Shown here in pieces: positions 1 to 64,000 of a stretch of 64,000 nt of DNA. A program made the translations under genes and the position numbers. The notes beneath the pieces were generated by a model, which did no database searches, was not told the DNA's origin, and saw only the letters and a list, made by a program, of their open reading frames with translations. Origin of the DNA: Psychroflexus maritimus (GTDB lineage Bacteria > Bacteroidota > Bacteroidia > Flavobacteriales > Flavobacteriaceae); assembly GCF_011089875.1 (NCBI RefSeq), contig NZ_JAANAS010000013.1, positions 1 to 64,000 on the forward strand. The letters are read 5' to 3'. How positions within the stretch are numbered: the first letter of the stretch is position 1; each line of letters opens with the position of its first letter.

Positions 1-29
1 AGGTACTATCTTTAAATCCAAACATTTTT

Positions 30-1271
30 TTAATTTTCAACCATAATTTTTTTATCTTTGATTTTACCGAGAGGAAGCATACTTTGATCACTCACTGGAT
101 GTTTACCTTGTATAGCCAAACTTTTTGTTTGGCTATTTTTTTCGCCTCTTTCAGAGGCGTACCGAGAGGAAAGCTCCTTCTCCTCCTCTTGGATATTTTT
201 ATTTCCTTTATTTTGATAATTAATATCAAAGGGTTCGTTTTTTTTCCACAAGTAATAAATTGTTAACAATAATTTTTTTTGAACAGCGACAATACCTTTC
301 ATTTTGATGCCTGTTCTTTCATAAACTCTAAGGTAAAGGTTCTTAAAAACTGTCCCTTCTGAACCTATTGCTATTAACGATGGCATGTGTAAAATTCGTC
401 TAATCCTTGAGTTTCCCTTTTTCGATATTTTTGTCTTGCCTTTATGAGAACCTGATTGATTTTCTACAACATCATACCCAGAATAACTCACTAGTTGCTT
501 GTAATTTTTAAACAGATTAAATCCATTTGTTTCTGCTATAACAGTAGCTACAGAAAGTATTGATAATCCTCTAACTGTGCAAATATTCTCTACTTTTAAT
601 TTTAGCTCCTCATCACTTTTTATGACTTCTTCGATAGCAATTTCTGTCTTTGTTTTTTGCTTTTCTAAGAAACGTATATGGCTTTTCATTTGCTTAATCA
701 CATGCTTGTTTGATAAAGCTGATTGTTCTTCTGCATGTAGCTTATTCTTTTCTACCGTAATCGATTCCTGAATGGATTGATACTGTCGTGTTAAAGACCT
801 TAGGCTTACAAAAACATCTTTAGGTCTAATCCATTGAGATAAATTTTGTTCTGCCCCCATTTGTGCCAAACCTTTAGCGTCTATTTTATCATTCTTACTT
901 TTTAAGCCAATAGATTGTAAATACTTTTTTGCTTTGTTTGGTAAAATAATAGAAACTCTATACCCTGCATCATCTAGATAATAAGCAAGTTCTTCGTGAT
1001 AAACACCAGTAGCTTCTAAGCTAACAACTATTGGAATAGACTCTTTTTTTGTCCATTTATCAATCCATTTTACTAGCTTTAAAAAGCCTGCTTTTGAATT
1101 AGAAACACTACAAGAAGACTTAACCTTCACGCTTTGATTACAGTCTATCGTGCTTATACAAGCATCTACTTTTTTACTTGACACATCAAGACCTACTGAA
1201 AATTTTAAATTCATAATAAAAGTATTTTTTGCGTAATAATCATTAAAATTTTTCTCTAAGACTTTGCTCAT
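30..1271 (-). CDS. IS110-family DEDD transposase/recombinase
   Basis: Transposase of the RNA-guided IS110 family, which cuts and joins DNA through an N-terminal RuvC-like domain and a C-terminal serine domain. From the ATG at 1271, the RuvC-like domain has D29 in GLDVS, E86 in LEATG, and D128/D131 in NDKIDAKG, giving the DEDD set. A coiled-coil linker follows at about 150-225. The C-terminal domain carries the SGSHKGK segment (S273/S275), where the family's nucleophilic serine is expected. The frame is intact, so the copy could be active. Starts at TTG 1280, ATG 1271 and ATG 1214 are all possible. The last gives a protein starting just before GLDVS, as is usual. The tail of about 60 residues after the Tnp domain is low in complexity and is encoded by hairpin-rich DNA. 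Confidence 0.88.
   Translation of the reverse strand: MSKVLEKNFNDYYAKNTFIMNLKFSVGLDVSSKKVDACISTIDCNQSVKVKSSCSVSNSKAGFLKLVKWIDKWTKKESIPIVVSLEATGVYHEELAYYLDDAGYRVSIILPNKAKKYLQSIGLKSKNDKIDAKGLAQMGAEQNLSQWIRPKDVFVSLRSLTRQYQSIQESITVEKNKLHAEEQSALSNKHVIKQMKSHIRFLEKQKTKTEIAIEEVIKSDEELKLKVENICTVRGLSILSVATVIAETNGFNLFKNYKQLVSYSGYDVVENQSGSHKGKTKISKKGNSRIRRILHMPSLIAIGSEGTVFKNLYLRVYERTGIKMKGIVAVQKKLLLTIYYLWKKNEPFDINYQNKGNKNIQEEEKELSSRYASERGEKNSQTKSLAIQGKHPVSDQSMLPLGKIKDKKIMVEN
112..142 (+). terminator. Terminator-like hairpin antisense to the transposase tail
   Basis: A perfect 10-bp stem (112-121 with 127-136, loop TTTTT) runs straight into seven T residues on the plus strand. That is the form of an intrinsic terminator. 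It lies inside the transposase coding region and reads against it, so it could stop outside transcription entering the element from the low-coordinate side. A second hairpin, CGCCTC-tttca-GAGGCG, follows at 152-168. Confidence 0.5.
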
Positions 1272-1440
1272 GTAATACAATATCTATAACTAAATTATAG
1301 TATTTAGGTACTATTGAATCTTTAAGAAAAAGACTAGGATAGATTTGCCTTTATCAGCATTATCAATCAATGATTGTAACTAGCCCGCAAACAATTTGCT
1401 ACCCTAGCTTTAATGATTTAACTGTTTAAAAATACAAAGA
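1215..1440 (-). ncRNA. Candidate bridge-RNA region of the IS110 element
   Basis: Members of the IS110 group encode a bispecific bridge RNA in the non-coding DNA upstream of the transposase. Here that interval holds two hairpins: 1364-1376 (CAATCA-a-TGATTG) and 1380-1407 (outer CTAG..CTAG, inner GCAAA-c-TTTGC type stem). The 9-mer AGGTACTAT at 1306-1314 matches the far side of the gene at 1-9. The role is inferred from the family and position. I could not identify guide loops without the insertion target. Confidence 0.3.
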
Positions 1441-1443
1441 TAT

Positions 1444-1567
1444 GAGCCCGTAAAGTCTGAGCTTAGTAAAACACAAGCCCCAAAGCGACCGGTAGGAAGC
1501 TCTTGGGGTGAAGATGTTTTGCTTAGTGAAGGCTGCGGACTTGTAATGAATAGCGGGTTCTTGGCTC
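1444..1567 (+). repeat. Structured dispersed repeat, copy A
   Basis: First of four copies of one element (others at 15942, 45890 and 54970). The outer stem pairs GAGCC at the left end with GGCTC at the right end across a bulge reading GTTCTTG. The central hairpin holds the invariant core GCGACCGGTAGGAAGCTC at 1485-1502, closed by CCCCAA/TTGGGG. It lies 38 bases before the paaE promoter and reads toward paaE. Because the paaE promoter lies after it, it is unlikely to be a paaE leader. It may be its own small RNA or a mobile palindromic repeat. The Rfam Flavo-1 motif is a possible match but not verified. Confidence 0.7.
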
Positions 1568-1604
1568 CTGAAATTTCTGCACCGTAAAGTTTAACAGCTT
1601 TTTT

Positions 1605-1635
1605 TTGATTGGTTAACTAACAATTGTTAGTTTTG
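1605..1635 (+). promoter_or_regulatory. paaE promoter with overlapping 18-bp palindromic operator
   Basis: A TTG at 1605-1607 and a perfect TAGTTTTG (TAnnTTTG) at 1628-1635 lie 23 bases apart start to start, the expected flavobacterial spacing. The perfect palindrome AACTAACAATTGTTAGTT at 1615-1632 fills the spacer and covers most of the -7 box. A dimeric repressor bound there would block transcription. TetR-type regulators of phenylacetate or acyl-CoA genes (PaaR-like) use sites of this kind. The regulator itself is not in the window. Confidence 0.65.
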
Positions 1636-1662
1636 TAAGTGTAGATTTAAATAAACGACTAA

Positions 1663-2736
1663 ATGGCAAGGTTTTATCCTTTAAAAGTGAAAGATATATA
1701 TAAAGAAACGGAGGATTGTTCGGTGGTTTCGTTTGAGGTTCCCGAGGAATTAAAAGAGGAGTTTCAATACCATCAAGGGCAACATTTAACTTTGAAAAAG
1801 TTGATTAATAACGAGGATGTTCGACGATCGTACTCGCTTTGTTCAAGTCCGGTTGAGGGCGAATGGCGAGTAGGAGTGAAGCAAATTTTTGAAGGAAAGT
1901 TTTCTAGTTTTATTAATCAGGAGTTGCAGAAAAACGACTTGTTGGAGGTGATGCCACCCTCTGGTGATTTTGGTGTTGATTTGCAGCCAGAAAATTCAAA
2001 AAATTATGTGTTTTTTGCTGCAGGAAGTGGAATTACTCCGGTACTTTCTATGATAAAAACACATTTGGCGAAAGAGCCGATGGCTAATTGTCAGCTGTAT
2101 TACTTGAATAGAAACGCAAAATCCATTATCTTTAAAGAGGAAATTGAACAGATTAGAAATACGTATTTTGGAAGGTTTGAAGTTAACTACTTTTTAACGC
2201 GCGAACAACGTGATATTGAACTATTTAATGGTAGGTTCACGCCTAAAAAAATACAACAATTGGCTTCTACAATTTTAGATGTAGAATCGGTTGACGAATG
2301 TTTTATTTGTGGTCCTGAGGAAATGATTTTTATGATTCGTGATGAATTGTCTAAGCTAGGATTGGACAAAGCTAATATTCATTATGAATTATTTGTAACA
2401 GGACTATCTGAAGCGGATAAGAAACGAGCAGAAGTGGCCATGGCAAAACGAAAAGATGGTACTAAAATTACTATTTTAGATGGTGGTAAAGAGTTTCATT
2501 TTGATATGACCAAGGACTACGACAATATTTTGGATGCGGCCTTAGCCGCTGGCGCTGATTTACCTTTTGCCTGTAAAGGCGGGGTTTGTAGCACCTGTAA
2601 GTGCCAGGTTAAAAAGGGTGACGTAGAAATGAAAATTAATTACGCCCTAGAAAAAGATGAGGTAGCCAATGATTTTGTGTTGAGTTGTCAGGCTATTCCT
2701 ACTTCAGATGATGTGGTGTTGGATTTTGATGTGTAA
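1663..2736 (+). CDS. paaE: 1,2-phenylacetyl-CoA epoxidase, reductase subunit PaaE
   Basis: Reductase that passes electrons from NADPH through FAD and a 2Fe-2S centre to the PaaAC di-iron oxygenase in aerobic phenylacetate breakdown. At 357 residues it has the usual length. The FAD-binding RSYSLCSSP motif is at about 55-63 and the nucleotide-binding AAGSGITP at 119-126. The C-terminal plant-type ferredoxin domain has C304, C309, C312 and C342 in the CxxxxCxxC..C pattern. It comes first in the paa set under a palindrome-controlled promoter. The spacer of 381 bases to paaA is unusually long for this operon. Confidence 0.95.
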   Translation: MARFYPLKVKDIYKETEDCSVVSFEVPEELKEEFQYHQGQHLTLKKLINNEDVRRSYSLCSSPVEGEWRVGVKQIFEGKFSSFINQELQKNDLLEVMPPSGDFGVDLQPENSKNYVFFAAGSGITPVLSMIKTHLAKEPMANCQLYYLNRNAKSIIFKEEIEQIRNTYFGRFEVNYFLTREQRDIELFNGRFTPKKIQQLASTILDVESVDECFICGPEEMIFMIRDELSKLGLDKANIHYELFVTGLSEADKKRAEVAMAKRKDGTKITILDGGKEFHFDMTKDYDNILDAALAAGADLPFACKGGVCSTCKCQVKKGDVEMKINYALEKDEVANDFVLSCQAIPTSDDVVLDFDV

Positions 2737-3117
2737 TTAGAATTAAGTATTGCGTACAAACTGTTAAGTTTAGGATATTGAGATATAGTTATCTAGTGAT
2801 GGGCTTATAGTAGAAGAAATGAGATTATACTTGTTTTTTTATTGTGCTTTGTGTTAATCTTAACCACTTAGCGAGAATATCTAGATGAACTGATAGAAGA
2901 TGAGAAATTAGAAACTAGAGATTAGAAAGTTGTAGTAACATATTTATAACTCTGTGTTCTTTGCGAATTTCTTAGTGAGCTTTGCGTGAAATAAGTCTTC
3001 GTGACTTAGCGAGAAACAGTAATAAAATACAGAAAAGCTTGATAGTTAAAATATTAAATAAAAAATTGAATAAATAAAATATAATTTTGTATATTATTGA
3101 TTATTAAATAAAAAGCT
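2737..3117. other. paaE-paaA spacer filled with decayed repeat-like sequence
   Basis: No gene is seen. The text is made of short recurring phrases such as GTGCTTTGTGTTAATCTTAACCAC (read in pieces at 2841-2867), CTGTGTTCTTTGCG (2951-2965), and an AGAAATTAGAAACTAGAGAT run at 2900-2930. These resemble decayed relatives of the CACAGAGACACGG repeats at 5472-6211 and a purine-rich interspersed repeat that also appears at 4121-4170. Only the promoter box at 3082 looks functional. Confidence 0.5.
3082..3089 (+). promoter_or_regulatory. -7 box upstream of paaA
   Basis: TAATTTTG fits TAnnTTTG perfectly and lies 29 bases before the paaA start. The best upstream TTG (3066-3068) is only 16 bases away, shorter than usual, so this is a weaker candidate. 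It would let paaA onward be transcribed apart from paaE. Confidence 0.35.
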
Positions 3118-4095
3118 ATGGAAAATCAAGAAAAAATGAATAAAGAGAAGTTGAAGAGCATGGAAGCGATTTTTGAAGCTAAAATTGCTAATGATGAGAA
3201 AATAGAGCCTAAAGACTGGATGCCTGAAAAATACAGGAAAACCCATATAAGGCAAATATCTCAGCATGCACATTCTGAAATTGTAGGCATGCTTCCTGAA
3301 GGAAATTGGATTACAAGAGCGCCTTCTTTACGAAGAAAAGTGGCTCTTTTAGCTAAAGTTCAAGATGAAGCAGGGCATGGATTATACTTGTATTCGGCTT
3401 GTGAAACTTTAGGAATTTCGAGAGAGGAAATGTATGACCAGCTCCACTCTGGAAAAGCTAAATATTCGAGCATTTTTAATTATCCAACGCTTACATGGGC
3501 TGATATGGGAGCTATTGGTTGGTTGGTTGATGGTGCCGCAATTATTAATCAGGTGCCATTGTGTAATACTTCATTTGGTCCCTATGCTAGAGCTATGGTG
3601 CGTGTATGTAAAGAAGAAAGCTTCCACCAAAGACAAGGTTACGAAATTATGATGACGCTCTGCAACGGCACACAAGAGCAAAAAGATATGGCGCAAGATG
3701 CTTTAAATCGATGGTGGTGGCCATCTTTGATGATGTTTGGCCCAACCGATGATGAGTCAACACACACAGAGCAGTCGATGAAATGGAAGTTAAAGCGTAA
3801 AACCAATGACGAGTTACGTCAGCAGTTTATTGATCAAACTGTTCCCCAAGCTGATATACTTGGACTAACTGTTCCAGACCTTGATTTAAGATTCAATAAC
3901 GATACAGGTCACTACGATTTTGGGAAAATTGATTGGGATGAATTTTGGCAAGTAGTGAAAGGTCACGGTAGGTGTAATAAAGAGCGTATTTCGGCAAGAA
4001 AAAACGCCTGGGATAACGGAAAGTGGGTACGTGATGCCGCCGTAGCTTATGCCGAAAAGCAATCCGATAAAGAGGAAGTGAAGAAAGCGGTTTAA
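3118..4095 (+). CDS. paaA: 1,2-phenylacetyl-CoA epoxidase, catalytic subunit PaaA
   Basis: Catalytic di-iron subunit of the soluble multicomponent monooxygenase that turns phenylacetyl-CoA into its 1,2-epoxide. The 325 residues match the family length. Ferritin-like helices carry the iron ligands E54 (HSEIVG), E84xxH87 (DEAGH) and E167xxH170 (EESFH). The Trp-rich [17 protein letters not shown] segment near 205 is typical of PaaA. paaB and paaC follow downstream. I chose the ATG at 3118 because the conserved KPKDWMPE-like region then falls near residue 32. Confidence 0.96.
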
Positions 4096-4306
4096 ATTGA
4101 ATTTATTACGAATTACTAAGAAATGAGATATTAGAGATGAGATTTAAGAAGTTAGAAAATAGAGATTAAATAATCTTTGCGTACGCTGCGACTTTGCTGT
4201 AATAAAAGCACAAAGTGCTGAGTACAAAGTATTATAATTTGAATATTATAAATTTCTTAGTGTTCTCTGATTGAAAAATAATGACAATTATTAAAAACAA
4301 AATAAT
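4096..4306. other. paaA-paaB spacer with repeat debris
   Basis: In most genomes paaA and paaB nearly touch, but here 211 bases separate them. The spacer holds a purine-rich run (GAAATGAGATATTAGAGATG at 4122-4141) and a CAAAGTGCTGAGTACAAAG phrase at 4210-4228. Both recur in neighbouring paa spacers and look like remains of inserted repeats. Confidence 0.4.
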
Positions 4307-4591
4307 ATGAATAAAAACTGGCCCCTTTGGGAAGTATTTGTACGAAGTAAAAACGGCTTAGAACATCGGCATTTTGGAAGCTTACGTGCCGCAGATGCAG
4401 AAATGGCATTAAACAATGCGCGCGATGTTTACACCCGTAGAAGTGAAGGCGTAAGTATTTGGGTTGTTGAATCTAAAAATATTAAGGCTTCTAATCCAGA
4501 GCACAATGGCGAGTTGTTTGAGCCAGCAGCCGATAAAGCCTACAGGCATCCAACCTTTTATAATTTGCCTGATGATATTGAACACATGTAA
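4307..4591 (+). CDS. paaB: 1,2-phenylacetyl-CoA epoxidase, subunit PaaB
   Basis: Small structural subunit that bridges PaaAC heterodimers in the epoxidase. Its 94 residues match the family. The N-terminal WPLWEVFVRSKNGLEHRHFG and the following LRAADAEMALNNARDVYTRR are the recognisable PaaB core, and it ends with a typical ASNPE..ELFEPA.DK.YRHPTFY segment. It has no catalytic residues. paaC starts 19 bases later, so paaB and paaC are surely co-transcribed. Confidence 0.95.
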   Translation: MNKNWPLWEVFVRSKNGLEHRHFGSLRAADAEMALNNARDVYTRRSEGVSIWVVESKNIKASNPEHNGELFEPAADKAYRHPTFYNLPDDIEHM

Positions 4592-4610
4592 GTTCGGAAA
4601 ATAAGAAAAA

Positions 4611-5366
4611 ATGACAAACGAAAATTTAATTCAATACCTCTACGGAATTGCTGATAATTCCTTAATCCTTGGACAACGCTTAGGTGAACTTTGTGGTCAC
4701 GGTCCAACTTTAGAAACAGATATTGCTTTAACCAATATTTCATTAGACTTATTTGGTCAAGTAAGAAGTTATTTTCAGTATTTAGCTGAATTATCTAAAG
4801 ATGACTTAACTGAAGATGACCTTGCATTTCTTAGAAAAGAGCGTGAATATAAAAACCTACTTTTAGTAGAGCAACCCAATACTGATTTTGCATACATCAT
4901 TGTAAGGCAATACTTTTTTGATGTTTTTCACTATATGCTTTTAGAAAAGTTGCAAGATTCTAAAAATGTAAATCTTCAAGGCATAGCTAAAAAAAGCATT
5001 AAGGAAGTTGCTTATCACCAACGATTCTCAGGCGATTGGCTTTTGCGTTTAGGTGATGGTACTGAAGAAAGTAAGCAAAAAGTTCAGCAAGCGGTAAGTG
5101 ACTTGTGGGTGTTTACAGATGAGTTATTCCATGTTACAAAAGATGATGAAGCTGTAATAAAGGCTGGTCATGGAGTTGATGTTCGTTTGTTGAAAGATGA
5201 TTATTATGCAAAAATCACCAATCAGCTTAAACAAGCTACTCTAGAAGTTCCAGAAACTAAATACTTCCAGAAAGGCGGAAAACAAGGAATTCACTCAGAA
5301 CACATGGGTTACATTTTAGCAGATATGCAATTCATGCAACGTGCTTATCCTGATATGAAGTGGTAG
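4611..5366 (+). CDS. paaC: 1,2-phenylacetyl-CoA epoxidase, structural subunit PaaC
   Basis: Ferritin-like partner of PaaA that lost the metal site but is needed for the heterodimer. Its 251 residues fit the family. Visible landmarks are LGQRLGELCGHGPTLETDIALTN (about 20-42), the YHQRFSGDWLLRLGDGTEES helix near 126-145, and the C-terminal KQGIHSEHMGYILADMQFMQRAYP. paaD should follow directly in this operon type, but a repeat-bounded GxxExxY gene lies between. Confidence 0.95.
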   Translation: MTNENLIQYLYGIADNSLILGQRLGELCGHGPTLETDIALTNISLDLFGQVRSYFQYLAELSKDDLTEDDLAFLRKEREYKNLLLVEQPNTDFAYIIVRQYFFDVFHYMLLEKLQDSKNVNLQGIAKKSIKEVAYHQRFSGDWLLRLGDGTEESKQKVQQAVSDLWVFTDELFHVTKDDEAVIKAGHGVDVRLLKDDYYAKITNQLKQATLEVPETKYFQKGGKQGIHSEHMGYILADMQFMQRAYPDMKW

Positions 5367-5548
5367 GTTTTTTAGTATTCGGTACAAAGAATTAAGTACA
5401 AAGAAAATGATGGTATAAGAGGATTGAATGGTAAGCCTCTAGTCAGGCAGATAGTTTTGTGGTTATAGTGAATTCACCACAGAGACACGGAGTGCACAGA
5501 GTTCAATAGACTTAATAAAGTTAATTTGTATTGTAAAATCTTCGTGTC

Positions 5549-5599
5549 CTTTGTGCCTTTGTGGTTTTAAAGGAGGTGTTTTAACCACAGAGACACGGA
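5549..5599. repeat. 51-bp junction repeat, left copy
   Basis: Starts CTTTGTGCCTTTGTGG and ends CCACAGAGACACGGA. It is a tail-to-head junction of two repeat units. It matches 6147-6197 at 50 of 51 positions in the same orientation. Recombination between the copies would excise the GxxExxY gene with 598 bases. Confidence 0.85.
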
Positions 5600-5616
5600 G
5601 AAAAAATTAAGTAAAA

Positions 5617-5997
5617 ATGACAGAAAATCAAATTTCATCCGAAATTATAGGAGCAGCCATTGAAGTTCATAAACAGTTAGGACCAGGTTTATTGGAAAGT
5701 GCTTATGAAACTTGTTTGGCATTTGAATTACGAAAAAAAGGTTTTAAAGTTGAGCGGCAGCTTGCTTTACCATTAATTTATAAAGATGTAAAATTAGATG
5801 CAGGCTACCGAATTGATTTGCTTGTTAATGATAAAGTAATTATTGAAGTGAAAAGTTTGGACGCATTGGCACCAATTCACACAGCTCAAATTCTTACGTA
5901 TTTAAAACTAAAGGATATAAAACTGGGGCTATTGATTAATTTTAATTCGGTGGTGGTTAAAGATGGGATAAAACGAGTGATAAACGGTTATTTATAA
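5617..5997 (+). CDS. GxxExxY protein (PDDEXK_3 nuclease-like fold)
   Basis: A 126-residue protein of the GxxExxY family, named for the motif GPGLLESAYE seen here at about 22-31. A PDDEXK-like core follows: D in DAGYRIDLLV (57-66), then IIEVKSL (E-x-K at about 74-77) and the conserved H in IHTAQILTYLKL. This suggests a small restriction-like nuclease domain, but the function of the family is not known. The gene is tightly flanked on both sides by CACAGAG/CTTTGTGG repeats. Association of such genes with this repeat type is known widely, which suggests a selfish unit and not a phenylacetate gene. Confidence 0.85.
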   Translation: MTENQISSEIIGAAIEVHKQLGPGLLESAYETCLAFELRKKGFKVERQLALPLIYKDVKLDAGYRIDLLVNDKVIIEVKSLDALAPIHTAQILTYLKLKDIKLGLLINFNSVVVKDGIKRVINGYL

Positions 5998-6146
5998 GCA
6001 TGGAGAAGTAAAATAAGCCTTTGTGGTCTTCGTGTCTTTGTGTTTAAATAGGTTGGTTGAGCACCACAGAGACACAGAGTACACAGAGAAAGAAAAATTA
6101 CTTTAAAATCGAAGTTATATTGAATTTATACACTAATCTTTGTGCT

Positions 6147-6197
6147 CTTTGTGCCTTTGTGGTTTTAAAGGAGTTGTTTTAACCACAGAGACACGGA
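6147..6197. repeat. 51-bp junction repeat, right copy
   Basis: Right partner of 5549-5599, differing only by G to T at the middle (GGAGTTG against GGAGGTG). It lies upstream of paaD. Its inverted halves TGGTTTTAAA / TTTTAACCA can fold into a hairpin between paaC and paaD that might weaken read-through. Confidence 0.85.
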
Positions 6198-6262
6198 ATG
6201 CACAGAGAAAGAAAAAGAATCAGATAAATCGTAAAAAATCGAAATTATAAATATCTTGAAAG

Positions 6263-6763
6263 ATGAACACAACACAAGACATAGACCCAAAGATTTATTC
6301 TATTTTAAAGGATGTCTCCGATCCGGAGATTCCTGTATTGTCGATTGTTGATATGGGAGTTGTTCGTTCTGCAAAGCTTTTAGAAAATAACCGAGTAAAG
6401 GTAGAAATCACACCAACTTACAGCGGTTGCCCCGCCATGGATGTGATTGGTGATGATGTAAAAAAAGCCTTTCAAGATAAAGGTTATCAAGCCGAAGTAA
6501 AACTTATTTTATCGCCAGCCTGGACCACCGATTGGATGACCGATGAAGCAAAACAGGCCTTAAAAGAATACGGGATTGCACCACCTATGGATGCTACTTC
6601 AGATAAAGAAGCCTTACTTGGAAACAAGAAAATTATTGAATGTCCTCAATGTGGTTCTACAAACACTAAATTAGTAAGTCAGTTTGCATCTACCGCTTGC
6701 AAAGCTATGTTTAAATGCGAAGATTGTAAAGAGCCGTTCGATTATTTTAAGTGTTTGATTTAA
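6263..6763 (+). CDS. paaD: 1,2-phenylacetyl-CoA epoxidase, subunit PaaD
   Basis: Maturation factor needed for active epoxidase, probably acting in iron centre assembly. An N-terminal MIP18/DUF59 domain (about 10-95) carries DPEIPVLSIVDMGVV and the conserved C56 in YSGCPAMD. The C-terminal half is a zinc ribbon with C127, C130, C152 and C155. At 166 residues it has normal PaaD length. It is separated from paaC by nearly 900 bases of repeats and the GxxExxY gene, so its expression may depend on read-through or on an unrecognised promoter. The downstream paa pathway genes (paaZ, paaG, paaH, paaJ) are absent from the window. Confidence 0.94.
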   Translation: MNTTQDIDPKIYSILKDVSDPEIPVLSIVDMGVVRSAKLLENNRVKVEITPTYSGCPAMDVIGDDVKKAFQDKGYQAEVKLILSPAWTTDWMTDEAKQALKEYGIAPPMDATSDKEALLGNKKIIECPQCGSTNTKLVSQFASTACKAMFKCEDCKEPFDYFKCLI

Positions 6764-6888
6764 TTATACATTAAATCAATTGCGGTGCACTTAATTTAAA
6801 CTTGGTTGTTGAATAAATTTTCATCAGCGAAAGCACATCCTGAAATACTGTGGAAATCTGTGCAATTTATTGGTCTCAAAAATAGTTA

Positions 6889-7440
6889 AAACTAGGGACT
6901 TTAGTGCATCTCGGTTTAGCTTCTAAAAACACTTACCTTTGTTATATGAATAATCAATGGGTAAATGGATATATTGTTTCGAGATTAACAGTGCACTTGG
7001 TTTGGAGCACCAAGTATTGCTATTCAGTTTTAAATGGAGATATTTAGAAGTGTTGACGTGAGATTCTGATTCAATTTTGTGATGCCGAAAGTATTAGTAT
7101 ATTAAAGGCAGTTGTTAATAAAGATCATATTCACATGCATGTAGAGTATCGCCCCTCGCAAGACATCAGCACTTTAGTAAAAAAGCTAAAAGGCAGAAGC
7201 TCAAGAAAACTCCAACAAAAGTTTCCAAAATTACAAAAGCGCTATTGGGGCAGCTATTTTTGGGCAATAGGTTTGGGATGTTAGAGTACGGGCAACATAA
7301 CTGATGAAATGGTAAGTGAATACTTGGAGCATCATCGGAAATCAGGTAATGACTCAGATAATTTTATACTTGAGTAATCACGTACAGCTGAATTTCAGTC
7401 AGGATAAAACCTATGGACTTCAAGTCCAAAGTGGTTTAGT
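6889..7440 (+). mobile_element. Decayed IS200/IS605-type element (tnpA only)
   Basis: The tnpA pseudogene is followed by CTATGGACTTcAAGTCCaaAGtGG (7409-7432), a subterminal hairpin of the kind that marks the right end of IS200-like elements. On the left, CTAGGGACTTTAG (6892-6904) with GGTTTAGC nearby looks like an eroded left hairpin. These single-strand transposons have no inverted terminal repeats and make no target duplication, so borders are approximate. Confidence 0.6.
6946..7377 (+). pseudogene. tnpA: IS200-family transposase TnpA, inactivated by three stop codons
   Basis: A single open frame of 143 codons from ATG 6946 to TAA 7375-7377, interrupted by TAG at codon 34 (7045), TGA at codon 37 (7054) and TAG at codon 113 (7282). 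The text reads VHLVWSTKYCYSVLNGDI, then the HUH-type HIHMHVEYRP, LVKKLKGRSSRKLQQ, YWG.YFWA, and STGNITDEMVSEYLEHH, a clear Y1 transposase. There are no frameshifts. All three stops fit single C:G to T:A changes (CAG, CGA and TGG before), so decay is recent and by point mutation only. Confidence 0.85.
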
Positions 7441-7442
7441 TC

Positions 7443-7473
7443 CATCCTTCACTTACAAAAGCTTAGCGCTTTT
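7443..7473. repeat. 31-bp direct repeat, copy 1
   Basis: CATCCTTCACTTACAAAAGC followed by TTAGCGCTTTT, identical to 7558-7588. Each copy contains a small hairpin AAAAGC-ttagc-GCTTTT. It lies between the IS200 remnant and tRNA-Arg. Confidence 0.85.
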
Positions 7474-7557
7474 ATTTTTAAGCAGGATTAGATATCCTGA
7501 AAGAGTTCACTGCTGGAAATACAAAACCACTGCTTTCGCAGTATTGGTTTTTATTTT

Positions 7558-7588
7558 CATCCTTCACTTACAAAAGCTTAGCGCTTTT
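7558..7588. repeat. 31-bp direct repeat, copy 2
   Basis: Exact copy of 7443-7473, 115 bases further on. It is followed by the tRNA terminator hairpin. A degenerate look-alike of that terminator (AAAACCA-CTGC-tttc-GCAG-tat-TGGTTTT, 7523-7551) precedes it, which suggests a local duplication of the tRNA 3' flank. Confidence 0.85.
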
Positions 7589-7606
7589 GACGTTTGTATG
7601 AAAATA

Positions 7607-7634
7607 AAAACCACACTTTTTCAAGTGTGGTTTT
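7607..7634 (-). terminator. Terminator of tRNA-Arg
   Basis: A perfect 12-bp stem (7607-7618 with 7623-7634, loop of four) with T-rich sequence after it on the minus strand, 11 bases beyond the tRNA 3' end. It is symmetrical enough to work on both strands. Confidence 0.7.
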
Positions 7635-7644
7635 GTGCTTGTCG

Positions 7645-7718
7645 TGACCTCGGCAGGATTCAAACCTGCAACCTCTTGAGCCGTAATCAAGTGCGCTATT
7701 CAGTTGCGCCACGAGGCC
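7645..7718 (-). tRNA. tRNA-Arg (anticodon ACG)
   Basis: On the minus strand the acceptor GGCCTCG pairs with CGAGGTC, followed by discriminator A. The D arm is GCGC..GCGC. The anticodon stem CTTGA/TCAAG has loop TTACGGC with anticodon ACG reading CGN arginine codons. The T arm is GCAGG-TTTGAAT-CCTGC. CCA is not encoded. The length is 74 nt. Confidence 0.95.
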
Positions 7719-7732
7719 TTTTTTTGAGTTGG

Positions 7733-7762
7733 CAAATATAAGCTAAATTCGTATATTGACAA
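7733..7762 (-). promoter_or_regulatory. Promoter of tRNA-Arg
   Basis: On the minus strand TTG (7762-7760) and TATATTTG (7740-7733) are separated by 19 bases, the textbook Bacteroidota spacing, and lie about 15 bases before the tRNA. A divergent, weaker set (TTG 7729-7731, TATATTG 7752-7758) on the plus strand points to apt. The two promoters therefore overlap. Confidence 0.6.
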
Positions 7763-7779
7763 ATTTTAAGCACAGAAAT

Positions 7780-8292
7780 ATGAAAGAAATTCAGCATTAC
7801 ATAAGAGAAATTAACGACTTCCCTAAAAAAGGAGTGGTTTACAAAGACATAAGTCCGCTTCTTGGAAACATAGAGGCTATGCGCTTGGCCGTTGATAAGT
7901 TAATTGCAAACTTGCCTCACCAAAACATCGATAAAGTGGTAGGGATTGAGTCACGTGGATTTTTCCTTGCTACATTGTTAGCAGACCGGCTTAATGCAGG
8001 CTTCGTACCAATCAGAAAACCAGGAAAACTCCCTTACAAAACTTATCAGCAAAAATATGATTTAGAATATGGACATGACCAACTTGAAATTCATCAAGAT
8101 GCTATTCAGATGGGAGAGAAGGTATTGATTCACGATGATGTGTTAGCAACAGGAGGTACTGCTGAAGCAGCTGTGAAGTTAGTTAATCGTTTTGATGCAG
8201 CTATTGTTCAGCTTAATTTTATAATTGAAATACCATTTCTAAACGGGAGAGAAAAAATAAAAAAACAGCAGGTTTTTGTTCTTCAGGATTAA
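7780..8292 (+). CDS. apt: Adenine phosphoribosyltransferase
   Basis: Salvages adenine with PRPP to AMP in the cytoplasm. The 170 residues from ATG 7780 match the family. The N-terminal IREINDFPKKGVVYKDISPLL is a classic APRT start, and the PRPP loop VLIHDDVLATGGTAEAA is at about 115-131. A TTG at 7756 in the same frame overlaps the plus-strand -7-like element, so ATG 7780 is preferred. It is monocistronic, convergent with pheT. Confidence 0.95.
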   Translation: MKEIQHYIREINDFPKKGVVYKDISPLLGNIEAMRLAVDKLIANLPHQNIDKVVGIESRGFFLATLLADRLNAGFVPIRKPGKLPYKTYQQKYDLEYGHDQLEIHQDAIQMGEKVLIHDDVLATGGTAEAAVKLVNRFDAAIVQLNFIIEIPFLNGREKIKKQQVFVLQD

Positions 8293-8415
8293 GCCATATA
8301 AGTGATGATTAAATTTAGGTACTTGATAAATTTTAAATTTAATTGTAATCAAAAAGGAGAACTAATTGTATAATTAATTCTCCTTGCTATTAAGCGTAAT
8401 TGATAGGATAACTAA

Positions 8416-10842
8416 TTATCTTAAACTAGCTCCTAACTGTTTTTCAAATTGTTGTTGAAATTTAGACATTAATTTATCTACCTGCTTGTCGGTTAAGGTT
8501 TTATTTTCATCTTGGAAAATAAATTTAATGGCATAACTTTTCTTTCCTTCAGGGAGGTTTTTTCCTAAATAAACATCAAACAAATCGACTTTTTTAAGTA
8601 GTTTCTTACCTAATTTAAGCGCAATTTCTTCTAATTCATTAAACCTTATATGTTCGTTAAGAAGTAATGCAAAATCTCTTCTAACGGCAGGGTATTTGGG
8701 TATTTCTTCAAAAGTAAACTGATTGGTTTTTGATGCTTCTAACATTTCGTCCCAATTAAAATCGGCAAAAAGGACTTCTTGTTCAATGTCAAACTTCTTT
8801 AAAATTGATTTTTGAACAGTACCAAAACTCACCAATGCTTTCTTGTTATAGAAAATTGTAATAGCCTCGTTAAATACACTTGATTTGGCAGTTTTAATTG
8901 TTGTTGATTTGATGCCTAATCTTTGTAAAATACTTTCAACAATCCCTTTAAAATAGAAGAAATTAGTTTTTTCTATTGCATTAGTCCAAGATTCTGGATT
9001 TTTATTACCGGTGACCAGCAAGGATAAATGCTTAGGTTCTTCGTATTTTTCAGTGTATTTGTGATAGGTTTTTCCGAACTCAAAAAATTTGAGATTTTCA
9101 TTTTTACGATTCAAGTTATAGGCAATGCTTTCTAATCCAGAAAACAGCATGCTTTGTCTCATTACTGCTAAATCTTGACTAAGCGGATTTAGCATTTCTA
9201 CTTGATTTTCTGCACTAATTGTGTTAGAAAATTCTGTGTATTTAGCTGTGGTTAAAGAGTTAGACATAATTTCAGAAAACCCTTTACCTACCAATTGTTG
9301 TGCAGTTATCTGCTGTATTTTATGATCATCAAATTTATTAGTCAATGAAACAGAAACATTAAACTTTTCATTTAATGGAATATTATTATAGCCATAAATT
9401 CTTAATATTTCTTCAATAACGTCAACTTCTCGTTGAACGTCAACCCGGTATGCAGGAATGGTTAAACCTAAACCACTTTCAGTTACATTATTCACTTTAA
9501 TTTCTAAAGAGGATAAAATGTTTTTAATAACATTAGTGTCTATTTCGTGACCAATCAAATCATTGATTTTTTTGAAACTTAAAAACACCTGAAAATCTTC
9601 AATTTTTTTAGGGTATAAATCGTCAATATCACTGCTCACTTTTCCGCCAGCAATTTCCTGAATTAATATAACAGCTCTTTTTAAGGCATATTCAGTGATG
9701 TTTGGGTCTATACCTCGCTCAAACCTAAATGAAGCATCGGTATTTAATCCGTGTCTTTTAGCTGTTTTTCTTACACTTACGGGGTCAAAATAGGCGCTTT
9801 CTAAAAATATAGAGCTGGTATGTTGGGTAACTCCAGAATCTAATCCACCAAAAACACCAGCAATGCAAAGTGGTTTTTCTTCATCGCAAATCATTAAATC
9901 ATCTTCGTGAAGTTCACGTTCTACTTCGTCAAGAGTAATAAATTTCGTTCCCTTTTTTAAAGTTTGAACAACAATTTTATTTCCTCTTATTTTATCTGCG
10001 TCAAAGGCATGAAGTGGTTGCCCTAATTCATGCAAGACGTAATTTGTAGCATCAACTATGTTATTGATTGGTTTTAGACCAATTGCTTTTAATCTATTTT
10101 GAAGCCATGTTGGCGAGGCTTTTACGCTAACCCCAGAAATAGTTATTCCAGCGTACCTAGGTGCCAATTTGCTTTCTTTTACTTCTATGGCTATTTTTCT
10201 ACTCCTTTCTTCTACATGAAAATTACTTATGGCCGGAGTATTGAGCGGTGTATTTTTATCTAATTGAATTAATCCAGCACGCAAATCTCTAGCTACCCCC
10301 CAATGACTCATCGCATCAGCGCGGTTTGGAGTTAGTCCAATTTCAAAAACTTGATCAATTTCAACTTCAAAAATATCTTTTAGGGGAGTTCCGGGCTGAA
10401 AGTCTTCAGCTAAAACCATAATTCCGTCATGACTTTCCCCAAAGCCTAATTCGTCTTCGGCACAAATCATCCCATGGCTAGCTTCACCTCTTATCTTTCC
10501 TTTCTTTATTTTCCAAGCTTCGCCTTTTTCATCATAAAGTGTTGTACCAATAGTAGCTACAGGAACTTTTTGTCCTTCGGCTACATTGGGCGCACCACAT
10601 ACAATCTGAAGCTCTTCGCCCTCACCAATGTTTACTTTAGTAAGTTTCAGCTTGTCGGCATTGGGATGTTTTTTACATTCAGTCACATGACCTACAACAA
10701 CGCCTTCAAGTCCTCCTTTTACAGACTCAAAATTAGTTACGCCTTCTACTTCTAGCCCTAAATCGGTTAGTAGTGCGTCTGCTTCGTTAGTGCTTAAATC
10801 GGTATTGATAAACTGTTTTAACCAGTTGTAAGATATCTTCAT
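8416..10842 (-). CDS. pheT: Phenylalanine-tRNA ligase beta subunit
   Basis: Beta chain of the (alpha beta)2 enzyme that charges tRNA-Phe. The 808 residues match the bacterial length. Domains in order: EMAP-type tRNA-binding domain (about 40-150, HPNADKLKLTKVNIGEGE), B3/B4 editing domain (about 210-395, NNIVDATNYVLHELGQPLHAFD), B5 (about 405-475), catalytic-like core (about 490-700), and FDX-ACB anticodon-binding domain (about 715-808, IPKYPAVRRDFALLL). pheS is not adjacent, as is common in this phylum. Confidence 0.97.
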   Translation of the reverse strand: MKISYNWLKQFINTDLSTNEADALLTDLGLEVEGVTNFESVKGGLEGVVVGHVTECKKHPNADKLKLTKVNIGEGEELQIVCGAPNVAEGQKVPVATIGTTLYDEKGEAWKIKKGKIRGEASHGMICAEDELGFGESHDGIMVLAEDFQPGTPLKDIFEVEIDQVFEIGLTPNRADAMSHWGVARDLRAGLIQLDKNTPLNTPAISNFHVEERSRKIAIEVKESKLAPRYAGITISGVSVKASPTWLQNRLKAIGLKPINNIVDATNYVLHELGQPLHAFDADKIRGNKIVVQTLKKGTKFITLDEVERELHEDDLMICDEEKPLCIAGVFGGLDSGVTQHTSSIFLESAYFDPVSVRKTAKRHGLNTDASFRFERGIDPNITEYALKRAVILIQEIAGGKVSSDIDDLYPKKIEDFQVFLSFKKINDLIGHEIDTNVIKNILSSLEIKVNNVTESGLGLTIPAYRVDVQREVDVIEEILRIYGYNNIPLNEKFNVSVSLTNKFDDHKIQQITAQQLVGKGFSEIMSNSLTTAKYTEFSNTISAENQVEMLNPLSQDLAVMRQSMLFSGLESIAYNLNRKNENLKFFEFGKTYHKYTEKYEEPKHLSLLVTGNKNPESWTNAIEKTNFFYFKGIVESILQRLGIKSTTIKTAKSSVFNEAITIFYNKKALVSFGTVQKSILKKFDIEQEVLFADFNWDEMLEASKTNQFTFEEIPKYPAVRRDFALLLNEHIRFNELEEIALKLGKKLLKKVDLFDVYLGKNLPEGKKSYAIKFIFQDENKTLTDKQVDKLMSKFQQQFEKQLGASLR

Positions 10843-10863
10843 AAGTTATTGTAAAATATCTGG

Positions 10864-10871
10864 CAAATATA
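10864..10871 (-). promoter_or_regulatory. -7 box of pheT
   Basis: The minus strand reads TATATTTG, a perfect TAnnTTTG, ending 21 bases before the pheT ATG. No TTG lies at the usual distance, so only the -7 part is supported. Confidence 0.45.
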
Positions 10872-11124
10872 TAAAACCAAATCAAAAACTAAGTTGGATT
10901 CAGGGGTTTTATGTGGTTCAATTTATAGCTTACTTTAGACACTTAATTAAGCTAGTTTTAAAATCTCAATTTTAAATCAGATTATGAAAAGAATTTATAG
11001 TTATTCAGTATAATACCTTTACTTTTGTGCGGGATTGGTTGTAGGCATGGATTTTAATTTCAATTAAATGCTTCCCCTTGTTGATTTACTCAACTTAGAC
11101 ACCTAACTATTGTATTATTGATTC

Positions 11125-13533
11125 ATGAGAGTGAAATTTTTTTCTTTCTTCTTTATTTGCTTTAATTTCATCGCTTTTTCTCAAGAAGTGTATGTTGCTG
11201 ATTTAGGTAATAATAGTCCTATAGAAGGAGTGCAAATTTCTACTCTATCTGGTGATACTTTAACAACCAATGCTGAAGGAAAGATAAATTTGAGCTCCTT
11301 GAAAGCTCAAGACGAAATACAATTTAGTCATCCTAACTTCCAATCTTTAAAAACAAGTTATTCAGGTTTAGTCCAATCTGATTTTAAAATTTACTTGATT
11401 TCCAGGAATATAGCATTGGATGATGTGGTGGTATCTGGTTCGCGATGGCGACAAGCATCCAATAAAATTCCAGCGAAAGTAACAAGCATTTCAGCAAAGG
11501 AAGTCCAACTTTACATGCCTCAAAATGCGGCAGACTTACTTGAAACTTCTGGAAAAGTTTTTGTTCAGAAAAGTCAGCAGGGGGGAGGTAGTCCAATGAT
11601 CAGAGGTTTTGCGGCTAATCGTTTGCTTTACAGTGTGGATGGTGTACGAATGAACACTGCTATTTTTAGAGGCGGAAATATACAGAATGTAATTAATCTG
11701 GATCCTTTTGTAATGGAGAGCACAGAAGTTTTGTTTGGTGCCAATTCTGTGATTTATGGAAGTGACGCCATGGGAGGGGTAATGAGCTTTCAAAGTTTAC
11801 AACCTGAGTTATTTCTAAGTGACGAAATTAAAGTGAAAGGAAATGCAGTTGTTAGACATTCTACCGCTAACTCAGAAAAGACAGGTCATTTTAATGTTCG
11901 TATTGGAGCCAAAAAATGGGCTTTTGTAAGTAGTTTTAGTCGTTGGGAATTTGATGATTTAATACAAGGTAGAAGCGGACCAAAAGATTATTTAAAAACT
12001 CAACACGTTAAACGAATAGACGGAGCAGATGTTGTAGTTGAACAAGACAATCCTAGAAAACAAGTACCCTCCGCTTATTCGCAATTCAATACACTCCAAA
12101 AAATAAGGTTTAAACCGAATGAAAAATGGGATTTTCAATATGCTTTTCATTTTTCAGAGACTTCCTCATTTGGGAGGTATGACCGACATAACAGATTAAG
12201 AAATGGGCTTCCTCAATATGCACAATGGGATTATGGTCCGCAACAGTGGATGATGAATCATTTAAGTTTTTCCTATAAAAACGAAGCCTTGTTTTTTGAT
12301 CAAATGAATTTTAGTCTAGCTCAACAATCCTTTGAAGAAAGTAGAATTATTAGATTGCTTAACTCAAACACGCAAAGACAACAAGTTGAAAATTTAAACA
12401 CCTATGCATTGAATATCGATTTTAAAAAGAAACTAGGAACCAAAAACACACTTTATTACGGTACAGAATGGGTGACTAATTTGGTTGATTCTAAAGGCGA
12501 ATTAACCGATATAAATTCAATGGAAACTGAAACAGGACCTGCTCGATATCCTGAAGCTACGTGGCAATCTGTAGGAATATATGCAAAAAATGAATATGTG
12601 TTTTCTAATCAATTATTGTTGTTAGCGGGCTTGCGCTACAACCATTTTAGTATTGATGCAGATTTTTCCAACAACTTAGCTTTTTACCCACTTCCCTTTG
12701 ACCATGCTCAAGTAAATGATGCTGCACTTACGGCAAGTATAGGAAGTGTTTACACGCCTTCAAATGATTGGGTTTTGAAAGCCAATTTTGGTACAGCTTT
12801 TCGATCGCCTAACGTGGATGATTTAGGAAAAGTTTTTGATTCTGAACCCGGAGCAGTCACCGTTCCTAATCCAAATTTAGCTGCTGAATATGCTTATAAT
12901 ATTGATGTAAGCTTAAGTAAAATTATAGGAAAGCATTTAAAAGTGGAGTTGGATGCTTATGCAACATTACTCAATAACGCAATGGTGCGGAGAGATTTTC
13001 AGTTGAATGGACTAGATAGTATATCGTTTGAAGGAACCCCTAGTAAAGTTCAAGCCATACAAAATGCATCGAAGGCTAAAATTTACGGTTTTCAACTAGG
13101 TATGGAACTTAAAGTCTTAAAGAATTTAATTTTTACATCCGATTTAAATTATCAGATTGGTCGTGAAGAGATGGAAGACGGAAGCACAAGTCCTTCTCGT
13201 CATGCACCTCCTTTTTTTGGAGTAAATCGCTTACAGTATAGAAAAGCTAAGTGGACGGTCGAGCTCAATACTTTTTTCCAAGGAGAAATGAGTTTTGAAA
13301 ACCTTGCTTTAGAAGAGCGTTTAAAGGATGAGATTTATGCCAAAGATGCTAATGGAAATAATTTTTCTCCTGCCTGGTACACACTCAACCTAAAATCATT
13401 GTATAAGTTTTCATCTTCTTATGCTGTAAGTTTTGGCGTAGAAAATATAACAGATCAACGCTACAGGCCTTATAGTTCAGGTATATCTGGTGCAGGTTTA
13501 AACTTTGTTGCTTCTGTAATGATTAATTTTTAG
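11125..13533 (+). CDS. TonB-dependent outer-membrane receptor (haem/siderophore-type)
   Basis: An 802-residue outer-membrane transporter powered by TonB. A signal peptide ends near residue 19 (IAFSQ), a carboxypeptidase-regulatory-like domain follows at about 20-95, the plug at about 105-225 and the 22-strand barrel after that, ending in aromatic NF. The plug text GGGSPMIRGFAANRLLYSVDGVRMN..RGGN and EVLFGANSVIYGSDAMGGVM resembles the haemoglobin/transferrin receptor group. The ligand cannot be fixed from sequence. It stands alone without a SusD partner. Its stop overlaps the stop of the convergent gene by three bases. Confidence 0.85.
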   Translation: MRVKFFSFFFICFNFIAFSQEVYVADLGNNSPIEGVQISTLSGDTLTTNAEGKINLSSLKAQDEIQFSHPNFQSLKTSYSGLVQSDFKIYLISRNIALDDVVVSGSRWRQASNKIPAKVTSISAKEVQLYMPQNAADLLETSGKVFVQKSQQGGGSPMIRGFAANRLLYSVDGVRMNTAIFRGGNIQNVINLDPFVMESTEVLFGANSVIYGSDAMGGVMSFQSLQPELFLSDEIKVKGNAVVRHSTANSEKTGHFNVRIGAKKWAFVSSFSRWEFDDLIQGRSGPKDYLKTQHVKRIDGADVVVEQDNPRKQVPSAYSQFNTLQKIRFKPNEKWDFQYAFHFSETSSFGRYDRHNRLRNGLPQYAQWDYGPQQWMMNHLSFSYKNEALFFDQMNFSLAQQSFEESRIIRLLNSNTQRQQVENLNTYALNIDFKKKLGTKNTLYYGTEWVTNLVDSKGELTDINSMETETGPARYPEATWQSVGIYAKNEYVFSNQLLLLAGLRYNHFSIDADFSNNLAFYPLPFDHAQVNDAALTASIGSVYTPSNDWVLKANFGTAFRSPNVDDLGKVFDSEPGAVTVPNPNLAAEYAYNIDVSLSKIIGKHLKVELDAYATLLNNAMVRRDFQLNGLDSISFEGTPSKVQAIQNASKAKIYGFQLGMELKVLKNLIFTSDLNYQIGREEMEDGSTSPSRHAPPFFGVNRLQYRKAKWTVELNTFFQGEMSFENLALEERLKDEIYAKDANGNNFSPAWYTLNLKSLYKFSSSYAVSFGVENITDQRYRPYSSGISGAGLNFVASVMINF

Positions 13534-15863
13534 TCAAACAGATTGCTTTTTAATTGGTAGTTGATTGGCAAGCTAATTAGTTTTCCTTGGTCGGTAATTC
13601 CTTCAATAAAAAACTTATAATTTTTAAAATCTAAATTTTTCATTTTGATCACAAAATCTCCGTTATTACTTATTACTTCTGGCTCCCAATGAAGTCCAGC
13701 TATCAGTTGAAATTTATTAGAATTTTGATAAATATAAGCAGGAGTATAAAATGCTTTAGGTTTAGTATAACCTTCCTCCATAGTGATTTCGGTTATCCTT
13801 TTTTGGTATTTTGCTAAATTACGCATATGTGTAGCAAATTTTAGTCGAATAACACCCCCAGCTCCCCACATTCCCTGACCTAAACCATTTTTGTCAATCT
13901 CTATGCTTTCGAAATCGGCTACCAGTCTATTGCTTAAAACACTTAAATCACTTACACGACCACCATTTATTATTACTTGTGGCGGCGGTGTCTGTGGAAT
14001 ATTCGGTCGTATTATAAATTGGCTTCCTGTGTCGGTAACGCGGTAGCCTCTATACCTTAAAAAATCTGATAATAAGGGAAAGCTGTCTGCTAATTCATCA
14101 GTTACTTCAACTTTTTTTCCTCTCAATGAACTTAAAAATTCCTTTTTTTCTTCTTTAGTGGCTTTAGCTTTTACAATAACATCTTCTAGCAGCTCGCCAT
14201 TTTCAAAGGCTTTAATTTCTGTTTGCTGTTGAGTTTTTGGTTTAAAATTGTAATCTGCTTTTTCTGCATGCAGTTTAATTTTCGGAAAATTAATTAGTGT
14301 ATTTACCTTAAATTTTGGAGCGGGATAATGTTTTCCTTTTTTATCGAAAGTAGAAAAACTATACGTTGTCTCTTTTATGGGGAAAATTTTATTTGTTTCT
14401 ATTTTTTTTGTTTTATCTAAATCGAAAACCTCGTCCTCATTAATCATGTTTTCAAATATCAAAAAGAAGCGTCTAAAGTTTTTGGTTTTTTGTAAAAAAA
14501 ATAGTTCCTGATTAATTCCTTGCTCTCTTTTAGAAACATCAATAATTTCATGGTTTAAGATAGCATCCCAATTATACCTGCTCCAGCCTTGATTGAGTAG
14601 TAAGAGGTCTAGATTGTATTGTTTTTTAAAATCAATATCTTTAAAATAGGAATTGGGTTTTTCTATGTTTCCTTTGATGTATGGCGATAAAAGTAGTTTG
14701 GAAATAATGCTGTGTTTAGGCTGGTTAGCTATAGAGTTTTGATGAAGTACAGAGGCGCTTAGATTGGTATATTTATTTTCTAATTTTTCTATTGAAAAAG
14801 AAAATTTGATAGAGTCTAAAGCTTCATTAAATCGATCTTTTATACGAACATCTGCTTTTTTTATGTAGTTGTCTTGATGCCTGAAAATTAAACGTTCTGC
14901 AATAGGTTTGTTTTTGTAAAATAAAGTAATTGTATTAACGCCCGTAAATAAATTATTGATAGGAAGTTTAAATTGTAATTCTTGACCTTGTGAATGCTTA
15001 CTTAAATCAACTTCAAAGTTTTTTCCAGCCTGATGTATTAAAAGGTTAAAATGCTGAAAGCCTTCTTTGTTTAAGTTCTGACTGATTTTAATTATATGGT
15101 AATCCTTCTGTATGTGGGTTGAGATAATTCCTCCTTTTTCTTGAATACCTTCAATTTCTCTAACAAATTTTTCTTGATTTTCAGTAGTTATTTCTAGGGT
15201 ATAATTCTTTCCTTTTTGGGGGGTTAAGTTGAAAGCACCCATTCCAAAATCGTTGCTTTTAAAACTGCTTATTTTTTTTCCTTCTTTAAAGACTTCAGCA
15301 TTAAAAGCTACACCAATTCCTTGCTCATTGATGGCTTTTACACCGTAACGATGTAAAAAATCGTAAATTCCATAACCTGATTCGGGTAAAATTTGAACGT
15401 CGATAGCTGTATAAGTTTTTACAGATTTTTTATTTTCAATTTTTTTAATGATTTCTATAGGAATTTGGTGATTGAGGTGTTGAAGCTTATTTTGGTTATT
15501 GTAATTAGTAGAAAAGTACAAATAATATTTTCCTGGTTCAAAATCTTCATCAATTTCAAATTGACCAAAGCTTATACCATTTTTCACATAAAATATGGCT
15601 TCCTCTATTTTTTCTTGCTTTTCATTTAATAGTGTTAGATACAAATTTCCTACTTCGTTTTTTAAGAAGTTTGTTTTTCGGTTAATGAGGTAATTTTTAA
15701 ACCATATAGTTTCCCCTTTAATAAAATGAGTTTTGTTGAGATGTGTAAAGATAACCTCTCCATCATTTTCAAAATAGTTGACTAATTTATTATCAATAAA
15801 TTTTTGGGCAGTTAAGCTTGTTGAAGTACAACAAATAAGTAAGGCAATAATAATTTTTTTCAT
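13530..15863 (-). CDS. Secreted macroglobulin-like (MG2) surface protein with plug-like C-terminal domain
   Basis: A 777-residue exported protein with signal peptide MKKIIIALLICCTSTSLTAQ. The N-terminal part (THLNKTHFIKGETIWFKNYLIN, about 40-61) looks like the MG2 domain found in alpha-2-macroglobulin-like Bacteroidota proteins. The region about 600-690 (VEVTDELADSFPLLSDFLRYRGYRV..PPPQVIINGGRVSDLSVLSN..ESIEIDK) resembles a TonB-receptor plug without a barrel. Such proteins are common in Flavobacteriia but have no settled function. It may be exposed on the periplasmic side of the outer membrane. It faces the TonB receptor gene tail to tail, so it is not in the same transcript. Confidence 0.6.
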   Translation of the reverse strand: MKKIIIALLICCTSTSLTAQKFIDNKLVNYFENDGEVIFTHLNKTHFIKGETIWFKNYLINRKTNFLKNEVGNLYLTLLNEKQEKIEEAIFYVKNGISFGQFEIDEDFEPGKYYLYFSTNYNNQNKLQHLNHQIPIEIIKKIENKKSVKTYTAIDVQILPESGYGIYDFLHRYGVKAINEQGIGVAFNAEVFKEGKKISSFKSNDFGMGAFNLTPQKGKNYTLEITTENQEKFVREIEGIQEKGGIISTHIQKDYHIIKISQNLNKEGFQHFNLLIHQAGKNFEVDLSKHSQGQELQFKLPINNLFTGVNTITLFYKNKPIAERLIFRHQDNYIKKADVRIKDRFNEALDSIKFSFSIEKLENKYTNLSASVLHQNSIANQPKHSIISKLLLSPYIKGNIEKPNSYFKDIDFKKQYNLDLLLLNQGWSRYNWDAILNHEIIDVSKREQGINQELFFLQKTKNFRRFFLIFENMINEDEVFDLDKTKKIETNKIFPIKETTYSFSTFDKKGKHYPAPKFKVNTLINFPKIKLHAEKADYNFKPKTQQQTEIKAFENGELLEDVIVKAKATKEEKKEFLSSLRGKKVEVTDELADSFPLLSDFLRYRGYRVTDTGSQFIIRPNIPQTPPPQVIINGGRVSDLSVLSNRLVADFESIEIDKNGLGQGMWGAGGVIRLKFATHMRNLAKYQKRITEITMEEGYTKPKAFYTPAYIYQNSNKFQLIAGLHWEPEVISNNGDFVIKMKNLDFKNYKFFIEGITDQGKLISLPINYQLKSNLFD

Positions 15864-15941
15864 AGATGAAGTGTTTTGTCACAAAGATATTATTTAATTA
15901 AAAGTTTGCAAATTAAATTTTGTGTTCTATGTTTAAGTCCT

Positions 15942-16081
15942 AGCCCCGGTAGTAGCGGTTATCTTTTTGTTTTTGTACTTAGCCAGAAACGAGTAAAAAA
16001 GCGACCTTAGAAGCTCTTTTTATGAAGATTGATGGCTAGTAATAAACACAAAAAATAAAAGCGAATAACGGGTTCTTGGCT
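15942..16081 (+). repeat. Structured dispersed repeat, copy B
   Basis: Second copy of the four-copy element. The outer stem is AGCCCCG with CGGG-TTCTTG-GGCT. The core GCGACCTTAGAAGCTC (16001-16015 region) is closed by TAAAAA/TTTTTA instead of CCCCAA/TTGGGG, so both arms changed together. An extra stem TAGCCA/TGGCTA (15980-15985 with 16033-16038) frames the core. It points toward pdxH, whose -7 box begins 68 bases downstream. Confidence 0.7.
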
Positions 16082-16148
16082 TCAAAATAAACATTTAGAT
16101 TTGTAAAAGTATTCACACTTATTTGTTTTAAAGTTGTTTTTTAAAGCT

Positions 16149-16156
16149 TATCTTTA
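16149..16156 (+). promoter_or_regulatory. -7 box of pdxH that decides its start
   Basis: TATCTTTA matches seven of eight positions of TAnnTTTG, with TTTG at 16122-16125 upstream. The first in-frame ATG (16156) lies inside this box and would be upstream of the transcript start, so translation must begin at ATG 16174. Confidence 0.45.
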
Positions 16157-16173
16157 TGCTGAAATTTGAGTTT

Positions 16174-16818
16174 ATGAAAGAGAGTTTACATAACTATAGA
16201 AAATCTTATGAAAAAGGGGCGCTAACTTTAGAAAATTTAGACGCAAACCCTTTACAACAATTTAGAAAATGGTTTCATGAGATTGATGATAGTGATAGTG
16301 TTGATGAAGCCAATGCTTTTAGTTTGAGTACAATTGGAGAGGATGGTTTTCCGAAAACAAGGGTGGTTTTGCTAAAGTCTTATAATGAAAATGGCTTCGT
16401 GTTTTACACCAATTACCAAAGTGAAAAGGGAAGAAGTTTACTGATGAATAATAAAGTGTGTTGTTCGTTTTTTTGGCCAGCTGCAGAACGGCAAATCATT
16501 ATTAAAGGGACTGCAGAAAAATTACCTGCTGCGGTTTCTGACGCTTACTTTGCTTCACGCCCACGCGGTAGTCAGTTAGGTGCTATGGTTTCAAATCAAA
16601 GTGAAGTGATTAAAAACCGTTCTGTACTAGAAAATCAATTGAAAGCCTTAGAAGATAAATATGAGGGAAAGGAATTAGAACGACCAAGTTATTGGGGCGG
16701 ATTTTTAGTAAGGCCCATCAGTATGGAGTTTTGGCAAGGAAGACCTAACCGTTTACACGATCGATTTCGATTTCTGTTGGAAGACTATGATTGGAAAATT
16801 GAACGTTTGGCGCCTTAA
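16174..16818 (+). CDS. pdxH: Pyridoxamine 5'-phosphate oxidase
   Basis: FMN enzyme that makes pyridoxal 5'-phosphate. From ATG 16174 it has 214 residues, the family size, beginning ESLHNYRKSYEKGAL. The FMN-binding TRVVLLKSYNENGFVFYTNYQSEKGR is at about 60-85. The PLP-site tail EFWQGRPNRLHDRFRF and the closing W..ERLAP are all present. Single gene behind repeat copy B. Confidence 0.96.
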   Translation: MKESLHNYRKSYEKGALTLENLDANPLQQFRKWFHEIDDSDSVDEANAFSLSTIGEDGFPKTRVVLLKSYNENGFVFYTNYQSEKGRSLLMNNKVCCSFFWPAAERQIIIKGTAEKLPAAVSDAYFASRPRGSQLGAMVSNQSEVIKNRSVLENQLKALEDKYEGKELERPSYWGGFLVRPISMEFWQGRPNRLHDRFRFLLEDYDWKIERLAP

Positions 16819-16972
16819 AATTTTTATGGCAAAGCTATATTAATTGCTGTTTGTAGAAATAAAGTAGGGGAGTTGAGTTCTTTTTAAACAGGCTTTTAAG
16901 CTGTGCTGAAATTTTAGTAAACACCTAATGATTTTTTACCTTATTGGTAAGCAAAATTTAATAAAGAGAAGA

Positions 16973-17461
16973 ATGAAAGAACTTATTTTAATAAGACACG
17001 GGAAATCTGCATGGGATAATAATTTTCAGGACCACGACCGACCTCTGCAAAAAAGGGCTTATAAGGATGCTGAATTAGTGGCTAAAATTTTGAAAAAGAA
17101 AGCTGACTTATCTTCTTATAAAATGATTAGTTCTACTGCAGTAAGGGCTAAAACAAGCGCACAATTACTTGTTGAGCAATTGCGCATTCCAGCTAGTCAA
17201 TTTTCTTTAGATGAAAAGCTTTATAATTTTGATATGTTTGATGTTTTGCATTTTTTAAAGTTAGTTCCAGATCAAATACAACGCCTTATTTTAGTTGGGC
17301 ATAATCCAGCTTTTACAGAAGCGGCTAATTTTTTAGGCGATAAGTATTTTTCTTATATACCAACAACAGGCTTAGTAAAATTGCAATTAGATTCAGAAAA
17401 TTGGTCTAATTTACAACGTGGAACCACAGAATTTTTTATTTTTCCCAAAGATTATAGATAA
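16973..17461 (+). CDS. sixA: SixA-type histidine phosphatase
   Basis: A 162-residue histidine phosphatase of the phosphoglycerate-mutase-like fold. The catalytic RHG triad is R8-H9-G10 in LILIRHGKSAWDN, and the second histidine is in LVGHNPAF near 108. The family removes phosphate from phosphohistidines of phosphorelay proteins. The start at ATG 16973 places RHG at the expected distance from the N-terminus. It is followed without a gap by ppk1, so it is cotranscribed with the polyphosphate genes, perhaps acting on phosphohistidine or a phosphorylated small molecule there. Confidence 0.85.
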   Translation: MKELILIRHGKSAWDNNFQDHDRPLQKRAYKDAELVAKILKKKADLSSYKMISSTAVRAKTSAQLLVEQLRIPASQFSLDEKLYNFDMFDVLHFLKLVPDQIQRLILVGHNPAFTEAANFLGDKYFSYIPTTGLVKLQLDSENWSNLQRGTTEFFIFPKDYR

Positions 17462-19531
17462 ATGAATCATAAGAAATATACCAACCGAGAATTAAGTTGG
17501 CTTCAATTTAATGCACGTGTTTTGCAGGAAGCAGCAGATGTAGAGGTGCCTTTGATAGAGCGCCTTCGATTTTTAGGGATTTTTTCTAACAACTTAGATG
17601 AGTTTTTTAGGGTGAGATATGCCGCTATTAAACGCGCTAAACACAGTGATGATGTTTCTAAGAAAAAGTTAGGCGGTTTGAGTGCAAAACGATTGCTTAC
17701 AGAAATCACCCAAATTGTAATTAAACAACAGGCCGATAGTTTAGAAATTTTAGCAGCTATTCAATCAAAATTAGAGCATCATAATATTTTTATTGTTGAT
17801 GAAAATCAAATTAAAGGGCATCAAAAGGATTTTGTGAAAGATTTTTTTCTCCAAAAAGTGAGTCCTGCGCTTGTAACCATTATGCTTAATGATTTAAATG
17901 AAGTACCTAAATTAAAAGATTCTGCCGCTTACCTAGCCGTGAAGTTAATCGACCAGTCGGCTAAAAAAAGAAAAACCCGTTACATACTCATTGAAATTCC
18001 GAATAATGTTGAGCGCTTTATTGTTTTACCTCAGGATGAAGATAAGAAATATGTGATGCTTATTGATGATTTGATTCGTTACAATTTAGACACACTTTTT
18101 AATATTTTTGATTACAAAGATTTAAGTGCGCACATGATTAAAATTACTCGTGATGCTCAATTAGATTTGGAGGGTGATTTCAACAAGAGTTATATTGAAA
18201 AGATTATTGACGGTGTAAAAGACCGGGTTGACGGTGATCCTGTTCGTTTTGTTTACGACCAAAATATTGATCAAGACACCTTAGATTTTTTGCTTGATAA
18301 AATGCAAATTGATGATGCAGATAGCATTATACCTGGTGGGAGATACCACAACCGAAGAGATTATATGAAGTTTCCAGATTTAGGTGCGAAGCATTTGCTT
18401 TATGATAAAATTCAACCCTTGCCCATTAACGGATTAAAACTTCATGGTAGTTTGTTTAAGCATATACGTGAAAAAGATTATTTACTTTATGCACCTTACC
18501 ATACTTTTTCTTATGTGGTAAAGTTTTTAAGGGAAGCTGCTTTAGACCCAAAAGTGAAATTTATAGGAATAACTATTTATCGTTTAGCAGAAGTTTCTCA
18601 CATTGCAAGCTCGCTTATTAATGCTGCTAAAAACGGCAAGAAAGTAATGGTTTCTATTGAATTACAAGCTCGGTTTGATGAAGCAAACAACATTAAATAT
18701 GCCGAACGAATGCAACGTGAGGGAATTCAATTAGTATTTGGAGTAACGGGCTTAAAAGTTCATGCTAAAGCTTGTTATATTGAACGTGTAGAGGAGGAGG
18801 AAAAGGTTAAACGATATGGGTTTATAAGTACAGGTAATTTTAATGAAAATACAGCAAAAATTTACACCGATTATACTTTATTTACTTCAAACTCTTCCAT
18901 TCTAAAAGATATTAAAAAAGTGTTTGAATTTTTTGAAGTTAATTATAAAATTAAAAAATACAAGCATCTAATTGTTAGTCCACATTACACTAGAGAGCGT
19001 TTTGAAGAGCTAATAGACCATGAAATTGAAAATCAATTGCAGGGTTTACCTGCGGGAATAAAGTTTAAGATGAATTCGCTTTCCGATTATCAAATGATTG
19101 ACAAACTTTATGAAGCTAGTCAGAAAGGGGTTAAAATTCAATTAATAATCCGTGGAATATGTTGCTTGAAACCTGGCGTTAAAGATTTAAGCGAAACTAT
19201 TGAAGTAATTAGTGTAGTAGATAAATTTTTAGAACATCCAAGGTTGTACATCTTTGAAAATGGAGGCGCGCCTAAATTTTATATTTCGTCTGCAGATTTA
19301 ATGACACGAAATTTAGACCACCGTGTAGAAATTTCTTGTCCAATTTATGATGAAGACATTAAAAAAGAACTTTTAGATACTTTTGAAATTTGCTGGAACG
19401 AAAATATAAAAGCTAGATTATTTTCTCCTAATAAAGTGAATAAATATAGAAGGAATGGGCAAAAAGAGGTGAGAAGTCAGTTTGCTACTTACCAGTATTA
19501 CTTAGATAAATTGGAAAAATTGAATTCTTAA
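17462..19531 (+). CDS. ppk1: Polyphosphate kinase 1
   Basis: Makes inorganic polyphosphate from ATP by way of a phosphohistidine. The 689 residues fit the family. It opens with the PPK1 signature YTNRELSWLQFNARVLQEA. The N, head and two C-terminal PLD-like domains follow. The autophosphorylated histidine is H434 in LKVHAKACYI, and the second active-site histidine is H620 in NLDHRVEIS. It lies immediately after sixA and 12 bases before ppx. Confidence 0.97.
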   Translation: MNHKKYTNRELSWLQFNARVLQEAADVEVPLIERLRFLGIFSNNLDEFFRVRYAAIKRAKHSDDVSKKKLGGLSAKRLLTEITQIVIKQQADSLEILAAIQSKLEHHNIFIVDENQIKGHQKDFVKDFFLQKVSPALVTIMLNDLNEVPKLKDSAAYLAVKLIDQSAKKRKTRYILIEIPNNVERFIVLPQDEDKKYVMLIDDLIRYNLDTLFNIFDYKDLSAHMIKITRDAQLDLEGDFNKSYIEKIIDGVKDRVDGDPVRFVYDQNIDQDTLDFLLDKMQIDDADSIIPGGRYHNRRDYMKFPDLGAKHLLYDKIQPLPINGLKLHGSLFKHIREKDYLLYAPYHTFSYVVKFLREAALDPKVKFIGITIYRLAEVSHIASSLINAAKNGKKVMVSIELQARFDEANNIKYAERMQREGIQLVFGVTGLKVHAKACYIERVEEEEKVKRYGFISTGNFNENTAKIYTDYTLFTSNSSILKDIKKVFEFFEVNYKIKKYKHLIVSPHYTRERFEELIDHEIENQLQGLPAGIKFKMNSLSDYQMIDKLYEASQKGVKIQLIIRGICCLKPGVKDLSETIEVISVVDKFLEHPRLYIFENGGAPKFYISSADLMTRNLDHRVEISCPIYDEDIKKELLDTFEICWNENIKARLFSPNKVNKYRRNGQKEVRSQFATYQYYLDKLEKLNS

Positions 19532-19543
19532 GAAAAGAAACAC

Positions 19544-20440
19544 GTGTTAGAAATTCATAAACTTGGCGCCATAGATATTGGATCGAATGCTGTACGACTT
19601 CTAGTTTCTACAGTAACAAAGCCAGAACATAAACCAACTAACTTTAAAAAAACTTCACTTGTAAGAATTCCTATTCGGTTAGGAGCCGATGTTTTTATTA
19701 ATGGCAAAATTTCTGATGAGAATTATGCCAGAATGTTAGAAGCCATGCAAACTTACAAGCACCTTATTAATCTTCATAAAGTTACTAAATTTAGAGCTTG
19801 TGCTACTTCTGCTATGCGTGATGCTTCTAATGGAGAAGAGTTAAAAAATGAAGTGTTTCAAAAAACAGGTATTGATATTGAAATAATTAATGGAAAAGAT
19901 GAAGCAGCTATTATTGCTGCTACCGATTTACATAGTTTAATTAATGATGACTCTACCTACCTATATGTAGATGTTGGAGGAGGAAGTACAGAGTTGACCG
20001 TTTTTTCTAAAGGAAAGACAATCTCTTCAAAATCCTTTAAGATAGGTACGGTACGACTGCTTAATAACCTGGTAACTGAAACTGATTGGAACGAGTTTAA
20101 GCAGTGGATTCAAAGTCGTTTGTCAGGGTTTACGAAAGTAAATTTAATAGGTTCTGGAGGCAATATCAACAATATTTTTAAAAACAGCGGAAAAAAAGCA
20201 GGCAAACCGCTTTCTTATTTTTATTTAAGCTCTTACTATCAATTGCTCAATTCACTTACTTACGAAGAACGAATTTCTGAACTCCAGCTTAACGAAGATC
20301 GAGCCGATGTAATTATTCCAGCTACCAAAATTTACCTAACTGCAATGAAGTATAGCAAAGCTAAATCGGTTTACGTTCCAAAAATTGGTTTAGTAGATGG
20401 AATTATCAAATCTATTTATAATGAAAATAAGAAATCATAA
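19544..20440 (+). CDS. ppx: Ppx/GppA-type exopolyphosphatase
   Basis: Removes terminal phosphates from polyphosphate, or hydrolyses pppGpp, using an ASKHA sugar-kinase-like fold. It reads GAIDIGSNAVRLLV (phosphate loop 1) at about 7-20, ACATSAMRDA near 85, and YVDVGGGSTEL (phosphate loop 2) near 139. At 298 residues it is the short single-domain form without the HD-like C-terminal half of the E. coli enzyme. The start is GTG at 19544, 12 bases after ppk1, and no ATG fits. Confidence 0.92.
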   Translation: MLEIHKLGAIDIGSNAVRLLVSTVTKPEHKPTNFKKTSLVRIPIRLGADVFINGKISDENYARMLEAMQTYKHLINLHKVTKFRACATSAMRDASNGEELKNEVFQKTGIDIEIINGKDEAAIIAATDLHSLINDDSTYLYVDVGGGSTELTVFSKGKTISSKSFKIGTVRLLNNLVTETDWNEFKQWIQSRLSGFTKVNLIGSGGNINNIFKNSGKKAGKPLSYFYLSSYYQLLNSLTYEERISELQLNEDRADVIIPATKIYLTAMKYSKAKSVYVPKIGLVDGIIKSIYNENKKS

Positions 20441-20443
20441 CTA

Positions 20444-21028
20444 ATGGAATTTAGTAACTTAGAAGTTAATTTAGCAGAAATACCCGATTTTAAATCGGTT
20501 CAATTACATCCTGTAGCCAAAAAGTACAAAACAGTTCTTTGGTTAGGGTGGCTTGTTCCTTTTTTGATTCTAATGCCAGCTCCAATAATTGTTTATTACT
20601 TATGGCCAATTCCTATACTTTACTTGCTTGGTATTTACACTGTATTAAGCTTTATTTTTTTGTTAACAGGAATTGAAATTCATAAAGGTTTTGCCCGAAG
20701 AAAATTTGGTTTACGTGAATTGGATATAATTCATCAAAAAGGTTTTTTTGTTTTTACTGAAACCGTGGTTCCTTTTAAGCGAGTACAACATGTAGAAATT
20801 AAACAAGGTCCATTGCTTAGATTTTTTCAACTTTATGCCTTGAAATTATATACAGCTGGAGCCTCAACAGGCGATTTAGTAATTAATGGTATTCCGCTAG
20901 GAACTGCCGAAAAATTAAAAGCTAAAATTCTTCAGGTGGCAGCTATTGAGGAAGATTTATACACTTCTGAGATAGCTCAGGACGAAGAACAAAAATCTAA
21001 TATAACCAAGCCTGATGAAAGATTATGA
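20444..21028 (+). CDS. Membrane protein with bacterial PH domain (YdbS-like)
   Basis: A 194-residue membrane protein with two hydrophobic helices (about 32-80) followed by a bPH2 domain (about 85-160). The text VVPFKRVQHVEIKQGPLLRFFQL is the usual YdbS/YdbT-type motif. It starts three bases after ppx and overlaps the next gene by 14 bases, so the pair is translated together. In Bacillus, homologues give resistance to secreted peptides. The role here is unknown. Confidence 0.8.
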   Translation: MEFSNLEVNLAEIPDFKSVQLHPVAKKYKTVLWLGWLVPFLILMPAPIIVYYLWPIPILYLLGIYTVLSFIFLLTGIEIHKGFARRKFGLRELDIIHQKGFFVFTETVVPFKRVQHVEIKQGPLLRFFQLYALKLYTAGASTGDLVINGIPLGTAEKLKAKILQVAAIEEDLYTSEIAQDEEQKSNITKPDERL

Positions 21029-22532
21029 TTTTTCAAAAGCACAGCTTCAGGATTTTAGAGGCGTATTTATTATATTTTTTGCCAATGTAGTCCAAAAAAT
21101 ACGTCGTTACTTTTTTGCTTTTTTTGTTCCTTTACTCAATGCAAACTTTAGGGCTTTTATCTTCAATTATTTTATTTTAGCCATTTTTATAGTCGTAGCG
21201 TTTTCCTTTGGTTATGCCTATTTGCTATATATAAAGTTCAAATTTCAAATTAAAGGACAATCTTTTCACCTAAATCAAGGGGTGATAAAACGCAGTAGTA
21301 TTGAAATTCCTTTTGAGCGTATTCAAAATATAAACATTGAACAAAATATTTTTCAACGCTTTTTAAATGTGGTTGGTTTTCAAGTTGAAACAGCGGGAGA
21401 AGGAACAGCTGAAATTAACATTAAAGCGCTGCGAAGAGAAAAAGCAGTAGCTTTAAAAAATCAACTTTTAGAAGATGTAAAGAAAGTCAATCCTGAAGTA
21501 GAATTAACACACACCCATTCACCTGAAGTTGAATATTCTTCCTCGTCAAAACCTGCTAACGAATTAATGGAATTAGATTTTATTTCTCTCTTTAAGGTGG
21601 GGGTAAGCTCTAATTTTTTAAAAGGACTTAGTTTGCTACTTCTCTTTATAAGTACATTGTTTAATTTTTTCTTTGATGTATTATCTCATTTCTTAACTAT
21701 TGATTTTGAAGAAGATTTTTTCAATCGAATTCCTGAAACACTAACTTTTGCCTTCATTTTTATAGCCTTTTTATTGTTCTTAGGTTTTTTAATAACGGTT
21801 TTATCGGTTATGGTTAAGTATTTTGGACTTCGTGTAGTGCGTTTGAGAAATAATTTTGAGGTTGAATACGGATTAATTAAGCGCGTTAATCAAGTAATTA
21901 AAAAGAACAAAACCCAAGTGGTAGAGATTGATACTAATCCAATAAAAAAATGGCTTAATATTCAAAACCTATTTGTGAGTCAAGCCTCATCAGTAAGTTT
22001 AACTAACGCCCAAAAAATTGGCTTGGTGGGCATAACCCCGTCTCAAACCAATATTTTTTTTGAAGCTATTTTTGATAGGCCACGAAGTCAGTTATTTACT
22101 TATATAAGAAGTAGCTTGAGGTATATCATTCGTTTGTTTTGGCGTCAATCTGTAGTATTTACAATTGCTTTTTTAGTAGGGCAATACTTTTTAGGTTGGG
22201 TACATTCTAGTATTATTGCTTTTTTCATCGCATTCATTCTAGGAGTGGTAAATTATTTAGCTTACAGAAAATCTTACGTAGGAGTAAGTAAGGATTTAAT
22301 AAAAATTGGCGGGGGAAGCATCAATACATCTACTAAGTATTTAGCTTTGTATAAAGTTCAATCAGTTTTTATAAAGCGAACTATTTTTCAGCAGTTTAAC
22401 GCTCATGCAGATTTGGTAATTTATACAGCTTCCGGAAGAGAAGTAATAAATTATTTGCCTTACCAACAAGCCATTCAAATACAAAATTACATTTTATATC
22501 GACTAGAGCGAAGTAGTGAGTCTTGGATTTAA
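21015..22532 (+). CDS. Membrane protein with repeated bacterial PH domains (YdbT-like)
   Basis: A 505-residue partner of the preceding gene. It has paired transmembrane segments at about 17-75, 190-270 and 365-415, each followed by a bPH2 domain. Recurring phrases include IEIPFERIQNINIEQNIFQRFLNVVGF, TQVVEIDTNPIKKWLNIQNLF and LALYKVQSVFIKRTIFQQF. The three-fold repeat is typical of YdbT. Probably forms a membrane complex with the YdbS-like protein. Confidence 0.8.
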   Translation: MKDYDFSKAQLQDFRGVFIIFFANVVQKIRRYFFAFFVPLLNANFRAFIFNYFILAIFIVVAFSFGYAYLLYIKFKFQIKGQSFHLNQGVIKRSSIEIPFERIQNINIEQNIFQRFLNVVGFQVETAGEGTAEINIKALRREKAVALKNQLLEDVKKVNPEVELTHTHSPEVEYSSSSKPANELMELDFISLFKVGVSSNFLKGLSLLLLFISTLFNFFFDVLSHFLTIDFEEDFFNRIPETLTFAFIFIAFLLFLGFLITVLSVMVKYFGLRVVRLRNNFEVEYGLIKRVNQVIKKNKTQVVEIDTNPIKKWLNIQNLFVSQASSVSLTNAQKIGLVGITPSQTNIFFEAIFDRPRSQLFTYIRSSLRYIIRLFWRQSVVFTIAFLVGQYFLGWVHSSIIAFFIAFILGVVNYLAYRKSYVGVSKDLIKIGGGSINTSTKYLALYKVQSVFIKRTIFQQFNAHADLVIYTASGREVINYLPYQQAIQIQNYILYRLERSSESWI

Positions 22533-22575
22533 TAGGTTTTTATTTCTTTTGGTTTTAACTAGAAGAAGCTTAGAC

Positions 22576-22911
22576 TTAGGCTTTTCGTTTCAGTAAGCGC
22601 TCAACTTCGTTGGTAATCTCTTTACCAAGATGTTTTTCAGCCAATTCAATATACTTTATTTTCGCATCTTTCTTACTTAAGCCTCTAATTTGGAATAATG
22701 CATTAGCTTTGAATGCATTAACTAACTCTTCTCCATTTTCGGGCTGATGGATTATTTTTAAATTACTTTGTTCATTAGCATGTTTGTAATAGGCATAAAA
22801 ATAGAGTAAGGTATCTTGTTTAAATTTTTTTGATGTACTACTTACTTTTTGAAATGCGATTTCAAAAAGTTGGGTTAAATCATCATCTGTAAGTTGGTAT
22901 AAATTCTCCAT
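22576..22911 (-). CDS. Acyl-CoA-binding protein
   Basis: A 111-residue four-helix ACBP that carries long-chain acyl-CoA esters. The acyl-CoA site KQDTLLYFYAYYKHANEQ (about 31-48) corresponds to the K-x-x-x-Y-x-Y-Y-K-Q-A-T region of eukaryotic ACBP. Its stop side meets the convergent PH gene. It starts two bases after psd, the last gene of the LUD-cdsA-psd operon, which links it to lipid metabolism. Confidence 0.85.
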   Translation of the reverse strand: MENLYQLTDDDLTQLFEIAFQKVSSTSKKFKQDTLLYFYAYYKHANEQSNLKIIHQPENGEELVNAFKANALFQIRGLSKKDAKIKYIELAEKHLGKEITNEVERLLKRKA

Positions 22912-22913
22912 GA

Positions 22914-23564
22914 TTAAATTTTAGAAATGATACTTTCTCCACCACGCATTTTTTGATTAAGTTCAACTTCAATATTAGCATCTAAAGGTAAGAATAAATC
23001 TACTCTAGACCCAAATTTTATGAATCCACTATCGTTTCCTTGTTTAATCATTTGCCCTTCAGAAGCATAATTTACAATTCTTTTAGCCAATGCACCAGCA
23101 ATTTGACGGTAAAGAACATCTCCGTATTTTTTAGAAGAAATAACCACTGTGGTTCGTTCGTTTTCTTCTGAAGATTTAGGGTGCCAAGCCACTAAAAATT
23201 TACCAGGGTGGTATTTGCTGTAAGCAACAGTTCCGCTAATTGGATATCGAGTTACATGAACATTTATGGGCGACATAAATATTGAAACTTGAATACGTTT
23301 GTCTTTAAAGTATTCTTTTTCTTCAACTTCTTCGATAGCCACTACTTTTCCGTCAACAGGAGAAACGATGTATTCTTCACTTTCATCAACTCCTCTTTTA
23401 GGATTTCTAAAAAATTGAGCTACAATTAGAAATAGTAACATACTAACACCAAATACACTGTAAATAAGCAGGTTATTTTGCGAATAATAATTGGTAATTA
23501 GGTTGATACCAATTAGTAGTAATATAGCTACTGTAAGAATCTTAAATCCTTCTTTATGAAACAT
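22914..23564 (-). CDS. psd: Phosphatidylserine decarboxylase, short archaetidylserine type
   Basis: Makes phosphatidylethanolamine. The 216-residue proenzyme cuts itself between G185 and S186 in KFGSRVDLFLP to create the pyruvoyl group. The N-terminus has one or two hydrophobic helices (about 8-48). The core PVDGKVVAIEEV and VHVTRYPISGTV (FMSPINVHVTRYP) are typical. It overlaps cdsA by 11 bases. Confidence 0.95.
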   Translation of the reverse strand: MFHKEGFKILTVAILLLIGINLITNYYSQNNLLIYSVFGVSMLLFLIVAQFFRNPKRGVDESEEYIVSPVDGKVVAIEEVEEKEYFKDKRIQVSIFMSPINVHVTRYPISGTVAYSKYHPGKFLVAWHPKSSEENERTTVVISSKKYGDVLYRQIAGALAKRIVNYASEGQMIKQGNDSGFIKFGSRVDLFLPLDANIEVELNQKMRGGESIISKI

Positions 23565-24372
23565 AACTTAATAATATTAAAAATCCATATACAAATGTAA
23601 TAGAAAAAACGGTACTATCCATCCTATCGTAAATTCCGCCATGTCCAGGGATAATATTTCCGCTGTCTTTTACTTGTGCAATGCGTTTAAATTTAGACTG
23701 TACTAAATCGCCAATAGTACCAAATACACTCACTAGGACCGCCATTCCAATCCAAGCGTTTACGCTTAAAGTATGCGTAAAATGATAAAAAACAATTCCT
23801 GCAATTCCACACATAATTGCTCCACCTAAAAATCCTTCTATAGTTTTTTTAGGTGAAATTCTTTCAAACAATTTTTTTCTTCCAAAATTTTTACCAAAAA
23901 CATAAGCAAAGGAATCGTTACACCATACCAAAAGGAAATAACCTATTAAAATCAAAGGTTCAGATTGAGAAGGTTTTCCGCTGATAATACTTATTTCAGG
24001 TAAATTGGGCAATAATACAAAAGCAGGTATTATATAAAAGTTAATGACTAAATGCTTGTTCACATTGATTAAGCTTTTACTATTGGAAAATAAGTTTTTG
24101 ATGAGTACAATACCTACAATTATGAAAACAGGAATTAAAAAAATAAAATACTCTTGGATATAACTGCTTGTTTGATTTAGCAAAATGAGTCCGAACAAAA
24201 GAATGTAACTAATTATTGTTTTGTAGTTGAGAAGCCTTTGAACTTCGTATAAACAAATCATCCCAAAAAACAAGAATACAATATGCAAAGCTTCTTTTCC
24301 TAAGAGGGCAGAAGCTACAATAAGAAATATATAGATGAGACCGGTAATGGATCTTTTAATAAGTTCTTTCAT
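23554..24372 (-). CDS. cdsA: Phosphatidate cytidylyltransferase
   Basis: Integral membrane enzyme making CDP-diacylglycerol from phosphatidate and CTP. The 272 residues contain about eight transmembrane helices and end with the signature KRIAQVKDSGNIIPGHGGIYDRMDS (about 228-252). It is followed by psd, with 11 bases of overlap, and preceded by the LUD gene with a 1-base gap. Confidence 0.95.
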   Translation of the reverse strand: MKELIKRSITGLIYIFLIVASALLGKEALHIVFLFFGMICLYEVQRLLNYKTIISYILLFGLILLNQTSSYIQEYFIFLIPVFIIVGIVLIKNLFSNSKSLINVNKHLVINFYIIPAFVLLPNLPEISIISGKPSQSEPLILIGYFLLVWCNDSFAYVFGKNFGRKKLFERISPKKTIEGFLGGAIMCGIAGIVFYHFTHTLSVNAWIGMAVLVSVFGTIGDLVQSKFKRIAQVKDSGNIIPGHGGIYDRMDSTVFSITFVYGFLILLSYVS

Positions 24373-24373
24373 T

Positions 24374-24985
24374 CTATAAATCTTCTAAAAGAAGTAAATA
24401 TAAGTTTTTGCTTGGACTTCCGTAGGTCATAAAATCTTCTTCATCTTCTCCTACTTTAAAGTTTTTAAGCGTTGTTATGTTAGAAGGAATTTGCTTTCTG
24501 TTTTTTTGCTTAATAAGTTGTAATCCCTCACCAATTGTTTCTAATAACTGACTAGTGGAGGCAACTACAATAAAATTAAAAGGTAATTCAGCTAGTTTTT
24601 TTTCTCCAATTTGATTGGAAGTAACTAAAAGCGCTCCAGTATTAGCAATTAAGTATTCACAGGTGGCTAAAAAATAAGTTGACTTTTCGGTGTTAGTTAT
24701 TTGGTTTTCAGAAATTTGAAATCTTTTTTGAATCTCTTTGTTAGCACAAAAAACATCAGCTTCTAGCCAGTCATTTTCTTTTAAAATTGAATAAAAACAA
24801 GCTTGTAATTCAGCTTCATTTTCACAATACAAAAATTTACCACCATTATTCGTGAACTTTTTTGTGAACATTTCATCAATAGGAAGTTTTGGCTCTGGGG
24901 TAAACTTACTTAAATCAGGGTCTTTATTGGTTCTACCAGCCTTTTTTTTCTCTGTTTTACCAAATAGACGTTCAAAAAAATTCAT
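24374..24985 (-). CDS. LUD-domain protein (LutC/YkgG-like)
   Basis: A 203-residue protein of the LUD family, related to LutC of lactate utilisation but alone here. After a charged N-terminus, the domain covers about 50-200 with ENEAELQACFYSILKENDW, the LIANTGALLVTSNQ strand-turn, and the C-terminal DFMTYGSPSKNLYLLLLEDL. In Flavobacteriia it commonly sits between ftsH and cdsA. ftsH is missing here and a separate promoter drives it. Confidence 0.8.
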   Translation of the reverse strand: MNFFERLFGKTEKKKAGRTNKDPDLSKFTPEPKLPIDEMFTKKFTNNGGKFLYCENEAELQACFYSILKENDWLEADVFCANKEIQKRFQISENQITNTEKSTYFLATCEYLIANTGALLVTSNQIGEKKLAELPFNFIVVASTSQLLETIGEGLQLIKQKNRKQIPSNITTLKNFKVGEDEEDFMTYGSPSKNLYLLLLEDL

Positions 24986-25010
24986 TTGTTTTTATAGGGA
25001 TTATATGGTT

Positions 25011-25042
25011 CAAAGATAATAAAATTTAGTAAACGACTACAA
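25011..25042 (-). promoter_or_regulatory. Promoter of the LUD-cdsA-psd-ACBP operon
   Basis: The minus strand has TTG at 25042-25040 and a perfect TATCTTTG at 25018-25011, 24 bases apart start to start, ending 26 bases before the LUD ATG. This is one of the few promoters in the window with both elements well placed. Confidence 0.6.
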
Positions 25043-25154
25043 AAAATTCAAATTATACTTTTAATTACTAGTATTTTAATTCTTTTTTAGTTGAAAAGTT
25101 AGGATTACTGAGAAAATTAAAGAAATTTATGAAGGAGATGTTTTATTACAACAA

Positions 25155-25184
25155 AAAAAGGAGCAATTTTGATTGCTCCTTTTT
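25155..25184 (-). terminator. Terminator after yajC
   Basis: A 13-bp stem, AAAAAGGAGCAAT with ATTGCTCCTTTTT, and a 4-base loop lie 30 bases beyond the yajC stop. T residues flank it on both strands, so it could also stop plus-strand transcripts. Confidence 0.75.
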
Positions 25185-25213
25185 AGCTTAAGAAAATAAA
25201 CAGATTAACTCGT

Positions 25214-25510
25214 TTATTTTTTCTTTTCTTCTTTTGGTTTATTTAGTGCTTGAGATAATTCGTTTGAAATAGACGATTTATCAAAAGTAAGCTTTCCAGC
25301 TCCAGACTCAATGATTACCGCATTTAGTTTTTCACTAAAATCAACAATTTTGCCGTGCATACCGCTCTTGGTAACCACTTTGTCTCCTTTTTTTAGCTCT
25401 TCAATAAACTTTTTTTCTTCCTTTTGGCGTTTCATCTGTGGTCTAATCATAAAAAAGTAGAGAACCACAAAAATCAAGAGTAAAGGAAGTAATCCTGTTA
25501 TTTGTTCCAT
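25214..25510 (-). CDS. yajC: Preprotein translocase subunit YajC
   Basis: Small SecDF-associated inner-membrane protein of 98 residues. One N-terminal transmembrane helix (about 5-22, LLPLLLIFVVLYFFMI) runs into RPQMKRQKEEKKF and KKGDKVVTKSGMHGKIV, which are hallmark YajC text. It follows the DUF1573 gene by three bases, so the two are cotranscribed. Confidence 0.94.
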   Translation of the reverse strand: MEQITGLLPLLLIFVVLYFFMIRPQMKRQKEEKKFIEELKKGDKVVTKSGMHGKIVDFSEKLNAVIIESGAGKLTFDKSSISNELSQALNKPKEEKKK

Positions 25511-25513
25511 AAT

Positions 25514-25996
25514 TTATTTTACTGGAGAACCTGCTTTTGCACCTCCTTCTTTTGGATTAACGAATGCTTTAATTCTAATCGTTTCTCTTCCAGATTCAGT
25601 GTTAGCTGTAATTCTAACTGTTTTCATTTGTTGGTTAGGTTTTCCTCTTGTGTTAAACTTCACAGTCATATCACCTTGATTACCAGGAGCAATGGCTTCA
25701 TTCTTTGGATAAGAAGGAACGGTACAACCGCAAGAAGCTTTTGCATTGCTAATGATTAAAGGTGCATCACCAGTATTTGTGAAAGTAAAAGTGTGTTCAA
25801 CCACATCTCCTTCTTCAACATTTCCAAAATCATGCTCCTTAGTATCAAAACTCAATACTGGAAATTTGTCTTCTTGGGCTGTCTTTTCAGAAGCTTCCGC
25901 TACTTTCTTTTCATCTACTTTTTTTGAAGCGTCTTCATTGCAAGAAGTAAAGGATACTAATGCAAATGAAACTAACAATAAAAATACCTTTTTCAT
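25514..25996 (-). CDS. DUF1573 lipoprotein
   Basis: A 160-residue lipoprotein with lipobox SFTSC (C19). The single DUF1573 domain (about 48-155) is Ig/MSP-like: FDTKEHDFGNVEEGDVVEHTFTFTNTGDAPLIISNAKASCGCTVP. The family is common in Bacteroidota, function unknown. It sits between nusB and yajC, the usual flavobacterial order. Confidence 0.88.
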   Translation of the reverse strand: MKKVFLLLVSFALVSFTSCNEDASKKVDEKKVAEASEKTAQEDKFPVLSFDTKEHDFGNVEEGDVVEHTFTFTNTGDAPLIISNAKASCGCTVPSYPKNEAIAPGNQGDMTVKFNTRGKPNQQMKTVRITANTESGRETIRIKAFVNPKEGGAKAGSPVK

Positions 25997-26022
25997 TTTA
26001 ATATGTTTTTAAATTTTGGTTT

Positions 26023-26030
26023 CAAAAATA
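26023..26030 (-). promoter_or_regulatory. -7 box of DUF1573-yajC
   Basis: The minus strand reads TATTTTTG, a perfect TAnnTTTG, 26 bases before the DUF1573 start. No TTG lies at the expected distance. It separates this pair from nusB transcriptionally. Confidence 0.4.
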
Positions 26031-26045
26031 AGAAAAAATAAACGA

Positions 26046-26987
26046 TTACATAAGTCCTCTGCCTATTTTATTTATTTCGCCTTTTTCTTTGTATTCTTTT
26101 GCCATTTTATCAAGTACTCCATTAATAAAAAAGCTACTTTTTGGTGTGCTGTATTCTTTGGCAATTTCTAGGTATTCATTGATGCTTACTTTTATAGGAA
26201 TACTTGGAAATTTTTTAAATTCAGCTAAGGCCATACAGATTAAAATTTGGTCAATTTCTGCTATTCTATCTTTTTCCCAACCTGGCGTTTTACCATCTGT
26301 ATCGGCAAGTAATTCATTATAATTCAAAATTGTTTTTTTAAATAGATCTTTAGCAAAATTTTTATCTTCAAAATTTTTAAACAAAGCAGGTATGTTAATT
26401 TCTTCATCCTCCTTTTTAAAATGTTGTAAAAATTTCACAAGACTTGTATTTACTATGGGGAAATCATCTAGCCAAGTAAGTTTATGGTCTTCATAGTATT
26501 CATATAAAACTTGATTTGGGGCAAGAATCTTCTTGAAAAATTTTATTATAAAATTCTTATCTTCTTTGTAGCTGGTGTATTCATTTTGTAGATATTCATG
26601 GTAAAGATCGCTTTTAAAAAGTTGATCCCAAATTTCCCTTGGAATTTCATCGTCAACAGTCCAATTTTTTAATTTTCTATCTTGAATTAGTTGTTGTAGT
26701 TCATCAGATGTTTCTAATTGACTAATAACTTGATTGTTGATGAATCTTAAATTAGGCTTTTTATCTGAAGCTGTAGCCAGGTGTTTTTTTTGTGCTAGCT
26801 CGTAATAACGTTGTGCTTGATTTTTTACTTGTATGAGTAAATCTAAATTGAGAATAAATAAATCATACATGTCTTGAATACTCTTATCCAGAAACTTTTC
26901 TTCGGTGCTTATTTGATCCCTTTTAGTTTGATTATAAGCATAAATACTTTGCATAACTTTTGTGCGAATATGTCTTCTTGTAAGCAT
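26046..26987 (-). CDS. nusB: Transcription antitermination factor NusB (long form)
   Basis: RNA-binding antitermination factor for rRNA operons. At 313 residues it is about twice the E. coli length. The canonical start LTRRHIRTKVMQSIYAYNQ is followed by a long insertion or extension (about 25-190). The classic C-terminal NusB fold then begins at KDLFKKTILNYNELL and continues through ICMALAEFKKFPSIPIKVSINEYLEIAKEYSTPKSSFFINGVLDK. This layout is normal for Bacteroidota. Confidence 0.93.
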   Translation of the reverse strand: MLTRRHIRTKVMQSIYAYNQTKRDQISTEEKFLDKSIQDMYDLFILNLDLLIQVKNQAQRYYELAQKKHLATASDKKPNLRFINNQVISQLETSDELQQLIQDRKLKNWTVDDEIPREIWDQLFKSDLYHEYLQNEYTSYKEDKNFIIKFFKKILAPNQVLYEYYEDHKLTWLDDFPIVNTSLVKFLQHFKKEDEEINIPALFKNFEDKNFAKDLFKKTILNYNELLADTDGKTPGWEKDRIAEIDQILICMALAEFKKFPSIPIKVSINEYLEIAKEYSTPKSSFFINGVLDKMAKEYKEKGEINKIGRGLM

Positions 26988-27009
26988 AAGAACTTTTAGT
27001 AATTTTGGG

Positions 27010-27017
27010 CAAAAATA
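27010..27017 (-). promoter_or_regulatory. -7 box of nusB
   Basis: Perfect TATTTTTG on the minus strand, 22 bases before the nusB ATG. The upstream region shared with mscS is 166 bases and AT-rich. Confidence 0.4.
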
Positions 27018-27129
27018 AGTTTTTTAGACACATTACCCCATTTTAATGTACTTATTTAATTGTTTTTATTGAATTAATTTGAGAGCTTAATTTAATTCAC
27101 CAACTCATCATCTATCTTAGCTTTTTTGT

Positions 27130-27137
27130 TAGTTTTG
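27130..27137 (+). promoter_or_regulatory. -7 box of mscS
   Basis: Perfect TAGTTTTG on the plus strand, 16 bases before the mscS ATG. The leader would be very short. Confidence 0.4.
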
Positions 27138-27153
27138 CATTAAATTCCAAACC

Positions 27154-28413
27154 ATGAGTGTATTTGAATTATCCCGGTATTTTTACGATTTTTTTATTGA
27201 AAAAGGCTACTCTCAACTACTAGCAAGTCGCTTAAACTTAAGTATTAATTTAGTAATAGTCTTAATTTTGGCCTACGTCCTTTTCCGTTTAATGCGCTAT
27301 ATTGCCGAAACACTTGTGGCTAATTTTGCAGCTCAATCAAAAACCAATTTTGACGATTTTTTAGTTAAAAACAAGACCTTTCTTCATCTTTCTAATTTAC
27401 TAACCATTAATTTTATTTCGTTACTCATACCAGATTTGTTCTATGATTTTTCTAATTTTGAAATTATTGCCGAAAAATTAGTTAGCGTCCTGACTGTGGT
27501 TTTTGTAATATGGCTGCTGCGAAGTATTTTACTTACACTTAAAGACTTTTTAAGAACTATTCCAGCTTTTAAAGATAAACCAGTTGATAGCTATATTCAA
27601 GTGGTAATGATTGTTTTATGGTTGTTTGCTCTAATTTTTATTTTTGGAATAGTTACAGGGCAATCAGTACTTAAGTTACTTACAGGTTTAGGAGCATTAT
27701 CGGCAGTTTTGTTATTGGTTTTTAAAGATACAATTTTAGGATTTGTTGCTAGCATTCAGGTAACAGTTAATGATACCGTTCGGATTGGCGACTGGATTAC
27801 AATGGAAAAGTACAATGCCGATGGAGATGTTTTTGAAATTAACTTAGCTTCCGTTAAAGTGAGGAATTTTGACAATACCATAACTACAATTCCTACCTAT
27901 TACTTAATTTCAGATTCCTTTAAAAACTGGCGGGGAATGGCGCAATCTGGCGGAAGAAGAATGAAGCGATCCGTTTTGATTAAAAGCCAAAGCATTAAAT
28001 TTATAACCAATCAAGAAATTGAAAAATATAAAAGTGTTCAACTTATAGCTAATTATGTTACTGAACGAAGTAACGAAATAGAAACTTTTAATTCGAATAA
28101 TAATGCCGATAAATCAGTTTTAGTTAATGGAAGGAATATGACTAATTTTGGTTTATTTAGACGATATATAGACGCTTATTTGAGAAAACATCCAGGCGTT
28201 AATCAGGAAATGATGATTATGTGCAGGCATCTTGCTCCAACACCAAATGGAGTGCCACTAGAAATTTATGCGTTTAGTGCAGATAAAACTTGGGCTAAAT
28301 ATGAAGGAATAATGGCCGATATTTTTGACCATGTCTTCGCTTCAGTACCTTATTTTGATTTAGAAGTTTTTGAATATCCTACAGGAACTGATTTTTCAAA
28401 TTTCCCTAAGTAA
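27154..28413 (+). CDS. MscS-family mechanosensitive channel
   Basis: A 419-residue small-conductance channel that opens under membrane tension. The N-terminal helices lie at about 25-48, 75-95 and 100-118, then 145-165. The pore helix with its Gly/Ala pattern is VLKLLTGLGALSAVLLLVFKDTILGFVASIQVTVNDTVRIGDWI (about 170-213). A beta domain and a long C-terminal domain (about 235-419) follow, resembling the YbdG/MscM-like subgroup. Single gene. Confidence 0.9.
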   Translation: MSVFELSRYFYDFFIEKGYSQLLASRLNLSINLVIVLILAYVLFRLMRYIAETLVANFAAQSKTNFDDFLVKNKTFLHLSNLLTINFISLLIPDLFYDFSNFEIIAEKLVSVLTVVFVIWLLRSILLTLKDFLRTIPAFKDKPVDSYIQVVMIVLWLFALIFIFGIVTGQSVLKLLTGLGALSAVLLLVFKDTILGFVASIQVTVNDTVRIGDWITMEKYNADGDVFEINLASVKVRNFDNTITTIPTYYLISDSFKNWRGMAQSGGRRMKRSVLIKSQSIKFITNQEIEKYKSVQLIANYVTERSNEIETFNSNNNADKSVLVNGRNMTNFGLFRRYIDAYLRKHPGVNQEMMIMCRHLAPTPNGVPLEIYAFSADKTWAKYEGIMADIFDHVFASVPYFDLEVFEYPTGTDFSNFPK

Positions 28414-28485
28414 CGATTTGGCTACTAACCTAACTACTTTCTTGTTGTTATTCAATTTTTTTGTAAATTGAAAAAAATAATCATT

Positions 28486-29916
28486 ATGATGAAATATTAT
28501 TACTTAGTATTAATCTTTGTTTGTTTTGCTTGTAAGAATGATTCTAAAAACACTAAAAGTTTATCAGAGAATTTAAAATTGAGCAAGGTTGAAGTTGATC
28601 TCCAGGAAATAAAAGAACGAGGAAAACTTCGCGCTATTACTACCTACAGCGGAACTACTTTTTTTCTTTATCGCGGCAGAACCATGGGGTTTGAGTATGA
28701 GTTGCTTACGCGTTTGGCAGATTATTTAGAGGTAGAACTAGAAGTTGTAATAGCAAGAAATGAAGATGAGTTGATGGAAATGCTCCTTGCTGGTGAAGGC
28801 GATTTGATTGCTTATGGTTACACTATTTTACCTAGCCGAAAAGAATATATAGAATTTACCAATCCTCTTTATTTTTCAAATCAGGTTTTAGTTCAGAGAA
28901 AACCTGATAATTGGCGAAGAATGAAATTGCATCAGATCAAAAACCGTTTAATTACTGATCCAATTCAACTTATTGGTGACACGGTTTCAGTAAAAAAGAA
29001 TTCTTCTTACGCTGAGCGGATGAAGTCCTTAAGCCAGGAAATAGGTGGTGAAATTGTTATCGATACCATTCCAGGAACAAAAACCACAGAAGAAATAATA
29101 AAAATGGTGGTGGATGGCAAAATCAAATACACTGTTGTAGATCAGAATATTGCCAATATTAATGCTTCTTATTACCCTATTTTAGATGCCAATACTCAAG
29201 TTAGTTTTTCACAACAAATTGGCTGGGGCGTAAGAAAAAATTCTCCTGTATTGCTTGAAGCTGTAAATACCTGGATTGATGAATTTAAAAAAGAAGTCGA
29301 TTTCCATGTAATTTTTAATAAATATTACAAGAATAAACGCAAATATAAAGCTCGCGTAAAAAGCGAATTCTACAGCATTAATGATGAGAAGATTAGTCCC
29401 TATGATGATATGATTAAAAAATACGCTGAAGAAATTGGTTGGGATTGGCGATTATTAGCTTCATTAACTTTTCAAGAATCGAAATTTCAAGCTCAATCAG
29501 AATCTTGGGCAGGAGCTAGAGGATTAATGCAAATCATGCCAGAAACTGCCAAAGAACTCAATATTAATCCAAACGACCCATACGAAAGTGTGAAAGGTGG
29601 AACCTATTACTTAAAACAGTTATGGGAAAAAAATGATGACATCCAAGATTCCATTCAACGTATTAAATTTACTTTAGCGGCTTACAATTGTGGTTATGCT
29701 CATCTTAAAGATGCCCAACGGATAGCTAAATTAAAAGACAGAGATCCTCTTGTTTGGGATGATAATGTAGAATTGTCTATTTTGGATTTATCGCAGCCTG
29801 AATATTATAACCTCCCCGAAATGAGGTACGGTTATGTAAGAGGTATTGAACCTTATAATTATGTCAAACAAATCTTTAAACGCTATGAGCATTATAAAAA
29901 ATTCATTGAAGAATAA
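28486..29916 (+). CDS. mltF: MltF-like membrane-bound lytic transglycosylase
   Basis: Peptidoglycan-cleaving lipoprotein with two domains. A periplasmic solute-binding-like domain covers about 35-270 (RGKLRAITTYSGTTFFLYRGRTMGFEYELLTRLADYL). An SLT domain covers about 290-450 with catalytic E in ASLTFQESKFQ, then GARGLMQIMPETAKEL and LAAYNCGYAHL. The lipobox is IFVCFACKN. A TTG at 28468 in the same frame lies within a -7-like TAAATTG, so ATG 28486 or 28489 is used. The next gene overlaps the 3' end. Confidence 0.9.
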   Translation: MMKYYYLVLIFVCFACKNDSKNTKSLSENLKLSKVEVDLQEIKERGKLRAITTYSGTTFFLYRGRTMGFEYELLTRLADYLEVELEVVIARNEDELMEMLLAGEGDLIAYGYTILPSRKEYIEFTNPLYFSNQVLVQRKPDNWRRMKLHQIKNRLITDPIQLIGDTVSVKKNSSYAERMKSLSQEIGGEIVIDTIPGTKTTEEIIKMVVDGKIKYTVVDQNIANINASYYPILDANTQVSFSQQIGWGVRKNSPVLLEAVNTWIDEFKKEVDFHVIFNKYYKNKRKYKARVKSEFYSINDEKISPYDDMIKKYAEEIGWDWRLLASLTFQESKFQAQSESWAGARGLMQIMPETAKELNINPNDPYESVKGGTYYLKQLWEKNDDIQDSIQRIKFTLAAYNCGYAHLKDAQRIAKLKDRDPLVWDDNVELSILDLSQPEYYNLPEMRYGYVRGIEPYNYVKQIFKRYEHYKKFIEE

Positions 29917-30520
29917 TATTCTGCCTATTCATAGCAGCGGCTTACTTGCTGTTTTTGTACTTATACATCTTACTTCTTGCGGAAGTAGTATTAAATTAAA
30001 GGATGTAGAACTTTCAGAAATCAGCATAGACACTTCTTTTTATTTTGATAATTTTCCTTATATGACTAACCAAACCAATTATAGATTTATCTCATTTTTG
30101 GATGCATTAGCTATAACCGATACTCCTACGGGAGCTATCTATATGGATTTTACTGAAGATGAAGACCTGCGTATAAGTTACCAAAATCAACGTGGCAAAT
30201 TAGTGTCTAAAACCTATACAGGAACATTTGAAAATAATTATTACCAAGTTTATTTTGAACGTAAAAATATAGGTTTACCTCCCTTGTATTGGGAAACTAA
30301 AATAGACAGAATGCAGCTAGCTATCAATAAAGAAGGGAGTTTAGTAATCAATCATAAATACAAGCATGGCAAGTATTACTTTTTTGGATTGATTTTCCAC
30401 AATGTAACTGATGACCTTCTTTATGACCAACAGGTAAGTAGAAACCAACAACAGTTGTTTTTTCGTAAAAAAAATGAATCGGATATGACTTCAGAAGAAG
30501 ATTTTAGACTTTTCCTTTAG
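29885..30520 (+). CDS. Hypothetical lipoprotein
   Basis: No family recognised. From ATG 29885 the protein has 211 residues and a lipoprotein signal (LLAVFVLIHLTSC, C near 32). The rest is probably a beta-rich domain with many aromatic residues (YYQVYFERKNIGLPPLYWETKIDRMQLAINKEGSLVINHKY). The start overlaps mltF by 32 bases, so it is translationally linked and may assist in wall turnover. Earlier in-frame ATGs at 29846 and 29861 lie deeper in mltF and would add residues before the signal. Confidence 0.6.
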   Translation: MSIIKNSLKNNILPIHSSGLLAVFVLIHLTSCGSSIKLKDVELSEISIDTSFYFDNFPYMTNQTNYRFISFLDALAITDTPTGAIYMDFTEDEDLRISYQNQRGKLVSKTYTGTFENNYYQVYFERKNIGLPPLYWETKIDRMQLAINKEGSLVINHKYKHGKYYFFGLIFHNVTDDLLYDQQVSRNQQQLFFRKKNESDMTSEEDFRLFL

Positions 30521-31134
30521 TTAAAATCAGGAAAGATATTTTCTATATAGGTTTCCTTGTTAAAGTCTAACAAGAAACTAATCATTTGTTCATCAGCATC
30601 CTCCTCTTCTTCAAGCAAAGTGATATAGGCATCTACTTGTTCAAAGTCTTCTAACAAAATGTATGAAAACACAATCCCCACTAAGCTGTCAAAATTTTCA
30701 GATTCTGTTTCCGCGTTAGTTTTTTTCTCAGCTTCTATTCGTTTTTCAAATTTCTCTATACTTGTTCTGTAATGTTCAAAGGCTTTTTCTTGATTTCCTT
30801 TTTTTTCTTCAAAAATTCCAGCAAGCACCCAGTTTTCAGCAACTTCTGGAGCTTTTGTGGTAATAAGGTCTATTTCCTTAATCGCTTTATCGTATTCAGA
30901 ATTGTTCAGGAAAATTTCAACTTTGTTAACATGCGGTTCTTCATAATTACTATCTATGTCAATGGCTTTGTTAAATAAATTTAAGGCTTCATCGTAATTA
31001 CCGGCCTGCATTTTTATCAGCCCTTCGTTATTTACTTGTTCGGCTTCTTCTTTTATTTCAACACCTTTCTTTTTATCATTTTCACAAGCCAAAGTTAGAA
31101 TAGCTAGTATAAAAAATATTAGATTTTTTTTCAT
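30517..31134 (-). CDS. TPR-repeat lipoprotein
   Basis: A 205-residue lipoprotein with signal MKKNLIFFILAILTLACEND (C17). Three tetratricopeptide-like units cover about 35-140: EGLIKMQAGNYDEALNLFNKAIDIDSNYEEPH, then YDKAIKEIDLITTKAPEVAENWVLAG, then GNQEKAFEHYRTSIEKFEKRI. It is probably a scaffold for an envelope complex with unknown partners. Its stop overlaps the convergent gene by four bases. Confidence 0.75.
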   Translation of the reverse strand: MKKNLIFFILAILTLACENDKKKGVEIKEEAEQVNNEGLIKMQAGNYDEALNLFNKAIDIDSNYEEPHVNKVEIFLNNSEYDKAIKEIDLITTKAPEVAENWVLAGIFEEKKGNQEKAFEHYRTSIEKFEKRIEAEKKTNAETESENFDSLVGIVFSYILLEDFEQVDAYITLLEEEEDADEQMISFLLDFNKETYIENIFPDFN

Positions 31135-31214
31135 CGGTTTAATTTTATGAAAATAGAAAATTAAGTCAATTTTAAATGTAAAAAATGACCTGATCTAAAT
31201 TTTATTGTTTCAAT

Positions 31215-32135
31215 TTAATCTTCAGTAGGCCACGTAGGGTCTAAGTAATCTGGTGTACCGTTTCCATTAGAATCGGGAAAAGGTTGAATCAAATTTCCAT
31301 CCTCATCAAATTCAACTTCATCTCTGGTTAAGACTCCGTCACCATCATCATCAACATCAATAAAGTTAGGAGAGCCATCATTGTTGCTATCGGTGTCAAG
31401 AACATCTCGTGTGTCTTCTAAATCTTCTAACCAACTCGGAATTCCATCTCCATCGTGATCGGTTTCCCTGCTTCGGTACATTTGAAAAGAAAAAATAATT
31501 GGTTCATAACTTCGAATTCCGCTTCCTGTAGGTGGAACGGCAAAATAAGCAACTCCAGATGGAACAAAAACAGCGCCATAGCCAAAATCATCATCAAAAA
31601 AGAAAGTGCCATCATTGTTTTCTGTAAAATCACCTGCGCCTCTATATTCTACCAAAGCTTCTCTAAGTCCTCTAATGCTTTGCGTGTTATCTAACCAAGT
31701 AGGATTTGGAATATCCTCAAAGACTGTTTTCCTAATGGTTTGACCTCTTAGTGTTAAAAATACTGAATCTGCAAAAGTAGGTTTTCTGCGTTCTGAATTA
31801 CCTTCTCTAATTTTTAAATAATATAAGGTATAATCTACACCTTGTTGAGTTATTACCTTTGATTCTAAAAATTCAGATTCAATAATAGGAGATTCTTCGG
31901 TATCTTCATCTAATTCGTGAAAAACCAAATTCCTTAAATTATTATTTGAAGAATTTTCTTCAATTTCATAATAATGTGTTTCTAAGAAATTTTCTATTTC
32001 AATTTTGTTTTCGTCTCTTACTTCGGTAGGGTCTCTAACATCTGCAAAATCATTATCGTCATCGTCATCGTCACAAGAAATATTGAAAGCAACAATAAAT
32101 AGCAATAGAATTAAAGGTAGGTTTTTCAACTTCAT
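31215..32135 (-). CDS. FKBP-type peptidyl-prolyl isomerase-like lipoprotein with acidic repeats
   Basis: A 306-residue lipoprotein (lipobox FNISCDDDDDD, C21). An FKBP-like domain spans about 100-215 with DSVFLTLRGQTI, TWLDNTQSIRGLREALVEYRGAG and FFDDDFGYGAVFVPSGVAYFAVPP. The C-terminal 90 residues are Asp/Gly/Asn-rich (TDHDGDGIPSWLEDLEDTRD, DVDDDGDGVLTRDE), like calcium-binding thrombospondin type-3 repeats. Similar proteins are widespread in Flavobacteriaceae. Isomerase activity is not certain because key FKBP residues are diverged. Confidence 0.75.
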   Translation of the reverse strand: MKLKNLPLILLLFIVAFNISCDDDDDDNDFADVRDPTEVRDENKIEIENFLETHYYEIEENSSNNNLRNLVFHELDEDTEESPIIESEFLESKVITQQGVDYTLYYLKIREGNSERRKPTFADSVFLTLRGQTIRKTVFEDIPNPTWLDNTQSIRGLREALVEYRGAGDFTENNDGTFFFDDDFGYGAVFVPSGVAYFAVPPTGSGIRSYEPIIFSFQMYRSRETDHDGDGIPSWLEDLEDTRDVLDTDSNNDGSPNFIDVDDDGDGVLTRDEVEFDEDGNLIQPFPDSNGNGTPDYLDPTWPTED

Positions 32136-32148
32136 TATTTATCTTAAA

Positions 32149-32182
32149 TTTGGGTGCAAGATACGATTTTCTCTTATTTTTG
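32149..32182 (+). promoter_or_regulatory. Promoter of the hslR operon
   Basis: TTTG at 32149-32152 and a perfect TATTTTTG at 32175-32182 lie 26 bases apart start to start. It is followed 32 bases later by ATG 32215. This rules out the longer reading of hslR that starts at 32005 inside the neighbouring lipoprotein gene. Confidence 0.6.
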
Positions 32183-32214
32183 TGAAGTGTAAACGAAAGA
32201 GTCTTGAAAAGATT

Positions 32215-32601
32215 ATGCGAATAGACAAATACTTATGGTGTGTACGCTACTTTAAAACAAGAAGCATAGCAACTAAAGCCTGCAAAAATGGGCAAGTAAA
32301 AATTAGAGGAGAGGCGGTTAAACCTTCAAGAGAGGTTTTTCCTGAAGATGTTGTTGAACTTAGAAAAAATCAGATTAATTACAGAATAAAAGTTCTTGAT
32401 TATCCTGATTCTAGGGTGGGAGCAAAGCTAGTTTCCATTTATTGTATGGATATTACGCCAAAAGAAAACCTAGAAAAACTTGACCTATTGAAGTATTCGA
32501 AAGAATATTACAGGAAAAAAGGTACAGGAAGACCTACCAAGAAAGACCGAAGAGAAATTGATGACTACTTAGATATTGATAATGAATATGACGAAATCTA
32601 A
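32215..32601 (+). CDS. hslR: S4-domain RNA-binding protein, HslR-like
   Basis: A 128-residue heat-shock protein 15-like S4 protein, which binds stalled 50S subunits carrying peptidyl-tRNA. The S4 domain is at the very start (MRIDKYLWCVRYFKTRSIATKACKNGQVKIRGEAVKPSREV), and the tail is basic (KEYYRKKGTGRPTKKDRREID). It overlaps the next gene by about 20 bases. Confidence 0.92.
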   Translation: MRIDKYLWCVRYFKTRSIATKACKNGQVKIRGEAVKPSREVFPEDVVELRKNQINYRIKVLDYPDSRVGAKLVSIYCMDITPKENLEKLDLLKYSKEYYRKKGTGRPTKKDRREIDDYLDIDNEYDEI

Positions 32602-33175
32602 CACCCAAATTTTTTGGGAAAAAAAATATAAAAAACAGGATATAGGATGGGATATAGGTCAAGTTTCTCCTCCTTTGAAAGCCTTTTTTGATGGACTAAC
32701 CGATAAAAATCAGCAAATTTTAATTCCAGGCGCAGGAAATGCTCACGAAGCAGCTTATTTACATCAAAATGATTTTACTAATGTTCATGTATTAGATATA
32801 TCACATCCTCCTTTAGATAAGTTTAAAAAAAACTATCCGAGTTTTCCTCAAAACCATATTCATCAAGCTAATTTTTTTGATTTTGGAGGTCAGTTTGATA
32901 TGATTATAGAACAGACCTTTTATTGTGCAATTCCACCAATTAAAAGGGATGAATATGTACATAAGATGTATTCCTTGCTGAAAAATAAAGCTCATTTGGT
33001 AGGGCTTTTGTTTGATTTTCCGCTTACCAATGAAGGTCCTCCCTACGGAGGAAGTAAAAAAGAATACCAGCGTAGATTTCAAGATTATTTTAATTTTCAA
33101 AAGCTTGAACAGGCTTATAATTCTCATCCTAAAAGACAAGGAAAAGAACTCTTTATTAATTTTCAGAAAAAATGA
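32582..33175 (+). CDS. SAM-dependent methyltransferase, thiopurine S-methyltransferase-like
   Basis: A 197-residue class I methyltransferase of the TPMT type. The family entry FWEKKYKKQDIGWDIGQVSPPLKAF is at about 9-33, followed by SAM motif I ILIPGAGNAHEAAYL (about 46-60) and DMIIEQTFYCAIPP. The family moves methyl groups to thiols or halides. The substrate here is unknown. ATG 32582 or 32588 lies inside the end of hslR, and a TTG at 32576 is possible. It overlaps the next gene by four bases. Confidence 0.85.
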   Translation: MNMTKSNTQIFWEKKYKKQDIGWDIGQVSPPLKAFFDGLTDKNQQILIPGAGNAHEAAYLHQNDFTNVHVLDISHPPLDKFKKNYPSFPQNHIHQANFFDFGGQFDMIIEQTFYCAIPPIKRDEYVHKMYSLLKNKAHLVGLLFDFPLTNEGPPYGGSKKEYQRRFQDYFNFQKLEQAYNSHPKRQGKELFINFQKK

Positions 33176-33666
33176 AAAAAACAAAAATATTAAATCAGCA
33201 ACAAGTTTATCATAAAGCAAAGCGAATTGCTTTTCAGATTTATGAAGACCATAGTAATGAAAATCAATTAGTCTTAGCAGGAATAGCCAAATCAGGTTTT
33301 AAATTTGCAGAACTACTTAAGACTTACCTTGAAGAAATTTCGCCTATTCAGGTAGAATTATGTGAAGTTCATATCAATAAAAAAAATCCTCTAAATTCAG
33401 ATCATTCTGATTTACAAGTGTCAAGTTACAAAAATAAATCAGTAGTTATTGTAGATGATGTGCTTAACTCTGGAGCTACGTTGATTTACGCTGTTAAAAA
33501 ATTCCTTGAAGTTCCGTTAAAGCAACTTAAAACAGCTGTTTTAGTAGATAGGAGTCACAAAAAATTCCCTGTAAAAGCAGATTATAAAGGACTTTCGCTA
33601 TCTACTTCTTTAAACGAAATGATTCAAGTAAGCTTTGATCCAGAAGTTCAAGTGGATTTGTATTGA
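33172..33666 (+). CDS. Phosphoribosyltransferase-family protein (PyrR-like fold)
   Basis: A 164-residue type I phosphoribosyltransferase. The PRPP-binding loop SVVIVDDVLNSGATLIYAV is at about 88-106. The N-terminal LVLAGIAKSGFKFAELL carries the PPi loop. The size and sequence are near PyrR, but the specificity is not settled. The start ATGA overlaps the methyltransferase stop, which makes a three-gene operon with hslR. Confidence 0.82.
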   Translation: MKKTKILNQQQVYHKAKRIAFQIYEDHSNENQLVLAGIAKSGFKFAELLKTYLEEISPIQVELCEVHINKKNPLNSDHSDLQVSSYKNKSVVIVDDVLNSGATLIYAVKKFLEVPLKQLKTAVLVDRSHKKFPVKADYKGLSLSTSLNEMIQVSFDPEVQVDLY

Positions 33667-33753
33667 TTACTAATAATTGATAAATTGATTATTTTGAGCC
33701 AATTTTGCTAGCTTTTAATGTGAATTTCGTAAATTTACCCTCAATTTCTTATA

Positions 33754-33765
33754 AAGTTTAAACTT
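33754..33765. promoter_or_regulatory. 12-bp palindrome before icmF
   Basis: AAGTTTAAACTT is a perfect palindrome ending nine bases before the icmF ATG. It could be an operator or chance in AT-rich DNA. Confidence 0.2.
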
Positions 33766-33774
33766 ATAAAACTA

Positions 33775-36700
33775 ATGGAACAACAACAACCCTATATACC
33801 TAAAAATCAAATTAGAATAGTAACAGCGGCCTCTTTATTTGATGGCCACGATGCTGCCATTAATGTGATGCGTCGAATCATTCAATCTACTGGTGTTGAA
33901 GTGATTCATCTTGGTCACGACCGAAGTGTAGAAGAAGTAGTGAACACCGCCATTCAAGAAGATGTGAATGCCATTGCCATGACGTCTTACCAAGGTGGGC
34001 ATAATGAGTATTTTAAATACATGTACGACTTACTTCAGGAAAAAGGAGCTCCCCATATCAAAATTTTTGGTGGAGGTGGAGGAGTTATCCTTACCGAAGA
34101 AATTGAAGAGTTGATGAATTACGGCATCACCCGAATTTACTCGCCAGATGACGGTCGTGAGATGGGATTGCAAGGTATGATTAACGATTTGGTTCAAAAA
34201 TCTGATTTTCCAACACCATCCCTAAACCTTCCCAAAGGGAAGGAAATAAACGAGGCTTTAATAGATAAAGACGTAAACAACATTGCACGACTTATTTCCA
34301 TTGCTGAAAATAGACCTGAGGAGTTCAATGAACTTTTCTCCACTCCTTTGGAGGGGTCGGGGGAGGCTTCAGTCCCCGTTTTAGGAATTACAGGAACTGG
34401 TGGTTCTGGAAAATCGTCTTTGGTAGATGAACTTGTCAGACGATTTTTAGTCGATTTTGAAGATAAACAAATCGGAATTATTTCGGTTGACCCTTCCAAA
34501 CGAAAAACTGGTGGAGCTTTGTTAGGCGACCGAATCCGAATGAATGCCATCAATTCACCTCGTGTTTATATGCGTTCGTTGGCTACGCGTCAATCTAATT
34601 TAGCCCTTTCAAAATACGTGCAGGAAGCCGTTGAAGTTTTGAAAGCAGCTAGCTACGATTTAATTATTCTTGAAACTTCAGGAATTGGGCAAAGTGATAC
34701 TGAAATTTTAGACCACTCGGATGTGTCTTTGTATGTTATGACACCAGAATTTGGGGCGGCAACTCAATTGGAAAAAATTGATATGCTTGATTTTGCTGAC
34801 TTGGTAGCCATCAATAAATTCGATAAGCGTGGAGCTAAAGATGCCTTACGTGATGTGAAAAAACAATACCAACGCAATCATCAATTGTGGGACGCTAAAT
34901 TGGATACACTTCCCGTTTATGGAACCATCGCTTCGCAATTCAACGATCCAGGAATGAACATTTTGTACAAGCACATCATGGATCAAATGGCTGAAAAAAC
35001 CAAAGCTGAACTGAAAAGCAATTACCAAATCACGGATGAAATGTCAGAGAAAATTTTTGTCATTCCACCCGCAAGAACGCGTTATTTGTCTGAGATTTCT
35101 GAAAATAATCGCGCTTACGATCAAAAAGCAAATCAGCAGGTAGAAGTTGCACAAAAATTATATGGAATTTTCAAAACCTTAGAATCTTCAGCTGAAGCGC
35201 AGTTGGCTTTAGACAAAAACGGAATTGATGAAGAAGCTTTAGCCAATGCGACTAATGAGGACAACCAACAATTAATTGGCTTACTCAAAAAAGAATTCGA
35301 TCGCCTTAAAATGGATTTGAATCCTTACAACTGGGAGAAAATTTTAGCTTGGGATGCCACGGTGAAACGCTATAAAGATCCAATTTACAGCTTCAAGGTT
35401 CGCGATAAAGAAATTAAAATTGAAACTCATACTGAGTCGCTTTCTCACCAACAAATTCCAAAAATTGCCTTACCAAAATACCAAGCTTGGGGCGATTTGC
35501 TCAAGTGGTTATTGCAGGAAAATGTGCCTGGCGAGTTTCCTTACACCGCTGGTTTATATCCATTTAAACGAACAGGTGAAGACCCAACCCGAATGTTTGC
35601 TGGCGAAGGAGGGCCTGAACGTACCAACCGAAGATTTCACTACGTAAGTGCTGGACTACCCGCCAAGCGTTTGTCCACCGCATTCGATTCGGTAACTTTA
35701 TATGGTAACAATCCCGACCACCGACCAGATATTTACGGAAAAATCGGTAATGCCGGAGTGTCGATTTGTTGTTTAGACGACGCCAAGAAACTGTATTCAG
35801 GATTCGATTTGGCGCATCACATGACATCGGTAAGTATGACCATCAACGGTCCTGCGCCCATGTTACTTGGCTTTTTCATGAATGCTGCCATCGATCAACA
35901 ATGTGAAAAATACATTACAGAAAATGGCTTAGAACAAGAAGTGGAAGCTAAAATCAAACAGATTTACAAAGAAAACGGTTTAGATCGCCCTAAATACAAT
36001 GGCGATTTACCCGAAGGCAACAATGGTTTAGGTTTGATGCTATTAGGTGTTACTGGCGATCAAGTTTTGCCTGCCGATGTGTATCAAAAAATCAAAATGG
36101 ATACTATCGCTGTGGTTCGAGGTACTGTACAAGCCGATATTCTTAAAGAAGACCAAGCACAAAACACCTGTATTTTCTCTACTGAATTCGCTTTGCGATT
36201 GATGGGTGATGTGCAGGAATATTTCATTGAAAATAAAGTCAGAAATTTCTATTCGGTTTCTATTTCGGGATATCATATTGCAGAAGCAGGTGCCAACCCC
36301 ATTACCCAATTGGCTTTAACGCTTTCCAACGGTTTCACTTACGTGGAATATTACTTGAGCCGTGGCATGGACATCAACAAATTTGGCCCTAATTTAAGTT
36401 TCTTCTTCTCCAACGGAATTGACCCAGAATACGCGGTAATAGGTCGTGTTGCAAGAAGAATTTGGGCGAAAGCCATGCGCGATAAATACGGGGCAAATCC
36501 ACGTGCACAAATGCTGAAATACCACATTCAAACCTCAGGGCGCTCGCTGCATGCACAAGAAATTGACTTCAACGACATCCGAACCACTTTACAAGCCCTC
36601 TATGCCATTTACGATAACTGTAACTCCTTGCATACCAATGCTTACGATGAAGCCATTACCACACCCACCGAAGAATCGGTGCGACGTGCAATGGCAATTC

Positions 36701-37218
36701 AGTTGATTATCAACAAAGAATTAGGCTTAGCGAAAAATGAAAATCCAATTCAAGGGGCGTTTATTATCGAAGAGCTTACCGACTTAGTTGAAGAAGCTGT
36801 TTTAACCGAATTTGATCGTTTAACCGAACGTGGTGGCGTTTTAGGTGCGATGGAAACCATGTATCAACGAAGTAAAATTCAGGAAGAAAGTCTGCATTAC
36901 GAAACCTTGAAGCACACAGGAGAATTCCCAATTATTGGGGTAAACACCTTTTTAAGTTCAAAAGGCTCGCCGACAGTAAAACCAAGAGAAGTGATTCGCG
37001 CCACCGAAGACGAGAAAGAATTTCAAATCAATACGTTGAATAAATTACATCAAGCCTACGAAAGCAAAGCCGCAGAATATTTGGCTAAGATTCAAGACGC
37101 AGCCATCAACAACCGAAATATGTTTGAAGAGTTGATGGAAGCCACGAAATATTGTTCGTTAGGTCAAATTACTGAAGCTTTATTTGAAGTAGGTGGGCAG
37201 TATAGACGAAACATGTAA
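33775..37218 (+). CDS. icmF: Fused isobutyryl-CoA mutase IcmF (B12-dependent, with G-protein chaperone)
   Basis: Interconverts isobutyryl-CoA and butyryl-CoA with adenosylcobalamin. Its 1147 residues hold the fusion layout: N-terminal B12 domain (about 12-140, with cobalt-ligand motif DGHDAAINV), MeaB-like GTPase (about 200-420, P-loop [22 protein letters not shown]), linker helices, and mutase barrel (about 560-1147). F608 (RMFAGEG) and Q796 (DQAQNT) stand where methylmalonyl-CoA mutase has Tyr89 and Arg207, which marks IcmF and not MCM. The segment between B12 and G domains has two repeat-derived linkers. It has its own start 108 bases after the phosphoribosyltransferase gene. Confidence 0.95.
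34208..34253. repeat. Palindrome-like repeat segment inside icmF, left
   Basis: CCATCCCTAAACCTTCCCAA continuing into AGGGAAGG encodes the linker [12 protein letters not shown]. Its reverse complement resembles 34335-34371 (shared pattern CTTTGGRARGG..GGGAWGG). It lies in a domain boundary where inserted peptide is tolerated. Confidence 0.5.
34335..34371. repeat. Palindrome-like repeat segment inside icmF, right
   Basis: CTCCTTTGGAGGGGTCGGGG and following GAGGC encodes the linker [11 protein letters not shown]. It is in opposite orientation to 34208-34253. Repeats of the form CCTTTGGAGGG..GGGGAGG occur scattered in Bacteroidota genomes, including inside genes. Confidence 0.5.
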
Positions 37219-37248
37219 GCAGAGAGCCACATTTTGCTTGGCAAAATG

Positions 37249-37289
37249 TGTGCGAATCGCTTATCCCGAGAGCAATAGCGATTCGGGAT
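37249..37289. repeat. 41-bp direct repeat with two alternative stems, copy 1
   Basis: Identical to 37339-37379. It contains GAATCGCT..AGCGATTC and ATCCCGA..TCGGGAT, which share bases and so cannot both form. It lies 30 bases after icmF and may act as a transcript 3' end or be a dispersed repeat. Confidence 0.85.
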
Positions 37290-37338
37290 GTATTGTAACT
37301 CAGGAGATTTTTTTGCAAGCTGATTGCGCTGAAGCATT

Positions 37339-37379
37339 TGTGCGAATCGCTTATCCCGAGAGCAATAGCGATTCGGGAT
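37339..37379. repeat. 41-bp direct repeat with two alternative stems, copy 2
   Basis: Exact second copy 90 bases downstream of the first. No T-run follows directly, so it is not a typical terminator. The rest of the icmF-DUF58 spacer shows nothing else. Confidence 0.85.
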
Positions 37380-37509
37380 TTGTTTTCAACCTCAAACTCA
37401 CTTCATCTTAGAAAAAAATTAAAGCCTCAATTCTTTTAAAGCGTTGTGGTTTTTTGTTCTGCTGAAGATACAATTACCAAGCTATGTATAAGCTATGAGT
37501 TAAATCAAT

Positions 37510-38841
37510 TTAAACACTAGTCTTAGCTTTCATTTCTAAGTATTTATTAATGACGTTAATTTGAAGATTTTCTGGTGCGGTAAAAACGACTTGAATTCTG
37601 TTTTTTCTAAGTAAGTAGATCATTTCTTGCTTTTGTAAAGCCAAATCCTCTGCAATACTTACATCATAAATTTCGTTGCTACTTTGAGGGGTTTTATGTC
37701 TTAATCTTTCTACCTCATTATTTTCAAAAAAAACCAAAATTAATTCGTGTTTTTTATCAATAGCTTTTAAATAAACAAGTTGTCGTTCTAAGGAAATTTT
37801 ATGTTCAAAATTGGTATATAAGATAAGCAAGCTTCGTTTAGTTACTTTTCTACTCAAGTACGCATACAGCTTTGCAAAATCGGTCATGGCGTAATCGGGT
37901 GTGATTTGGTATAGATTTTCCATTATTTTTCTCAACTGAGATTTTTGAGAATTAGCTTTTACAAATCGGCTTACACTTCCTGAAAACTGAAGCATACCTA
38001 CTTTATCTTTTCGTTTCAGTGCCACATTAGTAAGAGCTAGACAAGAATTAACCGAATAATCTAACAAGCTTAATCCGTTGAAAGGCATTTTCATGTTTTT
38101 ACCAGCATCAATTAAGCAGTAAATGTCTTGTGATTTTTCATCTTGAAACTGATTGATCATCAGATGTTTTTTCTTCGCTGTGGCTTTCCAGTTAATGGTT
38201 CTAATATCGTCGCCAACCACATAATCTTTAATTTGTTCAAATTCTAAGGTGTGTCCAATTTTTCTTACTTTTTTAAATCCAAATAAAGATTTGATGTGGT
38301 GCGAGGCGTAAAAATCCATTTCTTTCATTTGCACAAAAGAGGGATAAACCATTACCTTTTTTGCTCCATCAAAGCTAAATCGGCGTTCAAACAAACCGAT
38401 TTTAGTTTTGGCATAACAGTGTAATTTGCCAAATTCATAGACCCCTCTTTTTTTAGGGATAAGTTGGTAAGTAATATAATTACTTTCGGAGGGTTTTAAA
38501 CTGATTTGTTTTTTAAAATCCCTTTTTTGAAACTGAAAAGGAATCTCGTCAATCACTTTAATTTTTAAATTGAAATTTGATTTATTTTGAACCTCAATTT
38601 TAAGTTCATTTGCATCAGAATTTGAAAATTTGTCAGCCATTGCTCGTGATGCTTCCACATCAACATAAAAAAATAAATTGATGAATTCAATACACAAGAT
38701 TACAGAAATGGCAATCAAATAATACCAACTAATTAAATAGAACAGAGGAATAAAAAAGGCAATTAAAAAGCTTACTGGAACCGCAAAAATGAGGTAAAAC
38801 AGCAAAGGACTAATAAAAAGTTGGGTATAAAATTTCTTCAC
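37510..38841 (-). CDS. DUF58 domain protein
   Basis: A 443-residue protein with two N-terminal transmembrane helices (about 10-55), then an extended domain and the DUF58/vWA-like core. The signature VVGDDIRTINWKATAKKKHLMINQFQDEKSQDIYCLIDAGKNM sits near 208-250. DUF58 proteins pair with MoxR ATPases in chaperone-like systems. The GTG start overlaps the moxR stop by one base, so expression is coupled. It is last in a six-gene cluster. Confidence 0.9.
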   Translation of the reverse strand: MKKFYTQLFISPLLFYLIFAVPVSFLIAFFIPLFYLISWYYLIAISVILCIEFINLFFYVDVEASRAMADKFSNSDANELKIEVQNKSNFNLKIKVIDEIPFQFQKRDFKKQISLKPSESNYITYQLIPKKRGVYEFGKLHCYAKTKIGLFERRFSFDGAKKVMVYPSFVQMKEMDFYASHHIKSLFGFKKVRKIGHTLEFEQIKDYVVGDDIRTINWKATAKKKHLMINQFQDEKSQDIYCLIDAGKNMKMPFNGLSLLDYSVNSCLALTNVALKRKDKVGMLQFSGSVSRFVKANSQKSQLRKIMENLYQITPDYAMTDFAKLYAYLSRKVTKRSLLILYTNFEHKISLERQLVYLKAIDKKHELILVFFENNEVERLRHKTPQSSNEIYDVSIAEDLALQKQEMIYLLRKNRIQVVFTAPENLQINVINKYLEMKAKTSV

Positions 38842-39938
38842 TATCTTGGTACTTCAACAGTTTTACTTATCAAATCAATAACCTGTTCGGTGGTTATTCC
38901 TTCCATTTCTTTTTCGGGCGATAAAATCATGCGATGATTGAGTACAGGCTTTAATCCGCGTTTTACATCTTCAGGACTCACAAAATCCCGTCCTTGCATT
39001 GCTGCAAAGGTCTTAGAGGTATTTAATAAGGCAATGGAAGCCCTGGGCGAAGCTCCTAAAATCAAGTGCGGATGTTTTCTAGTTTCTTGAATAAGTTGAG
39101 CAATGTAGGTTAAAATTTTTGGTTCAACAATTACTTGCTGAATAAGCTTTCGGTATTCAATTAAGTCTTCAACATTTAGCACACTTTCTACATTAGCTGA
39201 AAAATCTTGGTTAAGATTTTGATGCTTTTTTTCTAATAGTTTAATTTCAGCTTCTAGACTAGGATAATTTAGTTTGATTTTGAATAAAAACCGGTCTAAT
39301 TGTGCTTCAGGTAAAGCATAAGTTCCTTCTTGTTCAATAGGGTTTTGGGTTGCTAAAACCATGAATGGTTCTTGCATCTTAAAAACTTCTTGGTCTATAC
39401 TAATTTGTTTTTCTTCCATTACCTCAAACAAGGAAGATTGTGTTTTTGCCGGAGAACGATTAATTTCATCAATCAAAACTAAGTTGGAAAAGATAGGGCC
39501 TTTTTTGAATTCGAAATCTCTTTTTGCTTCATTAAAAATTGAAGTCCCCAAAACATCACTTGGCATTAAATCTGGAGTAAATTGAATTCTACTAAAAGCT
39601 GCCGATACACACTTGGCAAAAATTTTAGCCGTTTCTGTTTTTGCAATGCCTGGAACTCCTTCTATTAATACATGACCTTTAGAAAGCAAGGCAGCAATTA
39701 GTAAATCTACAAATTCTTCCTGACCAATAATTAGCTGGTTGATTTGTTGGCGAAGCTTTTCTAATGAAGATTGAAGCGCTTCTAATGGAATTCTACTTTT
39801 AAACTGATTTGAATTGCTTTCAGTTATTTTTTTTTCTTTGGAAGTTTCATCTGAAGCGATTTCTTCAGAAATTTTATTTTCATTTGAAGAAGTATCATCG
39901 TTTGAAATTTTCTCTGGTCTTTTATTTTCGTTTTCCAT
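38841..39938 (-). CDS. MoxR-family AAA+ ATPase
   Basis: A 365-residue ATPase thought to help assemble or activate partner complexes carrying vWA or DUF58 proteins. The N-terminal 45 residues are acidic and disordered. Walker A is EGVPGIAKTET (93-103) and Walker B LVLIDEINRSP (153-163). The sensor text ATQNPIEQEGTYALPEAQLDRFLFK follows. The lid domain has GASPRASIALL. It overlaps both neighbours by one base. Confidence 0.95.
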   Translation of the reverse strand: MENENKRPEKISNDDTSSNENKISEEIASDETSKEKKITESNSNQFKSRIPLEALQSSLEKLRQQINQLIIGQEEFVDLLIAALLSKGHVLIEGVPGIAKTETAKIFAKCVSAAFSRIQFTPDLMPSDVLGTSIFNEAKRDFEFKKGPIFSNLVLIDEINRSPAKTQSSLFEVMEEKQISIDQEVFKMQEPFMVLATQNPIEQEGTYALPEAQLDRFLFKIKLNYPSLEAEIKLLEKKHQNLNQDFSANVESVLNVEDLIEYRKLIQQVIVEPKILTYIAQLIQETRKHPHLILGASPRASIALLNTSKTFAAMQGRDFVSPEDVKRGLKPVLNHRMILSPEKEMEGITTEQVIDLISKTVEVPR

Positions 39939-41113
39939 TACATGTATTTTTTTACAATTCTAATTACTTTCTTTAAATCGCGCTTTTCAATTGTTAATTT
40001 ATTATTTATTTTTTTAATTTGTTTCAAGTCTTCATCAATTTCATCAAATGTCATTTCTTTCTTTTGAGCCACTAGCATGAGCTCTTCCGTAGAAGGTGGA
40101 TTACTTACGCCATAATCTAAGTACCATTTTTTATGTAGTTGTTGTATTTTCATTTGTAAAAACTCTTCTTGGGTTTGTTTTTTCTGAAAGACATCAGCTA
40201 TGGTTTGAATAAATTCTACCGATTTATTTGGATATGCTTGCACAACAGGAATAGCCCGTTGTGTTCTTTTACCCATAAAAATAAGCATTAATAATACACC
40301 TATAAGCAAACTGTAAAACATCCATTTTAAAGCCTTATTTTTTAGCATAAATTGTAAAGGAGAGGAAATCACTTGTTTGCCTGATTTAAAATAGGCGTCT
40401 AAGTATAAATTTTTATTCACATCAAAGCCTTGCAAAATTTCTTCTACGTAGGCGTGATGAGCTCTTCTTAAGAAATAGAAATTCCCAAAACTTTCCGGAT
40501 GGGTGTGTAAGTAAATTTCTCCCTTACCTTCTTTAATTTTAATTAAATTAGGATAGGATTCTTCTTCATTTTTTAATTCTGAAACTAAGCCTAAGGTATC
40601 TGATTGCACACTGTCTAATTTAATAAAATACCGTTGAGTAACATACTGTCCGGAGGGAAATTCTACATTAGACAAACTGCTAATTTTGGCTTTAAAATAA
40701 TTTTTACCAAGTTGATTGGTAAAGGTTCTTGTTTCAAATTTATAATCTTCTGTTATAGGATTGGCAAAATATTTATTGGCTATATAGAGGGTATTACCTT
40801 TTTGTACCCATTTTTTAATTTTTTCCCATCCAACTTCAGAAATATCAGTATATCCGTTAAAAAAAACTAGCGTACCATCCTCAATTTGATTATCTATAAA
40901 AGCTTCGTACACCGATTTGTTAAGGTAATGAATTTCATTAAAGCTCGATTTTTCAATAGCTTCATTAAAAGCTTTACTTCCTAGGGCTTTAACCGAATCA
41001 TAAGTGTAATCTGGACTAAAATCTAAAGGTTCTGGACTATTTACTTCAAAATACACCATTACAGCAATGGCTATGGCTAGAAAACTCAATATTATTTTTT
41101 GCTTTTTATCCAT
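39938..41113 (-). CDS. DUF4350 domain protein
   Basis: A 391-residue membrane-anchored protein. An N-terminal helix (about 5-22) is followed by a periplasmic GATase-like domain (about 40-230), with NGYTDISEVGWEKIKKWVQKGNTLYIANKYF typical of DUF4350. A second transmembrane helix (about 265-283) precedes a cytoplasmic tail. Cluster context (MoxR, DUF58, DUF4129) supports the family. The function is unknown. Confidence 0.82.
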   Translation of the reverse strand: MDKKQKIILSFLAIAIAVMVYFEVNSPEPLDFSPDYTYDSVKALGSKAFNEAIEKSSFNEIHYLNKSVYEAFIDNQIEDGTLVFFNGYTDISEVGWEKIKKWVQKGNTLYIANKYFANPITEDYKFETRTFTNQLGKNYFKAKISSLSNVEFPSGQYVTQRYFIKLDSVQSDTLGLVSELKNEEESYPNLIKIKEGKGEIYLHTHPESFGNFYFLRRAHHAYVEEILQGFDVNKNLYLDAYFKSGKQVISSPLQFMLKNKALKWMFYSLLIGVLLMLIFMGKRTQRAIPVVQAYPNKSVEFIQTIADVFQKKQTQEEFLQMKIQQLHKKWYLDYGVSNPPSTEELMLVAQKKEMTFDEIDEDLKQIKKINNKLTIEKRDLKKVIRIVKKYM

Positions 41114-41807
41114 TTTGTTGATTTAGTTGTGTGGTAATGGTATTTAAAGCATTTAAGTAATCTTGATAGGCAAAATGAGTAACTTTGAAATTACCATACC
41201 AAGCATTTTCATAATAATAAGTGAGCGTCTTAAAGTCGTCTAAAAAATTCAAATTTTTTAGTTCTTTATAGTATTCGCTGTTGGTTTTATCAGATTTAAA
41301 TCGAATTAATTTATAATGGTCAAGCTGCATTAAGGTTTTAATGTATTGATAACGGACTAAAAGTTGATAATCATTTTTATTTTTTGCCTTTTCAATAAGT
41401 TTATCAATGGCTAACTTACGTTCTTCTTCATTCAGGTTATTTAGTAAAACTTCGTTGGTTTTTGTATTTATTTTCACATGTTTTCTTAGCGGATTATTCT
41501 TGAAAAATAGGTAGATTAAGAGGGCTATTACTAAACCAATAACAAGATAGGGGAGGAAGTCAACAAATGTTCCCCACCAATCAGGTTTGCCTATGCCAAA
41601 TAAAGCATCAAGAATTTTGTTTAACTGCTTACCTATCCAATTCCAGAATTGGTCCCATAGCGATTCAGGAAGATCTACATTTTCTTGGTATTGATAAATG
41701 TTTTCGTTTTTTAGTTGCTCAATTACCTTAGTCTCAAACACCTCTTTTTTTCCTTGAAGAAATGGAATAAATGTCAAATTAATAAGGTATTGAAAAGTGA
41801 AATTCAT
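41106..41807 (-). CDS. DUF4129 domain protein
   Basis: A 233-residue membrane protein with one central transmembrane helix (about 86-106, YLVIGLVIALLIYLFF). A C-terminal DUF4129 segment covers about 130-215 (RKLAIDKLIEKAKNKNDYQLLVRYQYIKTLMQLD..LTYYYENAWYGNF). The family accompanies transglutaminase-like or MoxR/DUF58 clusters. It overlaps DUF4350 by eight bases. Confidence 0.82.
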   Translation of the reverse strand: MNFTFQYLINLTFIPFLQGKKEVFETKVIEQLKNENIYQYQENVDLPESLWDQFWNWIGKQLNKILDALFGIGKPDWWGTFVDFLPYLVIGLVIALLIYLFFKNNPLRKHVKINTKTNEVLLNNLNEEERKLAIDKLIEKAKNKNDYQLLVRYQYIKTLMQLDHYKLIRFKSDKTNSEYYKELKNLNFLDDFKTLTYYYENAWYGNFKVTHFAYQDYLNALNTITTQLNQQNG

Positions 41808-42679
41808 TAATAATCACCTATTTGATTAATTTCATCTAAATCAGCTTCACCGTATTTTTGTTCATTTAAGTTGAAATAAATAAGTGCACTTAAAATAATG
41901 GCGAGTACATTTAGCAGGTATTGTAAAAATGTGCTTATGGTAGTTATGCTGGCAAGTATAATTTTATCGGTACTTGAAAAACTACTAAAATCTGCATCTA
42001 CCAAGCCAGAAAGCCACATATACATTGCGGTTGGAATGGTAAATACTAATCCAATAATTGAGATAATAATTCCAAATACTAGCACCACACCAAAAGTAGC
42101 CCACCAATTGTCTTTAATTAATCTAAAACATTCATTAATAACTTCACCAACGCCTACTTTTTTAAAGACTAAAACAGGAAAAGCAATAGTAAATACTATT
42201 GCAAAATAAATACTAGGTAAAAAGCAAGCAATAAAGCTAACTACAAGAATTAATCCTACTAAAAAGCTTAAGCCTAGGCTGTTTCCAAAGTTAGACTTGA
42301 TTTGTACAGAAATACTTTCTATAGAAAAGCTACCAGTTTCTTTATAGGATTTGATAGCACCTAAAATGGATAATTCTAACACAATGAAGAGGATAATACT
42401 TAAAACTATAGTGGCTATGTTGGCTAATACTAGTCCAGAGCTAAAGGATTCTGTAAAAAAATTTTCTATACTAGCTGGATCGCTAGGATCAAAATTTAAG
42501 CTAGAAGTAGCAGAATACTGCGTGTAAAAGCTAAGTAATAAGACAGGGACTAAAAAAGGAATAACAAATTTCAAAAACACTTGCCACAATTCATTGCGAA
42601 AGATTTTGGCAAAATTAAAGGTGTCTGAAATTAATTCTCCAAATTCTCGGGTTTTTTCAAGATTAAATTTTGTTTCCAT
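41807..42679 (-). CDS. Polytopic membrane protein of the MoxR/DUF58 cluster
   Basis: A 290-residue protein with about six hydrophobic segments. The arrangement resembles the membrane domain found in glycerophosphodiester phosphodiesterase membrane proteins (REFGELISDTFNFAKIFRNELWQVFLKF; ECFRLIKDNWWATFGVVLVFG). No catalytic site is seen. It ends one base into the DUF4129 start and begins inside spoIIM by 17 bases, so it is part of one transcript. Confidence 0.7.
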   Translation of the reverse strand: METKFNLEKTREFGELISDTFNFAKIFRNELWQVFLKFVIPFLVPVLLLSFYTQYSATSSLNFDPSDPASIENFFTESFSSGLVLANIATIVLSIILFIVLELSILGAIKSYKETGSFSIESISVQIKSNFGNSLGLSFLVGLILVVSFIACFLPSIYFAIVFTIAFPVLVFKKVGVGEVINECFRLIKDNWWATFGVVLVFGIIISIIGLVFTIPTAMYMWLSGLVDADFSSFSSTDKIILASITTISTFLQYLLNVLAIILSALIYFNLNEQKYGEADLDEINQIGDY

Positions 42680-43637
42680 TGGTTTTTAGGTTTTTGTTTA
42701 GTTGAATAGGCAAAAATAAGTAATAATATAAGAGTAGGGCTATTGAGCCTCCAATTATTAGAATAGCAATTAAGTCTGGCATATAAGTCATTCTAGTAAT
42801 GAAGCCCTCTAGAAATCCAGCAATAATAAAAAAAGGAATGGTGCTAATTACAATTTTAAGGGCATCCTTAGCACGCATGGTAAAAGATTTTAAACGCGTA
42901 TATGTACCAGGAAAAATGATCCCTTTAGCTAAAACCATTCCTGCCGTAATACATATAATAATAACCGAAATCTCAATGGTTCCGTGAATCCAAATTGTCC
43001 TTACCGATTCCCATAGTAGGCCTTTTTCATAAAAGAAATATTGAAAAGACCCCAGCATGATAGCATTTTGCATGGCAATAAAAACAGTACCTACACCAAA
43101 TAAAATTCCGGCGGCAAAAGATAGCAATCCTACGCGAATATTATTAATGGTAATTCCTAAAAACATATCTACTGAATTTGCCTTTTTATAAACAGCCATT
43201 GGGTCGCCTTTTTCAATATTATCTAGCGTCATATTTACATAAGCATCCCCCATAATCAAACGCACAAAATCAGCATCTTCAGCAGCAGAATATGCTCCAA
43301 TGATTGAAAAACCTAAAAACAAACTAAAAGCAATAGCTAATTCTTTAAAGTAAGATTTAAACAACAATGGAAAACTTTTGAAGTAAAAATGGACAAGCTG
43401 GTTTTTTGTAGTTCGTTTGTTTTCATTTATTTTTCTGTGTGCCTTTGAAGTAAGCGAATTTAAATAAGTAACAATCGGACTCTCAGGATAAAATGTTTGA
43501 GCATAACTTAAATCTTCTGAAATACTTACATAAGCGTTTGTAAGCTCTCTGGGACTTAAATATTTTTTCTTAGAAAGAAAATTTTCAAATTCGTTCCATT
43601 TGTCCTTATTTTGCTGAATAAATGAAGCTTCTCTCAT
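42663..43637 (-). CDS. SpoIIM-like membrane protein
   Basis: A 324-residue member of the stage II sporulation protein M family, present in many non-sporulating bacteria. A cytoplasmic N-terminal helical part (about 1-100) is followed by five or six transmembrane helices. Typical text includes NNIRVGLLSFAAGILFGVGTVFIAMQNAIMLG and IHGTIEISVIIICITAGMVLAKGIIFPG. ATG 43637 is preferred over GTG 43643. It is the first gene of the cluster, facing the divergent RDD gene 37 bases away. Confidence 0.88.
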   Translation of the reverse strand: MREASFIQQNKDKWNEFENFLSKKKYLSPRELTNAYVSISEDLSYAQTFYPESPIVTYLNSLTSKAHRKINENKRTTKNQLVHFYFKSFPLLFKSYFKELAIAFSLFLGFSIIGAYSAAEDADFVRLIMGDAYVNMTLDNIEKGDPMAVYKKANSVDMFLGITINNIRVGLLSFAAGILFGVGTVFIAMQNAIMLGSFQYFFYEKGLLWESVRTIWIHGTIEISVIIICITAGMVLAKGIIFPGTYTRLKSFTMRAKDALKIVISTIPFFIIAGFLEGFITRMTYMPDLIAILIIGGSIALLLYYYLFLPIQLNKNLKTNGNKI

Positions 43638-43656
43638 AAGCACTTAAAATAAGTTT

Positions 43657-43664
43657 CAAAGATA
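43657..43664 (-). promoter_or_regulatory. -7 box of the SpoIIM-to-DUF58 operon
   Basis: Perfect TATCTTTG on the minus strand, 20 bases before ATG 43637. A plus-strand TAAGTTTC (43650-43657, seven of eight) overlaps it and would serve the RDD gene. The divergent promoters therefore share the same 15 bases and should compete. Confidence 0.45.
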
Positions 43665-43673
43665 AACGAAATT

Positions 43674-44381
43674 ATGAATAATTTTAGCATAGAAACAAGT
43701 CAAAATGTAAGTATTCTTCAAAAACCTGCTTACTTAACCGATCGTATATTTGCTTATTTGATTGATGCACTTATTATGGGAGTTTACATTTTCGGTGTGT
43801 TTTTTATTGTAACTGGAGTTTCGTCAACTACATTTTCTATGAGTTTGACTGTGGTATTATTGTTACCAGTTATGCTCTATCATTTACTTTTTGAACTTTT
43901 TAATAATGGTCAAAGTCCTGGAAAAAATGCGCTGCAAATAAGAGTTATTAAAGAAGATGGTTCTGCCCCAAGCTTAGGTGATTACTTAATGCGTTGGATT
44001 TTAAGATTACTAGAAATTACTTCACTTTCTGGAGTAATAGCTATTCTTAGCATTGTTTTTACTAATAAAAGTCAGCGATTGGGAGACTTAGCGGCCAAAA
44101 CAATCGTAGTTTCAGAAAAAAGAGAAATAAAGCAAAACCTTTTTTTTGATATTCCTGTTGATTATCAGCCAACTTTTGAGCAAGTTATTATCTTTACCGA
44201 TCAAGATATTCAGCGCATTAAAAATGTTTACTTAAGTGCAAAAAAGAATAGTAATCAGTTTTTGTTAGCGCAATTGCAACAAAAAATAATAGAAAAGCTA
44301 CGCATTGAAACTTCTCTTTCTCCTAATCAATTTATTTTACTTGTTTTAAAAGATTATTACTTTATAACCAAAAACCAATAA
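43674..44381 (+). CDS. RDD-family membrane protein
   Basis: A 235-residue protein whose N-terminal RDD domain (about 18-150) reads LTDRIFAYLIDALIMGVYIFG, then NGQSPGKNALQIRVIKEDGSAPS, then LGDLAAKTIVV, with two or three transmembrane helices. RDD proteins are usual companions of SpoIIM/DUF58 clusters, here read in the other direction. The C-terminal 90 residues are soluble and helical. The TRIC gene starts right after its stop. Confidence 0.85.
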   Translation: MNNFSIETSQNVSILQKPAYLTDRIFAYLIDALIMGVYIFGVFFIVTGVSSTTFSMSLTVVLLLPVMLYHLLFELFNNGQSPGKNALQIRVIKEDGSAPSLGDYLMRWILRLLEITSLSGVIAILSIVFTNKSQRLGDLAAKTIVVSEKREIKQNLFFDIPVDYQPTFEQVIIFTDQDIQRIKNVYLSAKKNSNQFLLAQLQQKIIEKLRIETSLSPNQFILLVLKDYYFITKNQ

Positions 44382-44382
44382 T

Positions 44383-45003
44383 TTGGATTTTATACTCATT
44401 TTAGACATACTTGGAGTTGTAGCTTTTTCTATCTCTGGAGCATTAGCAGGAATAAGAAAAAGACTAGACCCTTTTGGAATTTTAATAATTGCTTTTGTCA
44501 CTTCTGTTGGTGGAGGAACACTTAGAGATGTATTGCTGCAAACGGAGGTGGTTTGGCTTACAAACATGCTCTATGTCTATACCATTTTATTGTTTTCTGT
44601 TATTGCAATGTTATTTAGAGAACGACTAAATTTTTTTAGAAAATCTTTGTTTTTATTTGACACTTTGGGCATTGGTCTATACACGGTTGTTGGTGTAGAA
44701 AAAGCGCTTCAAGCCGATTTACACCCCATTATATGTATTGCTTTTGGAACAATGAGTGCTTGTTTTGGAGGAGTAATTAGAGATATATTATGCAACGAAA
44801 TTCCTATAATTTTTAGACAAGAAATTTATGCTACGGCTTGCATCATGGGAGGAGCTTTTTATTTTGGACTTTATTATTTCAACACCCCAAACGGCATTAT
44901 ATTTGTCGTTTCATTTGCTGTGGTAATCATCATAAGACTTCTTGCGGTTGTCTTTAAAATAAGTTTACCGAATATTTATGAATCTAAAACAAAAGATGAG
45001 TAG
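44383..45003 (+). CDS. Trimeric intracellular cation channel-family protein (YadS/UPF0126)
   Basis: A 206-residue membrane protein of two repeated three-helix units plus one helix. Each unit has the glycine-rich signature: FSISGALAGIRKRLDPFGILIIAFVTSVGGGTLRDVL (about 14-50) and IAFGTMSACFGGVIRDILCNEIP (about 116-138). Bacterial TRIC homologues conduct K+. The start is TTG 44383, one base after the RDD stop, because no ATG fits before the first helix. Confidence 0.9.
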   Translation: MDFILILDILGVVAFSISGALAGIRKRLDPFGILIIAFVTSVGGGTLRDVLLQTEVVWLTNMLYVYTILLFSVIAMLFRERLNFFRKSLFLFDTLGIGLYTVVGVEKALQADLHPIICIAFGTMSACFGGVIRDILCNEIPIIFRQEIYATACIMGGAFYFGLYYFNTPNGIIFVVSFAVVIIIRLLAVVFKISLPNIYESKTKDE

Positions 45004-45050
45004 ATCAAGCAATTTTGATGTTAAATTATATCATATCATAGAAGAATTAA

Positions 45051-45097
45051 ACTAACATTAAATTTAAATGAAATAAATTGATAACAATGATGTTAGT
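45051..45097. repeat. Inverted repeat before the outer-membrane protein gene
   Basis: ACTAACAT at 45051-45058 and ATGTTAGT at 45090-45097 are perfect inverted copies 31 bases apart. They share the ACTAACA/TGTTAGT half-sites of the paaE operator, but the wide spacing makes common binding uncertain. Confidence 0.3.
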
Positions 45098-45126
45098 CCA
45101 GAATATAAACAAGAAAGAAATTGCTT

Positions 45127-45870
45127 ATGTATAATTTTTTTAAACTAATTAAAATAACTACATTATTAGTGTTTTTAGTCTTTTCTTATTCTGTTTTTTC
45201 TCAAACTAATCCGGTACCTTTTTATGCTAACCTAGAGAGTGATGAGGTGGATAAATGGCGCGCTTTTTACGTCCAGCTTTCGCCTCTTGGGTTTTCAAAT
45301 TTTAGTATTTTTAGACCAGAGGTTCCTGTAGATGATATTGTTAATTTTAGAGATAATTTATCCGTTGGAAATGCTTATGAAATGAATTTTGGGTTCTACT
45401 TCAATTCTAGAATGGGAGTGGGATTCTCTTACACTAACACCAGTTTTTCTGATTCGTTTAGCAGGTTTGGAGAAAAATTTTATAGTAATGAACTAAATAC
45501 CAGTACCTATAGTGTTAGTATTAACAATTTAGCTACAGGTCTTAGAAAACAAGATTTGTTTTATTTTAATTTAGGCTTTTTTTATTTAGATTTACAACAA
45601 GAGTTTGAAAAGCTAGGTGGAAACTATCAACGAAAAGCTTCTGGAAACGGTTTTGGATTAAGAACAGAAATAGGTTATAATTACCACTTATTTGACCAAC
45701 TTTTCCTTAATTTATCCTCTAACTTTATTATTGGTTCAATAACCTCTATTAGCAGTTTTACCCCTAACGGAAAGTATAAACTTAATGAATTAGATGAAGA
45801 TACCACATCCTTGTTACAGCTTAATTTTCTTCTAGGATTTACTTATTATTTGCCTTTTTCAGCTAAATAA
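45127..45870 (+). CDS. Predicted outer-membrane beta-barrel protein
   Basis: No family recognised. A 247-residue exported protein with signal peptide ending VFSYSVFSQ (about 26). Alternating hydrophobic strands rich in F, Y, G and N follow (EMNFGFYFNSRMGVGFSYTNTSF, GNGFGLRTEIGYNYHLFDQLFLNLSSNFIIGS). The end LLGFTYYLPFSAK suggests an 8-10-strand barrel. ATG 45127 is chosen over the TTG at 45121. Confidence 0.6.
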   Translation: MYNFFKLIKITTLLVFLVFSYSVFSQTNPVPFYANLESDEVDKWRAFYVQLSPLGFSNFSIFRPEVPVDDIVNFRDNLSVGNAYEMNFGFYFNSRMGVGFSYTNTSFSDSFSRFGEKFYSNELNTSTYSVSINNLATGLRKQDLFYFNLGFFYLDLQQEFEKLGGNYQRKASGNGFGLRTEIGYNYHLFDQLFLNLSSNFIIGSITSISSFTPNGKYKLNELDEDTTSLLQLNFLLGFTYYLPFSAK

Positions 45871-45889
45871 TAGTTGATTCAAAAAAAAT

Positions 45890-46032
45890 AGTCCTGATTG
45901 CAATGAAAGCCCAGAGTGAATCAGGCTTAATTTTACTTGTTTTAGCAAAGCGACCGGCAGGAAGCTCTTGATAAAAGCTAGAAAAATTTGCCAGATAAAT
46001 GAGGACTTGAAATGGAAAGCAGGTCCCTGACT
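45890..46032 (+). repeat. Structured dispersed repeat, copy C
   Basis: Third copy. The outer stem is AGT-CCTG with CAGG-TCCCTG-ACT. Copies A, B and D have AGC/GCT at the same place, so both strands of the pair changed. The core GCGACCGGCAGGAAGCTC (45950-45967) is closed by AA/TT and TTTTA/TAAAA. It lies between the outer-membrane protein gene and the carboxylase operon, reading toward the latter. Confidence 0.75.
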
Positions 46033-46204
46033 ACTGATAAAAAATAATTATTTAGTTCTTATTTTGATTATTTTTTAAAAATCAGGCTATTAATTAGAAA
46101 TCATCCAATTCTTTAAAATTCATTTCATTCTGATAATCAAACTTTATTTTTAGACTTAAAATTATTCCTATATTTACCATTTATTTAATGTAAACTCAAT
46201 ATAT

Positions 46205-46690
46205 ATGCACAATCAACTCAAAGCAAAAGTTGATGAGCAATATGAATTTGAATTTGAACAGGCTGAAATTTCTGATTTAGACGCTGTTCAGATTAATGCG
46301 AAAGAATTTCATGTTATTCATCAAAATCAATCTTTTCATGCGCAAATAATTGCTGAAGATTTTCATAATCAAACCTATACAATTAAAGTAAAAAGCAATA
46401 CTTATCAAGTTAAAATTTCTAACCCCTTAGATTTGTTAATTAATAAGATGGGATTAACGCTAAATACGGGAGTGATAGAAAGCGAAATTAAAGCACCAAT
46501 GCCCGGTCTTATTTTAGATATTCCTGTGGCTGAAGGCGATACAGTAAAAGTTGGTGATACACTTATTGTACTTGAGGCTATGAAGATGGAAAATGCATTA
46601 AGTTCGCCTATGGATGGGGTGGTGAAAGCTATACATGTAAAGTCATCTGATTCGGTAGCTAAAAGTGAATTACTCATTGAATTAGAATAA
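46205..46690 (+). CDS. Biotin carboxyl carrier protein of propionyl-CoA carboxylase
   Basis: A 161-residue biotin-carrying protein. The C-terminal biotinyl domain (about 90-161) holds the modified lysine K127 in LEAMKMENALSSP. The N-terminal 85 residues form a beta-rich module like the BT domain that docks the carrier on the carboxylase core. It is first in a three-gene operon with the biotin carboxylase and carboxyltransferase. Upstream TATATTTA is a likely -7 box. Confidence 0.92.
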   Translation: MHNQLKAKVDEQYEFEFEQAEISDLDAVQINAKEFHVIHQNQSFHAQIIAEDFHNQTYTIKVKSNTYQVKISNPLDLLINKMGLTLNTGVIESEIKAPMPGLILDIPVAEGDTVKVGDTLIVLEAMKMENALSSPMDGVVKAIHVKSSDSVAKSELLIELE

Positions 46691-46714
46691 GTTGAACGTA
46701 GAAATAATAATGAA

Positions 46715-48157
46715 ATGAAGAAAATACTCGTTGCTAATCGCGGAGAAATTGCACTTCGTGTAATGAAAACAATAAGAAAAATGGGCATTAAATCGGTAGC
46801 CGTTTTTTCTGAAGCCGACCGAAACTCACCCCATGTTAAATTTGCAGATGAAGCCGTTTGCTTAGGTCCAGCACCTTCCAATCAATCCTACTTAAAAGAA
46901 GATAAAATTATAAAGGTATGTAAAGAATTAGGGGTAGATGGTATTCATCCAGGTTATGGTTTTTTAAGCGAAAACGCCTCTTTTGCAGAAAAAGCTGAGC
47001 AAAATAACATTACTTTTATTGGACCAAAATCTCATGCCATTAGAGTAATGGGAGATAAATTAGCGGCAAAAGAAACCGTTAAAGGCTATAACATTCCTAT
47101 GGTTCCAGGAATTGATGAAGCCATTACTGATGTAAATAAAGCTAAAAAAATTGCTTCGGAAATTGGTTTTCCTATTTTAATTAAGGCCTCAGCTGGCGGT
47201 GGAGGTAAAGGAATGCGCGTAGTTGAAAAGGAAAGTGAATTGGAAAATCAAATGAAAAGAGCTATCTCTGAAGCCGAATCAGCTTTTGGTAATGGAGCTG
47301 TTTTTATTGAAAAATACGTAGGCTCACCACGTCATATTGAAATTCAGGTACTAGCCGATCAACACAAAAATGTTATTCATTTATTTGAACGTGAATGTAG
47401 TGTTCAACGAAGACACCAAAAAGTAATAGAAGAAGCTCCATCGGTAGTCTTATCTTCATCACTTCGAGAAAAAATGGGAAAAGCAGCCGTTGATGTGGCT
47501 AGAGCTTGTGATTATGTGGGTGCAGGTACGGTTGAGTTTTTAATGGACGAACAAAAAAACTTCTACTTTTTAGAAATGAATACTCGTTTGCAAGTAGAAC
47601 ACCCTGTTACAGAATTAATTTCTGGAATTGATTTGGTAGAACAGCAAATTAAAATTGCTCGTGGAGAACAACTTGAATTTCAACAAAGCGATTTAAAAAT
47701 TGAAGGTCATGCTTTAGAACTAAGAGTATATGCAGAAGATCCTTTAAATGACTTTTTACCTAGCGTAGGCTTACTCTCTAAATACCAAGCACCAACAGGC
47801 AATGGAATTAGAGTAGATGACGGATTTGAAGAAGGAATGGAAGTTCCTATTTATTACGATCCTATGATTTCTAAACTGATTACTTACGGAAAAAACAGAA
47901 ATGAAGCTCTCCAGCTAATGCTTGAAGCAATTAAAAATTACCATGTAGAAGGAGTTTCTACTACACTAGATTTTGGCCGTTTTGTTTTTGAACATCAAGC
48001 TTTTAAATCCGGTAATTTTGATACGCATTTTGTGAAGCATTACTATACGCCTGATGCTTTAGAAAATGAAAAAGAAAAAGAAGCCTTTATGGCTGCTTTG
48101 TTGGCTTTAAAAAAGTATCAAAACGATCAAAAACAACTTAGAATTCCTAAAGTTTAA
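46715..48157 (+). CDS. accC: Biotin carboxylase subunit (acyl-CoA carboxylase)
   Basis: ATP-dependent carboxylation of biotin. The 480 residues contain the N-terminal domain KILVANRGEIALRVMKTIRKMGIKSVAVFSEAD, the ATP-grasp domain (glycine loop KASAGGGGKGMRVVE near 155-170), the catalytic HLFERECSVQRRHQKVIEEAPS, and EMNTRLQVEHPVTE near 286. Gene order with a separate carrier and a propionyl-type beta subunit points to propionyl-CoA and not acetyl-CoA carboxylase. Confidence 0.94.
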   Translation: MKKILVANRGEIALRVMKTIRKMGIKSVAVFSEADRNSPHVKFADEAVCLGPAPSNQSYLKEDKIIKVCKELGVDGIHPGYGFLSENASFAEKAEQNNITFIGPKSHAIRVMGDKLAAKETVKGYNIPMVPGIDEAITDVNKAKKIASEIGFPILIKASAGGGGKGMRVVEKESELENQMKRAISEAESAFGNGAVFIEKYVGSPRHIEIQVLADQHKNVIHLFERECSVQRRHQKVIEEAPSVVLSSSLREKMGKAAVDVARACDYVGAGTVEFLMDEQKNFYFLEMNTRLQVEHPVTELISGIDLVEQQIKIARGEQLEFQQSDLKIEGHALELRVYAEDPLNDFLPSVGLLSKYQAPTGNGIRVDDGFEEGMEVPIYYDPMISKLITYGKNRNEALQLMLEAIKNYHVEGVSTTLDFGRFVFEHQAFKSGNFDTHFVKHYYTPDALENEKEKEAFMAALLALKKYQNDQKQLRIPKV

Positions 48158-48176
48158 TAAGTAAAAGCGAAAAGAA

Positions 48177-49718
48177 ATGAGTAAAAATATAGAAGCTTTA
48201 AATAAGAAAATCAAAGAAGCACATCTTGGTGGTGGGCAACAACGAATTGATAAACAACACGAAAAGAAAAAATTAACTGCGAGAGAGCGTGTTGATTATT
48301 TTTTGGATGAAGGTTCTTTTGAAGAGATTGGTATTTTGGTGACGCATAGAACCACCGATTTTGGCATGGATCAACAGCATTTTTATGGTGATGGCGTAGT
48401 CACAGGATATGGAACTGTAAACGGAAGGTTGGTTTATGTATATGCTCAGGATTTTACGGTTTTTGGTGGAGCATTGTCTGAGACCCATGCTGAAAAAATT
48501 TGTAAAGTGATGGATCACGCCGTAAAAGTAGGTGCACCAATTATTGGACTGAACGATTCTGGAGGTGCAAGAATTCAGGAAGGTGTTCGTTCTTTAGGAG
48601 GATATGCAGATATTTTCTTTAGAAACGTCCAAGCCTCTGGAGTTGTACCTCAAATTTCTGCCATTATGGGTCCCTGTGCTGGTGGTGCAGTTTATTCGCC
48701 AGCTATGACCGATTTCACTTTGATGGTTCAAGATACCTCCTACATGTTTGTTACTGGACCTAACGTAGTTAAAACCGTAACTAATGAAGAAGTAACTTCT
48801 GAAGAATTAGGAGGGGCAAGTGCTCACTCTACAAAATCTGGAGTTACCCATTGTACGGCTGCAAATGATATTGAATGCCTAGAGCAGTTGAAGAAAATGC
48901 TGAGTTATATGCCTCAGAACAATCAAGAAAAACCTGAAAAATTGGCTTTTGAATTAGGTGAAGAATTTAGACCAGAGTTAGATAACTTGGTTCCCGAAAA
49001 CGCCAATAAACCTTATGATATGCACGAGGTGATTAAGGGAATAATTGATGCCGATTCGTTCTTTGAAATTCATAAAGATTATGCCGATAACATATTAGTT
49101 GGTTTTTCAAGAATTGGTGGGAGAAGCGTTGGTGTAGTAGCCAATCAGCCTATGCGATTAGCAGGTGTTTTAGACGTTGATGCTTCTAAGAAGGCGGCTC
49201 GTTTTGTTCGCTTTTGCGATGCTTTCAATATACCACTGTTAGTCCTTGTTGATGTACCAGGTTTTTTACCTGGAACAGACCAAGAATGGAATGGGATTAT
49301 ACTTCACGGAGCTAAATTACTTTACGCTTTAAGCGAAGCTACCGTTCCAAGAATTACCGTCATCACTAGAAAAGCTTACGGAGGTGCTTATGATGTAATG
49401 AATTCTAAACACATTGGTGCTGATTTAAATTACGCTTGGCCTACAGCAGAAATAGCAGTAATGGGAGCCAAGGGTGCTTCTGAAATTATTTTTAGAAAAG
49501 AAATAGCGAATGCCAAAGACCAAGAAGCAAAACTCCTAGAAAAAGAGTCTGAATACGCAGAAAAGTTTGCTAATCCTTTTAAAGCCGCACAGCGAGGCTT
49601 TGTTGATGAGGTAATTATGCCAAGAGATACACGAAGAAAATTAATTAAAGCATTTGCGATGCTTGAAAATAAAGAAGTGCTGCGCCCTCAACGAAAACAC
49701 GGTAATATTCCTTTATAG
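48177..49718 (+). CDS. pccB: Propionyl-CoA carboxylase beta chain (carboxyltransferase)
   Basis: Transfers the carboxyl group from biotin to propionyl-CoA, giving methylmalonyl-CoA. The 513 residues have two crotonase-like halves. It includes [40 protein letters not shown] (about 102-141), [16 protein letters not shown] (near 167), and the C-terminal [25 protein letters not shown] and [17 protein letters not shown]. It is last in the operon and followed by a clear terminator. A dedicated methylmalonyl-CoA mutase is not in the window. Confidence 0.94.
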
Positions 49719-49738
49719 TATTGAGACTAGAAACAGCT

Positions 49739-49768
49739 AACCCAGCTTATGTCAAGCTGGGTTTTTGT
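49739..49768 (+). terminator. Terminator of the carboxylase operon
   Basis: Stem AACCCAGCTT (49739-49748) with AAGCTGGGTT (49754-49763), loop of five, then a T-rich run, 20 bases after the pccB stop. Confidence 0.85.
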
Positions 49769-49963
49769 TTTTTTTTAAAGCTATCCTCAAAACTTTTTAG
49801 CCAGTTTCACATAGACTAATTAATAGTTATTGAGACAAAATTAATCTTAGCGTATAATCTGAATTCTCAATATTAAACAAGTTATAGTTTAATAGTACTG
49901 TAAAAGAAAATAGCTGCTTCCGAGTAATTTGGGAATGATTTTTTTCTTATTATTAGTTATTAG

Positions 49964-50461
49964 TGTCCGATAAAAAATCCCCCAAATATTGAGGGGGTTT
50001 TCGTATATAGCTGTATTAACTTTCAAATAATTCAGCCATGAGTAAAACTAATCATTTTTTCGGACAGCCCATATTCAGTCAGATGGTAAATTTGATTGAT
50101 TCTTCTATTGTATCAAATGCTTCAGCCAATCGTAATAGTGACCATTATTGTAAACGTTTTACAACTTTCCAACACTTGATAACAATGCTTTATGGCGTTG
50201 TCTCTGGATGCAACTGATTAAGGGAATTATCAGCAGGCATAATAAGTTACGGCTCTAAGTTAAGTCATTGTAAGTTTTATTATACACCAAAACGAAGCAC
50301 TATTTTTGATGCCAACAAACGAAGAAGCTATCTGGTCTTTGAAGATACCTACATTGCCCTTGTTAAAAAAATGGGGGCTTACTATTTGTAAATCCTAAAA
50401 AACAAACGATTTTAATAGGGTTACAAGACATTTTTGTGCTAATTTTGAGTTTTATCGGACA
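49964..50461 (+). mobile_element. Internally deleted IS4-family element
   Basis: 498 bases bounded by perfect 12-bp terminal inverted repeats TGTCCGATAAAA (49964-49975) and TTTTATCGGACA (50450-50461). A hairpin CCCCC..GGGGG with flanking A/T (49979-49997) sits just inside the left end, as in many insertion sequences, where it may stop entering transcripts. Only the N-terminal part of a transposase remains, so it can move only with help in trans. No clear target duplication is seen. Confidence 0.75.
50038..50391 (+). pseudogene. IS4-family transposase fragment (DUF4372 N-terminal part)
   Basis: 117 codons from ATG 50038, with one TGA at codon 60 (50215) and a final TAA at 50389. The text reads NHFFGQPIFSQMVNLID, CKRFTTFQHLITMLYGVVSGCN, LRELSAGI, GSKLSH and YYTPKRSTIFDANKRRS, which is the DUF4372 start of IS4-type transposases of about 390 residues. 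The catalytic DDE part is deleted. Confidence 0.8.
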
Positions 50462-50652
50462 ACAATAAATTCTTTGTTTGATAATTCAATAAATGATCAA
50501 TATTGTTGTCATTAAAATAATTTCTTTGTAAATTTCAACATGTATTACGTGTTGCATCAAAGAAATAGTGTAAATAAAAATATAATACCAATTTTACTAT
50601 TAAATGTCGTTAATAGAGAGAAATTGCTTTTTTCATATATAACGCTGTGAAT

Positions 50653-50726
50653 AATTTGCATCCCGTAGTACGGGACGGAAATTGTGAACAAGGAAATATA
50701 TGGGAAAATGAATGAGCTAACTAGCG
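50653..50726 (+). repeat. 74-nt dispersed repeat, copy 1
   Basis: Aligns without gaps to the reverse complement of 54765-54838, about three quarters identical. The best conserved block is GAACAAGGAAATA followed by GAAAATGAAT and AGCTA..TAGCG. The left part holds the palindrome CCCGTAGTACGGG (50662-50674). It lies between the IS4 remnant and ppk2. Confidence 0.7.
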
Positions 50727-50806
50727 TCATTTGATGGTAAAATTGGCATAAGTTGCTAACACCGAGGCTTTAGAAATACATAACAACCTATAAACTGATG
50801 ATAATT

Positions 50807-51679
50807 ATGCAATTCTATAAAAAAGATTTTTTGGTAAAATCAGATTTTCAACTTCGTAAACAGCCTACAACAATAAACACAAATTATAGTTCTAAACAAC
50901 TAAAAAAAGAGCTTAAGAAAGTAAGAAATGAATTAGGTGAACTTCAAAATATACTCTATGCTCATGCTAAATATGGTGTCTTAATTTGTTTTCAAGGAAT
51001 GGATTCTTCTGGAAAAGATTCATTAATAAGAGAGGTTTTTAAAGATTTTAATATTCGAGGTGTAGTAGCCCATTCTTTTAAAAAACCTTCAGAAAAAGAA
51101 TTAAAGCACGATTTTTTATGGAGGCATTATAAAGCATTGCCAGAACAAGGAAAGTTTTCAGTTTTTAATCGTTCTCATTATGAAAATGTACTTATATCTC
51201 AAATTCATCCTAAAATTGTGCTTAACGAGAATTTGCCGCATATCAACTCAGTTGAAGATATCACACCTCAGTTTTGGGAAACCAGGATTTCTCAAATAAA
51301 TAATTTTGAACAAACTATTTCTGAAAATGGAATTATTGTAATGAAGTTTTTTTTGAATATTTCAAAAGACGAACAGCGGCAACGTTTATTGAGGCGTTTA
51401 GAAAAACCCAATAAAAATTGGAAGTTTGCACCCGAAGATATTGAGGAAAGAAAGTTGTGGAATCAATATCTTGATGTATATGAAGATGTGATGAGGAAAA
51501 CTTCTTACCCTCATGCTTCTTGGTATAGTATTCCTTCAGATCAAAAACAATTGTCAAGACTTATTGTAGCTAAAATAATACTAGAAGTTATGAAATCCTA
51601 TACCGATATTAAAAACCCACCTGTAACACATCGAGTTAAGGAAAATTTGGAAACGTATATGAAAGACCTTCAAGCATAA
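50807..51679 (+). CDS. ppk2: Polyphosphate kinase 2 family protein
   Basis: Uses polyphosphate to phosphorylate nucleoside mono- or diphosphates. From ATG 50807 it has 290 residues and one PPK2 domain. Walker A FQGMDSSGKDSLIREV is near 62-77. The PPK2 signature WRHYKALPEQGKFSVFNRSHYENVL and lid RLLRRLEKPNKNWKF follow. The length and single domain suggest class I or III. An ATG at 50798 would add three residues. It stands alone, far from ppk1-ppx. Confidence 0.9.
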   Translation: MQFYKKDFLVKSDFQLRKQPTTINTNYSSKQLKKELKKVRNELGELQNILYAHAKYGVLICFQGMDSSGKDSLIREVFKDFNIRGVVAHSFKKPSEKELKHDFLWRHYKALPEQGKFSVFNRSHYENVLISQIHPKIVLNENLPHINSVEDITPQFWETRISQINNFEQTISENGIIVMKFFLNISKDEQRQRLLRRLEKPNKNWKFAPEDIEERKLWNQYLDVYEDVMRKTSYPHASWYSIPSDQKQLSRLIVAKIILEVMKSYTDIKNPPVTHRVKENLETYMKDLQA

Positions 51680-51898
51680 GGTAATTAAAGCCTTATTAAC
51701 ACATTTAATATTGAGCTTTAATTTATTCGTTTTGCATAAACTTAAGCCAGTAAAAAGAGTGTTCAATCTTTCTTAACACCATTAAATAGCCGACTAATAA
51801 GAGGGGGTAGGTCATTATTTGAAGCTTAAGTTCAATTTGATGTTTTGCTTTAATTTCAATTTAATGCTTATGTTGGTATTGGGGGTCTATCTGTAAAC

Positions 51899-53422
51899 CT
51901 AGAATTCACCAACAAATTTTTTAAACTCTTCTAATTTATTTTCTTTTAAAACTTTTTCAATTTTCATTTGTCCGCCTTTCTTCTTTGACTTTTCAGCCCA
52001 ATCATAAAAAACTTGCACAGGCAGACTTTTTAGCTGTATTGATTTTAGTCCTTTTTTCCTAGCTACACTATAGTTTTTGTTAGCATCTTTTAAGTAGCGA
52101 TCTAAAAATTCTTTAATGGCCTCTTCGTTCTTAACTTTTCCGCCAGCAATAAACCAATGATGTTCAAAGTGGCCATTCATTTTAACTGCACCAACCGAAA
52201 ACTCAGGAACTTTAATGTTAAATTCTTTTTCTACAGCTTGAATTGCTTCATTCATTTTGTTTACTGAAAGTTGAGAGCCTGCTACGTTTAAAAAGAATTT
52301 GGTTCGCCCTGTAATGATTATTTCAGCTTTTTTAAGGTCTGTAAATTGAATAGTATCTCCAATCATGTAACGCCATAAACCTGCACTTGTAGATACTACT
52401 AAAACATAATCTTTATTCAATTTCACCTCATTAATGGATAAGGATTTAGCATTTTTGTTTAAGCTACCGTCTTCATTAATATAGGCTGGCTCAAAAGGAA
52501 CAAATTCAAAATAAATACCTGTATTTAAAGACAATTTCATAGCTTTTGTATCGGGTCTTTGTTGAAAGGCAATAAAACCTTCAGAAGCTAAATAAGTATC
52601 AATGACCTCTACAGGTTTACCTAAGAGTTGATGAAAACTTTTTTCATAAGGTTGAAAAGCCACACCTCCTGAAGTATAGACTTTAAAGTTAGGCCAAATT
52701 TCGTGAATATGCTTAATTTTGTTATATTCAATTACCTTTTTAAGCATTAACTCTACCCAAGTAGGAATACCTGAAATAGCTCCAATATCCCATTGATTAG
52801 CCTTTTTAGCAATACGAAGTACCCGTTCATCCCAATTCTCTATCTGAGCAATTTCCTCACCAGGTTTATAATAACCAGAAAACCAAAAAGGGATATTACT
52901 TGCTGAAATCCCACTGATTTCTCCTTCATAGAATTTTTCTTTACTCTGGTTCAATTTTGTTGAGCTTCCTAACATTAAAATTTCTTTTTCAAAAAAATCA
53001 CTCGGTAAGTTAAAGTTAGCTAAAGCTGCAATTTGTTGAATAGCTGTTTTTCTCAAATCTTCTAGCATGGTATTGGTTACCGGTATTTGTTTACTTTTTG
53101 TACCTGTAGTGCCAGAGGTTAGCGCAAAATAACTGGGTATTCCTGGCCATGTAATATCCTCCTTTTGTAAGTGGATTTTATTCCACCATTCATGATTTAT
53201 TTTTTTGTAATCAAAATAGGGTACATTTTTCTTAAAATTAACTTCAGTATCATCACTCATTAATGTTTTTTCAAAATCATAATGCCTACCAAATTCAGTG
53301 TGTTTAGCTTTATTTAAAAGTGATGACAAAGTGCTTTTTTGAAGCTGGATGGGCGCTTCATCATTCTTTACTTTGCTCCCCAAATCGATAATTCCTTTAA
53401 TTAGTGACCCTATAACAGACAT
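51899..53422 (-). CDS. GH3-family acyl-adenylating protein
   Basis: A 507-residue member of the GH3 auxin-responsive promoter family, adenylate-forming enzymes that in plants join amino acids to acids. The ATP motif FALTSGTTGTKSKQIPVTN is at about 88-106. Then come AISGIPTWVELMLKKV, YTSGGVAFQPYEKSF, TYLASEGFIAFQQRP and the YMIGDTIQFTDLKKAEIIITGRTKFFLNVAGSQLS region near 345-380. Bacteroidota carry it often, but the substrate is unknown. Confidence 0.88.
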   Translation of the reverse strand: MSVIGSLIKGIIDLGSKVKNDEAPIQLQKSTLSSLLNKAKHTEFGRHYDFEKTLMSDDTEVNFKKNVPYFDYKKINHEWWNKIHLQKEDITWPGIPSYFALTSGTTGTKSKQIPVTNTMLEDLRKTAIQQIAALANFNLPSDFFEKEILMLGSSTKLNQSKEKFYEGEISGISASNIPFWFSGYYKPGEEIAQIENWDERVLRIAKKANQWDIGAISGIPTWVELMLKKVIEYNKIKHIHEIWPNFKVYTSGGVAFQPYEKSFHQLLGKPVEVIDTYLASEGFIAFQQRPDTKAMKLSLNTGIYFEFVPFEPAYINEDGSLNKNAKSLSINEVKLNKDYVLVVSTSAGLWRYMIGDTIQFTDLKKAEIIITGRTKFFLNVAGSQLSVNKMNEAIQAVEKEFNIKVPEFSVGAVKMNGHFEHHWFIAGGKVKNEEAIKEFLDRYLKDANKNYSVARKKGLKSIQLKSLPVQVFYDWAEKSKKKGGQMKIEKVLKENKLEEFKKFVGEF

Positions 53423-53629
53423 TTTTTTCTACTAAACTACAATTTTTTAATGACGAACTACCTAATGAAAGTTTAATATTCTATTGTTTACTTCGTTCAA
53501 TCACTAAAAAAAAAGCCATTTTAAATCATTTATATCTTTGGCTGATAAGTTTGGTTTTTGTGATAAGTATTTCTTATAGTCTTTTAAGTTTGTTTATTAG
53601 TTAATGTTTATTTGTAGTTTAAAAAAATG

Positions 53630-53637
53630 TACATTTG
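53630..53637 (+). promoter_or_regulatory. -7 box of trxB
   Basis: TACATTTG is a perfect TAnnTTTG. An in-frame ATG at 53627 overlaps the box, so it cannot be in the transcript. Translation must start at ATG 53657. The nearest TTG (53612-53614) is 18 bases upstream. Confidence 0.5.
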
Positions 53638-53656
53638 TAAGATAAATTATAGAATT

Positions 53657-54643
53657 ATGGCAGAACACTTAGAGAGAATAAAATGTTTGATTATTGGTTC
53701 GGGGCCAGCTGGATATACAGCTGCAATTTACGCTGCTAGAGCCGATCTAAACCCTGTTGTCTATACAGGTATGGAACCAGGAGGACAATTAACCACAACT
53801 ACCGAAGTTGAGAATTTCCCAGGTTATCCGCAAGGAATTGATGGTCCAAAAATGATGACCGAGCTTCAAGAACAAGCAGAGCGTTTTGGTACTGATGTTA
53901 GAATTGGTATGGCTACCAAAGTTGAATTGGCTAAACAAGAAGGCGGCCTTCATAAAGTTCAAATAGATAATAAAAAATGGATAGAAGCAGCCTCTGTGAT
54001 TATTTCAACAGGAGCCTCTGCTAAATATCTAGGCATTGAGAGTGAACAGCGCTTAAGAGGCGGAGGAGTTTCTGCATGTGCCGTTTGCGATGGCTTCTTT
54101 TATAAAGGACAGGATGTAGCTATTGTTGGAGGTGGAGATACAGCCGCCGAAGAAGCAACTTATCTTGCAAAAATATGTAACCACGTAACCATGTTAGTTA
54201 GAAGAGGTGAGATGCGAGCTTCAAAAGCTATGCAAAATCGCGTTTTTAATACGAAAAACTTAACGGTAAAATTTTATACTGAAGTTGATGAAGTTATAGG
54301 CGAGCAAGTGGTTGAAGGTTTACGTATGATTAATAATCAAACCAACGAAACTGAGGAAATTAAAATTACGGGTTTATTTATTGCTATTGGACATAAACCT
54401 AATACCGATATCTTTAAAGGTTTTCTTGATATGGATAACACAGGTTATATTATTACTCAAGGAAAAACTACAAAAACTAATATTCCTGGCGTTTTTGCAA
54501 GTGGAGATGTTCAAGATAAAGAGTATAGACAAGCTGTTACCGCAGCGGGAACAGGATGTATGGCTGCTTTAGATGCAGAACGCTATCTTGCTAGTTTGGC
54601 TCCTGAAGAAGACAAGGTAACTGAAGATGAATTTGTGAATTAA
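53657..54643 (+). CDS. trxB: Thioredoxin reductase
   Basis: NADPH-dependent flavoenzyme that reduces thioredoxin. From ATG 53657 it has 328 residues. The FAD motif LIIGSGPAGYTAAIYAARA is at 11-29, the redox disulfide C141-A-V-C144, the NADPH motif VAIVGGGDTAAEEATYLA near 153, and the second FAD motif GVFASGDVQDKEYRQAVTAAGTGCMAA close to the C-terminus. Single gene with terminator. Confidence 0.97.
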   Translation: MAEHLERIKCLIIGSGPAGYTAAIYAARADLNPVVYTGMEPGGQLTTTTEVENFPGYPQGIDGPKMMTELQEQAERFGTDVRIGMATKVELAKQEGGLHKVQIDNKKWIEAASVIISTGASAKYLGIESEQRLRGGGVSACAVCDGFFYKGQDVAIVGGGDTAAEEATYLAKICNHVTMLVRRGEMRASKAMQNRVFNTKNLTVKFYTEVDEVIGEQVVEGLRMINNQTNETEEIKITGLFIAIGHKPNTDIFKGFLDMDNTGYIITQGKTTKTNIPGVFASGDVQDKEYRQAVTAAGTGCMAALDAERYLASLAPEEDKVTEDEFVN

Positions 54644-54661
54644 CAAGAAAAATTCATTTTA

Positions 54662-54697
54662 AATAAGGCTAGCCTACTGGATAGCCTTATTTTTTAT
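54662..54697 (+). terminator. Terminator of trxB
   Basis: Stem AATAAGGCTA (54662-54671) with TAGCCTTATT (54682-54691), 10-base loop, followed by six T, 18 bases after the trxB stop. Confidence 0.85.
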
Positions 54698-54764
54698 CTT
54701 ATACTATTTTTGTTGTTGATTAAGCTTGTGGTATTTTGTAATATCAATATAATCACTAAATATC

Positions 54765-54838
54765 CGCTATCTAGCTGATTCATTTTCTCCTCTATTTCCT
54801 TGTTCAAAATTTTTGTCCTCTGCGTAGGGATGCAAATT
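54765..54838 (-). repeat. 74-nt dispersed repeat, copy 2
   Basis: Inverted partner of 50653-50726. The minus strand starts AATTTGCATCCC and ends AGCTAGATAGCG. Its palindromic left arm is eroded (TACGCAGAGGAC). It lies between the trxB terminator and structured repeat copy D. Confidence 0.7.
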
Positions 54839-54969
54839 AATTAGCACCTTGTCTAGGAAAAAATTGATTTTGCTTTACTAGGGGTGTTCAAAAATCAAAT
54901 AAGTATAATTTGAAACCTAAGTTTAATTATAGTGTTAACTCTTATGCTTCATGGCTGATTATGAAAAAT

Positions 54970-55113
54970 AGCCCTGATTGTAGTGGAAAACCCGGAATTG
55001 AGAAAGCTTAATTTTACTTACTTTAACAAAGCGACCGGCAGGAAGCTCTTGATTAAAGTTAGAAAAATTTGCTTGCTTAATGAGGATTTGAAGAGAAAAG
55101 CAGGTTCTTGGCT
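54970..55113 (+). repeat. Structured dispersed repeat, copy D
   Basis: Fourth copy, the closest relative of copy C over its whole length. The outer stem is AGC-CCTG with CAGG-TTCTTG-GCT. The core GCGACCGGCAGGAAGCTC (55031-55048) is closed by CTTTAA/TTAAAG. It reads toward the CPBP gene 132 bases downstream. The remaining bases of this 600-base spacer show only the trxB terminator and the 74-nt repeat. Confidence 0.75.
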
Positions 55114-55244
55114 TCAATAAATTAAAGGTATAATTTTTATAGATTTCTGTAACTTTTTATCCTAAAAACTAATTTGTTACTTATTAGATAAAATATTTTG
55201 AATATACAGGATTTTATATAGTATTGCATTTATTAAATATTAAG

Positions 55245-56183
55245 ATGAGAGATTACATAGCTTTAGCTTCAAAATCCTACCACGAATGGTGGCGTTATTT
55301 ATTTGGAACGTTTTTAATTTTTGTGATTTGGCAAATAGGAATTGTTCCTTTTGCCGTAACTGTTGGAACAAAAAAAGCCATGGAGGAGAGCCTAGATAAT
55401 ATAGGTGACCTATCCGACTATGAAGTTTTAATGAATACGTTAGACTCTAATCTAACTTTTTTCTTGCTATTGCTTTCTTTTGTGTTTGGTTTTTTTGGGG
55501 TGTGGTTGGTGGTTCGGTTTTTTCATTCGCAAAAATGGAAAGATTTGCTAACTACCCGTGATAAATTTGATTGGGGGAGAGTGCTAACAGGTTTTAGCAT
55601 CGTTGCTATTTTTGTTACAGCTTCTACACTTATTGAATATTGGGTTAATCCTGGAGATTATGTGTTTAATTATAAAAGCAAAGAGTTTTTGATTTTAGCT
55701 GCTATTGGCATAGTGATGGTGCCGCTGCAAACTACTTTTGAAGAACTTTATTTTAGAGGCTATTTAATGCAAGGTCTAGGAATTGTTTTTAAAAATAGAG
55801 CATTACCTCTAATTGTTACTTCGGTTGGTTTTGGCTTGTTGCACTTAGGCAATCCTGAAGTAGCACAACTGGGAACTATTTTAATGGTAAACTACATAGG
55901 AACTGGGTTTTTATTAGGTATAATGGTCTTGATGGATGAAGGCTTAGAGCTTTCTATAGGTTATCATGCCGGCAATAACCTAATTACTGCTTTATTAGTA
56001 ACTGCAGACTGGACGGCTTTTCAAACAGAGTCAGTTTTAAAATCTGTTGCAGAACCAAGCGTTGGTTTTGAAATATTTTTACCAGTTTTAGTTATTTATC
56101 CATTATTTCTTGCTTTTTTAGCTAAAAAATACAAATGGCATGGTTGGAAACAAAAATTACTAGGAAAGCTAAATGTTTCATAA
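55245..56183 (+). CDS. CPBP-family intramembrane protease
   Basis: A 312-residue polytopic membrane protein of the CAAX protease and bacteriocin-processing (ABI) family. The active-site motifs are E166-E167-x3-R171 (FEELYFRGY), H200 in GFGLLHLGN, and H241-x3-N in GYHAGNN. About eight transmembrane helices are present. The substrate is unknown. ATG 55245 is preferred over TTG 55224. menE follows 55 bases later. Confidence 0.9.
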   Translation: MRDYIALASKSYHEWWRYLFGTFLIFVIWQIGIVPFAVTVGTKKAMEESLDNIGDLSDYEVLMNTLDSNLTFFLLLLSFVFGFFGVWLVVRFFHSQKWKDLLTTRDKFDWGRVLTGFSIVAIFVTASTLIEYWVNPGDYVFNYKSKEFLILAAIGIVMVPLQTTFEELYFRGYLMQGLGIVFKNRALPLIVTSVGFGLLHLGNPEVAQLGTILMVNYIGTGFLLGIMVLMDEGLELSIGYHAGNNLITALLVTADWTAFQTESVLKSVAEPSVGFEIFLPVLVIYPLFLAFLAKKYKWHGWKQKLLGKLNVS

Positions 56184-56238
56184 AAAAAAATCTTTTTTTA
56201 GCTTTGTTTTTACTAACTTTAGCTCATAAAATTAGATT

Positions 56239-57339
56239 ATGAGTAAAAATATAATTCAAGTACATCCTCACTTTAAACTAAATGGTAATCACTTTACAAC
56301 TAAGGAATTGTATTCGGTTGCTTATTCTTTTATTAAAGAAGGAGAGGACTATGAAGAGCTGATAGGGAATTTTTTATTAGATTGGCTTAATGAGAGTTAC
56401 GATAAAATTAAGCTGCGAACTTCGGGTACAACTGGTGCGCCAAAACCTATTTTTATTGAGAAAGTAAAAATGAAAGCTTCTGCATTGGCTACACAAAAAC
56501 GTTTTAAGTTACCTTCAAAAACTAAAGTTCTGCTTTGTATTCCTGCAAATTATGTAGCTGGTAGAATGATGTTGGTTAGAGCGATGGTGTTGGGTTGGGA
56601 AATAGATACCGTTAAACCACAATCCAGAGCTTTAGATGACATTAATAAAACTTACGACTTTTGTGCTCTGACCCCTCATCAACTTGCTAATTCTTTACAT
56701 CAGATTCATTTAATTAGAAAGCTAATTGTTGGTGGAGCTCCCGTAAATAACTCGCTTTTAAATAAACTAAAAAACATTCCTACTAAGGTTTATGAAACTT
56801 ATGGAATGACTGAAACAGTAACTCATATAGCAACTCGCCGAATTAATTCGCTCAAAAAAACCAAGGATAAACCTTTTAAAGCTATTAGTGAAGTAAGCTT
56901 TAGTACAAACAATAAGCATTGTTTAGTTATTAATGCACCAAAAATTTTAAATGAACCTATACTAACTAAAGATGTTGTAGAATTAGTTGACGAAACTAAG
57001 TTTTTTTGGAAAGGGAGGCTTGATAATGTAATTAATAGTGGTGGTGTTAAAATTCATCCAGAGGCTTTAGAAAAGAAAATACAAAGCCAATTTGATTTTC
57101 CCTTTTTTTTAACAGGAATCAAAGACCAAGAGCTTGGACAAAAATTGATAATGCTTGTTGAATCAGAAAATAAAATTCCTAAAGAAAAGCTCTATAAACA
57201 ATTGGATTTGGCAGGTTTAAGTAAATTAGAATTACCCAAAGAGATTATTCAAACAAAAGCCTTTAATAAAACAAGAACAGGTAAAATAGATAGAAAATTA
57301 ACGCTTAATCAGGCTATGAACGACCATACAATAGTTTGA
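56239..57339 (+). CDS. menE: AMP-binding acyl-CoA ligase, probable O-succinylbenzoate-CoA ligase MenE
   Basis: A 366-residue short adenylate-forming enzyme. The ATP motif RTSGTTGAPKP is at 60-70. PANYVAGRMMLVRAM (near 96), VYETYGMTETVTHIA (near 190), and the C-terminal WKGRLDNVINSGGVKIHPE and FNKTRTGKIDRK motifs are all present. MenE makes O-succinylbenzoyl-CoA for menaquinone. Its short length is typical of the Bacteroidota form. No other men gene lies nearby, so the name rests on sequence alone. Confidence 0.82.
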   Translation: MSKNIIQVHPHFKLNGNHFTTKELYSVAYSFIKEGEDYEELIGNFLLDWLNESYDKIKLRTSGTTGAPKPIFIEKVKMKASALATQKRFKLPSKTKVLLCIPANYVAGRMMLVRAMVLGWEIDTVKPQSRALDDINKTYDFCALTPHQLANSLHQIHLIRKLIVGGAPVNNSLLNKLKNIPTKVYETYGMTETVTHIATRRINSLKKTKDKPFKAISEVSFSTNNKHCLVINAPKILNEPILTKDVVELVDETKFFWKGRLDNVINSGGVKIHPEALEKKIQSQFDFPFFLTGIKDQELGQKLIMLVESENKIPKEKLYKQLDLAGLSKLELPKEIIQTKAFNKTRTGKIDRKLTLNQAMNDHTIV

Positions 57340-57459
57340 TTTTAAAACAATAGTTTGTTGCCCATTTTTTAAAAGCTCTCACAAACTAAATTATTTTGTT
57401 TTACTTTAAAAACTAATGATTAATCAAATAAACTTAACACTTAATAATTTATCCTTATA

Positions 57460-58221
57460 ATGAAAATTTTAATATCTCCCGCAAAATCGCTTGATTTAGA
57501 ACGCGCAATTCCTGTAAATTCATTTACCACTCCAGTTTTCTTAACTACTGCAGTGAAAGTGAACAAAAAATTAGCGACTTGTTCAAAAGACGAACTAAAA
57601 CGATTAATGGCTATAAGTGAAAAACTAGCTGATTTAAATTACGAGCGATATCAAGATTTTCAAGAAGACCATCACACAGGGAATTCAAGACAAGCAGTTT
57701 TCACTTTTAATGGCGATGTTTACGATGGCCTTGATGTTTATAATATAGCCCCTGATAACTACGAAATACTTCAACAAAAACTCCGAATTTTATCAGGTTT
57801 ATATGGAATCTTAAAGCCATTCGATTTAATACAGCCTTACCGTTTAGAAATGGGAACAAAATTAGCTATTGGAGAAAACAAAAATTTATATGAATTATGG
57901 AAAGCTAAAATTACAGAAAACTTAAATGAAGAAATAAAAGAAGATGACTTATTGATTAACTTAGCTAGTAATGAGTATTTTAAGGCAGTAAATAAAAAAG
58001 AAATTAAGGCAAAGATTGTTTCTCCTGTTTTTAAAGATTTTAAAAACGGCAAACTTAAAGTAATTAGTTTTTATGCGAAAAAAGCCCGTGGCGCTATGGT
58101 AAAATATATTATTGAGCAAAACGCAAAGACAATTGATGATATAAAAAACTTTAATTATATGAATTATAAGTTTAGCGAAAAAGAATCAACAAATCGTTTA
58201 ACCCCTACTTTTGTTAGATAG
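57460..58221 (+). CDS. yaaA: Peroxide-stress protein YaaA (DUF328)
   Basis: A 253-residue YaaA protein, which lowers free iron and protects DNA during peroxide stress in E. coli. It starts MKILISPAKSLD and continues with LNYERYQDF, QAVFTFNGDVYDGL, LRILSGLYGILKPFDLIQPYRLEMG, and INLASNEYFKAV, all family hallmarks. The next gene starts at the base after its stop. Confidence 0.95.
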   Translation: MKILISPAKSLDLERAIPVNSFTTPVFLTTAVKVNKKLATCSKDELKRLMAISEKLADLNYERYQDFQEDHHTGNSRQAVFTFNGDVYDGLDVYNIAPDNYEILQQKLRILSGLYGILKPFDLIQPYRLEMGTKLAIGENKNLYELWKAKITENLNEEIKEDDLLINLASNEYFKAVNKKEIKAKIVSPVFKDFKNGKLKVISFYAKKARGAMVKYIIEQNAKTIDDIKNFNYMNYKFSEKESTNRLTPTFVR

Positions 58222-59124
58222 ATGAAACTACCAGAAATACCAAAAAATGAAACTGAGCGTTTAGCTGCCTTACACAAATATGGAATTTTAGATACCGAAT
58301 TTGATGAAAAGTTTGATGCTTTAACTCAATTAGCTAGTCAGATTTGTAATACCAAAATAGCTTTAATAAGTTTAATCGATGAAAACAGACAATGGTTTAA
58401 ATCGGTTATTGGACTAAAAGTAAGGCAAACTGCTAGAGGAATTTCTTTTTGTAGCCACGCCATTAATCAGCCGTTTGAATTATTAGAGGTACAAGACGCT
58501 TCTCAAGATGAACGCTTTTTTGACAATCCCTTAGTTATTGGCGATCCCTATATTAGATTTTATGCCGGCTTTCCCGTTCTAGATAAGCAAGGCTTTGCTT
58601 TAGGTACCTTATGCGTTATAGATACAGTGCCTAAAAAGCTAACAACCACTCAAAAATCAGCATTAAAACTACTTGCAAAACAGGTTTACCACTTTATTGA
58701 ATTACATAGCAATACGCAAAGTATTGAAAATGAACGACAAAGTTTTAAACGATTTGCTGCACTATCTCCTTCTATTATCTATAGGCATTCTTCTCATAAG
58801 CATTTAATTTACCACAGTCCTAAAGTTGAAGATTTACTAGGTTATACCCAGATTGATTTTAAAAATAATCCTAATTTATGGATGAAATTAATTCATAAAG
58901 ATGATGTAAATCGGGTTAAAGAAGCATTTAAAAATACTAAAATTAATCAAAAAATAAACCTAACGTATAGGATCCAAACTAAAGATCAATCCTGGCTTTG
59001 GGTCAACGATATAGGCATAAGTCTTAAAACTAAAAACAACTATTTTTTTAAAGAAGGAGTGGTTACAAATATTACAGAAACAATAAAAAATAAAGACGTG
59101 TTTTTAAAAACTAACAAGTCTTAG
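58222..59124 (+). CDS. GAF-PAS sensor protein without output domain
   Basis: A 300-residue cytoplasmic protein. It starts EIPKNETERLAALHKYGILDTEFDEKFDALTQLAS, a typical linker before a GAF domain (about 20-155, with ISLIDENRQWFKS, GISFCSHAI, GFALGTLCVID). A PAS_3-type domain follows at about 175-290 (SPSIIYRHSSHKHLIYHSPKVEDLLGYTQIDF..WMKLIHKDDVNRVKEAF). No kinase, GGDEF or HTH follows, so it must signal through a partner or be a shortened kinase. It abuts yaaA, which hints at a redox or stress link. Confidence 0.82.
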   Translation: MKLPEIPKNETERLAALHKYGILDTEFDEKFDALTQLASQICNTKIALISLIDENRQWFKSVIGLKVRQTARGISFCSHAINQPFELLEVQDASQDERFFDNPLVIGDPYIRFYAGFPVLDKQGFALGTLCVIDTVPKKLTTTQKSALKLLAKQVYHFIELHSNTQSIENERQSFKRFAALSPSIIYRHSSHKHLIYHSPKVEDLLGYTQIDFKNNPNLWMKLIHKDDVNRVKEAFKNTKINQKINLTYRIQTKDQSWLWVNDIGISLKTKNNYFFKEGVVTNITETIKNKDVFLKTNKS

Positions 59125-59329
59125 TAGTCTGCTAGAAGCATACAATTTCATCAACTTTTCATTTCTTAAAAGAAGCAATTTAATTATCAAGATTAATAGC
59201 TACATCTATAAACTAAATGCTTATGATTAGCTTGAATAAATACAATAAAGCATAATTTTTAATTAAATTCATAAATAAAAGTTAGTTTATCGTTTTATGA
59301 TTTTTACCTTCGAAAAAAAAAAGATAATA

Positions 59330-59506
59330 ATGTTTGGATTATTTAAAAAGAAAAGTGAGTTAGATCAATTAAGAGAACAATATAAAAAACTACAAAAAGA
59401 ATCTTTTGAACTTTCAAAAACTAATCGCTCCTCAGCCGATAAAAAAGCCGCTGAAGCCGAAGAGGTGTTTAAGAAAATTGAGGCTTTAAAAGAAAAAGAA
59501 AAGTAA
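59330..59506 (+). CDS. Small coiled-coil protein, Lacal_2735 family
   Basis: A 58-residue protein MFGLFKKKSELDQLREQYKK followed by a charged helix (KLQKESFELSKTNRSSADKKAAEAEEVFKKIEALKEKEK). It fits the small Lacal_2735 family restricted to Flavobacteriia, of unknown function. The amphipathic MFGLFKKK start may touch membranes. An upstream ATG at 59297 would add an unlikely lysine-rich leader. Confidence 0.8.
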   Translation: MFGLFKKKSELDQLREQYKKLQKESFELSKTNRSSADKKAAEAEEVFKKIEALKEKEK

Positions 59507-59868
59507 ATTTATCTTTAAGTTAAATTTGGTTTTTTTTTGAAAACTTGAATCCAGCAAATTAAAAAAATTTTTGTTTTGGTTTTCAGTATTTGAAAATTTT
59601 AACTTAGTAGATTAACTTCAAACTCTAATTTTTCCATTAGTTTTAACTTAAGAGGAGTTATTTATAAATTAAAGCCTGCTCAAGGAATTTGACTCCCTTA
59701 TTTCTTGCTATACACCCTTTGTCTATCAAAAGGTTTTGTTTTTTTTTAAAATAAAACAGAAACTTTGTCTTTGTTGACAGATTTACTTAAGAAAAAAATT
59801 ATTACTTTAGTAATATCATTTAATATTAGCTTCCATTATAAAAGGGCAGTATTAATAAGCAAGAAGCA
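59507..59868. other. Intergenic stretch without recognisable feature
   Basis: 362 bases of very AT-rich DNA. I see no gene, strong hairpin or repeat copy. TTGACA at 59774-59779, with TTACTTTAG about 30 bases later, may be an imperfect promoter for the next gene. Confidence 0.4.
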
Positions 59869-61062
59869 ATGTCTAAAACCTACCAATTTTTAGTTCTGTT
59901 ATCATTATTTTCATTTTGTAATGCTCAAGAAAAAGATAGTATTTATGGAAATGTAAAATCAATAAGAGAGAAAGTTGAATTCTTAAATGATACTATTCAA
60001 AATAGAAAACTATTTAGTTTTGAAGGAGATTATGGGCATAATGGTTTTAATAGCCCTAAGTATAATCAAAGTCGTTTTCATAGTTGGTGGTACACTACTT
60101 ATTGGACTCATTATATCAATTATTTCAAAGCCTTTGACGAAAGCGGTAAACCCCTAGAGGAAACCTGGTTTTATAAGAATCAAGATACTGTGTATCATGA
60201 TCAATTTTATTATAATAAGCTTGGTAAGCTTAAAAATCAGATAATAATTGAGTATGGAACAAAATCTAATATAACTTATTCGTACAATGAAAATGCTTAT
60301 TTGGAATCTGTAAATACGATTAAAGCTGACACTCTTTATGCTTCCAAAAAATATTTTTTTAATGATAAAAATTTAGTTACTGAAATAGAATACTTTAACT
60401 CCTTTATTCCAGATAAAACCGAAAAAACACTTAAGTTTTACGACGATGAGGGAAATTTGCTTCGAATGAAAAAAATTGGTTTCTTCAGCTCTAAATTTGG
60501 AACTATCTATGAATTTGATAAAAAAGGAAGAAAGTCAAAAGTTTTCAATCAGGTGTCATCAAATTCATTAATTATACCTGACCCTATAACACAAAATAGA
60601 GAAGATAAAGGAATAAAACAATTGAGTGAACAATTTTTTTATGACGAAAAAGATAGAATTATTGAAACACATTATTATAAACAAGATTTTAATGATAGGA
60701 CAAAAGTAGTTTTGTATCGAAAAATCAAGAATATTTACAAGGACGATTTATTAATTAAGATTATTCATTACAAAAATGCAGATTCTATAATAAGCACTAA
60801 AACTTATAAATATGATGAAAAAGGCAGGGTAATTAAAAACACTACTTCTTTTTCAAAACATAGTAAAAATAATAGAACACTTCAATACTCTTATGCTAAT
60901 CATAATTTACCAACAAAATTAATTTATGAAGACGATAGAGGAAAGACAGAGGTTGAATTTGTTCATGAGTTTGATGAAAATAAAAATTGGATCAAACAAA
61001 CCAAATTTGTTAATGGCGAGAAGTTGTATGTTTGGACAAGAGAAATTACTTATTTCAAATAA
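59869..61062 (+). CDS. Secreted protein with YD-like repeats
   Basis: A 397-residue exported protein (signal peptide ending FSFCNAQ, about 19). Recurring units of 25-30 residues have the pattern FDEKGR..E..YY (FDESGKPLEETWFYKNQD, YNKLGKLKNQIIIEYG, FYDDEGNLLRMKKIGF, YDEKGRVIKNTTSF, FDENKNWIKQTKF), like the YD/RHS-type strands of Bacteroidota secreted proteins. No toxin domain is attached. The function is unknown. Confidence 0.65.
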   Translation: MSKTYQFLVLLSLFSFCNAQEKDSIYGNVKSIREKVEFLNDTIQNRKLFSFEGDYGHNGFNSPKYNQSRFHSWWYTTYWTHYINYFKAFDESGKPLEETWFYKNQDTVYHDQFYYNKLGKLKNQIIIEYGTKSNITYSYNENAYLESVNTIKADTLYASKKYFFNDKNLVTEIEYFNSFIPDKTEKTLKFYDDEGNLLRMKKIGFFSSKFGTIYEFDKKGRKSKVFNQVSSNSLIIPDPITQNREDKGIKQLSEQFFYDEKDRIIETHYYKQDFNDRTKVVLYRKIKNIYKDDLLIKIIHYKNADSIISTKTYKYDEKGRVIKNTTSFSKHSKNNRTLQYSYANHNLPTKLIYEDDRGKTEVEFVHEFDENKNWIKQTKFVNGEKLYVWTREITYFK

Positions 61063-61446
61063 ATATTTGATCTCTTAGCTGTATTTTCGTTTCTTTTAGG
61101 CAGATTTAAAAGAGTTAGTTACTTTTGAATTATGCATGAACATATTTTAAACTTATAAGTTTCTTTTTCTAAGATTAATTCTTGAATTTGATTTTACCTA
61201 TAGGCAGTTTTGTTTATATCCAATTATTTTCAAGTTGTCGATCATTCTAAAAGAACTCCGAAAGAAATAATTTTGATAACTTTGCAGAAAGAAATTATTA
61301 AGGATGATAAAAAAAAGGTTTGCGTATTTTTAAAAAACTTAAATTTAACCCCAATCCCTTCCGACTTATTTAGGAATCGGAAGTGAATTTTAAGTTGCCA
61401 CTTATGTTATGTGCGTTACCTTACATTCAACAATTTTGAGAATAAA
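61063..61446. other. Intergenic stretch with one hairpin and an orphan -7 box
   Basis: No gene seen. TAACTTTG at about 61278-61285 is a perfect TAnnTTTG, but only a nine-codon frame (ATG 61302) follows. A hairpin CTTCCGA..TCGGAAG spans 61358-61383 and resembles small dispersed palindromes. The rest is AT-rich. Confidence 0.35.
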
Positions 61447-61476
61447 ACACGCTTATTCAATAAAAAATAAGCGTGT
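61447..61476 (-). terminator. Terminator of the BtuB/BtuG-like operon
   Basis: Stem ACACGCTTATT (61447-61457) with AATAAGCGTGT (61466-61476) and an 8-base loop. On the minus strand it is followed by TTTTATT, 33 bases beyond the stop of the propeller protein. Confidence 0.75.
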
Positions 61477-61508
61477 AAAAACTTTAAAACTGAGGTTTGT
61501 TGTAATGT

Positions 61509-62576
61509 TTAATTTAAGTAAAATCCGTTAGGACCAATCCCTGTTGAAAATTCAGCTTCAACATTCCCCGATAAATCAAAAATGAACACATCTCCATTAG
61601 AGGCAAAATCGCCTGCATCAGCAATAAATATTCTACCGTCAGCAACTAAAAATCCATAAAAAACACCAAATTCTGAATCGCTAGTGTAGGAGAGAAGTGG
61701 GGTTTCATCAAAAGCTAAATCGCTTAAATTTGCCGTAAATACTTCGTTGGCATTGGTTAAATAGAGTATGCCTTCGCTGATTTGTAAATTAGCACTACCC
61801 TGTAGATTTTCATCAAATTCAATTTCAGTAGCTATGCTAAAGTTAGTTAAATCTACTTCAACTAATTTTTCGCTACTCAATGCATAAAGCGATTGCCCAA
61901 CAATTTCCATAGAATTTAACCCCTCGCCAACTTCAATACTTTGTATAATGCTGTTAGTATTGGGATTCAAAACACTTAATTGATTCCCCATTCCGTAGGA
62001 AGCGTTTTGAATAATTAGTTGCCCGTTATGTTCTTCAATAAATTCAACTACAGCTCCTGCATTAATTTCATTTTCAACGGTTAAACTTTCCAAATCAATA
62101 ACAGCAATGTAGTCGTCATCTGATGTTGAAAAACTTGCTTGATTGGTTACATAAGCTTTTCCATTGTAAATAGTTCCGTAGCGCGGAACGTCTAGGCCAT
62201 TTTCTAAGCTTCCTTGAAGTTCAAAAGTAAAACGATCTACTACGGTAATCAAGTTACTTCCATTAGCTATGATATAAGCATTTTCTTCATCAAAAAAGAT
62301 AGATTGAACAAATTGACCTAAGTCTTCACCGTTGTTTACGGCTGAAAAAACACCTTGCTCAATTTCGCTTAAATTATTAGGAATAAAGGAAATGCTCCCT
62401 TCACTCCCTCCTTCGTTCACTACAAAAATTCCATTTTCGTAAGGTCTTTCGGTAGTAGGGTCTCCATTATTTGGGTCGTCAGGATCTTCAGCAAGGATAG
62501 CGTCATCATCTCCGCTACAAGCCATAAATAATAGACTTAAAAAAACTAATTTCAAAAAATTCGTATTCATTTTCAT
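61509..62576 (-). CDS. Beta-propeller surface lipoprotein, probable BtuG-like cobalamin binder (DUF5074/YncE-like)
   Basis: A 355-residue lipoprotein (lipobox LLFMACSGDDD, C20) with an acidic linker and a seven-bladed-propeller-like repeat domain (about 45-355): GIFVVNEGGSEGSISFIPNN, NLITVVDRFTFELQGSLENGLDVPRYG, YIAVIDLESLTVENEINAG, LVEVDLTNFSIATEIEFDEN. In Bacteroides such propellers (BtuG) sit on BtuB and capture vitamin B12. Here the gene is 11 bases after a TonB receptor, the same arrangement. The ligand is inferred. Confidence 0.75.
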   Translation of the reverse strand: MKMNTNFLKLVFLSLLFMACSGDDDAILAEDPDDPNNGDPTTERPYENGIFVVNEGGSEGSISFIPNNLSEIEQGVFSAVNNGEDLGQFVQSIFFDEENAYIIANGSNLITVVDRFTFELQGSLENGLDVPRYGTIYNGKAYVTNQASFSTSDDDYIAVIDLESLTVENEINAGAVVEFIEEHNGQLIIQNASYGMGNQLSVLNPNTNSIIQSIEVGEGLNSMEIVGQSLYALSSEKLVEVDLTNFSIATEIEFDENLQGSANLQISEGILYLTNANEVFTANLSDLAFDETPLLSYTSDSEFGVFYGFLVADGRIFIADAGDFASNGDVFIFDLSGNVEAEFSTGIGPNGFYLN

Positions 62577-62587
62577 TGTATTTATAG

Positions 62588-64000
62588 TTAAAGTTGAATT
62601 AAAAATTCGAGGTTAAACATTCTTCCGGGCATGGGTCTAAAATCGGCCGATTGGTACCTGTTGTTAAACACGTTATATACCCTAATTCCAGCTTGCATTA
62701 CTGGTTTTTTTGCAAAGGTATAATGCGCTAAAAGATGATGTAATTGATAGGTTTCGATAACTCGATCTGCATTGTTATCGGTTTGTGCAAATTGTTCGCC
62801 TACGCATACAAATTGATGGGTAAATCGCCAATTATTTATGGCATAAGCCGAGGAGAAATTCGCCTTGTGAATAGGCGTGTATGTTAATTGATTCTTAGTG
62901 TCTTGATGAATGGATTTGACCAAAGCATAATTTGCATTCAGCTGAAGCTTGGAGTCCCCAAAATTCAATTGATAGTTTCCTGTAAATTCACCTCCGTAAG
63001 TTTTAACGCGATCTACATTTTCGGGTTGCCAGTTTCCATTAGGATTAGGAATCCATCTAATTAATTGATTAATATCATTGTAAAATGCGGTTGCCGAAAA
63101 ATTCAATTTGCCTAAATGAAAATGATGGCCTAATTCAAACTGTTCCGCTGTCTCCGGTCTTAGTTCTTCGTTGCCTGAGTTTAACCAAAACAAGTCGTTA
63201 AACGTGGGTATTCTAAAGTTTTTAGATGCATTAAATTTAAGCTGATAAAAACTTGTAGCCTTCCAGTTTATACCTGCTGAATACAGCAACGGACTATCTT
63301 TTAAGTTACTCCATTCTTTTCTTGCAGAAGCTTGAAAAGTAAGTTGTTTATTCATTTCGTATTTAGCAATTAGCGAGGTGGCTAAAACAATTCTTTGGTC
63401 TTTATTTAGATTATCTCCTGAAGCTTTGGCGTTTTCGTAATTAATTAAACTATTGAATTTAAAATTTTTCCACCGGTAAGAAAAATCATGCCTAAGGTGA
63501 AGAGTTTCGGCTAAATTAGAAGTTTTTCTTTGACGATTTTTATTTTCTTGAAACGAAAAATCCTCGCTTAAATAAGCCAATCGAAGCAGAGAAGAATAAT
63601 TCTTACCTTTATTTTCCCATTCTATTAAATTCCTAAAATCTAAGTTTTCGTAAGCAGGTCTATTTTCTGAAATCCTTCGGATAGGTAAATCACGCTGACT
63701 ATCAAAAATCCATAAATAATATTTTAGTAGATTGTGTTTATTAAGCTGATGAGCTGCATCTAAATTGATGTTGAAGTGCTTAAATCTTCCGTTTGTATTG
63801 CGGTTTAAGTTTCCAGAAGTTGGAAAATCATTATCGGAGTAATTGTAATTAGTTCCCCACCGAAAGCTCCATTTCTTTGTAGAAAACTGTCCCCGATAAC
63901 GACTATCTATAGTGTTGAATTCGCCATATAGCAATTGAACTTCATTCGACAAACCCTGATTAAATTGAAGTTCAGTGTCTAAGTGAACACTTCCGCCAAT
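62588..64000 (-). CDS. btuB: TonB-dependent receptor, BtuB-like, partial (5' end outside the window)
   Basis: The C-terminal 470 residues of a TonB-dependent receptor. The frame runs open to the window edge; the first visible residues are IGGSVHLDTELQFNQGLSNE, which is the end of the plug. The barrel includes NLDFRNLIEWENKGKNYSSLLRLAYLSED and the typical FKLNASKNFRIPTFNDLFWLNSGNEELRPETAEQFELG-like box. It is compact like BtuB. The pairing with a propeller lipoprotein supports cobalamin as ligand. A B12 riboswitch could lie beyond 64000. Confidence 0.75.
   Translation of the reverse strand: MGGSVHLDTELQFNQGLSNEVQLLYGEFNTIDSRYRGQFSTKKWSFRWGTNYNYSDNDFPTSGNLNRNTNGRFKHFNINLDAAHQLNKHNLLKYYLWIFDSQRDLPIRRISENRPAYENLDFRNLIEWENKGKNYSSLLRLAYLSEDFSFQENKNRQRKTSNLAETLHLRHDFSYRWKNFKFNSLINYENAKASGDNLNKDQRIVLATSLIAKYEMNKQLTFQASARKEWSNLKDSPLLYSAGINWKATSFYQLKFNASKNFRIPTFNDLFWLNSGNEELRPETAEQFELGHHFHLGKLNFSATAFYNDINQLIRWIPNPNGNWQPENVDRVKTYGGEFTGNYQLNFGDSKLQLNANYALVKSIHQDTKNQLTYTPIHKANFSSAYAINNWRFTHQFVCVGEQFAQTDNNADRVIETYQLHHLLAHYTFAKKPVMQAGIRVYNVFNNRYQSADFRPMPGRMFNLEFLIQL

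What the first reader, a model, noticed from the sequence alone, without database searches (positions are those of the whole stretch)
1444..1567. Four-copy structured element with covarying stems (copy A and family overview)
Copies at 1444-1567, 15942-16081, 45890-46032 and 54970-55113 share an invariant hairpin core GCGACC..GGAAGCTC and an outer stem AGY-CC(C/T)G with C(A/G)GG-bulge-RCT. The stems closing the core differ but stay paired: CCCCAA/TTGGGG, TAAAAA/TTTTTA, TTTTA/TAAAA, CTTTAA/TTAAAG. One copy has AGT/ACT where the others have AGC/GCT. Such paired changes indicate selection on RNA or single-stranded DNA structure. All copies have the same orientation and lie 93-173 bases before a plus-strand gene. 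In copies A and B the gene's own promoter lies after the element, so a leader riboswitch is unlikely.
Basis: partly seen in the sequence, partly recalled or inferred. Interest (0 to 1): 0.75.

Follow-up and report, generated by a model that had tools for sequence, protein, structure and literature searches.

The report
Flavo-1-like hairpin family targeted by IS110
The four repeats belong to a dispersed family of long, structure-conserved hairpins related to the Flavo-1 motif of flavobacteria, and one of them has been split by a jumping gene whose predicted guide RNA matches this very family.

Summary
The copies belong to a dispersed ~145-nt hairpin family that shares its base with Rfam Flavo-1 (RF01705) but has a longer arm: about 25 copies in the genome, and found in 21 of 24 same-genus relatives. 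On 103 copies from 21 other genomes, 88.5% of cells pair and 43 of 45 pairs show changes on both sides. G-U outnumbers A-C on the plus strand, even under a reverse-strand model, so one strand (RNA or single-stranded DNA) is what selection keeps.

Copy A was misread. Window 1-1446 is an IS110-family insertion sequence; copy A is only the right part of an element split by it. All 12 IS copies, each seen from one side, abut such arms. Unsplit right-flank orthologues exist in four relatives. The IS non-coding region carries guide-like matches to the target and to its own ends, as in IS621.

It is not a leader riboswitch: promoter-like boxes lie after it, and its 3' end often hugs the stop codon of a convergent gene (34 of 113 copies within 20 nt; 5' end 3). 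Its own function is inferred; a one-sided transcription boundary is my best guess.

The parts
1..1446 (-). IS110-family insertion sequence including the AG core dinucleotides at both ends (body about 3-1444)
   Evidence: DNA 100% identical over 1450-1456 bp at 6 other contig ends; transposase 100% identical at 12 places in the own genome; ends inspected
30..1280 (-). IS110-family transposase (DEDD_Tnp_IS110 + Transposase_20); the first ATG would start it at about 1271
   Evidence: Pfam 3.5e-24 and 8.6e-18; PDB ISCro4 9t56 4.4e-32, IS621 8wt6 3.3e-28
1281..1444 (-). Non-coding region; candidate bridge RNA
   Evidence: Folds with a long closing stem around the target guides; holds guide matches to target and donor. 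RNA not observed
1382..1391 (-). Candidate left target guide UUUGCGGGCU, matches target TTTACGGGCT with one rG:dT wobble
   Evidence: target
1349..1352 (-). Candidate right target guide AAAG, pairs with target CTTT
   Evidence: only 4 nt, weak on its own
1306..1314 (-). Candidate left donor guide AUAGUACCU, matches the IS own end
   Evidence: 9 of 9 (wobbles allowed in the control), weak on its own
1445..1568 (+). Copy A: right part of a long Flavo-1-like element split by the IS at GAAA-AG-CCCG
   Evidence: right junction; unsplit right-flank orthologues in four other genomes; R2 51.8 bits
15941..16083 (+). Copy B, intact; above the Rfam Flavo-1 cut-off
   Evidence: RF01705 47.1 bits, cut-off 42; R2 58.9 bits
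45889..46034 (+). Copy C, intact
   Evidence: R2 136.6 bits (copy was used to build R2); RF01705 26.3 bits, below cut-off
54969..55115 (+). Copy D, intact
   Evidence: R2 151.5 bits (copy was used to build R2); RF01705 27.1 bits, below cut-off

Best explanation
The repeats are a long form of the Flavo-1 type of structured element: one imperfect hairpin of about 145 nt. Its stems drift in sequence but stay paired. The base is shared with Rfam Flavo-1, and the tip is a conserved GCGAC/GGAAGC module (shown). The selected form is the plus strand as a single strand, RNA or single-stranded DNA (shown statistically). In this genome an IS110-family element uses the elements as landing sites. A bridge RNA read from its non-coding region would pair with the arm sequence GAAA-AG-CCCGTAAA and with the IS own ends, and the recombinase would join them at the AG/CT core (insertion sites and guide matches shown; RNA and reaction inferred from IS621). 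The element's own job is inferred: it most likely acts in nascent plus-strand RNA as a one-sided boundary, keeping transcription from the 5' side out of the unit at its 3' end. That unit is either the tail of a convergent gene or the promoter of the next gene. My separate odds: structure 0.97, kinship with Flavo-1 0.85, IS110 targeting 0.9, boundary role 0.3.
For: Structure: 103 copies from 21 genomes not used in the model give 88.5% paired cells (shuffled 60.8, slid 38-49), 43 of 45 pairs with double changes (shuffled 35.7) and covariation 0.653 (shuffled 0.181, slid at most 0.120). Ortholog pairs at the same place show 30 double compensatory, 16 one-sided and 47 broken cells, 294 unchanged (first pair of each of 9 groups; no null computed). 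Strand: G-U 173 against A-C 57 on the plus strand; with a model of the reverse strand still 148 against 90; 138 against 49 in cells common to both; 63 of 103 copies have more G-U, 11 fewer, 29 ties. IS110: all 12 visible junctions in the own genome, and one in a Psychroflexus MAG, lie in such arms, read by eye. Model R2 finds element bodies beside 7 of these 13 and beside 0 of 32 other IS110 loci of relatives. Unsplit orthologues exist for copy A (4 genomes, right flank) and for three other insertions. Guide matches to target and donor together: 3 of 20000 random sequences. Boundary: stop codon within 20 nt of the 3' end in 34, of the 5' end in 3, of 113 copies; promoter-like boxes lie after the element.
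Against: No T-run follows the hairpin on either strand, so it is no ordinary intrinsic terminator, and I name no termination factor. In 50 of 113 copies the 5' neighbour is transcribed away from the element, so no obvious transcript enters from the 5' side; 16 of the 34 copies that hug a stop codon are of this kind. Canonical Flavo-1 shows the stop-codon bias less: 16 against 7 within 20 nt (p 0.09), 30 against 10 within 60 nt (p 0.002). The 13 own-genome copies alone do not show it significantly (3 against 1). In Flavobacterium psychrophilum many Flavo-1 hits were not in transcribed regions (PMC9723704, passages). The A3 alignment was fitted to the structure, its copies were picked by a model made from own copies, and cells of related copies are not independent. 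The donor-guide match alone is not rare (922 of 20000); no right donor guide was settled. No insertion was seen with both flanks in one contig. A looser arm scan (2 mismatches) is not clean: 14 of 15 own-IS loci, but also 7 of 32 other IS110 loci (3 of 32 when shuffled); three of the 7 share one match at the same distance in the locus, probably inside the transposase gene.
Confidence: 0.6

Rival explanations
1. REP- or ERIC-like mobile DNA repeat without host function: copies spread once, and the IS110 element merely uses them as harmless landing sites.
For: Many dispersed copies in both orientations; target of an IS110 element as REP repeats are (PMC1525189, passages); other repeats also cut the copies.
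Against: Copies at orthologous places persist between species with flanks 69-97% identical and show double changes that keep pairs, though the loci compared were chosen because they carry the element, so absences could not show; Y1 transposase genes are absent (E<=1e-5) from genomes rich in Flavo-1 such as G029, G031, G043, G049.
Confidence: 0.25
2. Independent small RNA gene with its own promoter.
For: Plus-strand G-U preference; more free space on the 5' side than on the 3' side; Rfam lists Flavo-1 as an sRNA.
Against: No promoter enrichment within 120 nt upstream (11 forward, 14 reverse of 112); in four of the five ortholog groups aligned the upstream sequence looks less conserved than the element and its 3' side (by eye).
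Confidence: 0.15
3. 3'-end hairpin or terminator of the convergent gene, acting in that gene's RNA.
For: The 3' end hugs the stop codon of an opposite-strand gene in 34 of 113 copies.
Against: That RNA would be the minus strand, yet the G-U preference is on the plus strand even in the copies with a stop within 30 nt (53 against 21); no T-run; 44 of 113 copies face a start instead.
Confidence: 0.12
4. Folded single-stranded DNA site for a recombinase, comparable to integron attC sites.
For: Structure kept while sequence drifts; the folded strand is the bottom strand of the adjoining gene in many copies.
Against: The ends do not fit the attC box sequences (recalled, compared by eye); no integron integrase was searched for; positions shared between species speak for stability.
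Confidence: 0.1

Closest known systems
Flavo-1 RNA motif (Rfam RF01705)
   Same: Basal arms UAGCCC-GAU..GCGGAAA / CGGAAAGC-GGG align to the Rfam structure; copy B passes the cut-off.
   Different: Rfam model is 76 positions with a simple tip; here a ~90-nt arm with a GCGAC/GGAAGC tip. 0 of 20 relatives' loci sampled (of 99) reach the cut-off, and 0 of 17 own loci with the exact core.
IS621 and other IS110 elements with bridge RNA that insert in REP repeats
   Same: Transposase homology, long non-coding region before the transposase, CT core, order left target guide - stem-loop - right target guide, insertion in a dispersed structured repeat (PMC11208160, PMC11208158 and PMC1525189, passages).
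   Different: Target is a Flavo-1-like element, not a REP; 36-41% identity to the nearest other transposases in 80 genomes; RNA not observed.
REP/BIME and ERIC repeats (ERIC recalled)
   Same: Dispersed intergenic imperfect palindromes; REPs are targeted by insertion sequences.
   Different: Longer, strand-polar, with strong compensatory change; abundant in genomes without a Y1 transposase hit.

Membership tests
Flavo-1 (RF01705) | Score at or above the gathering cut-off of 42 bits | tested here: not met
   Copy B 47.1 meets it; C 26.3, D 27.1, L013 41.0, L020 38.2 do not; copy A no hit at E<=1; 0 of 17 own core loci; 0 of 20 sampled relatives' loci. Met by one window copy of four.
Flavo-1 (RF01705) | Basal stem with 3x3 purine-rich internal loops | tested here: met
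   Alignment of B, L013, L020, D to the Rfam structure; pairs 5-27 with 273-295 in A3, 92-97% of cells paired
Flavo-1 (RF01705) | Distribution in Bacteroidetes | tested here: met
   RF01705 in 51 of 80 genomes (own and relatives) at E<=0.01, 0 of 14 controls; long form in 24 of 40
IS110-family insertion sequence | DEDD domain plus Transposase_20 domain | tested here: met
IS110-family insertion sequence | Core dinucleotide shared by target and both IS ends | tested here: met
   AG (CT on transposase strand) at both ends; unsplit sites such as GAAAAGCCCG
IS110-family insertion sequence | Bridge RNA with target and donor guides | tested here: inconclusive
   Left target guide 10 of 10 with wobble, left donor guide 9 of 9, joint chance 3 of 20000; right donor guide not settled; RNA not observed
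REP element mobilised by RAYT (Y1) transposase | Y1 transposase present where the repeats abound | tested here: not met
   G029 23 Flavo-1 matches, G043 19, G031 14, G049 14, each with 0 Y1 hits at E<=1e-5
Leader riboswitch | Element lies between promoter and start codon | tested here: not met
   TANNTTTG within 120 nt after the element in 26, before it in 11 of 112; a consensus match only
Intrinsic terminator | Hairpin followed by a T-run | tested here: not met
   3' side A-rich, not T-rich; 5' side not A-rich

The most novel reading that the evidence does not exclude
A strand-polar RNA boundary element, dispersed through a genus and kept by compensatory change at each place, shields gene tails and promoters from incoming transcription; and an RNA-guided transposon has tuned its bridge RNA to this element as its landing site.
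Probability: 0.3. Interest if true: 0.8.

Novelty: new variant of a known kind. Interest (0 to 1): 0.6.

Why it matters
Flavo-1 was listed as a computed motif in 2010 (PMC2864571, one passage) and a 2021 transcriptome study still found no clue to its function (PMC9723704, passages). Here it gains a long variant, a polarity (which strand, which side faces genes) and a natural partner. The IS110 element offers a natural bridge-RNA target outside REP repeats, with occupied and unsplit sites to test. Genome readers should also know that split copies can look like full ones.

Tried and rejected
Rfam search of copy A alone: nothing at E<=1. RNAalifold on a plain sequence alignment found only 5 pairs at the tip, so model R1 is mostly a sequence model; a structure-guided model R2 replaced it. 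RAYT (Y1) mobilisation: not supported. Other IS110 elements: 28 loci handed out, of 48 matches outside the own genome, plus 4. A first strict motif scan found no arm apart from one palindrome in L280, but it also missed an own locus that does have an arm (L294), so I repeated it: with 2 mismatches it finds 14 of 15 own-IS loci and 7 of 32 others (3 of 32 shuffled); with 3 mismatches it does not discriminate (15 of 15, 24 of 32, 21 of 32 shuffled). Model R2 finds 0 of 32 others and 7 of 13 own-IS loci, missing those where only one arm is visible. So that other IS110 elements avoid the element is likely, not proven. Intact target motif AAAGCCCGYAA: 2 in the own genome, 1 for the reversed control, so no excess remains. 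Empty sites without the element for copies C and D: neighbouring genes are not together in relatives, so no test. Own small-RNA promoter: no enrichment. Phages: no match for copy D. Plasmids: 10 records with distant IS110 relatives, below 60% identity. Literature: searches for Flavo-1, IS110 with bridge RNA, target site, REP, Flavobacterium with REP terms, IS110 with Flavobacterium and insertion site, Psychroflexus with repeat and insertion sequence, IS110 with bridge RNA, Bacteroidota, repeat element: no listed title or abstract start tells of an IS in Flavo-1. I read listings and passages only, and the library lacks most subscription journals.

Rows dropped: L052 and L053 before the context count, 5 of 145 copies overlapping an ORF, then 10 own copies with foreign ends and 17 further copies of orthologous sets, leaving 113. 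The unpruned result (44 against 3 of 140) agrees. For canonical Flavo-1, 88 loci were used; L078, L083 and L085 were left out as too near a contig end, and 3 of 88 overlapped an ORF. Gene calls come from a simple ORF rule, not a gene finder. Genome searches scored only the first candidates (e.g. 78 per genome, 51), so copy numbers are lower bounds.

Full report
What is there. The four copies exist. Copy B matches Rfam Flavo-1 above the cut-off (47.1 bits against 42). Copies C and D fall below it (26.3 and 27.1), and copy A gives nothing at E<=1. The exact core occurs 17 times in the own genome against 0 for the reversed control, and a covariance model gives 25 matches at E<=0.1. The long form is found at E<=1e-4 in 21 of 24 same-genus relatives and in 2 of 15 genomes of other families of the order. 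Rfam Flavo-1 itself is found at E<=0.01 in 51 of 80 genomes including the own, and in 0 of 14 controls. These searches scored a capped number of candidates per genome, so they are lower bounds. The genus is probably Psychroflexus: the only named hit of the IS protein, 100% over 28 residues, is a Psychroflexus MAG. That rests on one record.

Copy A. Window 1-1446 is an insertion sequence of the IS110 family. Its transposase is found unchanged at 12 places, all at contig ends. Each place shows one flank: 5 left and 7 right. All 12 read, by eye, as arms of these elements: 4 left and 6 right junctions in the 5' arm, 1 left (L069) and 1 right (L065) in the 3' arm. The number of separate insertions is therefore 7 to 12. 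A further left junction in the Psychroflexus MAG is also in a 5' arm. The site reads GAAA-AG-CCCG, with AG kept at both ends of the IS. On the right flank copy A has unsplit orthologues in G015, G012, G009 and G013 (1264-1305 nt aligned at 72-79% identity). The insertions on contigs C43 and C71 have them in G015 (83% over 1382 nt) and G002 (84% over 1340 nt), and that on C82, the one in a 3' arm, in G015 (two shorter stretches, 92% and 84%). The sites in G009 (copy A), G002 (C71) and G015 (C82) each have one mismatch to AGCCCG. Two AAAGCCCGYAA sites remain elsewhere in the own genome, one in such an element and one not, against one for the reversed pattern.

Specificity control. Of 32 other IS110 loci from relatives, model R2 finds an element body in none, against 7 of 13 loci of this IS. 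A looser arm scan is noisier: 14 of 15 loci of this IS, 7 of 32 others, 3 of 32 shuffled. R2 misses loci where only a left arm is visible, so the control is good but not complete.

Guide RNA. The non-coding region next to the transposase, read on its strand, folds with a closing stem. It contains UUUGCGGGCU, a stem-loop, then AAAG, and further on AUAGUACCU. The first matches the target with one G:T wobble, the second the other target side, the third the IS end. The order is that of IS621 (PMC11208158, passages). Against random sequences with the same neighbour frequencies the target match alone occurs in 42, the donor match in 922, and both in 3 of 20000. That the RNA is made is not shown.

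Structure. A model of the long hairpin was built from 7 own copies and used on 99 stretches from 21 other genomes, chosen because R1 had matched there, giving 103 matches. On these, 88.5% of 4504 cells pair; 43 of 45 pairs have double changes; 1368 cells are double-changed against 447 shuffled and 212-277 slid. The alignment leans to the structure because it was fitted. At orthologous places double compensatory changes occur too (30 double, 16 one-sided, 47 broken). G-U exceeds A-C on the plus strand under both a plus-strand and a minus-strand model and in copies of every gene context examined. This says the plus strand folds; it does not separate RNA from single-stranded DNA.

Position. Among 113 pruned copies a stop codon lies within 20 nt of the 3' end in 34 and of the 5' end in 3. 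Where a start faces the 3' end (44 copies) the median distance is 95 nt. Promoter-like boxes lie downstream (26 forward, 5 reverse of 112) more than upstream (11 and 14). In four of the five ortholog groups aligned (the exception being L220/L226/L234) the sequence directly upstream of the element looks less conserved than the element and its 3' side (by eye). For canonical Flavo-1, 85 usable loci give a different picture: mostly between genes of one direction, 44 with the element opposed to them and 22 along them (p 0.009). Its stop-codon bias is weaker (16 against 7 within 20 nt, p 0.09; 30 against 10 within 60 nt, p 0.002). So the long form's rule extends to the family at most in part.

Reading. 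The structural and targeting statements are well supported in silico. The boundary role is a proposal: it explains polarity and placement without needing an own promoter. But it lacks a termination mechanism, almost half of the copies (50 of 113) have no gene pointing at them from the 5' side, and the published transcript map of a related species gave no clear sense for Flavo-1 (PMC9723704, passages).

Noticed in passing
window 54739-54911: A second interspersed repeat upstream of copy D, with further copies in the own genome (C36, C38, C47, C82) and in relatives.
   Followed up: no
L006, L014, L015, L171: Another repeat (ATACCATTTATCAATTGAAATTACCG...) truncates or joins Flavo-1-like copies, once at the same place in two species.
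   Followed up: partly
L018 1501-1587 (G000:C11:4843-4929): A canonical short Flavo-1 ends about 27 nt before the tmRNA match.
   Followed up: no
window 6976-7332: Y1 transposase (PF01797) remnant with stop codons.
   Followed up: partly
window 1615-1632: Perfect palindrome AACTAACAATTGTTAGTT before the gene at 1663, largely kept in L180, L194 and L207: possibly an operator.
   Followed up: partly
L161, L155, L152, L229 and others, 3' ends: A second small hairpin sits between the main hairpin and the closing AACGCC in several copies with GCGTTA ends (by eye).
   Followed up: no
L234 5' arm: A short palindromic insert in the 5' arm of the element that orthologues L220 and L226 lack.
   Followed up: no
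first 9 nt after the 3' end, 112 copies: A-rich stretch, 44-62% A per position; unexplained.
   Followed up: partly
L281, L283, L300 at about 2342: Three other IS110 loci share a near match to the 5' arm (TAGCGCTGATTGCAGTG type) at the same distance in the locus, probably coding sequence; not checked further.
   Followed up: no
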